This document shows, piece after piece, positions 1 to 64,000 of a stretch of 64,000 bases of DNA (its first letter is position 1; each line of letters begins with the position of its first letter). The DNA lies in the IMG/VR virus record IMGVR_UViG_3300037149_000105, positions 1 through 64,000 of that record; one strand, given 5' to 3'. Both the position numbers and the translations under genes were made by a program. A model generated the notes under the pieces. It was given only the letters and a program-made list of their open reading frames with translations. It was not told the origin of the DNA and made no database searches. Source of the stretch: a virus.

Positions 1-2963
<2,963 letters not shown>

Positions 2964-2976
2964 CTTTTAGCCTTGT

Positions 2977-5900
2977 TTAGTAGAAAAGAAGCTGTCTAAA
3001 ATTCTCCAAGTTGGTTTCCCGATTGATCCAGAGGTAATTAAGTCCATCGTTTGTCTGAAAGATTTCCATTCGGTTTCCAAGGAGAGCTGTGGGGGCAGCA
3101 TAGGGATACATGCCCGCTCCATGAATATGGTTTGTCTTTAAGTCCATATAATACATTCTCTGGGTTGCTTCTTTGGTGAAGTAAAGTCTATCCTGACCGT
3201 CATAAGCATACATTGAGCCAGTAGACAGGGTTTCCGTCTGTGGAGAGGTTGGTATCATGTAAAATGTATCAGTCGTAATATCTAGTTTATCAAACCCAAC
3301 TGCTGCCCCGGCACGTGCCGCAATCCACCATTTTCCGGAGTTACTAGTATCCGATAAACCAAAAATACCTTCTATGCAAAAACCAGTTCCACGAACAGGC
3401 TGCTGGAGTAGTGCATATGAGGTGGCAAGAGTCACTGGGGCGGTTGTAATAGCTGTCATTGCAATAGTGCAATTGGTATTAGAGCCTACTGAGAACTCCT
3501 GAGATTGACCAGTGGCTCCAATCAACTTACATTTACGACCAGCAAACGCATTAACAACCCACATATAATCAAGGGCAGCATAGGTGAGGGTATTGGCTGC
3601 GGGGAGGGAGAGGAGGTATGTCCCAGTTCCACCATTCGCACCATTTGGCATCGTAGAGGTTAGCTGTTGGGTTATGACCGTGCCGACTGGGATGGCGCTT
3701 GTGGTGATGGCTTCAGCACCGACTGTGCCGGGGTAAGTAGACAGTGAATAAGTGGAAGACACAGCGTTAAGTGTCCCGGTGAGTAGACCTGTGATAGTCG
3801 TCCCTACCGGCACTGCTCCAGCCGTTACGATTGCTCCAATGGTGATGGCTCCCACGGCTGGGATTGTAGTTAGAGTCATTATGTTAGTTGCGAATGACGC
3901 CTGACCACCAAATGAGCCGGTTCCATTTGAAGCTGTGATAGCTCCGGCAACAATTGTTCCTGGTGAGGTTGATAAAGAGTATGTGGATGAAACAGCATTC
4001 AGGTTACCAGTGAGTAATCCAGTAATGTACGTCCCCGCTGGGATACTTGCAGAAGCACCAGTAATATATTGACCAACAGCTATTGACCCAAGAGTAGGAG
4101 CAACTGTTAAAGTCATCACATTGGTGGCGAATGATGCGGAGCCACCTGTTGCAAAGGTAAGATTTGAAGTTGTTACTGCCTGAGCAGCGATTGTTCCTGG
4201 TGAGGTTGATAATGTATATGTAGATGCGAGAACGTTTAAAGTTCCAGATGCAAGAGCAATAATAACGGCTCCATTTGCTGCTCCAGCGGACTGGATTGTT
4301 TGACCAATAGCAATTGAACCAGAGGTTGGAACAGTTGTAATGGTAGCTACGTTAGTAGCAAATGACATCTGCCCACCCGTAGAGCCAGTAGATGTAACCA
4401 ACATTCCTGGGTTGATCTGACCCTGTGGGTAACAGGTCACTGTTTCAGCCGCTATCGTGCCAACTCCAAAGTTAGAGATTACCGATTCAGCCGATTCTGT
4501 AGTCATTGCTGCGCTACAGAGATACACAGCACCAATAGTATTAGCTGTCCCAGAAGTTAAGGACACTATGGTTGTTCCAGCAGTAATACCAGTTCCTGAA
4601 ATAAGCTGACCAGGAGCGTATACACCAGTTGTGGGGACCGTAGTGATGGTCATGGAGGAGCCAGACAGAGAGCACTGACCACCTGCGGAAGCGATTGTTC
4701 CTTGGGGAGTCAATGTATATACGGCTCCAAGGGTATTTGCGGTTCCAGAAGTCAGTGCCGAGATGTAGGTATTGGGAAGAATGCCCACACCAGAGATAAG
4801 ATTTCCAACCTGGATAACCCCATTTACCGGAGGAACCGTAAGGGTCATTTGATTGTTGGCGAAGCTAGCGGTGAAGGTGACGGGGTTGATCGTCAGCGTA
4901 TTACTTCCAGCCGAGATCGAAGCATTTAGATTGCTTGCTTTTGTTGTGTCTGTTAATAGAGAGGTTGACTGAGTGCCAGTGGCAAGACCACAATCCATCA
5001 ACCCTGGTGTAGCTCTAGGGGTGAGGATGTAGCGAGTGGTGCCGGTGATGGGAGCGGTACCCGCCGCTACAAAAATTAATGCGTTGGCTGTGTTTGCCAA
5101 AACCTGAAGCACCTGTCCGGTGGCCAAACCAGTCGCAGCGGTCACGGCTGAAACAGTCATGTAGCACTGGTACCCGGCCCACTGATTTACTGTCCAATTT
5201 TTTGTGTAATCGGTGAGAACTGTGGTGTTTTGAACTCCAGCCACCGTATCGACGGCGGGGGTTCCGGCCATCGTATAGGTGAACTGAGTGGTTGAGGGGA
5301 CACTGTTGATTACGGCGGTGGTGTTGTAATTGGAATCTGTCATCCCCTTTACCGTGACCGACATACCTACCTTTAGGCAGTGTGGGAATGAAGTGGTGAT
5401 GGTGGCGTTGGTGGTAGCGTGAACCGCTGAAGCAATGCCAATTGGGCGCATAGTGCTATAAGTCACCACTGCGTTACAAGCTATACCTGAGTCCTGCCAT
5501 CTTCCTTCTGTCAGAAGGTCATCACTGTAGTTGTACATGAAGGTGGTGGCCTGCCCACCAATCATCAGGTAGGTCTTGTTACCATCTGGGAGGATGGAAT
5601 AAGTAGATGTGGTATCTGTGGTGGTTGCCAAGGGTTTAACTAGGGTTAAAGTGGTGGCAGTATTTGATGCAATCTGCATATACTGGCCCTTACCTGTCCC
5701 GAAGAGAATTTTAACCATAAAATTGGCCCATCTGTTTACTGGCCAAGTTTTAGTTGAATCGGTTAGGGTAGAGGTGCCTCCGGTGGTGAGGGTTCCGCAA
5801 TCATACCCTTCTATCACATAATCGGTGGTAGTGTCGGGTGGGGTGATGACGGTGGCAAAAGTTAGAACTGTGTTGGTGTTGGAGGCAATTTTTGATAACT

Positions 5901-6963
5901 GCCCTTCACCGGTTCCACCCGTGAAGTTAATGTAGTACCCAGCGAACTGATTCACTGCCCAATTTTGAGTAGTGTCAGTTAGGGTGGTGGCGGTTCCAGC
6001 GACTGTAGCGGTTCCTCTGGTCCACACAACAGCCGCATACCCAGCATGGTCACAGTTTCCATCAGTTCCAACTGCTGATACGTTTAGAGTATTAGCAGTT
6101 TTGATGTACCAAAGGTCCGAAGCAATGTCGTAGTATTGAAGAGTATAGAATGGAGTGGCCGCTGCACTAGAATATAAGGAAATGACCCCTGACTCAACCA
6201 TATACTGAGAGGTTTTATCAGGAGTGATCAACCATGGTGAATCAACTGTGACAACCGAAGACTCAATCACATAAATAGACTGGGAGCCAGCGGTTGCGAC
6301 AATGGCTGGTGAGGTGATGTTAGGATTACACCAAGTGCTTTGAGCGGATATGGTGGAGTCACCAAGGGTTAGGACCGTAGCCGAATTGTATAGAATTCTA
6401 CGAACTTGACCCACACCCGTTCCATACGAAATACGAAGCTGGTAGCCAGCCCATTGGTCGGGAGTCCAGGCTTTCGTAGCATCAGTAATGGTGAAGGAAC
6501 CTAAAACGTTATTCACAGCCGTAGGGACGCCAGTTTCAACGATCACGGGCTCATTAACGTATGAAATGATTCTACGTTGCCCCATACCGGTCCCACCAAT
6601 AATTTTTACATCATAACCTCTAAAAGAGCCAGAAGAATAAGCTGGAATAGTCAGAGTGTTGGAGGTAGCCCCCAAGACAAACCCTTCTATGCCCTGACAC
6701 TGTTCAAATTCTATATCCGCCCATGTGGCTGGAGCAATGGGTGGGGTTTGAAGTTGTTCAAACGTATCCGTATAGGTGTCATAACGCCAAAAGTTAGCAG
6801 CAGTAATCAAGTAGTAGATATACCTACCTTGTATTTTGTTGTACTGGCTATTATTAGCTGAGCAGGTGCAAGATGGGACTGCTGATGCGATTGGAGAGAA
6901 GCGAAGCCATTCCCAGACAGGGAGGTCAACCTGCTTGCGTAAAGTGTTAATAAGTGATGTCAT
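2977..6963 (-). CDS. Large repeat-rich virion protein, probably tail/fibre associated
   Basis: This 1328-aa protein starts at an ATG preceded by AAAGGA (the site lies in the end of the upstream endonuclease gene). Residues 1-100 and the last 120 look like strands of a propeller or kelch-type domain (YYLITAANFWRYDTYTDTF near the start, DGQDRLYFTKEATQRMYYMD near the end). In between are at least five copies of a strand unit of the type W-x(2-3)-N-x-(W/F)-AGY...GTG-x-GQ...I-x-SNT-x-LT, and then about five copies of a 75-residue unit with SFATN-x-MTLT, VGTTITGL and YSLSTSPGT. It sits among fibre genes on the same strand. I infer a structural role. No enzyme motif was seen. Confidence 0.7.
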   Translation of the reverse strand: MTSLINTLRKQVDLPVWEWLRFSPIASAVPSCTCSANNSQYNKIQGRYIYYLITAANFWRYDTYTDTFEQLQTPPIAPATWADIEFEQCQGIEGFVLGATSNTLTIPAYSSGSFRGYDVKIIGGTGMGQRRIISYVNEPVIVETGVPTAVNNVLGSFTITDATKAWTPDQWAGYQLRISYGTGVGQVRRILYNSATVLTLGDSTISAQSTWCNPNITSPAIVATAGSQSIYVIESSVVTVDSPWLITPDKTSQYMVESGVISLYSSAAATPFYTLQYYDIASDLWYIKTANTLNVSAVGTDGNCDHAGYAAVVWTRGTATVAGTATTLTDTTQNWAVNQFAGYYINFTGGTGEGQLSKIASNTNTVLTFATVITPPDTTTDYVIEGYDCGTLTTGGTSTLTDSTKTWPVNRWANFMVKILFGTGKGQYMQIASNTATTLTLVKPLATTTDTTSTYSILPDGNKTYLMIGGQATTFMYNYSDDLLTEGRWQDSGIACNAVVTYSTMRPIGIASAVHATTNATITTSFPHCLKVGMSVTVKGMTDSNYNTTAVINSVPSTTQFTYTMAGTPAVDTVAGVQNTTVLTDYTKNWTVNQWAGYQCYMTVSAVTAATGLATGQVLQVLANTANALIFVAAGTAPITGTTRYILTPRATPGLMDCGLATGTQSTSLLTDTTKASNLNASISAGSNTLTINPVTFTASFANNQMTLTVPPVNGVIQVGNLISGVGILPNTYISALTSGTANTLGAVYTLTPQGTIASAGGQCSLSGSSMTITTVPTTGVYAPGQLISGTGITAGTTIVSLTSGTANTIGAVYLCSAAMTTESAESVISNFGVGTIAAETVTCYPQGQINPGMLVTSTGSTGGQMSFATNVATITTVPTSGSIAIGQTIQSAGAANGAVIIALASGTLNVLASTYTLSTSPGTIAAQAVTTSNLTFATGGSASFATNVMTLTVAPTLGSIAVGQYITGASASIPAGTYITGLLTGNLNAVSSTYSLSTSPGTIVAGAITASNGTGSFGGQASFATNIMTLTTIPAVGAITIGAIVTAGAVPVGTTITGLLTGTLNAVSSTYSLSTYPGTVGAEAITTSAIPVGTVITQQLTSTMPNGANGGTGTYLLSLPAANTLTYAALDYMWVVNAFAGRKCKLIGATGQSQEFSVGSNTNCTIAMTAITTAPVTLATSYALLQQPVRGTGFCIEGIFGLSDTSNSGKWWIAARAGAAVGFDKLDITTDTFYMIPTSPQTETLSTGSMYAYDGQDRLYFTKEATQRMYYMDLKTNHIHGAGMYPYAAPTALLGNRMEIFQTNDGLNYLWINRETNLENFRQLLFY

Positions 6964-6965
6964 AT

Positions 6966-7493
6966 TTATATATCCTTTCTGTATTTAAGTTCTTTACTTC
7001 TTTTTATAGTATCTTTCATTTTTTGCTTAGTTTCCTCTGAGTGTTTTTTACCTTGCCAAAAAGTGTTTCCTTTTTTTCTTTCTGACATTTTTAATTTAAA
7101 CTCATCTGAATGTTTGTATCCTAAACTATTTTTATGCCCACAACTATGTTTATTCCCTTTATTAAGTTCTCTCATTTTTTGCTTAGTTTCCTCAGATATA
7201 TGAGCACCTAAACTTGAGCCAGCTATTGAGTTCATATTATAACAATTTATTTGATTATCAAAATATTTATTGATATAATGTTGTTCCATACCAAGTAAAC
7301 AGGAAATTGGACATTCGCAAATGATCTCAAATACCATTTCTTTGTATTTATTCCAAGCATTTTGGAGATATTTATTTTTATGTATATTTTTATTTAACTG
7401 ATTTTTATGGTTAGTCCAACGACTTTTAAAGTTTATAGCAGAGCCTATGTAGGTTTTGCCGTTAATGGTGATACTGTAGATTCCGCTAGCCAT
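6966..7493 (-). CDS. GIY-YIG homing endonuclease with NUMOD3-type repeats
   Basis: The 175-aa protein begins MASGIYSITINGKTYIGSA. It carries the GIY...YIG pair at residues 4-16, followed by a SRWTNHKNQL stretch containing the family's conserved Arg. The C-terminal half has three copies of a H-(S/I)-(E/D)-E-x-K-x-K-M segment typical of NUMOD3 DNA-binding motifs. These enzymes nick or cut DNA to spread their own gene. I chose ATG 7493, three bases after the upstream stop, over a longer frame reaching 7568 that would overlap the upstream gene. The gene is visibly richer in A and T than its neighbours and separates two virion genes, which fits recent insertion as a free-standing homing gene. Confidence 0.92.
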   Translation of the reverse strand: MASGIYSITINGKTYIGSAINFKSRWTNHKNQLNKNIHKNKYLQNAWNKYKEMVFEIICECPISCLLGMEQHYINKYFDNQINCYNMNSIAGSSLGAHISEETKQKMRELNKGNKHSCGHKNSLGYKHSDEFKLKMSERKKGNTFWQGKKHSEETKQKMKDTIKRSKELKYRKDI

Positions 7494-7495
7494 GA

Positions 7496-8086
7496 TCAAT
7501 TTCCAAACTGTAACTGGGAACGAATTGCAATTGCATAGGATTGTCTTGCTATATCTATAAAAGTCCACTCAGGATTGCCCCCACCTAGGGTTGCAATGTT
7601 GCCAACTGGAACTGGGTTTGAAATGGTGCTGAGGGTGGTAACAGCAGTGACACCGGTAACTGTGCTAACAGTGCCTAGGGTGAGACTTCCAGTGATTGCA
7701 TCAATTGTGACTCTCTGCCTCTGTGCCACATCCTGTGTGGCCATTGGTTCTAGCAAATCACAAATTCTTTGAAGTAGGAGATGGGTGTAAGCATCGTTCA
7801 TTGCAGCGTTATCATTTGGAGCAGTCGTAGGTAGGTCGATGTAAATCTGCAATGGGTCAGTGTTCAACATCGAAGTTGTGTTAAAGTCTAGAGTCAGAAC
7901 ATTACCCACCAGGATTCCACCATTAGGGGTTGGATCTGCAAAATTGTATATGATGATATTTGGGTTCTCATTGGTTATGAGCAGAATTTGCTCTAGTGCA
8001 AACGGAGGGAGACCATTGAAGGTAATGGTCTGTGCCGCAGCGTTGAATTCGTATTGCCCAATGTCATGACCGATAAGTGTTTTCAT
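7496..8086 (-). CDS. Hypothetical virion protein
   Basis: The product is 196 aa, from an ATG at 8086. The protein is rich in hydrophobic beta-type stretches and has a Thr/Val-rich segment near residues 130-165 (TGSLTLGTVSTVTGVTAVTT). A MATQDVAQRQRVTIDAITGSL segment occurs in its middle. No known domain was recognised. It lies four bases downstream of the collagen-like gene and directly before the inserted endonuclease, on the same strand as the fibre genes, so a small structural or fibre-attachment role is the simplest guess. Confidence 0.6.
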   Translation of the reverse strand: MKTLIGHDIGQYEFNAAAQTITFNGLPPFALEQILLITNENPNIIIYNFADPTPNGGILVGNVLTLDFNTTSMLNTDPLQIYIDLPTTAPNDNAAMNDAYTHLLLQRICDLLEPMATQDVAQRQRVTIDAITGSLTLGTVSTVTGVTAVTTLSTISNPVPVGNIATLGGGNPEWTFIDIARQSYAIAIRSQLQFGN

Positions 8087-8089
8087 ATT

Positions 8090-10333
<2,244 letters not shown>

Positions 10334-10396
10334 CCCAACGGTTACCTCATCAAAGAATTAGGAAGTTTTATCTTGCTCGAAAGTTAGGATGAGCCA

Positions 10397-10738
10397 TTAT
10401 TTATGGCCCTTCGGCCAGAGGACTCCGTAAAGAGGGCGAATCGGTTCACTAATCGGCCCCGCCGCGATGTATTTTGCGTCAAAAGAAAGATTCCCGATGG
10501 TACCCCCATTCAAAATAGGTTTGTAAAGGGATGAGGTCATCGTATCCACCTCAGTTGAAGCAAATAGGGCTTTGGGATAGACCTGGGAAGCGGCGGGGAG
10601 GAAACCTGGATTAAAAAGAATAAATCTATTCGAATAGACAGGTATTTGAGTCATCACAGCATTCACATAGGAGAAGGATTTGGTGTAAACCCCTCCCAAT
10701 CCAACGCTGTAAGCCTGTTGACTCGAAATAACTGCCAT
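10397..10738 (-). CDS. Small fibre-cassette protein B1
   Basis: The product is 113 aa. The start at 10738 overlaps the upstream stop as TAATG, and an ATG three codons earlier lies inside the upstream gene. The sequence begins MAVISSQQAYSVGLGGVYTK and ends with GVLWPKGHK. The same plan, a start of the type MA(V/I)I...YSVG and an end of the type GV-x-WP(K/R), is found in the shorter gene at 12521-12709. A looser version with QIYPRG near the end occurs at 21105-21452. It is translationally coupled to a larger paralogous protein. No function is recognised. I infer a minor virion or fibre-tip partner. Confidence 0.65.
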   Translation of the reverse strand: MAVISSQQAYSVGLGGVYTKSFSYVNAVMTQIPVYSNRFILFNPGFLPAASQVYPKALFASTEVDTMTSSLYKPILNGGTIGNLSFDAKYIAAGPISEPIRPLYGVLWPKGHK

Positions 10739-11634
10739 TAATCCCACCTAACTAAGAGAGACATTTGCGAGGCCCCTCCATTTGTCACCAGATTGGTGGC
10801 ACATCCGACTGGCATGGAAATCCAACTATGGATTGTCCCATAAATGGGGATCGTGACGACTGAAAAAGGACTGATATCCCCCGGATAATTCACCATGAAC
10901 CCTTGAATTGGGTAGTGGACGATCTGGCCAACTGGGTAGATCAACCCAACATAAGAGTTGTTCCCTCCATTAGTCCATGTGGTAGACGTATTGGAAGTAT
11001 TGGCGAAAATGGTAGGAATTCCGCTGGAGTTGGAATAGTTGGCCACTGGTTGGGTTCCGGTGAAATAAAGGACTTGTTGACCATTACTGATATAAGTGCT
11101 GGATCCCACATAACTCTTCACCCATGTGAATACCAAGCCGGTGGTGCTGTCCGTTCCAGAGACGGTTTGAATCCGCTCAATTGATAAAAAATCATCATAA
11201 GCAGGTGAGCCATAATTATAGCTAAGTGCCATGGTCAATCGGGATGAAGACCCACTGATGCCCGAAATATAACCTGCTCCAATTTCTTGAGTCTGAATCT
11301 GAGAAGTTTGTATCCCTCCAATCACACCCGCTCCATTCGTGCTGGTGCCTACCTGAACCCATAAGGATGGGTAACCGGCGTTGGAGGCGGTGCCAAAGTC
11401 TACTCGGATGAAGCAGGGATAGGAGCCCTGGTTGGGATCATTAAACGCATACATCGCATAGCCAGCTTTGGTGTTAGCTAACCCTGGGTAGACTGCGGTA
11501 GAAAAAACAATCTGTCCCGTATCAGCCGTCTGCACCAGTCCAGTCGCAAGAATGGCAGTATGCACCTGAAGAGCCCACGCTTCGAAGAGAACGTTGGAGG
11601 CAATCGCCACAGTATTCCATGTTGTCAAAGTCAT
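10738..11634 (-). CDS. Paralogous fibre-cassette protein A1
   Basis: This 298-aa protein is one of four tandem relatives. Shared segments are HTAILATGLVQTADTGQI near residue 26, SYPCFIRVDFG near 75, VGTSTNGAGVI near 96, SIERIQTVSGTDSTTGLVF near 150, a QQVLYF strand near 190, and PIQGFMVNY...IPIYGTIHSW in the C-terminal third. It ends in LLVRWD. A1 is most like the A3 copy at 12709-13611 in its C-terminal third. The uniform beta-rich sequence, small coupled partner and position among fibre genes suggest a virion surface or receptor-binding protein. No named family was recognised. Confidence 0.7.
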   Translation of the reverse strand: MTLTTWNTVAIASNVLFEAWALQVHTAILATGLVQTADTGQIVFSTAVYPGLANTKAGYAMYAFNDPNQGSYPCFIRVDFGTASNAGYPSLWVQVGTSTNGAGVIGGIQTSQIQTQEIGAGYISGISGSSSRLTMALSYNYGSPAYDDFLSIERIQTVSGTDSTTGLVFTWVKSYVGSSTYISNGQQVLYFTGTQPVANYSNSSGIPTIFANTSNTSTTWTNGGNNSYVGLIYPVGQIVHYPIQGFMVNYPGDISPFSVVTIPIYGTIHSWISMPVGCATNLVTNGGASQMSLLVRWD

Positions 11635-11635
11635 T

Positions 11636-12511
11636 TTAATCCCACCTTGTCAGAATTGAGGCTGTGGCCTGGAGATTATAGAGCGTTCCGATATTTGCAC
11701 TCCCAATCGCCAGGAAGTTATGATTGGTGCCATAAATACTTACGGTGAACTGGTTTCCAACCGTTAGGTCAGCATTGAAATAGGTGAGGCCCCCCTGTAC
11801 GGCTGGGTGAACCCCGAATCCTATAGGAAGTATGGGGCCGGTGCCGGTATTCGCTCCCACCACCCAGGTCGTTGCGGTAGGTTGATTGATCATCATCGTC
11901 CCGACTGACGTAGACGCATAGGGCTGTGGATTGGTGAAGTAAATAACCTGATCGAAATTGCCGGTGATTCCGAGATTACGACTAGCCTGTATAAACACCA
12001 ATCCAGTGGTCGTATCTGCTCCGGCTGAATTCTGAATTCGTTCCACAGTGAACCAGTTGGCAACGGTGGTGCCCCCATTCGTACACCATCCGAGTGTCAA
12101 ACGACTAGTGGAGCCACTCACACCAGAAATAAAGGTGCCTGCCGTAGCTGCGCTGCACTGAATCTGATAACGAGAAGTGCTAATGGGAGTAATCACACCC
12201 GCACCATTAGTGCCGGTGCCTACGGTGATCCATAACGAACAAGAAGTGGTGGCCACGCCTCCGGAACCGTATTCCACCTTGATATAGCAGGGGTAGGAGC
12301 CTTGATAGGTGTCATTGAAGGTAAAGATCTGGTAACCGACAGCCGTGTTAATCACACCAGAACGCACTGCGGTCGCAAAATTGATCTGACCCGTATCGGC
12401 TGTCTGGACTAGGCCGACAGCCAGAATAGCAGTGCTGATAGCTTGCATTTCGGTGCGCCATAGTGCATCAGTGGTGACGTTTACAGTGCTGGTCCATGTA
12501 GAGAGTGTCAT
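11636..12511 (-). CDS. Paralogous fibre-cassette protein A2
   Basis: This 291-aa relative of its neighbours is recognisable by [20 protein letters not shown] near residue 27, SYPCYIKVEYG, VGTGTNGAGVI, VERIQNSAGADTTTGLVF and the ending SILTRWD. Its C-terminal third (GPILPIGFGVHP, then VSIYGTNHNFLAIG) matches A4 at 13611-14489 better than the adjacent copies. The DNA for this part shares a run of about 35 identical bases with A4 (near 11836-11870 and 13808-13842). This pairing shows that a block of genes, rather than single genes, was duplicated. It is probably a structural, fibre-associated protein. Confidence 0.7.
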   Translation of the reverse strand: MTLSTWTSTVNVTTDALWRTEMQAISTAILAVGLVQTADTGQINFATAVRSGVINTAVGYQIFTFNDTYQGSYPCYIKVEYGSGGVATTSCSLWITVGTGTNGAGVITPISTSRYQIQCSAATAGTFISGVSGSTSRLTLGWCTNGGTTVANWFTVERIQNSAGADTTTGLVFIQASRNLGITGNFDQVIYFTNPQPYASTSVGTMMINQPTATTWVVGANTGTGPILPIGFGVHPAVQGGLTYFNADLTVGNQFTVSIYGTNHNFLAIGSANIGTLYNLQATASILTRWD

Positions 12512-12520
12512 TCTAACTCC

Positions 12521-12709
12521 TTAAGGGGCTTTTCGGGGCCATACGACCCCTGTAGTGGGTCGGGCGGGGTGGCTACAAGCTGAAGATTCATATAATATTT
12601 TAGTGAGACCGGGAGGAATAATAGGGGGAAAGGCACTGATTGAGATGATTTTGTCAAATGGGCTCACAATCCCCACACTATAGACAGAGGTATTAGTGAT
12701 TATGGCCAT
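12521..12709 (-). CDS. Small fibre-cassette protein B2 (shortened copy)
   Basis: The product is 62 aa. The start ATG at 12709 shares one base with the upstream stop (TGATG); a longer frame from 12781 lies inside the upstream gene and is unlikely. It begins MAIITNTSVYSVGIVSPFDK and ends TTGVVWPRKAP, matching both ends of B1 (10397-10738). It lacks about 50 residues of the middle. It could be an internally deleted paralogue or a naturally short form. Function unknown. Confidence 0.6.
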   Translation of the reverse strand: MAIITNTSVYSVGIVSPFDKIISISAFPPIIPPGLTKILYESSACSHPARPTTGVVWPRKAP

Positions 12710-13611
12710 CAGTCCCACCTCACTAGAAGATTGACCACTGAGGCGGTCTGATAGAGCCAGGATTGAGCAAACACGGCCCATTGATGGCTGGTCCCATATA
12801 TAGAGACGGGAAGGAGGTAGTTGGGGGCTGGAAAATCGGCCAGAAAGCCCACCATGAGTCCTTGTATAGGGGGGTGAAGAGTATAACCAACCGGGTAGAC
12901 GGGAGAGGTGAAACAGAAATTACCATTGGCCCAAGCTGTGGTGTTAAAAGGGAGAATAATGGGGGGTATGCCTCCTGATGTGCTATTATTATAGAAAGCC
13001 GCTGGCTGTATTCCAGAAAAATAAAGAACCTGCTGCCCGTGATAGGGGAAGGAGTTCTGACTAGCGTTGAATTTTATCCAGGTGAACACTAGTCCTGTAG
13101 TAGTGTCGGCTCCTGCGGTGCTCTGAATACGTTCCACGGAGAGAGCGGAGATGCCAGTTGATCCGGTTTGGTTATACCTAGACACCAAAGTCAATCTGGA
13201 GGACGTTCCGCTAGCCGCCCCCACAGCATTGGCCTCACTGTACAACTGGATATTGACATTAATTGTTGGAGATGTGATAGATCCGATTACCCCGGCTCCG
13301 TTTGTGGATGTTCCGACCGTCATCCATATGGCAATACCAAGGGAACTAAATCCCGTGTCGTCTACCCCATAATCAATTCGAATAAAACAAGGGTAAGAGG
13401 CTTGATAAGTATCATTAAATGAGTAAATAGCATACCCTGATTTAGCATTACGAGATTCAGAGGGAGTTACGGTAGCGAAATTGATCTGACCCGTATCTGT
13501 GGTCTGAATCAATCCTACGGCAAGAATTGCGTTGTGTACCTGAAGACAAGTGGCTATCCACCCAGTTGGGTTGGTAGGAACTCCTGCTGTGGTGTAGAGT
13601 GATAGGGTCAT
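12709..13611 (-). CDS. Paralogous fibre-cassette protein A3
   Basis: This 300-aa protein starts [10 protein letters not shown], at an ATG overlapping the upstream stop (TAATG at 13613-13609). The homologues all begin MTL, which supports this start over an ATG nine bases earlier. Family segments are [60 protein letters not shown] and QQVLYFSGIQP, with PVGYTLHPPIQGLMVGF near the end and a final LLVRWD. The C-terminal third resembles A1. Predicted beta-rich and without enzyme motifs; inferred to be a virion surface protein encoded in the fibre cluster. Confidence 0.7.
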   Translation of the reverse strand: MTLSLYTTAGVPTNPTGWIATCLQVHNAILAVGLIQTTDTGQINFATVTPSESRNAKSGYAIYSFNDTYQASYPCFIRIDYGVDDTGFSSLGIAIWMTVGTSTNGAGVIGSITSPTINVNIQLYSEANAVGAASGTSSRLTLVSRYNQTGSTGISALSVERIQSTAGADTTTGLVFTWIKFNASQNSFPYHGQQVLYFSGIQPAAFYNNSTSGGIPPIILPFNTTAWANGNFCFTSPVYPVGYTLHPPIQGLMVGFLADFPAPNYLLPVSIYGTSHQWAVFAQSWLYQTASVVNLLVRWD

Positions 13612-14485
13612 TAATCCCACCTCGCCAAAATACCAGCCGAAGCATTGAAATTGGTCAAACTAGAGGGGGCTGCTCCGAGTGCAAGATAGTTGTGTGGTGT
13701 CCCATAAACAGAAATAGAAGGGATGGACTGGGCCGAAATGTCTCCTTGGAAATAAAGTAGCCCACCTTGAATACACGGATGGGCACCAAACCCAAGGGGG
13801 AGTATAGGGCCGGTGCCGGTATTCGCTCCCACCACCCAGGTGGTCCCCGCTGGTTGATTGGGCATCAATGAGCCGAGGGCTGTGGTGGGAGGGGGCTGGT
13901 AACCTGAGTAGTAGACGACTTGAGACCCGCTGATTGGGGAGGCACCTGCACCATGCTGTGCATAGGCCAATACAATGCCTTGGCTCGTATCCGCACCGGC
14001 TGTGCTCTGGAGCCTCTCCACACTGAACCATATGGATAGGTAATTAGGATTGCCATTGAACAGCATAATGGAAGCAGTAAGCCTACTGGTTGAACCACTG
14101 ACTCCTCCTGGTGTCAATACATTAGTCTGAGCGGAGGGTAGAGCAATTCTAGAGGTCTGGCTATTTCCAGTTATTACCCCCGCTCCGTTTGTAGCAAACC
14201 CAACTGTTACCCACAGTCCTAGCTGGGTATAATTTGCAGTCCCCGCCCCATATTCAATTTTAATATAAACTGGGTAGGTGGCCTGTAACGCATCCGAAAA
14301 AGCGTAAATGATATAACCAGAGGCGTTATTGGCCACTGATCGGGTCAGAGAAGGAAAACTGATCTGCCCCACATCAGCAGTCTGCACCAGACCTACGGCA
14401 AGAATTGCGTTATGAATTGCGAGGCAATCTGTCTGAAACGCAGCATCCGTTGAATAACTATTTGTGGTGTTGAATTGTGAGAGTG

Positions 14486-14489
<4 letters not shown>
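13611..14489 (-). CDS. Paralogous fibre-cassette protein A4
   Basis: This 292-aa protein is the first of the four tandem copies in the direction of transcription. Its ATG overlaps the stop of the long collagen-like gene as ATGA. It contains [69 protein letters not shown] and [14 protein letters not shown] or close variants, and ends ILARWD. The C-terminal part matches A2. Coupling to the giant fibre gene suggests co-production with it. A chaperone, a fibre-tip protein or a decoration protein are all possible; the sequence does not decide between them. Confidence 0.7.
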
Positions 14490-21052
<6,563 letters not shown>

Positions 21053-21104
21053 GCCAAAAACTACCTCATTGGAGAAACAGGAAGCTGGGTTCCCTCACCC
21101 TCGT

Positions 21105-21452
21105 TTAATCTAAACCTCTAGGGTAAATCTGACCAAAAGCTGGAATATTCCCATTTTGAGCCTGATAGACAGCCGGAAAGGTGGTCACACCAATCGTCCC
21201 ACATCTGGATTCAACCTCCCCCACCGGAACAGCCCCATTCAGATAGCTATGAAAAATGGGGGCCTGAGCAGAGGTAAAGGCGGTCACTAATACAAATCTA
21301 GGGACTAATATTCGAGGGTTCAGAAAAACGGGTGAAAAAGCCGCGAACATTTTGGGAGGGGATATCAAATTGTTGGTAGAGGACGGACCGTTCGTCCAAA
21401 AGGTTTGGTAACCGATTGGGGGAAGAAGATTTTTTGCAGGGGAAGTACCCAT
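21105..21452 (-). CDS. Small fibre-associated protein, B-type relative
   Basis: The product is 115 aa, with ATG 21452 after TGAGG. The end reads GQIYPRGLD and the middle PRILVPRFVLVTAFTSAQAP and HSYLNGAVPVGEVES. This aligns loosely with the B1 protein at 10397-10738 (PKALFASTEVDT, KPILNGGTIGNLS, GVLWPKG). It lies directly upstream of the giant fibre gene, as the B genes lie beside A genes. Function unknown. It may help attach or fold a fibre. Confidence 0.6.
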   Translation of the reverse strand: MGTSPAKNLLPPIGYQTFWTNGPSSTNNLISPPKMFAAFSPVFLNPRILVPRFVLVTAFTSAQAPIFHSYLNGAVPVGEVESRCGTIGVTTFPAVYQAQNGNIPAFGQIYPRGLD

Positions 21453-21464
21453 CAGAACCTCATG

Positions 21465-23375
21465 TTAGGTAGGTAACTGGTACCCGGCGAAGAGCAAACC
21501 GTTCTGAATCTTCACATACCAGCCCCCAATGAAAACCGTTGTACCAGGGAAGAGACCTTGGGGGCTGGTCAAATACATCCCTCTCGTGCAACTTGTAAAT
21601 GCGGTCGGAGTAATCCCGTTATATTGAATGATCTCCCCATCAATAAACAGAAAACCAGTAGTGGGGAAGCCAATCGCATCTGATACGTTTATCGTCGTAT
21701 CAGTGGGGAGCCCTTGAATTGTGATGGCTGTGGTGTAATCGGTGCTTGGGGAAAAAATGACTTGCTCGTCAGAAAGGGAGCCGACAAACTTATACCAGTC
21801 TAGATTTGCGTAGGCGGGGCCAGTAAGTCTAGCTGCTGTAACATTAGAAGAATTGGCAATGTTCGGGTATTGAATAGTGGGGTTGGCAGACATTCGATGC
21901 ACTGAATAAATTAACCCAGAATCCCCTCCGTTAAATAGTCCTTCCCCGTCCATGGACATATTGATTGAAGCAATACCGTTAGTTGCGTAACTTGTATTTC
22001 CAAAATCTTGAATCTGCCCAGGAACTTGATGGTGGGACCAAATGGATGCGGAGTTGTACTGGCCATTATCAATAGGTGCCATACCCCAATAGGCAGTGGA
22101 ATTGCTCCAGGCATTGGCAACTCCCCACCAGTGCGAGGTATAGCCGTAGGCCCCAGTCTGATTCGTAGGCTCATCTGTCCCAACAAATAAATCAATGGGG
22201 GTGCAAGGAATGCTTGAAATATCCGAAATGGGTATTTGTGCAAGAGCAGAGGGATTATCCCCATAACAAGCGTGGACAGGAGTGACGTATGAGCTATTTG
22301 TTTTAATTGCTAATGCAATTCCGCGACTACAAACTTGCAGATAGAATACAAACCCATTAATAAGGTCAATTGTAACTCCATTTACTGGGGCTAATTGAGA
22401 ACCCTGAACCATTGGGGCATTGCAGTAGCTCCCCCTCAGATGTGATGTAATATTTGTGGAGGTTATTGCCACATTGGTGGCTGGAGTTATCTGTGCGGCC
22501 TGGATGTACCCACCCCCTGCGGTGCCTTGAAGAGAAGTAAGCCAAACCCAATTCCAAAGGGCGAAATCAGAATCAGCACTATTTTTTATAGCCTCATATA
22601 GCCCTCTGGCGTTCTGTTCAGCCGTATTTCCAGCAGTTCCGACAAAGGAGACCGTGTTGGCAATATGGACTGAAAGAGTGACTGCCCCTGCCGCTGGCGT
22701 ATCGAACATATACATCTGGGGAAGGGGGGTGAAAAGCTCTGACACCGAAAGCATGTTGATGGAGGAGGAGTTAACAGTGATTCGAAGGACATCTCTGGCC
22801 ACACTATTCCCGATAAACTCAGTCGTCGGAGGGATCATATCTAGGAAGGTAGAGTTTGTCAGCCAATTACCATTCTGGTCTTCAAGAGTCCATTCAGTAA
22901 TGTAGGTATTCGCACCATTTGAGGCACTGACGTTCATTCTCCAATAAGTCTGAGCCGTTGCTCCATAAACAATGTATCTTCTACGCTCCATATTAGTCCA
23001 GACGTTCTGATTTGTCCAGGTCTGTAACGTTTGCCAAGTGGACCCGCTGTTAATACTGTATTCAAGATCGAAGCTGAATGGAGCAGAGCCGCCCCCATCG
23101 TTGTTTACCTGCACGTACATCACAGTTGGGAGAAATGCCGTGGGGGCCACACAACCAATATTGCCGGTGCCACCCCCACCCGCTTGCGTGGTGCTATTCA
23201 TATCAAAAGCGTTGGCTGCGTTTGCCAACGTCCCAAAGGTGGAGTTAGGAATGACAGATTGGCGCACAACCTGCCAGCTACACGCTTGGAGATTGGACTT
23301 CAACATGGACTGCACACCGGCCACTGTGGAGCCAATAGGCATCAGATATGAGAAAAATCCAAGAAACGTTGACAT
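21465..23375 (-). CDS. Virion protein with discoidin-like domain
   Basis: This 636-aa protein has its ATG at 23375 after GAGGAG. Residues 30-172 look like an F5/8 type C (discoidin) beta-sandwich: a loop with FDMNSTTQAG, VMYVQVN, a strand pair ending WTNQNVWTNMERRRYIVYG, and YWRMNVSASNGANTYITEW. Such domains often bind sugars or peptides on cell surfaces. The last 75 residues contain INVSDAIGFPTTGFLFIDGE followed by IIQYNGI and CTRGMY, a short beta motif widespread in phage tail proteins. The middle, about 180-560, is not recognised. Neighbouring genes on both sides are fibre proteins. Confidence 0.7.
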   Translation of the reverse strand: MSTFLGFFSYLMPIGSTVAGVQSMLKSNLQACSWQVVRQSVIPNSTFGTLANAANAFDMNSTTQAGGGGTGNIGCVAPTAFLPTVMYVQVNNDGGGSAPFSFDLEYSINSGSTWQTLQTWTNQNVWTNMERRRYIVYGATAQTYWRMNVSASNGANTYITEWTLEDQNGNWLTNSTFLDMIPPTTEFIGNSVARDVLRITVNSSSINMLSVSELFTPLPQMYMFDTPAAGAVTLSVHIANTVSFVGTAGNTAEQNARGLYEAIKNSADSDFALWNWVWLTSLQGTAGGGYIQAAQITPATNVAITSTNITSHLRGSYCNAPMVQGSQLAPVNGVTIDLINGFVFYLQVCSRGIALAIKTNSSYVTPVHACYGDNPSALAQIPISDISSIPCTPIDLFVGTDEPTNQTGAYGYTSHWWGVANAWSNSTAYWGMAPIDNGQYNSASIWSHHQVPGQIQDFGNTSYATNGIASINMSMDGEGLFNGGDSGLIYSVHRMSANPTIQYPNIANSSNVTAARLTGPAYANLDWYKFVGSLSDEQVIFSPSTDYTTAITIQGLPTDTTINVSDAIGFPTTGFLFIDGEIIQYNGITPTAFTSCTRGMYLTSPQGLFPGTTVFIGGWYVKIQNGLLFAGYQLPT

Positions 23376-23384
23376 TCTTACTCC

Positions 23385-24380
23385 TCACTGCAACTTTAGG
23401 GTTTGCATTGTAATTGTTATAACTGCTGGGACCGTCCCGGTATTCTGAATGGAGATATACATATTTTGGTTTACCGGAGAGTCCTGGTTAGCCAGAGTAG
23501 GCATCGGGGAATTGATCCAACTCAAAACCCCAGGTATCATGACCATTTCCAGGTAAAGACCGTTATTTCCCGTGGCTTTTATAGAAGCGGGTCGGGAAAA
23601 ATCCATCGTGGCTAATTGTTGTGTCCCGTATATTCGGAATCGACAAGCTACGTTTGAATAGACATTCCTGATCTGGAACTGGTAAGCCTGCATTGGGACG
23701 GTGTAGACGGCTCCCTGTCCTACCCCTAGAGATCCGGTGGTGTAGACGATGGTGAAGGGTTGCATCAACGCAAACCCCACCCCTACCTGGACCCCCACCT
23801 CAATTTTAATGAGACCTGAAGTAGCTGAATCTGCAACAAAAAGGGGTTTAGATACTTCGCTTTGTAATGCGGGGCGATTCAACATCATCTGACCCGGAGT
23901 GGTATCAGATAAAAAGTAAACATTACCTGGGACCAACCCACTCATACCTGAAATATGACCTTGAGTTGTTAGAATGAACTGGTTTGCCGAGGGAACTGAT
24001 GTAACCATCCCCTCAACTTCGGAAGAGGCGAAAGCAGTAGCGGATGCTAGAGCCCATATGGATCCATTAAAAAATAGCCACTGTCCTGCGAGAAAGCCAT
24101 GGGCCGTTTGATTAACAACGAAAGATCCACTCCCAGTGATATTGGTCCAATTTATATCAAGAATACCACCCTGCAACTGCCATGTCTGTTGGTCACTGGC
24201 CGTATAGCAAGTCATTCCCTCGCGTCTACGATTAGGGGGAATCGCATTACGAGCAGTCTCACCCGCTACTTCATGCCCACCACCCAAACCGAACTGGGAA
24301 TCGTGAGTCGGGTACATATCCGTAAGGCTACTTGGGCTCATATACCCAGTGACTTGAACACCACCAGGAAAATCAGACAT
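23385..24380 (-). CDS. Tail fibre/adhesin with HGF module
   Basis: This 331-aa protein has its ATG at 24380 after GGAGAG. Residues 10-80 carry MYPTHDSQFGLGGGHEVAGE and RREGMTCYTASDQQTWQLQ, a segment common near the start of phage fibre proteins. About 85-200 is one copy of the module seen three times in the left-edge fibre (AHGFLAGQWL, SSEVEGMVTSV, LTTQGHISGMSGLVPG, VYFLSDT). The last 125 residues form a beta domain (CRFRIYGTQQLATMDFSRPASI) that matches the C-terminus of the giant fibre. The shared tip suggests both proteins bind the same partner or fold the same way. Confidence 0.7.
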   Translation of the reverse strand: MSDFPGGVQVTGYMSPSSLTDMYPTHDSQFGLGGGHEVAGETARNAIPPNRRREGMTCYTASDQQTWQLQGGILDINWTNITGSGSFVVNQTAHGFLAGQWLFFNGSIWALASATAFASSEVEGMVTSVPSANQFILTTQGHISGMSGLVPGNVYFLSDTTPGQMMLNRPALQSEVSKPLFVADSATSGLIKIEVGVQVGVGFALMQPFTIVYTTGSLGVGQGAVYTVPMQAYQFQIRNVYSNVACRFRIYGTQQLATMDFSRPASIKATGNNGLYLEMVMIPGVLSWINSPMPTLANQDSPVNQNMYISIQNTGTVPAVITITMQTLKLQ

Positions 24381-24546
24381 CTAACTCTCCTTTTTTAACT
24401 AATAGTGCAAACTCATAATAATCGTTTGCAGTAAAATGCTTAAATCCATAAATATGGTGGAATTTTTTGTGTACATACCCCAATTTTTTATAAAATTCCT
24501 TATTACGACCCACAATTGTCACTGAGGCTGTTTTACTTATAAGCAT
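24373..24546 (-). CDS. Small AT-rich ORF, 57 aa, possible homing-gene remnant
   Basis: Reading the minus strand from ATG 24546 gives 57 residues beginning MLISKTASVTIVGRNKEFYK, with stop TGA at 24375-24373 overlapping the next gene's start. The segment SVTIVGRN-KEFYKKLGYV resembles the opening strand-helix of some phage HNH-type endonucleases, followed there by a Cys-rich nuclease part that is absent here. The stretch is clearly richer in A and T than the genes around it. No good ribosome site is visible before its ATG, but it supplies the GGAGAG site of the downstream gene. It could be a real small protein, a remnant, or chance. Confidence 0.45.
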   Translation of the reverse strand: MLISKTASVTIVGRNKEFYKKLGYVHKKFHHIYGFKHFTANDYYEFALLVKKGELDV

Positions 24547-24555
24547 CAAGCCTCC

Positions 24556-25578
24556 TCATGATATCACCACGTTAAGTGCCCCACCAATTTGGTAATAAGT
24601 CCCAAAAACATTATAATTTATAGAGATGCCATATGAGTTTATTACTGTAATTATGTAGGGGATGCTGAATGGTACGTTCAAATTAGTGCTTTGATCTTTG
24701 AAAGCAATTGGGGTTCCCATAGAAACCGGGAAACAAAGGTACTTAAACTCTCCTGGTGAAGCAATAAAGTCGTAGATTCCGGGGAAAGCAGATTGTAGTC
24801 CGCTAACCCGAAGTCCCGTGATATCAGAAGCAGCTAGTAAGGAAGAAGAACTTTCTCCATAATATACCCTGTCATACCAAGAAATGGTGAAATTAGCGGA
24901 AAATGTATCACTTTCTGAATCAATTCCGGTTATTCTAAAGTTTTCTGAGCTTACAGAGGTCTTAGTGACCCCTGCATATGTTGCGGAGAACGGAGAAGTC
25001 AGTGAGAGTCCGGTCCCCAACGTGACAGAGGCGGTAGTGTCTGAAATTGCAACCGTATTGGCCACCGCATTGCTCAGATTTGTAACGGACCATGCGAACA
25101 CTGGGTTAGCAGAGCTTGTGGCCCCAACTTCCAGAGAAGTGCTCTGAGATTCGATAGAAAATCCTGAGAAAGCTGGAGTTTGATAAGGATTCCCCCCTCC
25201 CCCACCCCCTCCTCCGCCAATTTTGACATACCCAGAAGTGGGGCTGTCCGCGACGAAAAGGGGCATAACACTTGTCCCCGAAACGGGGCTCATCCCACCG
25301 GGGGTACCGTTGGAGAGGTAGTAGAGGGCTCCGGGGGATAAGCCGGTTAGGCCAACTGAAGAGTCCACATAACCTTCGAGCGTCAAGACAAACACATCAA
25401 CCGTGGCAACCGCACTAACCATACCGATAATCACTGAGGAACTGGCGTTATTTGCCTGCCCCAAAGCGTAGGCGGTGCCGTTAAACCAAAGCCAGTCCCC
25501 CACAGCGAAGCCATGAGCAGTTTGGGTAATTTGCTTTACGCTTGCCTGAAGGGCACTTAATTGATTTGGATTATTCAC
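24556..25578 (-). CDS. Tail fibre/adhesin with HGF module
   Basis: The product is 340 aa if started at GTG 25578, which has GAGGGAG nine bases upstream; a TTG at 25599 is possible but lacks a site. Residues 15-120 hold the HGF module (AHGFAVGDWLWF, IGMVSAVATVDVFVLTLEGYV, GALYYLSNGTPG). A Gly-rich linker follows (nine Gly in a row near 132-140), then an Ig-like or fibre beta domain. The end has YLCFPVSMGTP and YIITVINSYGISINYNVFGT, a known style of C-terminal tip in phage tail fibres. An inverted repeat CTCAAC/GTTGAG at 25592-25608 partly overlaps the ribosome site and may affect translation. Confidence 0.7.
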   Translation of the reverse strand: MNNPNQLSALQASVKQITQTAHGFAVGDWLWFNGTAYALGQANNASSSVIIGMVSAVATVDVFVLTLEGYVDSSVGLTGLSPGALYYLSNGTPGGMSPVSGTSVMPLFVADSPTSGYVKIGGGGGGGGGNPYQTPAFSGFSIESQSTSLEVGATSSANPVFAWSVTNLSNAVANTVAISDTTASVTLGTGLSLTSPFSATYAGVTKTSVSSENFRITGIDSESDTFSANFTISWYDRVYYGESSSSLLAASDITGLRVSGLQSAFPGIYDFIASPGEFKYLCFPVSMGTPIAFKDQSTNLNVPFSIPYIITVINSYGISINYNVFGTYYQIGGALNVVIS

Positions 25579-25625
25579 CTGACTCGGCTCCCTCAACAAA
25601 GGGTTGAGAAGTGAGAAAACCTTTG

Positions 25626-28600
25626 TTATGAAGCGTGAGCAGTTCCGGCAGTTGGCAGAAGGAAATTTAGCACGATGGTTCCGACCCCATCAAACGTCAA
25701 ATCACGAGCCACATCATTCCCATTTGTGTCAATGACAGAAATATTGACATAATGACCTGTGGGATTGGGGAAAGTCCAAGTGAGTGCCGGAGTTGTTTGG
25801 ATATATTCGAAGTATTTAACCAAACGCCCCCCATTTCCGCCCGTATCCATGGGGATGTTTGGCTGGTAGATGAATTTATCCACATCAGTTGCACGACCTA
25901 CCGCAATAATCCATCGGCAATTAGTGTTAACGTAATTGAAGTCATGAGTCAGTAAACCACCAGGGCCAACATAAAGAATTTGACCAGGAAGGAGGTTCCC
26001 AGAGGAGGCCAACGGAGTTGTATTGGAACCTGCCACCCCGGAAGGAGAAGCACTGGCCTGTATGGGCATGACCGTAGAGGTGGTGATCTGATACTCCTGG
26101 CCATACATCAGGGCTGTCGAAACCGTCTGATTGGCCGCAGCGTTGTTCAGGACCACCCCATCATAGTAAGGGGTATCAGGCTGGTCTATCTCCGGAGTAA
26201 TCGGAAGGGCCTTTCCATCGGCATTTGTGTAGACTGCGGTCAACGAAACCAATGGAGTGGCGGCGGGTTGCTGCTTAACCCCACTCCCTAGAATACCCCA
26301 TGTATATTTTCCATACACCGGTTCCATATCTGTCCCAGATAGTTTGAGGTTAGAAGTGATTTTTGATATTAACTGGTCTACTGAGACCGCCGCAGTGGAC
26401 TCAGAGGTGTCTGAGGTGGTGGGGATGGTGCTGATGCCACCAGATTGAATGATTTGACCATCGGCGGAGACGGTAAATCCATAAGAGGAAGTGTCCAATG
26501 TGAAGGCTAGGCACTGGAAGTTGAAATTAGGTAAAAGTGTAGCGGGGCTTTGGCCATTTGTGGAGGCGTAAATCTGCACTGTGTCATTTTTATTGAAAAT
26601 TATCGTCTCATTCAATTGAATCGTAACCTGATCAATCACGTTATGTGATGCCTGCGTGAAGACAGGGACTCCGTTAATCCAGATTTGAACCTCGCGTACG
26701 GCTGGGACGGTCAATGCTCCAAAAATGTAGGTTCCGGTCAACAGATAACTCCCAGCGGTTTGAATAGTGAATAGTCCGGAAGAAGTGACGTTCCCAACGA
26801 TGTCTAAAGGGGTGGTATCGAAGCGAAGTAATGATGTGGTCGATGGACTGATGGAGGCCCCAACACTACTGGAAACCTGGAAACCCTGAATCACTGAATT
26901 CGCAACGATGGCCTTCAAATTAGATATCTCTTGTGAGGCGACAGCGATAGATTTGTTTCCATTATTCAACGCAGTGGCCCAGGCGCTGTTTAGGTCCAGC
27001 ATAGTAAGTTGAGTGGTGACAGGGAGGGACTGAATGTCTGGGCGGCTAAGGAAAGTCTGGGCATCAAACGTTAAATTAGGGGAAATTCCATTCCAACCTG
27101 CTGATTGGTCGTCTGGAGGAACCCAAAGTCCCTGAGCATTGGCACTTGTATCAATTGCTGTGGGGAGATTGATCACATCAACCCCAGGAACCCATCCGGA
27201 GGAACGTGTGATTGCATCCGTATAGAGATAAGTGTAGAGAGCAATGTCCCCTAGTGGATTGACAGCCGAATCTATGGTCTGCCAATAATTCATCACGTAG
27301 GGCAGTGCCGCTGGGCTCTCTGAATTTGAATTGCTGGAAGCTACCAATGTGTTGAAACTTGCCGCCCACTCACGCCAGTATTGACTGTACCGATCCACTT
27401 CAGTTGCAATGGCAAACTGGTCGTATATGAAACGATAGCTTGGATTTTGGGACTGAAATTGTGAATTATTCTGAATAGCGGTCTGACCAACTGCGATTGC
27501 GGCATTAACTTGCTTAGTCCAAGCGGGGTCAATCATAATAGTTGAGGGATAAGCAGCTAGCCCATCAGAATTTAACGTAATCGCTAGGCTACGAGTGCCA
27601 ATAGTGGTTTCCGAAAAGTCTAATGCCCCATCCGTATAGCCAAAAAATGAAGAAATGGCTGAAGAATCCCATGTGGTATTGCGCGTGTACCCTAGAAGAG
27701 AGGCTTCCACATAGGATAGCTGCCAAAGAAGAACGCTGAGTTCTGGATCTTGCATACTATTAAGGACAGCAAGAATAGGGAGGTCGGAAGGCCCACTAAG
27801 GATATTATTTGGATCCAGACCGTTCCATGGGGTGGGGGTGTTCTGCAAATAAGCAATGGAGGGGGCAATATACTGCTGGTAAGTAGCCTCATATTCTGGA
27901 ATCCAAGAACCAGCCCGACCCTGACGGCACAGGTAGAGATAGATGATCCATGCGGCAGAAATGTTAGAGTCTCGGTTAGCATTTACTTGTCCGAGGTTGA
28001 TAGCAGAAACTATATCAGTCTTAAAGATGGCTGAATCCACAGTCGGGGCAATCGGCAGGTTAGCCGCAGAGGCTATGTTTGCAATATACACCGCTGACGG
28101 CAGGTTATAGTTGTTTATAATGGATGCTGGGGCTGGCAGGGAGCCTTGGAAGTCAGTTGTGGGGTTGAATGAGGATGGGTAGAGGGGGGTTGTGGTAGTT
28201 GGGGGGTTTAAGAATAGAGATTGGAATTCAGGGTCAGCCTGTTGATCCGAAGAGACAACAAAGCCAGCGAATGGACCACTACCAGGAGCATCCGGAGTGC
28301 CTAGGGCTGGGTTGACGGGTAGGGTAACCGAGGGGGCCACTGATCCTGCGGTTACGGGGGTTGGGGAAACGAATGAGGCCGAAGCGATTGGTGAAGTCGC
28401 ATTCGTAATCGTATTTCCGTATGGGGATATGGCAATCCCCGGAGAGTAAAATGGTTTGGGAGACTGAATCGAGCATTGTGGAAATGTGAAATGTAAATTC
28501 ATTGAAGGGAGCCCAAGTTTCAGCCCCTTAAGATTGAATCCCTGGAAATTAAATAGATTTCCGAGCAAAAATGCGAGAGATGGGAGTTTCGGAAGATGAA

Positions 28601-29039
28601 AATTGCAAATCTGGCTCAAAAGCAAAGCAATGGCGTTAAGAATCGACTGAATCATCGCAACCATGTTACGAATCATGGTTTCGATCAGAGCGATGATATT
28701 AATGATGGCTTGAACGGTCTTGATTACATTATCGATAAACGTAACCATCTGTTTGATGAACACAATGACTTGGGCAATGCAGGCCGGAGGGGCGGAGGTT
28801 GGTGGTAGAGCCGCCAACATGGCGTTGATAATATGATTCAATTCAGATTTAATCCATTGCATCAATTCCTGCTCCATCTTCTTTACTTCATAGATGAGTT
28901 GACCGATTTCCTGTTCAACCATTCTCCCATCAGTCATGGCCGTATGATACTGGCTTTCAATCCAGGGTAGGCATGGAACATTTGCAGGCTGGCTTACACC
29001 AGCCGGAGCGTTAATGGGGAGAAAAGTAGAGGCAGGCAT
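25626..29039 (-). CDS. Large tail-tip/baseplate protein with C1q/TNF-like domain
   Basis: This 1137-aa protein starts at ATG 29039. Residues 30-150 are strongly helical and hydrophobic (VIVFIKQMVTFIDNVIKTVQ, MIRNMVAMIQSILNAIALLL), which suggests an oligomer core or a membrane-active segment. A Pro/Ser-rich part follows, then a long helical region at about 290-700. Around 725-855 the pattern VGNVTSSGLFTIQTAGSYLL, EVQIWINGVPV and LNETIIFNKNDTVQIYAS fits a C1q/TNF-like jelly roll, common in trimeric adhesins. The last 100 residues are beta-rich. It lies directly downstream of the spike gene, so it is likely part of the baseplate or the fibre base. Confidence 0.6.
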   Translation of the reverse strand: MPASTFLPINAPAGVSQPANVPCLPWIESQYHTAMTDGRMVEQEIGQLIYEVKKMEQELMQWIKSELNHIINAMLAALPPTSAPPACIAQVIVFIKQMVTFIDNVIKTVQAIINIIALIETMIRNMVAMIQSILNAIALLLSQICNFHLPKLPSLAFLLGNLFNFQGFNLKGLKLGLPSMNLHFTFPQCSIQSPKPFYSPGIAISPYGNTITNATSPIASASFVSPTPVTAGSVAPSVTLPVNPALGTPDAPGSGPFAGFVVSSDQQADPEFQSLFLNPPTTTTPLYPSSFNPTTDFQGSLPAPASIINNYNLPSAVYIANIASAANLPIAPTVDSAIFKTDIVSAINLGQVNANRDSNISAAWIIYLYLCRQGRAGSWIPEYEATYQQYIAPSIAYLQNTPTPWNGLDPNNILSGPSDLPILAVLNSMQDPELSVLLWQLSYVEASLLGYTRNTTWDSSAISSFFGYTDGALDFSETTIGTRSLAITLNSDGLAAYPSTIMIDPAWTKQVNAAIAVGQTAIQNNSQFQSQNPSYRFIYDQFAIATEVDRYSQYWREWAASFNTLVASSNSNSESPAALPYVMNYWQTIDSAVNPLGDIALYTYLYTDAITRSSGWVPGVDVINLPTAIDTSANAQGLWVPPDDQSAGWNGISPNLTFDAQTFLSRPDIQSLPVTTQLTMLDLNSAWATALNNGNKSIAVASQEISNLKAIVANSVIQGFQVSSSVGASISPSTTSLLRFDTTPLDIVGNVTSSGLFTIQTAGSYLLTGTYIFGALTVPAVREVQIWINGVPVFTQASHNVIDQVTIQLNETIIFNKNDTVQIYASTNGQSPATLLPNFNFQCLAFTLDTSSYGFTVSADGQIIQSGGISTIPTTSDTSESTAAVSVDQLISKITSNLKLSGTDMEPVYGKYTWGILGSGVKQQPAATPLVSLTAVYTNADGKALPITPEIDQPDTPYYDGVVLNNAAANQTVSTALMYGQEYQITTSTVMPIQASASPSGVAGSNTTPLASSGNLLPGQILYVGPGGLLTHDFNYVNTNCRWIIAVGRATDVDKFIYQPNIPMDTGGNGGRLVKYFEYIQTTPALTWTFPNPTGHYVNISVIDTNGNDVARDLTFDGVGTIVLNFLLPTAGTAHAS

Positions 29040-29042
29040 GGG

Positions 29043-31607
29043 TTAATTACCACCAGTCGGGGAGAGGAAAGAAGGGGAGGAGGGGTTTGTCGATGGGAGA
29101 GAGTCATCTGTCTGATTGATCACATCCGCACCACCCTCATATTGCTGAATTCCACCTGTTCCGGACTCTCGATAGTTGATAGAATTGCCAACATCCAGAA
29201 TAGCGGTTGCTCTTCGAATGTCAGCCGTGTGGGTCAGAGCGAGTCGATGATTAGTTTCAGAAATTATGTCCCCCGTAACATTGAGGTGGAGATTTCCTTT
29301 AATTACAATGTCCACATCTCCGTTAATTTCCAATCGGATCGCCTTGGTGTAATTTGAAGCAGAGCTTGTCTGATTTGAACCAATCGTGGCCTCAATCGCC
29401 CCATCCAACTGTGCGATAAGCGAACGACCCATGCTATCCGCCCCAATGGCAGCAAGAATAGCCCCAGCTAAATCGAATGTGGCAGAGAGGCCCACATTAT
29501 CATTCTTTCCGGCTCGAACGAATAGATCCCGAACCGCATGGATATCGGCAGAACTTCCCAGATAGTCCACAAACCCCCCCGTTGCATCCCCGGCCCATGA
29601 ATCATAGGGAGAGATGCCAATCGGTGGGGCATTTCCAAGCAGGGGTTGACCAACTTTGGTCAAATCGTGAAACTGGTAGATCGTATCTAGGGCTGCGCCT
29701 CTGGTTGCGGTTGAAGCAAGCTGGTACACGGGGCGATTGGGACTACGGGAGTCTAGGCGATTTGAATCTGTGATGGAGTAAGGGGTTTTACCTTGACCAT
29801 CTTGATAACCGTTAAAGAAGTGACGGCGTTTTGAGCCCTTGTTCCTACCACCAAGACGGAGAACCATACCACCATCCAATGCGGCTCTGAGACTCACATT
29901 CTCTGCTCCAGTCTTCGCACTAAGATTTCCTGCGTCTCCAGGATTCAGCTTCACTCCAGTGGTTGTACCCGTAAGGGGATTTTTAAACTGAGCGCCCCAA
30001 TATTGAAGAGAGCGATCTGTGACCATATCCTTCAGCCCCCGAATTTGTGTCTGAGATACACGGCGGAAGTTGGGAACGGAAGCGTCATCAGCACCAAGAC
30101 GGAGAACCGCACCCCCGGTGGTTTGAATGTCCAAACTTTCTTCTTCATCCCGGTTTTTACCAACCACCAGCTTGACCGAACCAGTGAAATTACCTTCAAG
30201 AGAGCGACCCGCACCATGAGGATGCTCATATTTGCCTGAATCCCAGACGATATTCTCTTTAGGGAGGGTTGAGCCAATCTCAAACAGGGCCATCCCCTCT
30301 TTGGTGACTTCAAAACGAGTCGTATTGTATTCATAGGGAAACCGGAGGGACCAAGCGGAGGCGGCTAGACGGGCCTCAGACTGGTCAGTCATCTTGGTGA
30401 TCGCAGAGTAGCCGGACATCGTATCCGCAGCAAAGCGGCCCGCTGTGGTGAGCGGAAACACCATCGGCTTGAGCACCTTCCCATAGGTGGTAGCATCAAA
30501 CATATTGGATCCGACGACCGTTCCTTCGGCTTTTTCAATAATCCATCCTCTGCGACGAGGGGTGGGGCCGTCATTCAAGGCTGGGCCGACTCCAGGGTTC
30601 TCAATGGGGTTGTTGGGGTGATCCCATGGTTGTGCGAAGGGCCATGCCTGATCTTCCACATACATGCTTTCTGGAGTAGAGGTGTACTCCGACTCATCAA
30701 GCACGGTGGTGCGGCTCCACCAATCCGGATTGGGTTGTACGGTGCCGAGAATCTTATCCCACATGTCTGTTTCATAGATTTCATGGGGAACCGGATAGTC
30801 CAACCCAAACTCTTGAATTTTCTCCACATGTTCAACAAATGGAATCATATCCTGGACAAGGAGGTCATTCTGCCCGTAATAACGAGCCGCCCAGTCAGTT
30901 ACGGTAGGATTCAGATACAAAATCCATTCCTTGGACCCATCTGGAAGGATGTGTGGGGTGATATCAGGTAGCACACCGGATGGAGATGTCTTGGAAACCG
31001 CTTGAGGACGATGCACAAACCCAGTGTATTCGAGGGAGGCATCCGTTCTGGTGATTTGCCGTCCGGTGCTGGATATACGAGTGCGGCGGAACGGATCCAA
31101 TTGGTCACGGCTCAGGTCCATTGCGGCTTGATCCCAGCCGTTGGCGAACTTTGCTGTGTAGCCGTCTGTCTTGGCAATCGTGTGTTGACCCGGATAGGCT
31201 TTGCGATAGACTCCACGGGATCTATCCGTCCATTCTCCTAGGGGTTCGGTAGCAGTGAGTAAGGCACGTTGTGCGACCGCATCCTGAGAAGCCGTAGTTG
31301 AAGAGAGGAAGTAAGATATAATAACATGTTGAGAGAACCCCTTACTCCACTCCACCGTTGCAGCGAGACAAGCAGTACCTTCTTCAGGCATATCAACGTC
31401 AGTGCCTTCGACTGAAGAGGAGTTTGCAGGAAATGCCGAGACATCTTGGTAGATTTGATTGTGCCGGAGGTCGCGTATTGCTACAACTTTGCGTTCATAG
31501 TCAACCCGCACTATAATTGCAGGGAATATTTGGTATTGTTCATCAGAGCGGGTGGCCTCAGCTAATGTAGGCTTGGCTGGTGCTTTACGAAAAGACTCTA
31601 AAACCAT
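29043..31607 (-). CDS. Probable baseplate spike protein (gp5/VgrG-like OB and beta-helix)
   Basis: This 854-aa protein starts at ATG 31607, just after the hub gene's stop. Residues 25-110 show an OB-type strand pattern (FPAIIVRVDYERKVVAIRDL, then GTACLAATVEWSKGF), as in phage baseplate assembly protein V and gp5. The C-terminal 130 residues contain short alternating strands (IRLEINGDVDIVIKGNLHLN, VTGDIISETNHRLAL) of the kind that build a triple-stranded beta-helix spike. Gene order (hub, then spike) supports the call. The middle part (DRSRGVYRKAYPGQHTIAK and later) is specific to this phage group and unrecognised. No lysozyme domain was seen inside it; that activity seems to lie in the tape measure protein. 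Confidence 0.65.
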   Translation of the reverse strand: MVLESFRKAPAKPTLAEATRSDEQYQIFPAIIVRVDYERKVVAIRDLRHNQIYQDVSAFPANSSSVEGTDVDMPEEGTACLAATVEWSKGFSQHVIISYFLSSTTASQDAVAQRALLTATEPLGEWTDRSRGVYRKAYPGQHTIAKTDGYTAKFANGWDQAAMDLSRDQLDPFRRTRISSTGRQITRTDASLEYTGFVHRPQAVSKTSPSGVLPDITPHILPDGSKEWILYLNPTVTDWAARYYGQNDLLVQDMIPFVEHVEKIQEFGLDYPVPHEIYETDMWDKILGTVQPNPDWWSRTTVLDESEYTSTPESMYVEDQAWPFAQPWDHPNNPIENPGVGPALNDGPTPRRRGWIIEKAEGTVVGSNMFDATTYGKVLKPMVFPLTTAGRFAADTMSGYSAITKMTDQSEARLAASAWSLRFPYEYNTTRFEVTKEGMALFEIGSTLPKENIVWDSGKYEHPHGAGRSLEGNFTGSVKLVVGKNRDEEESLDIQTTGGAVLRLGADDASVPNFRRVSQTQIRGLKDMVTDRSLQYWGAQFKNPLTGTTTGVKLNPGDAGNLSAKTGAENVSLRAALDGGMVLRLGGRNKGSKRRHFFNGYQDGQGKTPYSITDSNRLDSRSPNRPVYQLASTATRGAALDTIYQFHDLTKVGQPLLGNAPPIGISPYDSWAGDATGGFVDYLGSSADIHAVRDLFVRAGKNDNVGLSATFDLAGAILAAIGADSMGRSLIAQLDGAIEATIGSNQTSSASNYTKAIRLEINGDVDIVIKGNLHLNVTGDIISETNHRLALTHTADIRRATAILDVGNSINYRESGTGGIQQYEGGADVINQTDDSLPSTNPSSPSFLSPTGGN

Positions 31608-31610
31608 TTA

Positions 31611-34568
31611 CTACCCCCCACCACTTAGAATATTTCCAATATTTGTTAAGGTTTGCCCCAAAGTGTCCCCAGTATATGTTGCGTTTGTACCAGTTGTGTA
31701 TGCTGGATTTTGTGTAGCCCCAGTTGGTCTGAGACCAAGAATTGCTCCGTACGGGGAACTAACAAAGGTTGCACTCATACTAAGTAATACTCCACTGAGA
31801 GGACCATTTGGTGGGGCATACCCTCCAATATCAGTATTTTGAGTAAGGGTGGAAACCGCGTAAGGACCAACATTGTTGCTATTGGTTGGGCCTATGAACC
31901 CTTGAAGGAAAACTTGTAGTGCATCCACGTTATTCGACCATGTTTGCAAACCAGAGGAATCAGAAGATTGGGGAACTGATGAGGCGGCTCCCAAAGTCCC
32001 TGAGGCTGCCCCGGAGGCTGAATGATTTGGATTTGACCAATTCGGAATGGCAAAACTGGTCTCCGTCACCCCCATATCACTGGCTGAGTAGGCAAGTTCA
32101 AAATAAGGAACATTAGTTTTATCAAACTTCTGAATCGGGAAATCCTGAGTAATCAGTGTGTCTCCATTTGGTAAATTAGCCTTAACTTTGGGAGTGGAAT
32201 TATTGGCTAAAAGCTCTGTTGCTGCATTTGATGAATTAAGATGAGTGGTCAGACCAGCAGTCAAAAATGCTGACACTGTAAAATTAGCGGGTGAAGATGA
32301 AGAGGCGGAAGAATCAGTGGCTGATGATGGCCATGCATCTGTAGTGAAAGTGATTAGTGCATCAGTTAAGGTGGCGTAACGACCCCAAGGAAATGGGGAA
32401 ATCACTTCGTAACCTTTCTCATTTGTGTAAGGCTGTACCATGGTAGTGCGGTCAATATAATTCCCATCTGCCACTTTTGCTTTAGAAAAAACTGTTCCAG
32501 TTGCCACATCCAACCCACCATTATACCATGTGCCCGTTCCATCAGGAGGGGTTTCGTTCCCAAAGGGAACTTTAGTGCCATCAAGACCATATGCCCCATC
32601 TCCCCCATCATTCTGGATTCTCCATGTAGAAATATTAGCACCAACAGGCATATCATTACGAGTTTCGTATATACTTCCCATTATTTGAGCCAAATATTCT
32701 CTCACTGCTACCTGATCTGGGCTGCGAGTTTCAGTAGCAACCAGAGGAACTGAGGAGATAACTCCAGCCTTAGCAAGGACATTCCCACTTTGAGAATCAT
32801 ATTGAGTCGCAGAGGAAGAAGTAAAAGCGTGAACTAGATTTGGTTGGGCGGCATATATTTGAACTGATTGAGAAACATCTTGTCCATTAATGTTCTGTGT
32901 TATGTTTTGTGGTTGAAGGAAGAGAGGACGTTTTCTCACAAAATTACAGGTGAGACTAGTCGTCGCCTGTCCTCCCACATTATAGCTGTGTGCGATGCCC
33001 GTGATATAAGCATACATATCTTTGTGAGGCATATAAACAGTAAACCCAAGTCTAAGCTCAGGACGAAGTGGAATAGATGCAGAGTACGTTGTAAAACCTA
33101 TATTGGCCCTAGCCAACTCAGCAGCACAAAATCCATAAGCAGCCCGTAAGTCGTTATAGAGAAATCCACAGGGTTTGGCTTGTTCTTGGCGAACCCCAAA
33201 CTTCCTAACTAGATTGACATCAGTAAATCTGACAATTTTGTTAAGTTCTGTAGGGGGAATTATTTGAAATCCACCAGGGGCACAGAAATTGGTGGCAATC
33301 AGCATAGAGGTTTTTCGAATGGCTGATTCCTCTTCCTGGTAGTTTTCGGACAAGATTTCCGACATATTGATGATATATGGGTTAGTTTGTGGAGTAAGGT
33401 TCACCTCTGATAGCCCTGAAGAGGAAAGAGCGGGTGAGTTTGAATTACTTACAATAGTGCAGTCCAGGTTGTATAGGGGTGGTTTGATAATGATTAAACC
33501 ATCAACATCCTGATAACTTTCAAATCCCATGATATCAACCAAGTGTCTTATTCTCTCCAATCTGGTGACCAATTGATTGCCAAATAATTTAACCCCAGAA
33601 AGAACCATGTCAAAAGCATATTCTCGAAGAAGACTTGATATCCCGGCATTTTCTTTACACATATCTGTTTGGGTGAATAATGGTGGGGGTTTTTCCCCAG
33701 CTTTAGCCGCAACAGGAGAATTGTGTTTGGCCACCTTTGTGCTTTCAGCAATTGGGGAAGAAATTGCCTTATTATTTGATGACCATCCAAATAACCGCAC
33801 ATCTCTACATAAATCTTGAAGTCTGGTGGTCCATTTGGTGCAATATTCTTGATTAATTGCTTCCTTATCCCTATCAGATGCCAAGAAGTTTTGCTGGTAC
33901 GCCTCATGAGTAAACTCACTGAAGTCCAATGCCTTATGAAAGGTGTCGTATACGGCAGCATAAATGTTAAAATCGGATTGATTGGTCCTCATGATAGTAA
34001 ATGTGGAATCGGAGTTACCTATGAGAGCTTTATTCAATTCAATTTGAGTCATCTCTAGGAGACGACAGATTCCTGCAATTCCTATGGTGATCTCTAAACT
34101 GGTGGGAGTCTCATTAAGAGCCACAGAAGTAATAAGACCGTTAAATATACGCCGGAAAATGGTATTGCCAGCAGCAGAGAAGAAGTAACCCTTGGCATAA
34201 ATACGAATGGCACTCATAATATCAATTATAATGCTACCCCCAGGAGCCATAAATAACTGCTTAGAACCATTAGGCACAGAAAGATTGATAGTCCCAGAGG
34301 GGATCATAGAGTTAATATTGTAGGAGGTGGTGATTGCGGTAATATAATCGTTAAAATTAACTGCTACAAGACTTGTATATCCTTGACTTAGATAGGGGTT
34401 ATTAAGAAAAGGCAAGGAATCAATATACACCACCATATCAGGGGCCGTTTTAATAATTTCACGTTCCTGTGCGGTCTGTATGATATTGCGAATCTTCGCG
34501 GAAGGCTGCGGGGGGGTAGGGGGAACAGGATTTATTGAAATAGGTTGAGGATTAGAGGGGGTTAACAT
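31611..34568 (-). CDS. Probable baseplate hub protein (gp27/gpD-like)
   Basis: This 985-aa protein begins with a Pro-rich segment (PQPISINPVPPTPPQPSAKI). Around 60-170 strands such as VNFNDYITAITTSYNINSMI, SGTINLSVPNG and GYFFSAAGNTIFRRIFNGLI match the way hub proteins of the gp27 or late-control-D type begin, with a tail-tube-like fold binding the tube axis. Later segments YIINMSEILSENYQEEES and GFTVYMPHKDMYAYITGIAHSY fit the same family. Its start abuts the stop of the upstream gene and it is followed by the spike gene. The C-terminal 400 residues (Ser/Thr/Asn-rich) are an extension not typical of short hub proteins. Confidence 0.6.
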   Translation of the reverse strand: MLTPSNPQPISINPVPPTPPQPSAKIRNIIQTAQEREIIKTAPDMVVYIDSLPFLNNPYLSQGYTSLVAVNFNDYITAITTSYNINSMIPSGTINLSVPNGSKQLFMAPGGSIIIDIMSAIRIYAKGYFFSAAGNTIFRRIFNGLITSVALNETPTSLEITIGIAGICRLLEMTQIELNKALIGNSDSTFTIMRTNQSDFNIYAAVYDTFHKALDFSEFTHEAYQQNFLASDRDKEAINQEYCTKWTTRLQDLCRDVRLFGWSSNNKAISSPIAESTKVAKHNSPVAAKAGEKPPPLFTQTDMCKENAGISSLLREYAFDMVLSGVKLFGNQLVTRLERIRHLVDIMGFESYQDVDGLIIIKPPLYNLDCTIVSNSNSPALSSSGLSEVNLTPQTNPYIINMSEILSENYQEEESAIRKTSMLIATNFCAPGGFQIIPPTELNKIVRFTDVNLVRKFGVRQEQAKPCGFLYNDLRAAYGFCAAELARANIGFTTYSASIPLRPELRLGFTVYMPHKDMYAYITGIAHSYNVGGQATTSLTCNFVRKRPLFLQPQNITQNINGQDVSQSVQIYAAQPNLVHAFTSSSATQYDSQSGNVLAKAGVISSVPLVATETRSPDQVAVREYLAQIMGSIYETRNDMPVGANISTWRIQNDGGDGAYGLDGTKVPFGNETPPDGTGTWYNGGLDVATGTVFSKAKVADGNYIDRTTMVQPYTNEKGYEVISPFPWGRYATLTDALITFTTDAWPSSATDSSASSSSPANFTVSAFLTAGLTTHLNSSNAATELLANNSTPKVKANLPNGDTLITQDFPIQKFDKTNVPYFELAYSASDMGVTETSFAIPNWSNPNHSASGAASGTLGAASSVPQSSDSSGLQTWSNNVDALQVFLQGFIGPTNSNNVGPYAVSTLTQNTDIGGYAPPNGPLSGVLLSMSATFVSSPYGAILGLRPTGATQNPAYTTGTNATYTGDTLGQTLTNIGNILSGGG

Positions 34569-35513
34569 TTAGGCTGACTCCACAATCTTCAGAACACTGG
34601 GGGCAATGGGAGTGTAATCTGAGGGGGTGAGGGTGGTTGAAGTGGAACCAATTGGGGTTTGAGTTTGGGTTACCGAGGACTGAGGAGAAGTGGGGGTGGC
34701 AAGAAGCACTTCTTTGGAGTGACCCCTGTAGATATTGCTTCGAATTGAGGAGAGCCAAGGAGAGCCTGAAACAAATCGCTCCTTCCACGCAATGAAGCCA
34801 ATATCAAATGTATTATAAAATGGATTTTCAGCGGACTGAACAAGAGTCATATTAGTAAACATTCCACTCCACATGAAATTTCCCACTGAGATTACAACAT
34901 CGCCATGACTTTTAATCCGCTTTCGCATATAGTCAGGGGCATTCCATGCGGGGTTAACCTCCTCCCCCTCAAACCAATAACCATTATTCAGGACTATATT
35001 CTCCAATTCCATCACATTACGATAACTAAGACTATACTCTTCCCATTGATCTGTGAGCCCATTCTGGAAATAGCCCCCTGCCGTCATTCCTGACATATGA
35101 AGTTCCACTACATCTTCACCCCAAATACCAAATTGCCACCCACCCCGAGTCATACTTTGACTATCGGCAGTTTGGTGAGTAACACTTAAGGTATGTGGAT
35201 TAATCAAAAAACGAAAGGTGAAATCCGGCTCGTAGTAGTCAGTTTTGGAGGAGTTACGTGATGGAATGCTCACAGTCATGTAATCAGTGAAGGTAGATTT
35301 TGCGAATGAGATGGCTTCATAAGCTGTGGGGACTTGTGAAGAATCATCTTCCCCGGAAACAGTAAGTTGGGGAGCAGGAGCCACTGAAGAAGCCAGCATG
35401 GGAACAGGTACAAGTCTGGTTTCTCCACGCACGGGCAGCATCCCAACTTTGGTGACAGAAGTTAAGTCAAAGGAGGGGGTGTTCCAAATAGGATTTAGGG
35501 AGTCGTCTGACAT
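34569..35513 (-). CDS. Tail/baseplate protein, unnamed
   Basis: The product is 314 aa, with ATG 35513 after AGGAAAAG. The middle has FTFRFLINPHTLSVTHQTAD, RGGWQFGIWGEDVVELHMSG and WEEYSLSYRNVMELENIV. The N-P-x-x-L-x-x...G-x(n)-S-G pattern is common in proteins joining the tube end to the baseplate. A second beta part reads VVISVGNFMWSGMFTNMTLV and TFDIGFIAWKERF. The downstream gene (hub) starts directly at its stop. The gene at 35527-36579 is of similar length and has comparable features (TFQVCLDEKQP, LTFWGMEPDL, FQVQRTINYV), so the two may be distant relatives. Confidence 0.55.
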   Translation of the reverse strand: MSDDSLNPIWNTPSFDLTSVTKVGMLPVRGETRLVPVPMLASSVAPAPQLTVSGEDDSSQVPTAYEAISFAKSTFTDYMTVSIPSRNSSKTDYYEPDFTFRFLINPHTLSVTHQTADSQSMTRGGWQFGIWGEDVVELHMSGMTAGGYFQNGLTDQWEEYSLSYRNVMELENIVLNNGYWFEGEEVNPAWNAPDYMRKRIKSHGDVVISVGNFMWSGMFTNMTLVQSAENPFYNTFDIGFIAWKERFVSGSPWLSSIRSNIYRGHSKEVLLATPTSPQSSVTQTQTPIGSTSTTLTPSDYTPIAPSVLKIVESA

Positions 35514-35526
35514 TTACTTTTCCTGG

Positions 35527-36579
35527 TTATAACCCATTTGCTTGGAATGGGTTAGCTGCGTAGTTGGCAGCCTGAGCCGCATTTGAAGCCGCCTGAGCCG
35601 CAGCCGTGCTTTGTGTATAAAATACGTAGTTGATAGTGCGTTGAACCTGGAAAATGAAATCAAACTTCCACTGATAGGGTGAATTGGCATCCATCGTCCA
35701 AGTAAAGGACTTGAAATACCCTTGGTACACATTCCCTTTGAAATTCATAATAACCTGCCCCTTTACCATAACATCATTATTCCTAGCATTTCTCTGGAAG
35801 GTATTGGCTCCAAACTGAGCAGACCATATGGTCGGAGATAATTGGGTTCGGTTGTTAAAAGGAGAATCTAAGTCAGAGGAGACAAATCGGGTTATTCCAT
35901 TATTTTTAAACAAACTTAACAACTCAATGAATGCGTCTTGTGCGGCAACCCTAAATCGATGTTGAGGGTACATTCCACGTAGTTTTGCTAGAGCTACCGG
36001 AGATGCATCTGGCCCAGTGTAGGGCTGGCCATAAGCACCTAGGGAAGACTGGCCGTAAGCTGATTGGTCAATAGTTTGCTCCAAGAAATCTGTGTCATTC
36101 TCCAAAGACATAATTTCTGTGATGCCATATCGATTCATGAAGAGACCGGTAGAGCCTGAACCAGTGATGAGGTCGGGTTCCATGCCCCAAAAGGTCAGAT
36201 GTAGGCCAGATCTGGTATTGGCTTTATTGATAATGTGTTTCATCTGATGCGAGACCTGAGTAAGACTGCAATTGAGTCTTACGGTTAAGGGCTGACCAAC
36301 CTGAGCGCCTGGAAGCATGACTGTGGGCTGTTTCTCATCAAGACAAACTTGAAAAGTAACAGGAGACTTTAGACGTTTCAGAGTGGGGTTTCCGGTAAAA
36401 CCAATCTTCCACCAAGGAGCATTTTGCAAATTGGTATAATCAACTAAACTAGTCAAAGCCTGACCCACTGCCGTGGTGGCCTGAGCAGAAGTAACAGAAG
36501 ATTGCACGGGCTGCGTCTGCGATAGTGTGGGTAGGGTAACGAGACCTAGATCAGCGTTGGGATTAATGGGGCTGCTCAT
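35527..36579 (-). CDS. Tail/baseplate protein, unnamed
   Basis: This 350-aa protein starts at an ATG overlapping the tape measure stop as ATGA; an ATG four codons earlier is less likely. Recognisable stretches are VTFQVCLDEKQPTVMLPGAQ, GLHLTFWGMEPDLITGSGST and YQGYFKSFTWTMDANSPYQW, with FDFIFQVQRT near the end. The last 30 residues are Ala/Gln-rich (AAAQAASNAAQAANYAANP). There is no known catalytic motif. Position between the tape measure and hub genes matches proteins that form the tail tip or the tube-baseplate joint. Confidence 0.55.
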   Translation of the reverse strand: MSSPINPNADLGLVTLPTLSQTQPVQSSVTSAQATTAVGQALTSLVDYTNLQNAPWWKIGFTGNPTLKRLKSPVTFQVCLDEKQPTVMLPGAQVGQPLTVRLNCSLTQVSHQMKHIINKANTRSGLHLTFWGMEPDLITGSGSTGLFMNRYGITEIMSLENDTDFLEQTIDQSAYGQSSLGAYGQPYTGPDASPVALAKLRGMYPQHRFRVAAQDAFIELLSLFKNNGITRFVSSDLDSPFNNRTQLSPTIWSAQFGANTFQRNARNNDVMVKGQVIMNFKGNVYQGYFKSFTWTMDANSPYQWKFDFIFQVQRTINYVFYTQSTAAAQAASNAAQAANYAANPFQANGL

Positions 36580-39500
36580 TGATTTGTCCAAGGGCTATAG
36601 GGTCGAGCGTGAGCGGGAGCGGGTGCAGTTTCTCCTGCATGTCCAGGAAGTGGGTTACCTTGATTTGTGTTTGCAGCTATTTCAACGCTGTTATTGGTTG
36701 TAGTAATATGATAGGTGTTGCCAGGAAGCACTTTGTTCAATTCACTTTGCACCATTGAGAGATTTCCATGTTTAGCAAGAGTCGGATCTGTGGCTGCTTC
36801 AGTCAGCCAATCCTGATGTTTATCTCTAGCGGACGCCAAAACTGCGTCCATTTTAGTCCCACCTTCAGCATAGGAAGCAAGCTCATAAGCAGTTTTATGC
36901 GGCCCATGTGTGTAGTTTGACTGCCCCTCTATTTCATCTAAATAGGCACTCGCAAGTTGCCTTTGGTAGGCAATTGATTCTGCGGGGGAGTGTCCAACTC
37001 CTAAAAATAAATTTTTATCAAATGAGTGCCCACCCACCTGATACTGATTACCCAGCTTTTCAGCAACATTAGGCATCATTTGATACGCCCCATAAGCTTG
37101 TGATGCTGGTCTATCCTTTGTAACAACATTCTTTTTATTATAGGCTTGATCATCCGTTAATCCTCTTGTCTCACCCTGGCGTATAGTGTCCAACATATCT
37201 TTTCGAAATGGTGGGGCATCAGTGTCATTTGAATCATAGGACGTAGTAGTTTCCCCAGAAAATATTTTTTGATCTTTTTTAATAGAGTCAGCTTGAGTAG
37301 CCTTGGCATATCCCATTTTTAGTCTTAAATCTTCAAGAGTCGTATTAGATGGTACTATTGCCAAGGCATGAATGTCCTGTGCAAGAGTATTGTGAATTTC
37401 CCCCTGAAGAGCATTACCTTCTTGCGTACCAGTGAATCTGCTTTTGGCCACTGTTTGTGCCTCTTCAACTGTGTCAGCTACCTCTGTTAAATTTTTCTTC
37501 TCTTCTGGAGTTCTAGCATTGGATGCTGCATCCCTAATTTTATCTATGGGGCCTTGTTCTGCGGATGGCCCGAAAGCTGCATATTTGTCCGCTCTATCCT
37601 TTTGTTCCTGTAGGGTTTGTTTATCAGTTTTGAACAAAGTAAGATTAAAGAAGTTAACACATTCTTCAAGCAAGGTAACTATGTGTTCTACTAATGCCTT
37701 TAAAGCCTTTTTAATGTAATCCAATGGTCCGGTTATATAACTTTGATTCTCTTCTGCGGTTTTTTTAGCAGCTTTCACATCGGCATCAGAAATAACATCC
37801 GATAATCTCTGAGAAAATAAGTTATTAATTGTATCTTGAACTGGTTTCATTTCTGTAATATCTTTACCAGTATCCAAATTTTTATTAATATCTTTCCATC
37901 CCTTTGAATTTATATTTGAAAACTGTGCTCTAGCTGCCTTTCCTTCTTCAGTATCAGGATTCATTCGTGCAGCCTCTGTAATGCCTGCCAAAATTTGATG
38001 ACCCGCTTGCCCCAAATGTGTAGTAAGATCTTCTGGATGAAGATTGAGATTCTTTCCAACTTCTAAGAATTCCCCAGTCTTTGACAAGGATTGAACTCTG
38101 TTTCTAGCTGAATCAGAAGCTTGAATAAAATCTGAAAGCTTAGCATTTCCATGCATAGCTACTTTTAGTAGGGAAAGTTGTTTAGCTATTTTGCTTTCAG
38201 GAGTTTCACCGGTCAGAGCCTCTTGAGTGGCCAAACCAATTGGTGAGTGATCCTTTATTGCAAGTTTACCTTGATTTCGTTGCTTAAGAAACATTTCCAT
38301 TGCTGCGGTTTCTTCAGGATGACCAGGAGTTACCTTATTTCTTAATGCCTCATCCGTAGCCTTCTCCATTTCTTCTGCCGTGGTGTTTTTTATTGTACCA
38401 TCAGCAAGTAACTTAGCCCCTGTTGCTCTATACTTAGCCTGCTTACTCTCTGCAAACCCTAGACGCCCCTTATCACCCATCTGGATATAAGCAAAAATAC
38501 TCTGTTCGTACGTCTTTTTATCCCCTTCAAGACCCTTGACCATTTTTGAGATATCATCTGTAGTATAAGTAGCATTTTTACCTAAAAGCAGCATTAGTCC
38601 GCAGGTAAAGTTTAGAGATTTATTTAATTTATCAAACTCACTCGTAACATCATCAAGTAGTTTTAAATAAGATACAACGCTAATCCCAGTAGACTGAACA
38701 GCTTTCCCAATATGGACAAACATATCTTCCACTTCACCCATGGAAAGGCTAAATTCATGCAGTAATTTCATAGTTAGTTGGGTAGATTCAGTGGTGTCTA
38801 ACCCAATATTTTTTCCAAACATCGCGCCATTTCGAACTACACCACTATATATATTTGAGGCTCTAGAGGCACCAATGGCGTCATCCGGAGTCATCCCGTC
38901 ATTGACCTTGCCATACTTAGTTTGCACAGCTTGCCCGGACTCAACTACAGTTTTCATCATATCTGACATTTTTTCAAAATCAAGGTCATAGTATCGAGCT
39001 GCCCCCTTCCCCTGGCCACCCATGCCGTAACCTCCTGGTTCTAAAGCCCTACTCCATTCGTTATAATTTGCTCCCATTTTGCCCCCACCCTGAACAATTC
39101 CACCTTTGCCAAGTTTTGAGTATATATCCTTATTTCTATCAAATCCTTGCTGAAAAAGTTGTAAAATACCATAAAGGGCGGCGGCTGGACCAGCAATGGC
39201 TCCCATGGCTCCACCTAACATTGAACCACCCCCTTCTGACATCAGCCCCATTCCCATTTTTCCGAGCATTCCTCCACCACCGGAAGCGGTGGATTTTAGA
39301 GCCCTACCCATAAGGGCACGATCCAACATCCCTGCTACACCAGTTTTTCCTGAAAGTTGGCGAACCACAGCGGATCTGTCCCCCTCACTCATCCCCTTGG
39401 CACTATATACACCCTGAAGTTTGGCAAATCCTGCTGCTCGTTTATCTGCATTAAAGCTAAGTAAGTCAGCATGTCCTTTTTTTACAGCAGTATTCTCCCC

Positions 39501-40208
39501 CGAACGTTTCTTATCAAATAAATCCTGTTTCATTCGTTCCTTGCCAGAACTTATAGTTTCAGCTTTAAGCCGCTTGACCTGAGCCTGCATATTAGCAAGA
39601 TTTCCAAACAACCCCTTGAACCCAAAGTTGTCCAAAACCTTGAAGGCTCTGATTGCCCCACCAATAGAGTCATCGAAAGCCTTACCTACCCCCTTTGCTT
39701 CAGCCACCTGTTTGCTAAATGAAATATCCTCTATAACCCCTTTGGCCTCCTCTACACTTTCAGTTACTCCTTCAATTGCCTTAGTAAAATCATCAGCATT
39801 TTTAATATTTGCTTTCATTGCCTTACCAATAGCCTCTTGAACTTTTTCAATTTTCTTCAATTCTACTTCATCTTTTTCATGAAATTTCTTTGCTTTTTCA
39901 TATTCTTTGTTCAATTTTCCTAAATAACTCACAACTTTTTCTCGTTCTTTTGCATCTGAAACATCTATTCGATGTAATTTAGTTGTGAGAGTCAAAATTT
40001 CTTTGTAATTATTAATTCCCTCCTCTGTTGAAAAAATTATATCATGCAAACTATCGCTCCACCGTTTGAGGGACTTATTACCCTCTTCAATAGGTTTCCC
40101 CATCCCCGCTAATGCTGTTGTCAGGGAACCAACAGTAGTGGTGAGTGAACCCATCAAGGTCTGCATACCTTGAAGAGTTTTAAGGGTTTCTTTTTGACTT
40201 GATGCCAT
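36576..40208 (-). CDS. Tape measure protein with lysozyme-like domain
   Basis: This 1210-aa protein starts at an ATG sharing a base with the upstream stop (TAATG). Residues 60-230 are highly charged and coiled-coil-like (KEYEKAKKFHEKDEVELKKI). A Gly/Ala/Met-rich hydrophobic stretch at about 306-352 (GGAMGAIAGPAAALYGILQL) is typical of tape measure proteins that insert into the cell membrane. Near 1000-1125 there is a transglycosylase-like domain: IRQGETRG with a candidate catalytic Glu, then AYGAYQMMPNVAEKLG. Tape measure proteins set tail length and guide DNA entry; the enzyme domain would open cell-wall peptidoglycan during injection. The length, position after small assembly genes and domain order all fit. 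Confidence 0.85.
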   Translation of the reverse strand: MASSQKETLKTLQGMQTLMGSLTTTVGSLTTALAGMGKPIEEGNKSLKRWSDSLHDIIFSTEEGINNYKEILTLTTKLHRIDVSDAKEREKVVSYLGKLNKEYEKAKKFHEKDEVELKKIEKVQEAIGKAMKANIKNADDFTKAIEGVTESVEEAKGVIEDISFSKQVAEAKGVGKAFDDSIGGAIRAFKVLDNFGFKGLFGNLANMQAQVKRLKAETISSGKERMKQDLFDKKRSGENTAVKKGHADLLSFNADKRAAGFAKLQGVYSAKGMSEGDRSAVVRQLSGKTGVAGMLDRALMGRALKSTASGGGGMLGKMGMGLMSEGGGSMLGGAMGAIAGPAAALYGILQLFQQGFDRNKDIYSKLGKGGIVQGGGKMGANYNEWSRALEPGGYGMGGQGKGAARYYDLDFEKMSDMMKTVVESGQAVQTKYGKVNDGMTPDDAIGASRASNIYSGVVRNGAMFGKNIGLDTTESTQLTMKLLHEFSLSMGEVEDMFVHIGKAVQSTGISVVSYLKLLDDVTSEFDKLNKSLNFTCGLMLLLGKNATYTTDDISKMVKGLEGDKKTYEQSIFAYIQMGDKGRLGFAESKQAKYRATGAKLLADGTIKNTTAEEMEKATDEALRNKVTPGHPEETAAMEMFLKQRNQGKLAIKDHSPIGLATQEALTGETPESKIAKQLSLLKVAMHGNAKLSDFIQASDSARNRVQSLSKTGEFLEVGKNLNLHPEDLTTHLGQAGHQILAGITEAARMNPDTEEGKAARAQFSNINSKGWKDINKNLDTGKDITEMKPVQDTINNLFSQRLSDVISDADVKAAKKTAEENQSYITGPLDYIKKALKALVEHIVTLLEECVNFFNLTLFKTDKQTLQEQKDRADKYAAFGPSAEQGPIDKIRDAASNARTPEEKKNLTEVADTVEEAQTVAKSRFTGTQEGNALQGEIHNTLAQDIHALAIVPSNTTLEDLRLKMGYAKATQADSIKKDQKIFSGETTTSYDSNDTDAPPFRKDMLDTIRQGETRGLTDDQAYNKKNVVTKDRPASQAYGAYQMMPNVAEKLGNQYQVGGHSFDKNLFLGVGHSPAESIAYQRQLASAYLDEIEGQSNYTHGPHKTAYELASYAEGGTKMDAVLASARDKHQDWLTEAATDPTLAKHGNLSMVQSELNKVLPGNTYHITTTNNSVEIAANTNQGNPLPGHAGETAPAPAHARPYSPWTNQ

Positions 40209-40819
40209 TAAATGTCCTCATTAGGATTTACAATTTCCTTGATTGCATCCTTGTAAACGGTCTGCTGGGCTTCCTCAATTTCTTTCAGTGCCTGACCAAT
40301 AAATCTTTTTTCTACCTCGGTCATAACCTGATTGTCAGGGAGGGACTCAAACAGGCGATCTTCAATCTTCTGGCAGTGGACCATAAGGATTTTCCACAAA
40401 ACATTGACTACCTCTTGCCCCCATCCCATGATAAGGTTGCGAATCACCACCCTAAGAGTTGACTCCTTATGAGTTGTGGGATCCAGGATAAACTCATCTT
40501 TTCTATCCTTTAAATCTATCCCATTGACCCAACTGATCGCACGAGAGAGAATTTCTGCCTTGATTCTTGAGACCCAGGCATGACCCTTATACTCCTCAAC
40601 TGCTAAGAGGGTTTCAATTTCTTCCTCTGTAGGAATGTTAGCGAGTCTGAGCTGTATTTGTTTGCCACCAGCCCCAAAGCTGATGAGTTCTGAAGTTTCC
40701 TCAATTCCAAATCCTTTCAAATCCGCAATGATTGTCTCAAGAGAGGGTTGAGGAAGAGACTGAATTTCAACCGGGGCCTTTTTAGCCTCACTGGTATGGT
40801 TAGTATATTTCCGAGTCAT
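40208..40819 (-). CDS. Possible tail assembly chaperone or tail protein
   Basis: The product is 203 aa, with ATG 40819 after AGGAGC. The sequence is mainly helical and charged (YKGHAWVSRIKAEILSRAIS, QALKEIEEAQQTVYKDAIKE) with a short beta part, FGAGGKQIQLRLANIPTEEE. It lies immediately before the tape measure gene and overlaps its start by one base. In many phages this place is held by tail assembly chaperones. No frameshift site joining it to its upstream neighbour was seen. Identity is inferred from position more than from sequence. Confidence 0.5.
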   Translation of the reverse strand: MTRKYTNHTSEAKKAPVEIQSLPQPSLETIIADLKGFGIEETSELISFGAGGKQIQLRLANIPTEEEIETLLAVEEYKGHAWVSRIKAEILSRAISWVNGIDLKDRKDEFILDPTTHKESTLRVVIRNLIMGWGQEVVNVLWKILMVHCQKIEDRLFESLPDNQVMTEVEKRFIGQALKEIEEAQQTVYKDAIKEIVNPNEDI

Positions 40820-40849
40820 TGAAGCTCCTGGTCTACATCAGAGGGACAG

Positions 40850-41950
40850 CTACCCTTCTCTTTCAAAATACTTTGTGATTCTTTCTGAACTTGAGGGCAT
40901 TTCATCTGATTGATTTGCTAGTTCAGTGATAGATTGTTGCACCAATCCTTGAGACCTAGCTCGAATTTCCCGTTCTCTCCGTTTCACTTCTGCATCCGTC
41001 ACCACCACCAGAGTGTTGCTATCTTCTAAAGTGGCAAGTTCAATTCTACGTTTCTGTACGCGAATTTGAAGCTCTCGCTCCTTCTCTTGGGCTTCACTCA
41101 CTTGTTTATTATAAAATTGTTGCATAAGCTGCTCATGTTTATCCCCGTGTATCATTCCATCCATCTCTCTGAGCAGACCCTGCACGGTGTTATCTTCATG
41201 AGAATGCCCAAACCCATCATCAAAATGGGGGGCATCGGACTGAAGCTTAACGTAATCTACAATTTCTGTCCATGGCTCAATCTGATCCATCTTAAGAGAA
41301 TTAAGCTCTCTGATAAGTTCTTTTACATATTTATCTGCGTTCTTTCCTACATGAGCACGAACAATTGCACTGAGATTTAGACTTTCTTCCAATCTCATAA
41401 TGGATCGATTTCGAATAGAAGTAAGTAAAGCCCACAGGTTAAGATGACTGGAAGGAGCAAATAACTTCATCTCTTTTCCATCAGGAAGGAGAATAGACTT
41501 CTGCTCAAACATATGGTCATATTTAGACTCCCATAGAAGTTGACTGGTTTGAGTAGAGCAAAAGGCTGAAATGTAAGGAAATAGGGAGATGTCAGCAACG
41601 TTGGCAGAATAGAGTCTATGAAGTATTGAGTTAATTTCATAAATATCTAGATTATTTATCTCATCTTCAGAAAAAGTGGTGCAGTGGGTTAATATTAATA
41701 CAATTCGTTCATCATTATCTTCTATCATTCTATCCAAAATTTTACGCTCGGATGAAGCTAGGGGTCTAATCCACCCCACTCTTTTACCACTTAATTTGAG
41801 AGGGCGGACCCTGGCTCCTATGGTGATAATTTCTTCCATTGCGGAAGAAACCTCTTTTTTAACCTCAAGGGCAATATTTGATTGTTGATATTTCAGTTCA
41901 CCAAGGTTGATTTGATTCATCATATCAACCCCAGAAGTTGAGGGACTCAT
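40850..41950 (-). CDS. Tail-module protein, unnamed
   Basis: The product is 366 aa. I chose ATG 41950, which overlaps the upstream stop as ATGA and has AAGGAGGAG before it, over a GTG two codons earlier. Residues 45-160 look like a small alpha/beta part (GARVRPLKLSGKRVGWIRPL, then ERKILDRMIEDNDERIVLIL). The C-terminal third is a long charged coiled coil (QVSEAQEKERELQIRVQKRR). It lies in the block of assembly genes before the tape measure. It might be an assembly factor or a tail-completion protein. No family was recognised. Confidence 0.5.
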   Translation of the reverse strand: MSPSTSGVDMMNQINLGELKYQQSNIALEVKKEVSSAMEEIITIGARVRPLKLSGKRVGWIRPLASSERKILDRMIEDNDERIVLILTHCTTFSEDEINNLDIYEINSILHRLYSANVADISLFPYISAFCSTQTSQLLWESKYDHMFEQKSILLPDGKEMKLFAPSSHLNLWALLTSIRNRSIMRLEESLNLSAIVRAHVGKNADKYVKELIRELNSLKMDQIEPWTEIVDYVKLQSDAPHFDDGFGHSHEDNTVQGLLREMDGMIHGDKHEQLMQQFYNKQVSEAQEKERELQIRVQKRRIELATLEDSNTLVVVTDAEVKRREREIRARSQGLVQQSITELANQSDEMPSSSERITKYFEREG

Positions 41951-42492
41951 TGCCACTCCTCCTTATCCACACGACTTTGTTTGGCTTTGAGCATAAAGTC
42001 TTCTTCCATCTTCAGGGCTCCTGCATAACCAGTTCCCGCTACAATTTTTTGAGCTAATGCTTTTTCTTCCTCAACTGCCTGCCTGCCAAATTTCTGAGTT
42101 AGGAGTTCTTCCACCTCATCCATTTTTTCGTCAGTCTCTGCCCCCTCCTCATCTAGCTCTTGACGGTAAGTGGCAGCGTCCGGGGCTTTCCACCAGGGAG
42201 ACACCTCGAACATCCGATGAGGGTCAAGACTACCTTTGTAAAACTTGTAGACCGTCTCCAGAGCACCCCGAGGAATTGAGGTCAGAACTTTCAACGCCTC
42301 CTCCGGAGTCACATCCTTCCCAGAAATATCATAGAGGGCGTGAGCGGTGATGGCGAGGCGGTCAGCCATTTTATGTTTTTCAACCCACTCGCTCACCGGA
42401 GGCATATCCTTCCAGGTGAGTCGGCGGAAATGAAACACATGGTTCAAAACCTTCATCTCTAGCTCATTCTTAACTTCAGGTAGGGTGGACAT
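41947..42492 (-). CDS. Tail-module protein, first gene of the leftward operon
   Basis: The product is 181 aa if started at ATG 42492, which has AGAGG five bases ahead; a TTG at 42561 would give 204 aa but has no good site. Sequence features: FHFRRLTWKDMPPVSEWVEK near the start, ALYDISGKDVTPEEALKVL, the WWKAPDAATYRQELDEEG segment, and an acidic then basic helical end. In tail modules short genes like this often encode assembly chaperones. It is the most upstream leftward gene, next to the divergent control region, and probably heads the tail operon. Confidence 0.5.
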   Translation of the reverse strand: MSTLPEVKNELEMKVLNHVFHFRRLTWKDMPPVSEWVEKHKMADRLAITAHALYDISGKDVTPEEALKVLTSIPRGALETVYKFYKGSLDPHRMFEVSPWWKAPDAATYRQELDEEGAETDEKMDEVEELLTQKFGRQAVEEEKALAQKIVAGTGYAGALKMEEDFMLKAKQSRVDKEEWQ

Positions 42493-42752
42493 CATAGCCT
42501 CTAACAGGGGGTGGAAAAGCTGGGGACTTGGAATGACCTGAGAAGACCAAAAATGAATCAAACGGGAAAAGTTCCAGTTTTATGTGTTTTCGAGTAGTCT
42601 CAAATATGAAGAACCGCATGAACACTCAATTCCTTGTTTCACTGACCCTAAAATTCCCTATATAACTCCAGTAAAAAGAAGAAGAGAATGTATATATAAT
42701 ATTATTGTACTCTTTATCTCTAAAAGGATTTTGAAAAAGGAAGGAGGAAATT
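42493..42752. promoter_or_regulatory. AT-rich divergent intergenic control region
   Basis: The leftward tail genes and the rightward genes diverge here. The stretch 42655-42720 is very AT-rich. A perfect TATAAT lies at 42695-42700 on the plus strand, inside a longer alternating T/A run that can also be read as a minus-strand -10. The sequence TTCCCTATATA at 42654-42664 resembles the upstream half of the promoters at 48974, 49729 and 51936, but no -10 follows at their 18-base spacing. The plus-strand gene at 42753 has AGGAGG six bases before its TTG. Promoters probably lie here in both directions; exact sites are not proven. Confidence 0.5.
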
Positions 42753-44135
42753 TTGTTCAGAAAATCTTCGAAGGGAGTGGACTTCCGGTATCAACCTAAG
42801 ATGAAGAAAATTTCCAGGACTGTCCTTTTGACCTCCCCAGGTAGTTTTCCGGCACTGCCGGAGCCTGCCGGGTACTTCCGCAAGGGGGAGAAGTGGTTCT
42901 GGTACCAATCTGCTTCGACCGGAATCAAATGCGAGGGTGATTGGATGCATGATCGCCGCAGTAATGCGCTTCGCAGCACTGGCTCTGGTGGCATCTTTCA
43001 GGAACTTCGCCAGGAGACAGACTATCAGGATGAGGGGGGCAGCATCGTCTTCCAAGCACCCTTTGATGAGTCGGACTACTCTGAACGGACTCTGCGGTTG
43101 AGAGAAGTGATCAGGCTGCCCCTGGGGGCTTCGAGAGCCCTCTACCATTATTTTGACACCTATCAGGATGTATGGAATTGCTTGGTTCATCTAGACCGTT
43201 CGGGAGTCCTCATCAAAGCTAATACCGGAGACCCCTCAGAGAGAAAGATTCGTCGGGATTACGTCAACCGCCGCAGTCAATCCACTCACCCACTTCGTCT
43301 GAAAAAGCAATCCAGGGTGGGGTCCATTCCCATCAGTTCTGAAATTCGAACGGAACTTAAGCAGATGGTGGGTTTAGATTGGCGGTGCGTCATATCCATG
43401 CGGCTTCTTCGATGGGGGAAGAGGGTAATCTTAGCCTACACCCATAAAGAAACTAGGATTCATGAGGTCAACTTGGAACACCGCAGTATTAATTCCTGCC
43501 GTGACCCACGCTTATGTGATATGGGTATATGTTTCAGCCCCAATGGGATGACTGTGCAGATTCAGAATCCCACTGAAGACCGGCAGGGGAGCTTTGTTCC
43601 CAAAGCCAAACTCACCAAGCAATATATCAATCAACTTGTAGCTCAAATGGTTGGAAAGATAAGGGTTGTAGCAATAGACCCAATCTGCCCTAGCGGTTTG
43701 AACGACATTAAGACTTACCTAACACGTAAGCTCAGGGCTCTACAGGCGGAAGGTGCCATGGAGTTCCGATCACCCAAGCTGGTCTCGTTGGGTGCGAAGT
43801 ACAAAGACCATCCTCAGCATCATCCGCTGCACTTACATGTGTGGCAGAGGAATCTGATGAAGGAATGGTTTGACTACTCGTTAATCTTGGGACTAACTGG
43901 AAGGCCCGTTCTGGTTCGGGAGGTAAATGGAACTCTGATTGGAGGAGACAGCCAACAGGTTATAAATCCGCTTACCCGAGCGAATCACGCCATCCAAACG
44001 GCTTTGGCTAAGATGGACTTGTGGCACGGTGCCACATTCCTACGTAGCAGAAGCTGGCAAAGAGTGCGATCAGCGTTCAACCGTCAACTATGTAAACTCC
44101 AGTCAAAAGAAGAAAATAATCATGAGGATAAGTAG
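42753..44135 (+). CDS. Unrecognised 460-aa protein, possible RuvC/TnpB-like fold
   Basis: It starts at TTG 42753 with AGGAGG six bases ahead. The protein is basic and rich in Arg. I do not recognise a family with certainty. Two stretches look like strands of an RNase H-type fold: LCDMGICFSPNGMTVQI near residue 266, like the first RuvC strand of TnpB proteins, and KIRVVAIDPICPSGLNDIK near 307, like the opening of RuvC resolvases. Near the end, GRPVLVREVNG and NPLTRANHAIQTALAKM resemble the last RuvC strand and helix, but the expected final Asp is replaced. No zinc finger is present. Downstream, a non-coding stretch ends in a hairpin very like the one at the TnpB gene of this window. A dead or altered RNA-guided protein is one reading; an unrelated phage protein is equally possible. 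Confidence 0.6.
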   Translation: MFRKSSKGVDFRYQPKMKKISRTVLLTSPGSFPALPEPAGYFRKGEKWFWYQSASTGIKCEGDWMHDRRSNALRSTGSGGIFQELRQETDYQDEGGSIVFQAPFDESDYSERTLRLREVIRLPLGASRALYHYFDTYQDVWNCLVHLDRSGVLIKANTGDPSERKIRRDYVNRRSQSTHPLRLKKQSRVGSIPISSEIRTELKQMVGLDWRCVISMRLLRWGKRVILAYTHKETRIHEVNLEHRSINSCRDPRLCDMGICFSPNGMTVQIQNPTEDRQGSFVPKAKLTKQYINQLVAQMVGKIRVVAIDPICPSGLNDIKTYLTRKLRALQAEGAMEFRSPKLVSLGAKYKDHPQHHPLHLHVWQRNLMKEWFDYSLILGLTGRPVLVREVNGTLIGGDSQQVINPLTRANHAIQTALAKMDLWHGATFLRSRSWQRVRSAFNRQLCKLQSKEENNHEDK

Positions 44136-44327
44136 CCCCGTTCCTCTCGCAGAGTGTTACCGTATCCCCTTCCGGGGGTAACACCGCATCCCAACTCGGA
44201 CTTGCAGCCCAGTCTAGCTATGAAAAGGCCGCTCATTACCACGTAACACCCGCAACACTTACCGTAACGTTCGAAGAAATGCTGAAACCCCTCCTTTAAA
44301 GGAGGGTAGAATGAGTATTATCTAGGT
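44136..44327 (+). ncRNA. Structured non-coding stretch ending in a TnpB-type hairpin
   Basis: This gap of 192 bases has three visible structures. An inverted repeat GTGTTACC/GGTAACAC at about 44154-44184 encloses an inner CCC/GGG pair. The word TTACCGTA occurs both there and at 44260-44267. A perfect palindrome CCCTCCTTT/AAAGGAGGG lies at 44289-44306. The last lies in CTGAAACCCCTCC...GGAGGGTAGAATG, which follows the pattern GAA-x-CCCCTCC-loop-GGAGGG-AG-x-ATG of the TnpB end at 55636-55664. TnpB guide RNAs end at such a hairpin. Whether this stretch is transcribed as a separate RNA is not shown. The AGGAGG in the hairpin could also act as a ribosome site for a four-codon frame at 44311. Confidence 0.4.
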
Positions 44328-45131
44328 ATGCCACAAGACCTGAACTTAGAATGCAACGAGAAAATCCGAATCAACACGGATATGCTGAAGGACTACAACT
44401 TCTTCCACTTTCGGGATCTCGTCGCACTCCCCAAGATGAACGACCTGATATTTCGGAGTCGGTTGTTCAACACCTCTTGGCTCTCCCGCAAAGAGGCCCT
44501 ACAGAGGCTACAAAAGTTTTTTCTTGAGGGAAATCAATTCAGCCAAACTTTGAGTAAGAAAGAACTATCTCTGGAACGAGATTATCATATCTTGTTTGAT
44601 CCGAAGGAACAACTGGATTTGATACTAGCCGAAGAGGCAGACTTCCTTCCACAAAACCAGACGCACAAAGCACATGAGGATTATGCCCTACTGGCCGAAC
44701 TATCCCGACTTCAGGTCAGGGATGCACTCCCAGAGGATGGGGAGGCTATGTTCAAGGCAATCAACCTTACCCTTAGTAGGAAACTTGTAAAAGTTTCTCC
44801 AACTTGGCTCCCCTGTTATCTACAAATGGATGATGGAACCCTGGTTGGCCCCCAATTTTTTGCCCCTACGGCGGATGCGGCTGAGTCATTTGCTAAGATT
44901 GTTGATGATGCCTTATCCCAAGAATCTCCTTTGACTGAAAAAAAGACAGTTGGGCTGTATGCCCTTGGATTCCTCCCACCCGACCCCACTCTTCTGACTC
45001 AAAAAGTCATTGATGAAGAGTTTCAGATGGTTGAGAAAATTATTATCACAAAACGAGCCCGAGAAGTTCGGAGTGAAGAGCTTAACGAGCCTAGTTGGAA
45101 TCCTGAAAACATTACAACCGACGAACTGTGA
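44328..45131 (+). CDS. Hypothetical protein, 267 aa
   Basis: It begins MPQDLNLECNEKIRINTDML. The ATG at 44328 has only a weak AGGT before it; a strong AAAGGAGG lies 20 bases upstream inside a hairpin and is followed by a four-codon frame (ATG 44311 to TAG 44325) whose stop sits three bases before this start. The sequence is a charged alpha/beta mixture without recognised motifs; landmarks are LYALGFLPPDPTLLTQKVID and the acidic end NPENITTDEL. It lies just upstream of the ribonucleotide reductase gene. Function unknown. Confidence 0.6.
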   Translation: MPQDLNLECNEKIRINTDMLKDYNFFHFRDLVALPKMNDLIFRSRLFNTSWLSRKEALQRLQKFFLEGNQFSQTLSKKELSLERDYHILFDPKEQLDLILAEEADFLPQNQTHKAHEDYALLAELSRLQVRDALPEDGEAMFKAINLTLSRKLVKVSPTWLPCYLQMDDGTLVGPQFFAPTADAAESFAKIVDDALSQESPLTEKKTVGLYALGFLPPDPTLLTQKVIDEEFQMVEKIIITKRAREVRSEELNEPSWNPENITTDEL

Positions 45132-45199
45132 CGTAGGGAATGTTTTTGCATTTCTTCATCACTGGCGGAAATCCAGTATTTGTAATTTAGGAGTAAGGC

Positions 45200-47815
45200 G
45201 TGATTGACAAAGTTTTGACCTATGAGGAACTCTATGACGACTACATCACAAGCAAAGGATTTGATGTAAGTAGTGCATCTGACTCAATTAAGAGTGAAGC
45301 GAATGCTTATGCCAAGTGTTATGATTGGTATATTGAGAAGATGAAGGTTTTACCAGAAAATGCAACTTTGGCATCTCATATTTGGGTAGATAAATATGCG
45401 CTTCACACACAATCTGGGGTTTGTTGCGAGCAAACTCCTGTTGAAATGTGGGATAGGATTTCTATCGTTTTAGCAAATGAAGAAATGAAAAGTTCCTCCA
45501 ATACCAAGGAATTCTCCTATTGGAAGGACAAGTTTTATGGTATCCTGGATGGTTGGAAATACTCACCACAGGGCTCAGGGCTGTTCGCCTTGGGAAACCC
45601 CTATGTGAAGGCCAGCAGCTCTAATTGCTTCACCCTACCCCCACCAGAGGACAACCTGGAATCCATTTTTGATACGGCCAAGAACATGGCTCGTATTTTT
45701 GCTTTTCGTGGCGGGGAGGGTCACGATATCAGTAATCTTCGCCCCCGTGGAGCCGCAACAAACAATGCAGCCCGGTCTTCCACCGGAGCGGCTAGCTTCA
45801 TGGACTTCTTCTCTTATACGACTGGGATGATTGGGCAGTCCGGTCGGAGAGGAGCTAATCTCCTGACTTTGCGAATCAACCATCCGGATATTGAGCTTTT
45901 CATTGAAGAAAAATCTGATATGAAGAAGCAACCCTTTTTTGATGAGTTGGCTTCGGTTGGGATCAACATCAACGATTACAAGTGGGCTGCGGTCGCGGAT
46001 CGTCTCAAGTCCACTTCTCACTCCAATGTCTCGGTTCGGATCAACGACCAGTTTATGAAGGCGGTCAAGGAAGATGGGGAGTATGAGCTTTGGTTTGAGT
46101 TCAGGGATAACGCCTACTCTCGAATTTCAAGAATGATTAAGGCCCGAGTCCTGTGGGACAAGTTGATGTACCATGCGTGGAGTTCGGCTGAACCGGGAAT
46201 TCTCAACTGGGACCACATCATCCGAGAGTCCCCAGCAGACCAATACACTAATCTTCCAGAGATTGAGTTCACCGATCCTGCAACCGGTGAGACCAAATGG
46301 GTCACCTATTCATTTGAAACCGTTGGACTTAATCCCTGCGCGGAGGAAGTATTAAGCGCTTATGACTCCTGCAACCTGGGTCTCTTTCTCCTCCCCACTT
46401 TTGTGAAGAATCCATACACTCCAGAGGCAAGCTTTGACTTCCAGGCTTATGCTGAAGTCGTTGCCATGGGGGTGAGAGCACAGGACAATATCAAATCATG
46501 GGATCTCCCGATTCTCCCACTTGAAGGTAATCGTATCGCTGGGGTGTTGGGTCGTCGCATCTCCGTAGGTAACACTGGATTGGCTGATGCGCTGGCCATG
46601 CTGGGTCTTCGTTATGATACGGATGAAGCAATACAAATGGCCGAGTCCATCTATGATTTCTTGGCCAATACTGCTTATCAAACTTCTGCTCTGTTGGCCG
46701 AGGAGAAGGGCAGCTTCCAGATTTTTGACTGGGAGCGTCATAAGAAATGCCCCTTCATTCAACGTCTGAGTAAAGAAACTCAGAAGATGATCCGGACCAA
46801 AGGTCTGCGAAATATTGGGTTACTCACTCAGTCCCCTGCGGGTTCCTTGAGCATTCTTATGCGAAACTGCACCTCTGGAATTGAGCCGCTTTTCTTGGCA
46901 GCAATGAATCGTAGCGTGAAAGTTCCCGGATCTGGAGATACGGTTCAATACATCGTCTATCACCAGGGAATCCAAGATGCGTTGAACATCAACCCCAATT
47001 TCGATATGTCTGTCTATGTGGAGGCCAACTCTATCGATTACCACAAGCGAATCAAGATGCAAGCAGCTATTCAGCAACACATTGACCATAGCATTAGTTC
47101 CACCGTTAATCTCCCAAATGATGCCACCGTTGAAGATGTGAGCCAGCTTTACATGGAAGCATATGATAACGGACTGAAAGGAATAACTGTTTATCGAGAT
47201 GGATGCCGTTCGGGAGTGCTAAATAGCATCAAGAAGGAAGTTGTAGACCCGATTGTTCGAAGAGAACGGCCTAAAACCACTGATATCAAGATTCACAAGG
47301 TCAAATACAAGGATAAACCCTGGTCCGTGCTGGTGGGGCTGGTTAATGGCACCCCCATTGAAGTATTTGCTGGAGTAGAAGAGGACACTCCCCTTCCCAA
47401 CAAATACTATAAGGCAGAACTTGTTAAAAAGTCACGAGGCCATTACTCTCTCACTGTATGGCTTAGCGAGGATGAAGAAAGTGATATTGTAAAAATTAGT
47501 AATATTGGCGCTCGTTTCCCTTCCCCGGAGGGTTTAGCACTTACTCGGTTTATCTCATTATCTCTTAGGAATGGCGTGATGGTTTCAGATATTTGTGAAC
47601 AGCTTCAAAAATCTTCAAACTCCCTTTTTGATTACCCCAGTGTGTTAAATCGAGTACTAAAAAACTACGTTCCTGATGAAGAGGCTATAGCTAAAGAACT
47701 AGCTAAAGGAGAAGTGTGTCCGCTTTGTGGGGCGGAGCTAGTGTTTAAACGAGAGAGTGGGTGTTTAGTTAAACTCTGTAGTTCTTGCAATTTTATGGAT
47801 TCTAAGTGTGGGTAG
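45200..47815 (+). CDS. nrdJ: Class II (B12-dependent) ribonucleotide reductase
   Basis: This 871-aa enzyme starts at GTG 45200 (TTAGGAG upstream). It reduces ribonucleotides to deoxyribonucleotides using adenosylcobalamin, feeding phage DNA synthesis. Visible marks are the substrate-site Cys in SSNCFTLPP near 142, RGGEGHDISNLRPRGA near 167, the NPCAEEVLSAYDSCNLG active-site loop near 379 with the catalytic Cys and Glu, and QSPAGSLSILM with CTSGIEPLF near 550. The last 35 residues hold the redox Cys set CPLCG...C...CSSC...C that regenerates the enzyme. No separate small subunit gene is nearby, as expected for class II. An HNH gene overlaps its end and dUTPase follows. Confidence 0.95.
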   Translation: MIDKVLTYEELYDDYITSKGFDVSSASDSIKSEANAYAKCYDWYIEKMKVLPENATLASHIWVDKYALHTQSGVCCEQTPVEMWDRISIVLANEEMKSSSNTKEFSYWKDKFYGILDGWKYSPQGSGLFALGNPYVKASSSNCFTLPPPEDNLESIFDTAKNMARIFAFRGGEGHDISNLRPRGAATNNAARSSTGAASFMDFFSYTTGMIGQSGRRGANLLTLRINHPDIELFIEEKSDMKKQPFFDELASVGININDYKWAAVADRLKSTSHSNVSVRINDQFMKAVKEDGEYELWFEFRDNAYSRISRMIKARVLWDKLMYHAWSSAEPGILNWDHIIRESPADQYTNLPEIEFTDPATGETKWVTYSFETVGLNPCAEEVLSAYDSCNLGLFLLPTFVKNPYTPEASFDFQAYAEVVAMGVRAQDNIKSWDLPILPLEGNRIAGVLGRRISVGNTGLADALAMLGLRYDTDEAIQMAESIYDFLANTAYQTSALLAEEKGSFQIFDWERHKKCPFIQRLSKETQKMIRTKGLRNIGLLTQSPAGSLSILMRNCTSGIEPLFLAAMNRSVKVPGSGDTVQYIVYHQGIQDALNINPNFDMSVYVEANSIDYHKRIKMQAAIQQHIDHSISSTVNLPNDATVEDVSQLYMEAYDNGLKGITVYRDGCRSGVLNSIKKEVVDPIVRRERPKTTDIKIHKVKYKDKPWSVLVGLVNGTPIEVFAGVEEDTPLPNKYYKAELVKKSRGHYSLTVWLSEDEESDIVKISNIGARFPSPEGLALTRFISLSLRNGVMVSDICEQLQKSSNSLFDYPSVLNRVLKNYVPDEEAIAKELAKGEVCPLCGAELVFKRESGCLVKLCSSCNFMDSKCG

Positions 47816-47816
47816 G

Positions 47817-48533
47817 ATGAAAAGTGGGATTAGAGACCTAACAGGGTTAATAGTGGGAAAACTGACGGTGGTATCCCCATCTTCACGAAGGAGTAAAAAT
47901 GGTAGCTGCTACTGGGTATGTCAATGTTCCTGTGGTAATCAAGTAGAGATTCAGAGCCAGCGGCTTACTTACTCTGGGAGAAAGACATCTTCTTGTGGGT
48001 GCTCACGAGTAGCCCCCTTAGAAGGAAAAACATTCGGAAGGCTCACAGTCTTGGAACGAGCATCTAAAGTAGGAGGGAGGGACACCTTTTGGAAATGTAT
48101 GTGCTCCTGTGGTAACGAGGTCGTTGTCTCAACCTCTCATTTAAAAGCTAGCACTGCTTCGTGTGGTTGCTTACAGAGGGATTGTGTAAGAGATTATTTT
48201 AGACACTACAGAAAATCTTCTGGCAGAGATGAGAATACCCTTCTCACTTCAATTGATGAGCAGCTAAGGGGGGTGATAAAATCTTCTGGAGTTAAACGTA
48301 AAGTCTTACTACGAGATGGGTTTAAATGTCAAATTTGTGGGGACCATTATAATTTAAGAGTCCATCACATTATCCCCTTAAGTAAAGATAACACAAAGGC
48401 CATTCTTATGTCTAATTTGATAACTTTGTGCCATTACTGTCACAAAATATCTGCACATGATGGGCACAACCATAAACTAAATCCTTTTGTTCAGAAATTC
48501 TTTATATCAATTACCACGAAGGAGAAGTTATGA
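47817..48533 (+). CDS. HNH homing endonuclease with two Cys-rich N-terminal repeats
   Basis: The product is 238 aa from ATG 47817, one base after the nrdJ stop; a GTG at 47808 would overlap it. Residues 10-100 hold two similar units, each with (F/V)GKLTV or FGRLTV, W-x-C-x-CSCGN and SSCGC or ASCGC. These are probable zinc-bound DNA-recognition units found in other phage HNH proteins. The C-terminal HNH motif is RDGFKCQICGDHYNLRVHHI, IPLSKDN, then LITLCHYCH. Free-standing HNH genes of this type insert beside conserved phage genes, often nrd genes. The gene separates two genes of one pathway, nrdJ and dut, which fits a later insertion. Confidence 0.92.
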   Translation: MKSGIRDLTGLIVGKLTVVSPSSRRSKNGSCYWVCQCSCGNQVEIQSQRLTYSGRKTSSCGCSRVAPLEGKTFGRLTVLERASKVGGRDTFWKCMCSCGNEVVVSTSHLKASTASCGCLQRDCVRDYFRHYRKSSGRDENTLLTSIDEQLRGVIKSSGVKRKVLLRDGFKCQICGDHYNLRVHHIIPLSKDNTKAILMSNLITLCHYCHKISAHDGHNHKLNPFVQKFFISITTKEKL

Positions 48534-48964
48534 ATGAAGCATTGCGTGTTTTTCGATCCGCCCCTACGGCTAAGTTGCCCTCCAAGGCAAATTTTACAGA
48601 TACAGGTTACGATTTGTTTGTGAACCAGGAATGTCTTGTAACCGAGGCCCCCCATGCCTACCCAACAGGTATCAAGCTCCTCATTCCTCCTGGATATTGG
48701 GTCAAGTTTCTTGAAAAAAGTGGTAAAGCCCTGAAGGGATTGAAGATTCACGGAGGGGTAATTGATAATGAGTATACGGGAGAACTCAAGGTCATTGCCT
48801 CCGCTTACCCCCCACTTCATCTTCAGGCCGGTGATGCTATTTGCCAGTTTAGTCTTGAGCAGCTTACGCTTATGCCCTTGACTGAGATATCCGAAGAAGA
48901 ATTTTTAGAGGGGCAGGAGAAGAGCCAACGCAAGGATGCTGGCTTTGGTTCCACGGGTCGCTGA
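48530..48964 (+). CDS. dut: dUTPase
   Basis: This 144-aa trimeric dUTPase converts dUTP to dUMP and pyrophosphate, keeping uracil out of phage DNA and supplying dUMP. All five motifs are in order: TDTGYDL at 23-29, EKSGKA at 62-67, GGVIDNEYTGEL at 75-86 with the catalytic Asp79, GDAICQF at 101-107 and GFGSTGR at 138-144. Length is normal for the family. The start overlaps the HNH stop by four bases (ATGA) and has GGAG upstream, so it is coupled to the HNH gene. Confidence 0.96.
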   Translation: MNEALRVFRSAPTAKLPSKANFTDTGYDLFVNQECLVTEAPHAYPTGIKLLIPPGYWVKFLEKSGKALKGLKIHGGVIDNEYTGELKVIASAYPPLHLQAGDAICQFSLEQLTLMPLTEISEEEFLEGQEKSQRKDAGFGSTGR

Positions 48965-49003
48965 AAGTTTTTGTATACAGATTCTCCTGCCAACCGGTAT
49001 CAT
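48963..49003 (+). promoter_or_regulatory. Phage promoter, family member 1
   Basis: The upstream box GAAAGTTTTTG runs directly into TATACA (48974-48979). Eighteen bases later lies TATCAT (48998-49003), and the next start codon is 16 bases after that, with GGAGG in between. The same box, spacing and distance to the start recur at 49729 and 51936. Confidence 0.7.
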
Positions 49004-49019
49004 AGGGTAGGAGGCTCTG

Positions 49020-49367
49020 ATGAGCAACGAGCAGACTCACCATGAAGGCGGATTTTGGGGTGGCATCACACTCGTCAGCATTCTATGGACTGTGCTGACG
49101 TTTGCTGTTTTCTTCATCTGCTTTAGCCTCATCTACTTTCTGGTGGTCTTCACGGTCTATGCAATTTGGTACTACTGCGAAGAGTTTGCAGGATGCCCTA
49201 AACAGTTATTACAATCTTATAACCCAGAGACCGGAAAACTCCATGAAATTATGGTTGATCGCAACCCGGCTGATATTATTTCAGTTTTCAACTTCTTTGC
49301 TGGAGTAATTTATTCAGTCATTGGGCTTTTTCTGCTTTGGCTTTTTCTCAAAGCCCTGACTATGTAA
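49020..49367 (+). CDS. Small membrane protein
   Basis: The product is 115 aa, starting ATG 49020 after TAGGAGG. A long hydrophobic stretch at 14-52 (LVSILWTVLTFAVFFICFSL and onward) is enough for one or two membrane passes, and a second lies at 86-112 (IISVFNFFAGVIYSVIGLFL). Between them is a loop with two Cys (YYCEEFAGC). No holin or other family was recognised. It has its own promoter of the same type as rIIA and rIIB, so it may be expressed with them. Inner-membrane location is likely. Confidence 0.7.
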   Translation: MSNEQTHHEGGFWGGITLVSILWTVLTFAVFFICFSLIYFLVVFTVYAIWYYCEEFAGCPKQLLQSYNPETGKLHEIMVDRNPADIISVFNFFAGVIYSVIGLFLLWLFLKALTM

Positions 49368-49398
49368 TACCTACCCACAGCCCTAAAGGAGGGGTCAT

Positions 49399-49719
49399 AT
49401 GAGTCAAGAAACATTTTTCATCGGTTCCGCTCCCTATGAGGAGGACTGCGCCCAAACCACAGACCCAAACTTCACTCAGCAAAATATGCTTGAGTGTCGG
49501 GTCTACATGGAGCAACTTCTTCGTGTGTTTGGGGTTTGTTCCGCCAAAGCCTTCCTGGCCATCAAGGCACAGAGCCATGACTTCGGAACTTACCGAGAAG
49601 TGGTAGTCAACTTCAACCCGGATGACCCGGATGCTGAGAAATACGCCATAGAGGTTGAGGGTGGCATCCCCAAGTGGGACGAGACCGCCCTGGAACAACT
49701 CAAGGGCGAAAAAAATTAA
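49399..49719 (+). CDS. Hypothetical small protein, 106 aa
   Basis: It has its ATG at 49399 after AAAGGAGGGG. It is acidic, with MSQETFFIGSAPYEEDCAQT at the start and a helical middle (MLECRVYMEQLLRVFGVCSA). A strand-rich end follows (YREVVVNFNPDDPDAEKYAIEVE). The layout suggests a compact soluble domain. It lies between the membrane protein and the rIIA promoter and probably shares the promoter at 48963. Function unknown. Confidence 0.65.
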   Translation: MSQETFFIGSAPYEEDCAQTTDPNFTQQNMLECRVYMEQLLRVFGVCSAKAFLAIKAQSHDFGTYREVVVNFNPDDPDAEKYAIEVEGGIPKWDETALEQLKGEKN

Positions 49720-49758
49720 AACTTCTCCTATACAAAACCCTAGTCAGTGCGATATACT
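49718..49758 (+). promoter_or_regulatory. Phage promoter, family member 2 (before rIIA)
   Basis: AAAACTTCTCC leads into TATACA (49729-49734), then 18 bases, then TATACT (49753-49758). The rIIA start lies 18 bases further, with GGAGGAG between. Confidence 0.75.
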
Positions 49759-49776
49759 GATTGTGGAGGAGAAAAC

Positions 49777-51927
49777 ATGAAACTGCAAGAAACCCAGAGT
49801 GCGGTGATGACTGGTGGGCTGGAAAATGCCCCTCATAAGTTCACCATTCAGGCAACGGCCAAGGCGTTTCAGATCCTGTCGAGTGGGCTCTACACCCACA
49901 AGATCAAGGCAGTGATCCGTGAACTGTCTTGCAATGCCTATGATGCCCACGTGGCGGTCGGATGTGTGGACAAGCCGTTCGACATTCATCTCCCTAACCA
50001 GTTTGAGCCCTTCTTCCGGGTCACCGACTATGGTCCTGGTTTGTCCGAAAAAGATATTTATGATATCTACGTCAGCTTTTTCACTTCCACAAAAATAGAA
50101 TCCAACGATTACATCGGTGCGCTGGGCTTGGGCTCGAAGTCCCCATTCTCCTACACCCAGACCTTCACCGTCACCAGCCGTTTTGACGGGATGAAGAAAA
50201 TCTACACCGCCTTCCTGACCGATGAGGGAATGCCCAGCATCGTCAAGATGTCGGAAGAGGCTTATGACGGTCCAACCGGTCTGGATGTCCAGGTGGCAGT
50301 CAAGTCCAACGACTTCTATACCTTCCAGACGGATGCGGCCATTACCTTCGTCTATTTCCCCGTCACCCCCAATTTCACCGGAGCCAAGGTCCGGATCGAG
50401 AAGCCAGTCTACTCAACCAAGGGGACCGGTTGGGCTATTCGTAAGGATGCCTACGGGGATGGTGGGGCCAGGGCCATCCAGGGAGTGGTCGCCTATCCGG
50501 TTCCCCACACGAACGATGCTCAGGCCGATGAGCTGCTTCGCTTGGGTGTGGATATGTTCTTCCAGATTGGTGAACTTGAAGTTTCGGCTTCCCGCGAGTC
50601 CCTGTCGATGAACAAAGCCACCTCCAAGAATCTGGCCGACCGGATCAAGATGGTCGCCACCGAAATTGGTGCGGAAGTCAGCAAGACCATCGCCAACGCT
50701 CCCACTCTGTGGGAAGCGGTCACGCTTTACAACGAACTGATGAAGAACAACTCCATCCGCTACGCCCTCAAAAACGTGGACATCATGTGGAATGGCCAGA
50801 AGGTTCCGGACTACATCGAAGTCAAGCCCCAGGACCACCCCACCCTGTCCCTGTATGCCTGTGAGAAGCGGGGTTATCGGCACGGTGTGAAGGAGACGAG
50901 CAACCAATTTGTCAAACCCCAGACTCATATTCTGATCCGGAACGACCTCACCAGGGGTTCCAAGGGTGTGCTGACCCGCTGGATCAAGCAGTTTGGCCAG
51001 GGTGGTCAAGGCACGGTCTGGTACCTGATCGGCCCTGGCTTCGGTCAGAAATTTGAAGCCGTGCAGGAAGACATCAATGAGTTCATTTCCAGTGTGTTGG
51101 GTGGACCGACTGAAATCAAACTCCTGAGCACGATGAAGGCCGAACTGCCTAAGATTGTTCGGACCGCCTCTGGCAAGCTCAAGAACTCTTTTCAGGTGTT
51201 CCAGATGACTGCTACGGCCTGGAAGGGCGCATGGGCTGAAGTGGACGAAGATGAAGACTTCAGTGGTGATCAATACTTCTACATCCGCACTTTCAAGAAC
51301 CAGCCCGGTCTCAAGGATGGCATGTCCTGCCCTGAAGACCACATTTCAGAGCCCCGCAGCCTGTATGGTCTCTGCAAGCTGATGGTTCAGTTGGGTCACA
51401 TGACTGCCGATGACCAAATCTTCAGCGGTAGCCCTCGCTTCATGGCCGAACTGAACCGGATGGACCCTGAGGAGCGGGAAAAATGGGTGGACCTGACCGA
51501 GGTGGCCATGAAGGCTTTGGCTTTCACTCCCACTGAACTGGAAGAACTGAAGCAAGCCACCACCGTCTCGTTCTACGATACCGGCCTGAAGACTCCTCGC
51601 CATAACCTGGAGGACACTCTTCAGTCGGTCGGCATCAACGATGACAATCGGACCATTCCGGCCATCGCTGACATCGAGAAAGCCTACAAGACTCACTTCA
51701 TCGCTGAAAAGATTGTTTCCTCCCATAAGGTTCGTCTCGAACTGGCCAGGGTGTTTGGCAAGAGCCCAATCAGTCAGAGCGGCAAGGCCATCGAGATGCC
51801 CAACCTCTCCAAAGCTACAGAGAAGTTTGGTCTTCTGGCCAGCGCCTTCACTCACTATGCTGAGTGGAGTCAGTTGAAGGAAGCGGTCAGTCTGATTGAA
51901 GCCCTGTTCCTTACCGAAAAAATCTGA
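49777..51927 (+). CDS. rIIA: rIIA-like protein (GHKL ATPase fold)
   Basis: The product is 716 aa. I chose ATG 49777 because GGAGGAG precedes it and an earlier GTG (49747) would lie in the promoter. The N-terminal 220 residues are a GHKL ATP-binding domain: ELSCNAYDAH at 49-58 (metal-binding Asn), VTDYGPGLS at 82-90 and GALGLGSKSPFSY at 114-126. T4 rIIA is membrane-associated and, with rIIB, protects infection from prophage-encoded exclusion; its biochemical role is still open. The C-terminal 450 residues match no known domain by eye. The rIIB homologue follows at once, as in T4. The gene has higher G+C at third positions than the nearby homing genes. Confidence 0.9.
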   Translation: MKLQETQSAVMTGGLENAPHKFTIQATAKAFQILSSGLYTHKIKAVIRELSCNAYDAHVAVGCVDKPFDIHLPNQFEPFFRVTDYGPGLSEKDIYDIYVSFFTSTKIESNDYIGALGLGSKSPFSYTQTFTVTSRFDGMKKIYTAFLTDEGMPSIVKMSEEAYDGPTGLDVQVAVKSNDFYTFQTDAAITFVYFPVTPNFTGAKVRIEKPVYSTKGTGWAIRKDAYGDGGARAIQGVVAYPVPHTNDAQADELLRLGVDMFFQIGELEVSASRESLSMNKATSKNLADRIKMVATEIGAEVSKTIANAPTLWEAVTLYNELMKNNSIRYALKNVDIMWNGQKVPDYIEVKPQDHPTLSLYACEKRGYRHGVKETSNQFVKPQTHILIRNDLTRGSKGVLTRWIKQFGQGGQGTVWYLIGPGFGQKFEAVQEDINEFISSVLGGPTEIKLLSTMKAELPKIVRTASGKLKNSFQVFQMTATAWKGAWAEVDEDEDFSGDQYFYIRTFKNQPGLKDGMSCPEDHISEPRSLYGLCKLMVQLGHMTADDQIFSGSPRFMAELNRMDPEEREKWVDLTEVAMKALAFTPTELEELKQATTVSFYDTGLKTPRHNLEDTLQSVGINDDNRTIPAIADIEKAYKTHFIAEKIVSSHKVRLELARVFGKSPISQSGKAIEMPNLSKATEKFGLLASAFTHYAEWSQLKEAVSLIEALFLTEKI

Positions 51928-51965
51928 AGTTTTCCTATGTAGTTCCACCCAATAGTGGGTATAAT
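51925..51965 (+). promoter_or_regulatory. Phage promoter, family member 3 (before rIIB)
   Basis: TGAAGTTTTCC leads into TATGTA (51936-51941), then 18 bases, then a perfect TATAAT (51960-51965). The rIIB start lies 20 bases further with GAGGAG between. The box begins at the rIIA stop codon. Confidence 0.8.
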
Positions 51966-51985
51966 ATTCTGAGGAGAGAACTCAC

Positions 51986-53098
51986 ATGACCGCAGCACTC
52001 GCAAGCCCCAAGACCGGTGCTTTCATCATTGCCGGTGATTCCCTGGTCGTCGTGATCGGTGGGGTCAACTACACTATCAGCAAGACCAGTTGCCTTTACC
52101 AGCAAGTTAAGAACTGCGTGGTCCGTGGCAACTGGGAACTGGCGGCTTCCTACCTCGAACAGGCCGTCAATCTCAAGGGCGAGATTTGGTGGAACACTGA
52201 GGAGTTCATGGTCTACTACGGCCTGGAGCCCTTGCATCACAGTCTCGCTGACCGGCTCCCCCGGATGTTCGCTGAGGGGTTTGATACGACCCCCATGCTT
52301 AACTTCCTGAAGAATCTCTTTGCCAACCCGGCTGTTCATGCGATCAACGAACTCTATGAGTTCCTGGAGAAGAATGGGCTGCCCATCACCGAAGATGGCT
52401 GTTTCCTGGCCTACAAGAAGGTGCGGGAGGACTATCTGGACTGCTACAGCCAGAGCATCAGCAACAAGGTCGGTGAGAAGCCCAGCATGGATAGGGACAC
52501 CTGTGATCCTATCCGGACCAATCACTGCTCCACCGGCTACCATTTCTGCGGCCTGTCCTATCTGACTTGCTTCAATGGGGAGCGGGTGATGGTCGTGAAG
52601 ATCAACCCCAAGGATGTGACCTCCATCCCCAACGACTACAACTTCGCCAAGGGTCGCTGCTGCACCTACGAGGTGATTGACGAGTACGGCGGGACCGATG
52701 TCCAGCGGTACGAAGCTTTCTCCACCTCCGTGGCTCCGGGTGAGTTTGAGGAAGAGGAGTTCCAGGAAGGCGAGGATGAATTCTACTGCTCCGAATGTGG
52801 GGCTGAACACTCCGAGTGCTGCACCTGTGAACAGGATCAGGATGAAGCCGCTGGCCAGGAAGAGGTGGAGGAGCCCAACCTGTTCTCCGCTCCCAAAGAG
52901 ACGGACCTCTCTCCCATTCATAACCCCATCACCAAGGCTCGTGTGCTTCGGGGTCTGACCCAGGAACAGGTCGCTTCGGCCCTGGACATGCCCCTCCGGA
53001 TTTATGCGGAACGGGTTGAGGTTGAGGGTCGCCCTTTCAAGCCCTCTACTGTGGGTCGCATCCTCCAGGTCATCGAAACCCTGGCCGGGGAAGAGTAA
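51986..53098 (+). CDS. rIIB: rIIB-like protein with Cys cluster and helix-turn-helix
   Basis: The product is 370 aa from ATG 51986. The rIIB core lies at about 100-230: PAVHAINELYEFLEKNGLPI, TEDGCFLAYKKVREDYLDCY, SMDR, then CSTGYHFCGLSYL and VKINPKDVTSIPNDYNFAKG. An acidic linker and a cluster of five Cys at 268-281 (YCSECGAEHSECCTCEQD) follow, which could bind zinc. Residues 315-365 look like a helix-turn-helix (ARVLRGLTQEQVASALDMPL, then a second helix pair). T4 rIIB has no such end that I know of, so this protein may also bind DNA. An intrinsic terminator follows the stop. Confidence 0.85.
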   Translation: MTAALASPKTGAFIIAGDSLVVVIGGVNYTISKTSCLYQQVKNCVVRGNWELAASYLEQAVNLKGEIWWNTEEFMVYYGLEPLHHSLADRLPRMFAEGFDTTPMLNFLKNLFANPAVHAINELYEFLEKNGLPITEDGCFLAYKKVREDYLDCYSQSISNKVGEKPSMDRDTCDPIRTNHCSTGYHFCGLSYLTCFNGERVMVVKINPKDVTSIPNDYNFAKGRCCTYEVIDEYGGTDVQRYEAFSTSVAPGEFEEEEFQEGEDEFYCSECGAEHSECCTCEQDQDEAAGQEEVEEPNLFSAPKETDLSPIHNPITKARVLRGLTQEQVASALDMPLRIYAERVEVEGRPFKPSTVGRILQVIETLAGEE

Positions 53099-53125
53099 GC
53101 GTCCCTCCTCCTAAGAAAGAGATGC

Positions 53126-53161
53126 GGGGGCCGGTAAATATCTGGTCCCCATTTTTCTTTT
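53126..53161 (+). terminator. Intrinsic terminator after rIIB
   Basis: Nine paired bases, GGGGGCCGG (53126-53134) with CTGGTCCCC (53142-53150) including two G-T pairs, enclose the loop TAAATAT. A T-rich run, ATTTTTCTTTT, follows at 53151-53161. This ends the rIIA/rIIB transcription unit 28 bases after the stop. Confidence 0.85.
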
Positions 53162-53162
53162 T

Positions 53163-53191
53163 GTCTCCCCCATGGGTGAGTGGATTGAAAC
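53163..53191 (+). repeat. CRISPR-repeat-like hairpin 1 (type I-C style)
   Basis: This 29-base element reads GTC, then CTC-C-CCC paired through an AT loop with GGG-T-GAG, then TGGATTGAAAC. The end TGGATTGAAAC and the opening GTC match the frame of type I-C CRISPR repeats, where Cas5 cuts at the stem base to leave a handle ending GATTGAAAC. It begins two bases after the terminator's T-run. Two more copies with different stems lie at 53208 and 54539. Confidence 0.7.
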
Positions 53192-53207
53192 TGTTATGGT
53201 TAGACAA

Positions 53208-53243
53208 GTCTCAGAAGCATCACCCTTCTGAGTGGATTGAAAC
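53208..53243 (+). repeat. CRISPR-repeat-like hairpin 2, longest stem
   Basis: This 36-base element consists of GT, then a perfect eight-pair stem CTCAGAAG/CTTCTGAG around loop CATCACC, then TGGATTGAAAC. Only 16 bases separate it from hairpin 1, too short for a usual spacer. It ends 16 bases before a TTG start with GAGG ahead of it (53260), so it lies in that gene's leader. Confidence 0.7.
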
Positions 53244-53259
53244 TAAGAAAGAGGCTGCT

Positions 53260-53451
53260 TTGCTCATACCACTTCCTCACCACAGTTTAAATCGTGAAAC
53301 TTCCGAACGTCTCCTTAAGCTCAGGGCATTGCTGCTCAAGATCCTTCAGGAGGCCCCCGATTCAGTTAGAGAAGAGGTATCCGAAAAGGCCCTCGCCATT
53401 TATTCCGCAATTCAGCAAGAAATTTTCAAGGAGCAATCAAATGGAACGTAA
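53260..53451 (+). CDS. Small helical protein, 63 aa
   Basis: The same frame is open from an ATG at 53122, but that ATG lies at the foot of the terminator and the frame would run through both hairpins, so I start at TTG 53260 with GAGG five bases ahead. The product is mostly one or two helices with regular Leu (ERLLKLRALLLKILQEAPDS, then VREEVSEKALAIYSAIQQEI). The stop overlaps the RNA ligase start by 11 bases, so the two are coupled. It could be a small partner or regulator of the ligase. Alternative TTG or GTG starts further upstream cannot be excluded. Confidence 0.5.
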   Translation: MLIPLPHHSLNRETSERLLKLRALLLKILQEAPDSVREEVSEKALAIYSAIQQEIFKEQSNGT

Positions 53452-54517
53452 ACTGGCTAGTATCCAACGCATCCTCGCTCTGGACCCCATCGAAGGGGCC
53501 GATAGGATTGAGGTGGCCACCATTCAGGGATGGAAGGTGGTAGTGCAGAAAGGACTCCACAAAGTAAGCGATCTCGTGGCATATTTCGAGATAGATTCAT
53601 GGGTGCCGACTGAAGTTGCCCCTTTTCTCACCAAGGTTGGACAGGAACCTCGTGAATACGAAGGGGTTCGGGGTGAACGACTCCGCACGGTAAAACTGAA
53701 GGGGCAGGTATCTCAAGGGATTATTCTTCCCCTCAGCGATTTTGCAAATCTTCCTCTCCCTCCCTACGATTTTCTCATGGGAAAATGGAATCAGGAGGGA
53801 CTGGACATCACCGAGCAACTGGGCGTCATCAAATATGAACCCCCAATCCCTGCTTGCCTCGCCGGTCAGGTCAAAGGTATGTTCCCCAGCTTCATCCGCA
53901 AGACCGATCAGGAACGAATCCAGACCCTTCCCGAGTTCTTCGAGGAATATAAGGATATGGGCTTCGAAGTCACGATCAAACTTGATGGTTCGAGCATGAC
54001 CGTCTACCACCGGAATGGAGATACCGGAGTTTGCAGCCATAATCTAGATCTCAAAGAGGACCAGAACAACTCCTTCTGGAAGATTGTCAACCGTCTGAAC
54101 CTTGTTGAACTCCTGAATCACCTGGGACTCAACGTAGCTATCCAAGGGGAATTGATTGGAGAGGGAATCCAAGGAAATCATGAGAAACTCAAGGGTCAGG
54201 AACTCTTTGTCTTCGATATTTGGGACATTGATGCCCACCGCTACATGACCCGCCAGGAGCGTCAGGATGTCCTCCAGGCTCTCGAAGCTCTCCTCCCCAA
54301 GGGGGAGCACATCTATTCCGTCCCTGTCGTCCACGAGGACATGAAGGTCTTCCAGACCTACCCAACAATGGAAACCATCCTCGTCTTTGCTGGAGCAGGC
54401 CCAAGTCTCAACGCTCAGATTAGAGAGGGGCTGGTTTTTAAATCCACCTCTCTGGTTAACGGCGAAACGGTAAGTTTTAAAGTTATAAATAATAAATATC
54501 TCCTGAAAGAAAAATAA
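53441..54517 (+). CDS. RNA ligase, DRB0094 (Rnl5) family
   Basis: This 358-aa protein has its ATG at 53441 after AAGGAGC. It joins RNA ends through a ligase-AMP intermediate. Residues 1-125 form an OB-type domain typical of this family (LRTVKLKGQVSQGIILPL near 81). The catalytic domain has motif I KLDGSS at 180-185 with Lys180 as the AMP acceptor, Glu237 in IQGELIG, FVFDIWD at 256-262, motif IV EGLVFKS at 329-335 and motif V SFKVINNKYL at 345-354. Phage RNA ligases often repair host-damaged tRNA. Here the gene lies between CRISPR-repeat-like hairpins, which may be relevant to its substrate. Confidence 0.92.
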   Translation: MERKLASIQRILALDPIEGADRIEVATIQGWKVVVQKGLHKVSDLVAYFEIDSWVPTEVAPFLTKVGQEPREYEGVRGERLRTVKLKGQVSQGIILPLSDFANLPLPPYDFLMGKWNQEGLDITEQLGVIKYEPPIPACLAGQVKGMFPSFIRKTDQERIQTLPEFFEEYKDMGFEVTIKLDGSSMTVYHRNGDTGVCSHNLDLKEDQNNSFWKIVNRLNLVELLNHLGLNVAIQGELIGEGIQGNHEKLKGQELFVFDIWDIDAHRYMTRQERQDVLQALEALLPKGEHIYSVPVVHEDMKVFQTYPTMETILVFAGAGPSLNAQIREGLVFKSTSLVNGETVSFKVINNKYLLKEK

Positions 54518-54538
54518 ATATCAAACACTCCTACAAAG

Positions 54539-54567
54539 GTCTCTCCCACGGGAGAGTGGATTGAAAC
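54539..54567 (+). repeat. CRISPR-repeat-like hairpin 3 (most canonical)
   Basis: This 29-base element consists of GT, a perfect stem CTCTCCC/GGGAGAG with loop AC, then TGGATTGAAAC. In length and layout it is nearly indistinguishable from a type I-C CRISPR repeat. It stands alone, ends 17 bases before the ATG of the HNH gene at 54585, and is followed by that gene's AAGGTG ribosome site. Confidence 0.75.
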
Positions 54568-54584
54568 AAACCAAAGGTGCAGCC

Positions 54585-55142
54585 ATGACGAGTGGTAGTA
54601 AAAAATTTCACAAGAAGGCACTGGGGGATCAGGTGATCGCCGTCGATATGCACTTTATGCCAATGATGGCAGTTAGTCGTCGTCATGCTCTCAAGGCTCT
54701 GGCCACTGAGAGGGCTGAAGCTCTAGATCTGGAGACCTGGACTCGCAAGGCTCTCTATGAGATCACCGACATCCACGATTTTGCCTGTATTCTCTATCCA
54801 GGTGTGCAAGCGATCAAGGATACGAAGCTGAAACTCGGAAAGGGTTACAGGGGCATCCTTGAACGGGATGAGCACATCTGCCAGTACTGTGGTAAGAAGG
54901 CCAATACTGTTGACCATGTGATGCCCAAGTCAAGAGGTGGGGGCTCTGCTCCTAACAACCTTGTAGCTGCCTGCCTCGCTTGCAATCAAAAGAAGGCTGA
55001 TCGAACTCCAACAGAGGCCGGAATGCCTTTAATTCACGCGATTCATGCAACCCGGTGGAAACTGATGGAGCAGTTCCATGAACTGACCGTTAGCTGGTCA
55101 TATCGCAGAAAGAAGATGGACGAAGATGTCAAGATTGCCTAA
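54585..55142 (+). CDS. HNH endonuclease, McrA-like
   Basis: The product is 185 aa from ATG 54585 (AAGGTG ahead); a TTG at 54561 lies inside hairpin 3 and is rejected. The N-terminal part (AVSRRHALKALATERAEALD) and the segment GVQAIKDTKLKLGKGYRGIL precede a clear HNH motif: ERDEHICQYCGKKANTVDHV at 93-112 with Cys99/Cys102 and Asp110-His111, KSRGGGSAPNNLVAACLACN at 115-134 with Asn125 and Cys130/Cys133, and KKADRTPTEAGM. This form is typical of small HNH nucleases near phage restriction or homing systems. Substrate unknown. The end overlaps the next gene by 17 bases. Confidence 0.9.
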   Translation: MTSGSKKFHKKALGDQVIAVDMHFMPMMAVSRRHALKALATERAEALDLETWTRKALYEITDIHDFACILYPGVQAIKDTKLKLGKGYRGILERDEHICQYCGKKANTVDHVMPKSRGGGSAPNNLVAACLACNQKKADRTPTEAGMPLIHAIHATRWKLMEQFHELTVSWSYRRKKMDEDVKIA

Positions 55143-55635
55143 CTTTACTGCCTCCCTGCTTCATCATATAGCCTATGGGCTAGATATTGGCGGGGAGGTT
55201 CATGATTTTGAACCACAAAATGCCAAAGATCTCCGCTATCGGAACAGCCCCGATGGCGGATTTAACGGTGGGAGCCCCAATCCACAGCAGTATACGCAGG
55301 GGCCAGAGGCCCAAACCCTCCCCCCTGATGCTCCGTTGTATCATGGCACTACCTTGAATGATTGGAATGAGGGTGGGGCCACCAAACTTAGAGTTTCCAC
55401 CAATATTGAAGAGGCAAAAGCTGATGCAAAAACCGCTGCTGAAGGTGAAAATGCCCCAATTGTGGTTATGATCAAGTTTGGAGACCTGGGTGAGTATGAA
55501 TTGGAGCCTGATTCAACCCATTCGGAGGTTCATGAAGGGGTCTCCTGGCAGGAGTGCCTGAAGGATACAGGGGTATTTTGTATCGTCGGAGACATTGACT
55601 CCTTGAAACCCAATTTTAAACTGGTCAACGGTTGA
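55126..55635 (+). CDS. Hypothetical protein with YHGT motif, possibly ADP-ribosyltransferase-like
   Basis: The product is 169 aa, with ATG 55126 inside the end of the HNH gene. After a Gly/Pro/Gln-rich first half, residues 91-165 read APLYHGTTLNDW, LRVSTNIEEAKADAKTAAEG, VVMIKFGDLGEYELEPDSTH, then VSWQECLKDTGVFCIVGDI. The Y-H-G-T start, an S-T strand and a later acidic strand recall the H-Y-E layout of ADP-ribosyltransferases, but by-eye support is weak. The stop codon TGA lies in the palindrome at the edge of the TnpB element, so the original C-terminus may have been changed by the insertion. Confidence 0.55.
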   Translation: MSRLPNFTASLLHHIAYGLDIGGEVHDFEPQNAKDLRYRNSPDGGFNGGSPNPQQYTQGPEAQTLPPDAPLYHGTTLNDWNEGGATKLRVSTNIEEAKADAKTAAEGENAPIVVMIKFGDLGEYELEPDSTHSEVHEGVSWQECLKDTGVFCIVGDIDSLKPNFKLVNG

Positions 55636-55664
55636 CATCCTCCCCTCCCTAAACGGAGGGGATT
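55624..55664 (-). ncRNA. TnpB element right end and predicted guide-RNA 3' end
   Basis: On the minus strand the tnpB stop lies inside a hairpin TCCCCTCC (55662-55655) / GGAGGGGA (55648-55641), followed by GGATGTCAAC. This matches the usual right end of IS200/IS605-type tnpB elements, where the guide RNA scaffold ends and the guide begins. A short palindrome GTCAAC-G-GTTGAC (55624-55636) marks the junction with the neighbour gene. The guide would be the sequence just beyond, reading into the end of the 55126-55635 gene. Confidence 0.7.
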
Positions 55665-56767
55665 CCTAGCCGTAGAGTCTGATGTCCCAGACCGAGACGG
55701 AGTATATTTTGAGCAGCGTTTACATCTCTATTATGAGACGCTCCGCATTCAGAGCATACCCAATCTCTTACCGACAGCCCACTTAGTCCTTTCGGGCCGG
55801 TGAGGGCGGCACAGCCGCCACACCGCTGGGTTGTCCAAGCTTCATTAACGATTCGGACTACCTTGCCAAGCTTAATAGCTTTATAAGACAAGAAGTTCAG
55901 AACCATACTGATACCCGCATCCAAGGTAGATTTGCAAGCTTTCAAATGTAAATCCCCAACTATGATTAAATCATAGGAATTAATCAGATTTGTGGTCAAT
56001 TTGTGCAAATAATCTTTGCGTTGATTTTTGATTCGGGCGTGAATAGATTTTGTTTGATTCTTATGTTTAGCTCTCTGAGCGGTTGCAAGCCTAGCTTGCG
56101 ATTTGTAATAAAACTTTTCATTAGAATAACTGATCGAATCAGAGCTAGTCGCTATGGATTTCAAACCTAAATCAACTCCTACTTGAGTTTTAAACTCTAC
56201 CAGTTGGGAGACTTTCCCAATCTCAACTTGCAAGTTTATGAACCAATTCCCCTTGGAATCCTGATTAAAACTACCAGTCCTGATATCAGCTTCGCTGAGA
56301 TTAATGGCGTTATAATGAGAATCGAAGAATTTAAACTTATGTTTACAATAGATGAACAAGTTATTTTTAAATCTCAAGGCGGAAGCTTTGAATGGTATCC
56401 ACCCGAGAACGCATTTATAGCTCCGCCAGCGAAGCTTTTGTTTCTTGAATTGTTTGCGCCTAGTAATATATTCTTTACATATGGATTGGACGGTTGTAGA
56501 GTTCAAACCCAATTCGCCCGCACAGCCAGCCGTCTGGTTGTCAAGTTCATACTCGCTGGCCCATTTCGAATACTTCTTGAGTTGGTTATAACTCTGTTCA
56601 TTACAATAGTTCCATACCAGATTGACCGCAGAACTCATCCGAATCAAGATTTTTCTTGAAACGGAGTCCTTGAGTCTGTAATGGAGAGTAATAATCATGT
56701 GTGTATCTATTTAATACTCAGAAAGTTTGATTTTGCTCATGGCACAAAGTATCCGGTAATACATCTT
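55636..56767 (-). mobile_element. Stand-alone tnpB element (IS605-type), limits tentative
   Basis: The right end is the hairpin at 55641-55662. The left end should lie between the tnpB start (56698) and the hairpin at 56768. The 95 bases of 56699-56793 carry no gene and are AT-rich near 56699-56735. The element lies between two plus-strand genes on the opposite strand. No target duplication is expected for this family. Confidence 0.6.
55649..56698 (-). CDS. tnpB: TnpB, RNA-guided nuclease with rearranged RuvC site
   Basis: The product is 349 aa, a normal TnpB length. RuvC-I Asp176 is in VGVDLGLKS. The strand that usually carries the catalytic Glu reads IIVGDLHLK, with Gly248 in its place. 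A Glu at 286 lies in RIVNEAWTTQRCGGC, 38 residues later. RuvC-III Asp325 is in HNRDVNAAQNI, and the zinc Cys are 293, 296, 315 and 318. Known TnpB and Fanzor proteins with such a displaced Glu are active nucleases. TnpB uses RNA made from the element's end to cut a target beside a short motif, which keeps the element in place. No TnpA transposase gene is nearby, so movement would need help from another source. Opposite strand to its neighbours. Confidence 0.93.
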   Translation of the reverse strand: MIITLHYRLKDSVSRKILIRMSSAVNLVWNYCNEQSYNQLKKYSKWASEYELDNQTAGCAGELGLNSTTVQSICKEYITRRKQFKKQKLRWRSYKCVLGWIPFKASALRFKNNLFIYCKHKFKFFDSHYNAINLSEADIRTGSFNQDSKGNWFINLQVEIGKVSQLVEFKTQVGVDLGLKSIATSSDSISYSNEKFYYKSQARLATAQRAKHKNQTKSIHARIKNQRKDYLHKLTTNLINSYDLIIVGDLHLKACKSTLDAGISMVLNFLSYKAIKLGKVVRIVNEAWTTQRCGGCAALTGPKGLSGLSVRDWVCSECGASHNRDVNAAQNILRLGLGHQTLRLGIPSV

Positions 56768-56793
56768 CTGAATCCCTTATGTGAGGGTTTCAG
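56768..56793 (+). promoter_or_regulatory. Hairpin covering the ribosome site of the fibre gene
   Basis: CTGAA (56768-56772) pairs with TTCAG (56789-56793) and CCCT (56774-56777) with AGGG (56784-56787), with one T-T mismatch and a TATGTG loop. The AGGG arm is the ribosome site of the fibre gene and the stem ends at its ATG. Translation would need this hairpin opened. It may also be a remnant of the element's left end. Confidence 0.65.
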
Positions 56794-59172
<2,379 letters not shown>

Positions 59173-59199
59173 GTCCGAGTAATAGATAGGGGAGGCCGT

Positions 59200-59838
59200 A
59201 TGGTCCGATCTATCATCAGCTACAACAAAGATTTTTATGATGTTCTTGCAGAGCTAAAACGAAAGGGAGAAGAGTTTACTCCTTTGACTCTGCAAGAACT
59301 TCAGTATGACCAGCTTATTCTTGCTGCATCTGGGAATGCAGGGGCATGCCGCTGCTCATTATCTGAGGTTATAAATGAAAAGAGGGAACGACGAGCCCTC
59401 TTGCTTGCCCTACCAAAAGAAAAGTTTGAAACGTTCAAGTTAGATGATGTGCTGGCTGGAGATTTACAGGAAGACCGGCTCGTGATTGACAACAAATTGC
59501 CCTCGTGGAACGATTTATCCCCCATAGGTAAGTTGTATTTCAAACTGGCCTGTTTGGAAAACCACCCCCATGATGCCATGAGCCGACTAACCGAAGTGGT
59601 GGGCCTTTTGCACGAGGTGGAGGGTTCTATCCCTCAGCAAATCGCGTTCAGCTTGAGGTTGGAGTTTCAATCAGCCCTCCTTTCCAAACCCTCCGAGGAT
59701 TGGGTTGGGGATGCCTGCACGAAAGCCAGTAACATGTTGTATGGGTACGTGACCGGCCCAGAGGTAGACATAATCGACAGGCTAGAGCTTTTGGATTATG
59801 TTTGCACTGCTGGCTGCTTCTACCCATTGAGTGAATAG
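59200..59838 (+). CDS. Hypothetical protein, 212 aa
   Basis: It has its ATG at 59200 after GGGGAGG. It is mainly helical: FYDVLAELKRKGEEFTPLTL near the start, KRERRALLLALPKEKFETFK near 60, and FSLRLEFQSALLSKPSEDWV later. Cys are scattered and no motif is recognised. Its stop is seven bases before the helicase gene, so the two are probably co-transcribed, and a role near replication or repair is possible but not shown. Confidence 0.6.
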   Translation: MVRSIISYNKDFYDVLAELKRKGEEFTPLTLQELQYDQLILAASGNAGACRCSLSEVINEKRERRALLLALPKEKFETFKLDDVLAGDLQEDRLVIDNKLPSWNDLSPIGKLYFKLACLENHPHDAMSRLTEVVGLLHEVEGSIPQQIAFSLRLEFQSALLSKPSEDWVGDACTKASNMLYGYVTGPEVDIIDRLELLDYVCTAGCFYPLSE

Positions 59839-59845
59839 GAGAGGT

Positions 59846-61423
59846 ATGGAGTTTGAGGAACTAGAGGGGTTCTTCCCCTTTGATGAGATGCGTCCGAGCC
59901 AGAGGCAAGCGTTACAAAAGTTTGTTGATACGACAAACAAGGGGCGGAAGTTTACCATCCTTGAGCTTCCCACAGGGATTGGAAAATCGGGCGTGGCGGT
60001 TGACTTGGGCCGTTGGGCTCAGAATGGTGGAGCCTACCTACTTACAATTCAGAAAATATTGCAAAAACAGTACCTGTCTGAGTTCTCTGACCTTGTGGAG
60101 ATCAAAGGTGGCAGCAATTACCGCTGTGGGAATTACCCGGTCAGTTGCGATGAAGGTGCAAAGATTGCTAAGGCTCTGGGTGAAGGCCCATGCAAATGCG
60201 TCTGCCCATATAAGGAAGCGAAAGAAATCTTTCTCAACACTCCCTTTGGCCTCACCAATTTTTCCTATTTCCTCACTGTTATGACCTATCAGAAGGGCCT
60301 GTTCCCAAATCGAAAGCTACTCATTATTGACGAGGCACATAACACCGAGTCCGCCCTGATCAATCACTCCAATATTGAAGTGACGTTCAACCGACTTAAG
60401 GAGCTTGGGATTGATTTCCCGAAGCCTCCGCTAGGTCCAAAAGAGCTTGGAAGGGCCAAAAAATGGTTAGCTGATGCGGTGTTCCCAGCTTGTTCGGTGG
60501 CCAGGACTGGAATCAACGAAGCATTGATTAAGGCCCGAGCTCAGGTGAATAATGAGAGGGAAGTGATGGATATTCTCAAACAAGAAGGGTCTTTGGACCA
60601 ATTTGAAAGAAAACTGGAAATGTTTGCTCAGTCCCCTTCGAATATGTGGTTCATCGGACAAACTGAGAAATTGGAAATTAAGCCGCTTCAGGGAGACCTG
60701 TTCTCTGAAGACCTTTTATTCAGCAAAGCCGATCATGTCATCTTCCTATCCGCAACCATCTTGGACCCCCGAACTTTTGTTCGCAATCTGGGAATACAGC
60801 CTAGACAGTGCGGCTATCTGGGTCTCCCATCTGAGTTTCCAAAAGAGAACCGCCGCATCATTTTCACCCCGGCTGGCTCCATGTCATACAAAAATTATGA
60901 TACGACTCTCCCTAAATTGCTCAAAAAGATTGATCGCATCCTGACAAAACATGTTGCAGACAAGGGAATCATTCATTGTCAATCATTTAAAACAATGAAG
61001 CATATTATGGACTACTTTAGAAGCTCCCCTCATGCGTGGAGGCTCTTGAGTCACGACTCTAGTTCTCATTCCAAGAATGGGGCCATCGCTGCTCATATGA
61101 CTCGTGATGAGCCAACTGTTCTGCTTAGCCCTTCAATGACTGAAGGCTTGGACCTCCGTGATGACTTGAGTCGATTTCAAATCGTAGCAAAGGTTCCGTA
61201 TGCCAGTCTGGCTGACCCATATGTAAAAACGAGAATGGAACTGGACCCCGATTGGTATCAACTTCAGACCGCTCTGACTTTGGTTCAGGCTCTCGGACGT
61301 TCGGTTCGTTCGAAGGACGATCATGCTATTTCCTACATAATTGATGGGGATTTTGCTCGTTTTATGTCTCAAGCGCAGTCAATACTTCCCGACTGGTGGC
61401 TTGACTCAATCGAGATCAAGTAG
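59846..61423 (+). CDS. Superfamily 2 helicase with Fe-S cysteines (DinG/XPD-like)
   Basis: The product is 525 aa from ATG 59846 (AGGAGAGG ahead); a GTG at 59831 overlaps the upstream gene. Motif I LPTGIGKSG is at 41-49, DEAH at 162-165, SATILDPRTF in the middle, and QALGRSVRSKDD near 470 is motif VI. Between motifs I and II lie Cys94, 101, 116, 118 and 120 (YRCGNYPVSC, GPCKCVCPY), four of which can hold a 4Fe-4S cluster as in XPD and DinG. Enzymes of this group unwind DNA 5' to 3' and resolve forks, R-loops or lesions. It is shorter than cellular DinG. Its place before a replicative helicase suggests a role in replication or recombination. Confidence 0.88.
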   Translation: MEFEELEGFFPFDEMRPSQRQALQKFVDTTNKGRKFTILELPTGIGKSGVAVDLGRWAQNGGAYLLTIQKILQKQYLSEFSDLVEIKGGSNYRCGNYPVSCDEGAKIAKALGEGPCKCVCPYKEAKEIFLNTPFGLTNFSYFLTVMTYQKGLFPNRKLLIIDEAHNTESALINHSNIEVTFNRLKELGIDFPKPPLGPKELGRAKKWLADAVFPACSVARTGINEALIKARAQVNNEREVMDILKQEGSLDQFERKLEMFAQSPSNMWFIGQTEKLEIKPLQGDLFSEDLLFSKADHVIFLSATILDPRTFVRNLGIQPRQCGYLGLPSEFPKENRRIIFTPAGSMSYKNYDTTLPKLLKKIDRILTKHVADKGIIHCQSFKTMKHIMDYFRSSPHAWRLLSHDSSSHSKNGAIAAHMTRDEPTVLLSPSMTEGLDLRDDLSRFQIVAKVPYASLADPYVKTRMELDPDWYQLQTALTLVQALGRSVRSKDDHAISYIIDGDFARFMSQAQSILPDWWLDSIEIK

Positions 61424-61455
61424 AGTATTAGAGAGATGGAGGCACTAGGTAATAT

Positions 61456-62958
61456 ATGAGTTTTTGGCGTATTTTTCACAATCTGATCCGGCATGATGAC
61501 ACTCCGGACGAGGTTCAAAGGGCTACGTATGCCTGTGAATGGCTATCAGAGAACGGTATACGACTAAGGAAAATCTGTTCGCCGCAGCAGACTGAGATTA
61601 TTTCTTGCATCGGTCAGTTTTGGTTTAAGCAGAAGACCGCCCCGTCTTATAAGATCCTTCGAGAAACCTTAGAGCGAAACTCTATAGTTATGGGAGTGGT
61701 CGATGTAATTGCCGAATATGAATCTGAAGAGGGTCTTCAGCTTCACGGACTGAGCGATTTGGGTCAACTTCTCACCGACTTCCAGGAGGAATGGAAGCGG
61801 GAACGACTCGCTGGGGTAATTAAAACCGTCAGAGCTATAAACAATAGTTCGTGGACGGACCCAACTTCTAAGAAGGTGCATTCTGGAGCCTCAGATGCCC
61901 TAAAATATCTTTTACAACAGATTGAGACTGGGGTCATCATGACCAACAACCAGTCTCTCAGTGGGGCTCTGAACGACATGGCTGGGGAGATCATGAGTAT
62001 TTACGAAAAAAATAAGGCGGATCGCATGGCAGGAAGCATCAGAATTATGACCGGCATCGCCGCAATCGATATTTGTGTGCCCATCAAACGTGGTGATTGC
62101 GTGGGGGTGCTGGGGTACGCAGGACAGCGCAAGTCTACCCTTTGCCGCACCTTCGCTTACAATGCAGCCGTGCAAGGGTTTAACGTTCTACACGTGACGC
62201 TTGAGCAGACTTATGATGAGGAACGGATCATTTATGCGTTGATCCATTCGGCTGACAAGAGGTTTGCCAGCTATGGTATCCAGCCCACAAAAAAGAGGTT
62301 TGATGACGGGTTGCTTACCACAGAAGAAGAAAAGTTCTTAAAGGAAGTGGTGCTGCCAGATTTGGAGCAAAACCTCCTGGGGCGGCTCATCATCCGTCAG
62401 CCCACCGATGGAAGTTCCTGGAGCAACATCAAGATGATGGCCGAAATGACCAATCAGACCACTCCTCTGGACATGCTTTTCGTGGATTACTTGACTATCA
62501 CAGCCACGGCTTCAACTTATGATTCCAAAGCGGAAATGGAGATGAACATCAAGGATGCAAAACAGACAGCCCTGCAATTTGATAATGGGCGCAGCATCGT
62601 CTTCCTCACTCCAATTCAAGGAAACCGTAAAGGGTACGACGAAGCCAAGGATACGGGGGGTGTGTGGGACATTACTGGTATCAACCAATACTCTGAGTTT
62701 GACAAATCTTTCGACACCATCTTTACCACATTTCTCGGTGATGCCCTCCCAGGCGATGTGGGAAATCAGATGGCCGTATCGACCGTCAAGACCCGCAGAT
62801 GCCCCCCTATGCCCCTTACCAACCTCGCAGTCGATGTCGATGTGGGTCGGGTGGGGGATATGGAGGGTTCGAGTGGTGAGGGTTCGACCTATGATGAGTT
62901 GGCAACAATCAAAGAACAGCACCTCCGCACAGAGGAAAATGCGGTTCCATTTGATTAA
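61456..62958 (+). CDS. DnaB-like replicative helicase
   Basis: This 500-aa protein has its ATG at 61456. The N-terminal 170 residues are helical. The RecA-like core begins near 195, with Walker A GYAGQRKST at 220-228 (the usual GKT/S is RKST with Lys226), the HVTLEQ strand with Glu250, and Walker B DMLFVDYL near 340. A LTPIQGNRKG loop near 375 fits the motif that contacts DNA or ATP in DnaB and T4 gp41. It should form a hexamer around the lagging strand and move 5' to 3'. The acidic C-terminal tail (YDELATIKEQHLRTEENAVP) could contact partners. No primase domain is fused to it. Confidence 0.85.
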   Translation: MSFWRIFHNLIRHDDTPDEVQRATYACEWLSENGIRLRKICSPQQTEIISCIGQFWFKQKTAPSYKILRETLERNSIVMGVVDVIAEYESEEGLQLHGLSDLGQLLTDFQEEWKRERLAGVIKTVRAINNSSWTDPTSKKVHSGASDALKYLLQQIETGVIMTNNQSLSGALNDMAGEIMSIYEKNKADRMAGSIRIMTGIAAIDICVPIKRGDCVGVLGYAGQRKSTLCRTFAYNAAVQGFNVLHVTLEQTYDEERIIYALIHSADKRFASYGIQPTKKRFDDGLLTTEEEKFLKEVVLPDLEQNLLGRLIIRQPTDGSSWSNIKMMAEMTNQTTPLDMLFVDYLTITATASTYDSKAEMEMNIKDAKQTALQFDNGRSIVFLTPIQGNRKGYDEAKDTGGVWDITGINQYSEFDKSFDTIFTTFLGDALPGDVGNQMAVSTVKTRRCPPMPLTNLAVDVDVGRVGDMEGSSGEGSTYDELATIKEQHLRTEENAVPFD

Positions 62959-62966
62959 GGGGTAAA

Positions 62967-63239
62967 ATGTCAAGAAAGGTCCGAGAACAGGATGTTCTAT
63001 ATGTCATGCAACTCTTGGAAGAGGGCCTAACCTTCGATGAGTCTCCTAAGCTATCAATCAGAGTAAACAATCAGTTCAGACAATGCATACGCTGTGAGGC
63101 GCAGACGCAAGGAAAGGAATGGACACTGGATATTTATGGCAAGCACTTCTTCTACCTGATGATTCCCCCATCCGCCCCTTGTGTGCAAGACAATGTTCGA
63201 TCCTTGCTGTTACATATGCAAGCTCACCTGTTGAGGTAA
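62967..63239 (+). CDS. Hypothetical small protein, 90 aa
   Basis: It has its ATG at 62967, eight bases after the helicase stop. It is an alpha/beta protein with QDVLYVMQLLEEGLTFDESP near the start, FRQCIRCEAQTQGKEWTLDI, and a hydrophobic LLLHMQAHLLR end. No motif is recognised. A role next to the helicase is possible. Confidence 0.6.
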   Translation: MSRKVREQDVLYVMQLLEEGLTFDESPKLSIRVNNQFRQCIRCEAQTQGKEWTLDIYGKHFFYLMIPPSAPCVQDNVRSLLLHMQAHLLR

Positions 63240-63241
63240 CG

Positions 63242-63997
63242 ATGACACTCCTACAAGTTCAGACCCTAGACGATCTTATGAAGCTGATGGCCAAGCAAAA
63301 GACCGTCAGCACTAAGGCTGTACGTGACCTCAACCATGAAGTGGAGAGCGTGGCGTTTATCTATAAGCCTGATCATACGTTGTCAGAGATGAGCAATCTG
63401 GATCTCTCCCGCAAGATCACTACTCTCTTGGCAAAGTATACGGAGCAGCCCACCCTGTCTGAATTCTACCAGCACCCTTCTTGGGACAGCGGATTCGTCT
63501 ATGGGGGGAGCTTTGGGGTCAGTGCGGTGGTTGGAACGGTCTTCATGAAAAGTTGGTCTGAAATATTTCCAGAGTTTTCAAAAATCATGCGGTCGGTCAT
63601 GATGCGGGTGCTGGAAGAGCAAAGCAAGGAAGCTTTCAGCGATGAGCCAGCAAATGAAATGTCAATGATAGACCGAATCCTGCCAGCGATGAAATTCACC
63701 ATCAGGGATCAGAATGGTATTGAGATTCTTGGCAAGCAGCGGGACAAGATGATGTATGACCGAGTAGCCAGTCTGCTCCAGCTTATGGCCCAATCGTTCC
63801 TCACTTATGGGGTGCTGGAACTGCCTGAGTCTACAAAACTGGAGCCTGGGCAGCAAATTGCAGCCCGTCTGACTCCTATGGGAAACCGAGCTTACCTCCA
63901 CCTTCGAGACGTTGAAATATATATTTCCGAGGTGGCGGAACTCTACCCACGGCTAACAAAAATCAAACTTGAATCGGAATCTAAAACTCCCCAGTAA
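63242..63997 (+). CDS. Hypothetical protein, 251 aa
   Basis: The start is ATG 63242, two bases after the upstream stop, with GAGGTAAC ahead; a longer frame from 63119 lies inside the previous gene. It is mainly helical (LDDLMKLMAKQKTVSTKAVR, MRSVMMRVLEEQSKEAFSDE) with an aromatic segment YQHPSWDSGFVYGGSFGVSA near 80. The C-terminal part is mixed (IAARLTPMGNRAYLHLRDVE). No family was recognised. Its position suggests membership in the replication operon. Confidence 0.6.
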   Translation: MTLLQVQTLDDLMKLMAKQKTVSTKAVRDLNHEVESVAFIYKPDHTLSEMSNLDLSRKITTLLAKYTEQPTLSEFYQHPSWDSGFVYGGSFGVSAVVGTVFMKSWSEIFPEFSKIMRSVMMRVLEEQSKEAFSDEPANEMSMIDRILPAMKFTIRDQNGIEILGKQRDKMMYDRVASLLQLMAQSFLTYGVLELPESTKLEPGQQIAARLTPMGNRAYLHLRDVEIYISEVAELYPRLTKIKLESESKTPQ

Positions 63998-64000
63998 TAC

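Follow-up and report, generated by a model that had tools for sequence, protein, structure and literature searches.

The locus around the RNA ligase gene of this phage raises the question of whether short hairpins that share one frame and differ in their stems are mimics of host type I-C CRISPR repeats or leader elements of the genes that they precede. The window spans positions 1 to 64,000 of an IMG/VR phage record of 147,410 bases (147 kb). A preliminary description had placed three such elements in the window, and all three are found at those places (E1-E3), while a fourth (E4) lies beyond it in the same record.

Repeat-like elements in phage leaders

The elements and the features around them are as follows, with window coordinates except where stated.

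53126..53162, + strand: terminator-like hairpin with T-run, GGGGGCC...GGTCCCC (ATTTTTCTTTTT), directly 5' of E1
53163..53191, + strand: E1, I-C-repeat-like element GTCTCCCCCATGGGTGAGTGGATTGAAAC, 29 nt, weak stem of 6 bp with a bulged U
53208..53243, + strand: E2, I-C-repeat-like element GTCTCAGAAGCATCACCCTTCTGAGTGGATTGAAAC, 36 nt, 8 bp stem
53260..53451, + strand: small gene of 63 codons downstream of E2, TTG start, Shine-Dalgarno sequence (SD) AGAGG
53441..54517, + strand: RNA ligase gene, PF09414 with a PHA02142 OB-fold domain
54539..54567, + strand: E3, I-C-repeat-like element GTCTCTCCCACGGGAGAGTGGATTGAAAC, 29 nt, stem of 6 bp as folded (7 complementary)
54585..55142, + strand: HNH endonuclease gene (PF01844) with its ATG at 54585, downstream of E3
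94893..94924 of the record, + strand: E4, I-C-repeat-like element GTCTCATGGCCGTGCCATGAGTGGATTGAAAC, 32 nt

All four elements consist of GT, a stem of 6-8 bp and the 11-nt handle UGGAUUGAAAC. Exactly three exact matches to TGGATTGAAAC occur in the window, all on the + strand and each preceded by a stem. The handle alone was used as query for the phage's own record and 29 further records; in the 147,410-base record, GTGGATTGAAAC is found four times forward and not in reverse (control 0/0), against a chance expectation that we calculate as about 0.02 (4^-12 x 2 x 147,410). Folded in isolation, each of E1-E4 forms a hairpin that leaves two bases unpaired at the 5' end and 11 nt free as a 3' tail. 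Of the three paired stems described previously, that of E1 is the weak one, with a shuffle z of 0.18, and in the best fold of the 118-nt leader the E2 hairpin is formed and that of E1 is absent. E1 may have decayed. E1 and E2, whose stems differ, are arranged in tandem ahead of one gene with 16 nt between them. The distances of 16 and 17 nt between E2 and E3 and their start codons were given correctly, and E4 ends 15 nt before its start. The competing idea of leader control was right as to position. No promoter is apparent just upstream of E1-E4, and no Rfam matches were obtained in the window.

The small gene behind E2 gave no Pfam match, and its start region is conserved in the related loci L016 and L017. 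The gene behind E4 encodes a TROVE-like/DUF2828 RNA-binding protein. An IS605-type TnpB-like gene, recognised by eye from its translation, adjoins the element-bearing operon on the - strand (window 55649-56698).

Correspondence to type I-C CRISPR repeats

The proposed match of the frame to type I-C repeats is borne out by real arrays. The elements have the sequence form of these repeats, GTC...stem...G followed by the 11-nt handle TGGATTGAAAC/T. Scanning 84,980 species genomes with the GTCTC form returned 77 stretches, mostly plain CRISPR arrays, and the GTCTC...GAGTGGATTGAAA frame is present in arrays of Clostridia, Chloroflexota, Coriobacteriales and Streptococcus. Clostridial array repeats mostly end in AAAT, and AAAC ends include those of Chloroflexota (GTCTCTCCCTTCATTGGGAGAGTGGATTGAAAC; GTCTCTCCCTGCATAGGGAGAGTGGATTGAAAC) and Coriobacteriales. 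E3 is identical to the Anaerolineales (Chloroflexota) repeat GTCTCTCCCTTCATTGGGAGAGTGGATTGAAAC save for a shorter loop, and the 3' part of E1 is common to GGGTGAG-type repeats. The stems of E2 and E4 are absent among the 77 loci, a set limited by the search pattern. Repeat length is 33 nt in 66 of the 77 stretches and 32 or 34 nt in the others; the phage elements depart from this constant length of about 32-34 nt, measuring 29 (E1), 36 (E2), 29 (E3) and 32 nt (E4).

After Cas5d processing, the RNA carries a 5' handle of 11 nt and a hairpin as its 3' handle (PMC5965380), and the hairpin plus the 3' overhang are recognition features of Cas5d (PMC6546361). The hairpin and handle kept in the phage elements are the parts that Cas5d recognises or leaves, which supports reading the elements as repeat mimics. 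No Cas5 (PF09704), the one cas family searched for, was found in the phage's own record or in 29 other records, element-bearing or related (30 in total), which counts against a phage-encoded CRISPR-Cas system. A CRISPR array or mini-array was rejected, as it needs near-identical repeats and regular spacers, and only E1 and E2 are close to each other, 16 nt apart and with differing stems.

Covariation across the viral collection

Inside the window, the covariation previously claimed involves few sequences; across the phage collection it is very strong. A viral scan with GTCTC...GAGTGGATTGAAAC identified 11 stretches, several of them in very large phages (contigs of 485, 279 and 129 kb), with stems that differ and are mostly paired. 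The wider frame GTCNC...GNGTGGATTGAAAC gave at least 120 matches, and solitary units of the same frame are found in at least about 90 IMG/VR contigs. Because the frame was built into the search pattern, its conservation in this viral set is not independent evidence. A control with the handle reversed returned four stretches, all of them holding one identical unpaired 32-mer. In several phages, among them G002 (485 kb), G012 and G027, two or more units with differing stems are present.

Among the matches listed, 108 distinct solitary elements, unselected for pairing, gave z values of 10.0, 10.7, 7.0, 5.5 and 4.8 at the free pairs 2, 4, 5, 6 and 7 when compared with partner-shuffled sets, and pair 4 occurs as all six standard pair types. 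In the 33 elements of 32 nt among these matches, 95.2% of cells are paired, the covariation score is 0.49 compared with 0.15 in shuffles (0/500 shuffles as high), and changes on both sides affect 37 cells versus 8.1 in shuffles; all slid registers show far lower covariation than the true one. Selection on RNA structure, as first suggested from the three elements of the window, is thereby confirmed among the matches listed. U-G pairs are common in the stems of these matches, which favours RNA over DNA hairpins.

Genomic settings of solitary units

Open reading frames, promoters and terminators were called with simple scripts for 89 units among the matches listed. In 23 of the 89 units, the SD and start codon of a same-strand ORF of 80 codons or more lie within 50 nt, compared with 7 in mirrored positions (p = 0.004); with ATG starts only, the numbers are 19 and 2 (p = 0.0002). 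Eight of the 89 units are preceded by a -10 box (TATAAT-like) ending 4-6 nt before the unit, where about 1.3 would be expected from other positions. The RNA would in such cases begin with the unit, as in L136 (TTGACA-17-TATAAT-5-GTC) and L008. A terminator no more than 110 nt downstream was found for 8 units and for none in mirrored positions. There are accordingly two settings: small-RNA-like promoter-repeat-terminator units, as in known Racrs, and mRNA leaders, as for E2-E4. The genes behind leader copies encode Gp23-like capsid, head decoration, tail chaperone, SbcC-like, sigma factor, SLT lysin, TROVE and HNH proteins.

Two further observations concern solitary units elsewhere. Tandem copies of the final four handle bases often follow the unit (AAAC AAAC AAAC in L007/L015, L068, L105, L107 and L095; AAAT AAAT AAA at 13.03 kb of G001), forming an unstructured linker to the SD. 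Satellite phages of Streptococcus, from S. dysgalactiae and S. canis, carry a solitary I-C repeat mimic, GTCTCACCTTTCATGGGTGAGTGGATTGAAAT, close to their integrase gene, for instance at 1355-1385 of MK448333.1 (L297).

Turnover in related phages and search for a host

The frame that the preliminary description proposed to look for in related phages is present there, in a patchy manner. The closest long relative, G001 (313 kb), which is 75-99% identical along the record, has no exact copy of any element and one degenerate copy elsewhere. At the E3 slot, G001 reads CTTCTACAAAGGTGCAACCATG, L016 has CTTCTACAAGAGTCTCCCTATGGGGAGTGGATTGAAACTACAAAGGTGCAACCATG with another stem, as is also the case in L304, and the slot is empty in L017 and L303. 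In L016 and L017, the terminator-like hairpin at 53126..53162 is kept, and a sigma70-type promoter (TAGACA-17-TATAAT) between terminator and SD replaces E1 and E2. The leader at the E4 slot differs in G001 and is without an element, and the 99% identical relative G005 keeps E4 unchanged. Finally, the 82.0 kb slot holds a degenerate unit in G001, ATCTCACGAGAAATTGTGAGCGGATTGAAAT with AAATAAATAAAGGAG after it, and no unit in the present phage, with downstream DNA that is 99.7% identical between the two. Element lengths range from 27 to 36 nt in the present lineage and its relatives. As the elements come and go in leaders, they are accessory to the downstream genes, and their presence or absence at the same slots argues against an essential cis signal. 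A mobile hairpin with target-site duplication was considered and rejected: CTACAA flanks the L016 insert, and no duplication is found at the E4 or 82-kb slots.

The host was sought through 834 spacers of GTCTC-type I-C arrays, which gave only chance matches of 15-20 nt. The DnaB-like helicase has a single match in named phages, at 29% identity, to Tunturiibacter phage Tunturi_5 (Acidobacteriota host), in which GTGGATTGAAA is entirely absent. An Acidobacteriota host was not accepted on account of the missing GTGGATTGAAA.

Other RNA features near the elements

A leader RNA-like motif, GAC.C..(A/G)CAGCAA ... G.GTCT(A/T)G, often with a T-run, is conserved before TROVE/DUF2828 genes and near tRNA genes. 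G000 has it in two places, near 94.84-94.89 kb (upstream of 2501 in L306) and near 81.95-82.05 kb; it is also found in L307, L309, L310, L313, L314 and L315, and at about 1.35 kb of L011. The motif gave no Rfam match at gathering score; it is possibly a phage Y RNA, i.e., the Ro/TROVE ligand. E4 and the degenerate G001 unit lie directly 3' of such Y-RNA-like motifs, and the L011 unit lies about 40 nt downstream of one. In L309, the slot that runs from the Y-RNA-like T-run to the SD, immediately 5' of 2501, holds GTCCCATCGTGGGAC, a GTC-starting hairpin without the I-C handle, and the empty slots in G000 (82 kb) and L307 have a small hairpin covering the SD. The phage also encodes a tmRNA (19236-19639 of L253, about 83.1-83.5 kb of G000; also in L260 of the relative G001) with the tag ATINVVDFDRSFVPSFAEVA, and its gene adjoins a cluster of at least 11 tRNA genes.

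Proposed function and alternatives

On balance, the sequences lead us to favour the reading that E1-E4 are probably solitary mimics of host I-C repeats in the 5' leaders of phage mRNAs, bound or cut by Cas5c (Cas5d) and serving mainly as decoys. In RNA, the GU-stem-loop with the 11-nt tail UGGAUUGAAAC is what Cas5c (Cas5d) recognises and cuts in pre-crRNA. During infection of an I-C host, Cas5c would bind the leaders, with probable cleavage at the 3' base of the stem; the cut phage mRNA would then start with a crRNA 5' handle and could collect Cas5c and Cas7, and their diversion from real crRNAs would constitute a Racr-like decoy. Phage solitary repeat units acting as RNA anti-CRISPRs, which had been invoked for the window, have a precedent in RacrIC1, an I-C solitary repeat unit that was tested and inhibits I-C immunity (PMC10651486), and by analogy an anti-CRISPR role of E1-E4 is plausible. 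We infer the transcription of E1-E4, their binding and cutting by Cas5c and a net anti-CRISPR effect. The freedom of the stems fits recognition of stem shape plus handle, and it might also limit recombination between copies. Several points count against the mimic reading: lengths of 27-36 nt and stems depart from host repeats, whereas tested Racrs are close to theirs; the 834 GTCTC-type I-C spacers gave no match; Cas7 loaded on a leader would impede the phage in translating its own gene; G001 (313 kb) lives with a single degenerate copy; and E1-E4 lack an apparent promoter just upstream.

The position of the elements could instead reflect cis control via host Cas proteins, with Cas5c or Cascade cutting or covering the leader and the gene being processed, repressed or released by I-C status. 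E2, E3, E4 and the L016 element are separated from start codons by 15-17 nt, cleavage would occur shortly 5' of the SD, leader positions are enriched in IMG/VR (23/89 versus 7, among the matches listed), and Cas-dependent repression through CRISPR-repeat-like sequences is known, as discussed in PMC10651486. However, the downstream genes share no common function, the slots of relatives are without an element though the genes are kept, gene-less small-RNA forms exist, and a single gene has both E1 and E2, in tandem, ahead of it; we consider this explanation unlikely. The diversity of downstream genes together with the gene-less forms favours a function in trans, and the constant distance to the SD would allow an effect in cis; a position in the leader and recognition by Cas proteins are compatible. 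A hairpin independent of Cas, which would shield or shape the mRNA or be cut by another host or phage RNase, with its likeness to the handle having another reason, is in our view no likelier than cis control. The elements do follow T-runs or sit at +1 of promoters and precede SDs, and plain or SD-covering hairpins occupy other slots (GTCCCATCGTGGGAC in L309, and the empty slots), but retention of all 11 handle bases is not expected of a generic hairpin, the handle and GTC start are the exact ends of I-C repeats, and the reversed-handle control gave one unpaired sequence only.

Captured or decaying host repeats without function, acquired by recombination or stray integration, would be in line with the patchy distribution in relatives, with CTACAA flanking the L016 insert as a short duplication might, and with the degenerate appearance of E1. 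Yet differing stems that stay paired, a single orientation relative to genes and the location of E1-E4 all on the + strand need selection, and other slots have no duplication, making capture still less likely than the leader explanations. It could also be speculated that the elements are DNA hairpin promoters for a phage RNA polymerase, cf. the N4 virion RNA polymerase promoters, since E1 and E2 occupy the place of the sigma70-like promoter of relatives between terminator and SD. This is very improbable: many stems contain G-U pairs, the units of L008, L044, L136 and others lie just downstream of a sigma70 -10 box and would hence be transcribed, and the 82-kb slot of the phage's own record keeps its gene without an element.

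Returning to repeat mimicry, a more far-reaching form of it is put forward tentatively, and we regard it as possible rather than probable. Here, diverse structure-only mimics in working mRNA leaders, cut by Cas5c and capped with the crRNA handle, would make up a large Cas5c/Cas7 sponge or messages switched by the host's CRISPR-processing enzyme, without a dedicated small RNA gene. If the mimic reading is right, RNA anti-CRISPRs would ride on ordinary phage messages, beyond small RNAs beside acr genes, and mimics whose stems change freely while pairing would escape identity-based searches, so that more phages would be counted as using repeat mimicry. The elements would also offer a direct test of which bases are required by Cas5c, and would connect CRISPR processing enzymes with the expression of phage genes.

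Comparison with known systems

Compared with type I-C repeats, the substrates of Cas5c/Cas5d, the phage elements are alike in the GTC start, the stem and the 11-nt handle TGGATTGAAAC; they differ from I-C arrays in lacking an array or spacers of 33-36 nt, in each having its own stem and in the lack of a cas5 match in the record. Virus-borne CRISPR mini-arrays, which serve inter-virus competition, resemble them as repeats in virus genomes without cas genes (PMC11656645). However, mini-arrays have spacers between near-identical repeats, whereas E1 and E2 are unlike each other and have no more than 16 nt between them.

The closest likeness is to Racrs, including RacrIC1, as described by Camara-Wilpert et al. 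2023 (PMC10651486). Like these, the phage elements are lone I-C repeat mimics in intergenic virus DNA that keep the stem-loop and handle and are not in arrays. In contrast to RacrIC1, which lies downstream of acrIC5, they are found in 5' leaders before the SDs and starts of unrelated genes, and they differ from Racrs in that one phage carries several stems, in stem and loop lengths not seen in real repeats and in the tandem of E1 and E2. According to the same source, Racr candidates cluster with acr genes; the published survey covered intergenic regions of IMG/VR3, required 90% or more in both identity to and coverage of known repeats, discarded candidates whose flanking 100 bp held partial matches, and arrived at 2,103 viral units (PMC10651486). 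Judged by these filters, at least E1 and E2 would probably be dropped, their tandem being at odds with the flank rule. In the part of the survey that is available, no mention was found of leaders or of several stems per phage, and SRUFinder is not named in the other literature searched. The kind, solitary I-C repeats, is already known; the form described here, leader-borne, multi-stem and structure-only, is a variant of it.
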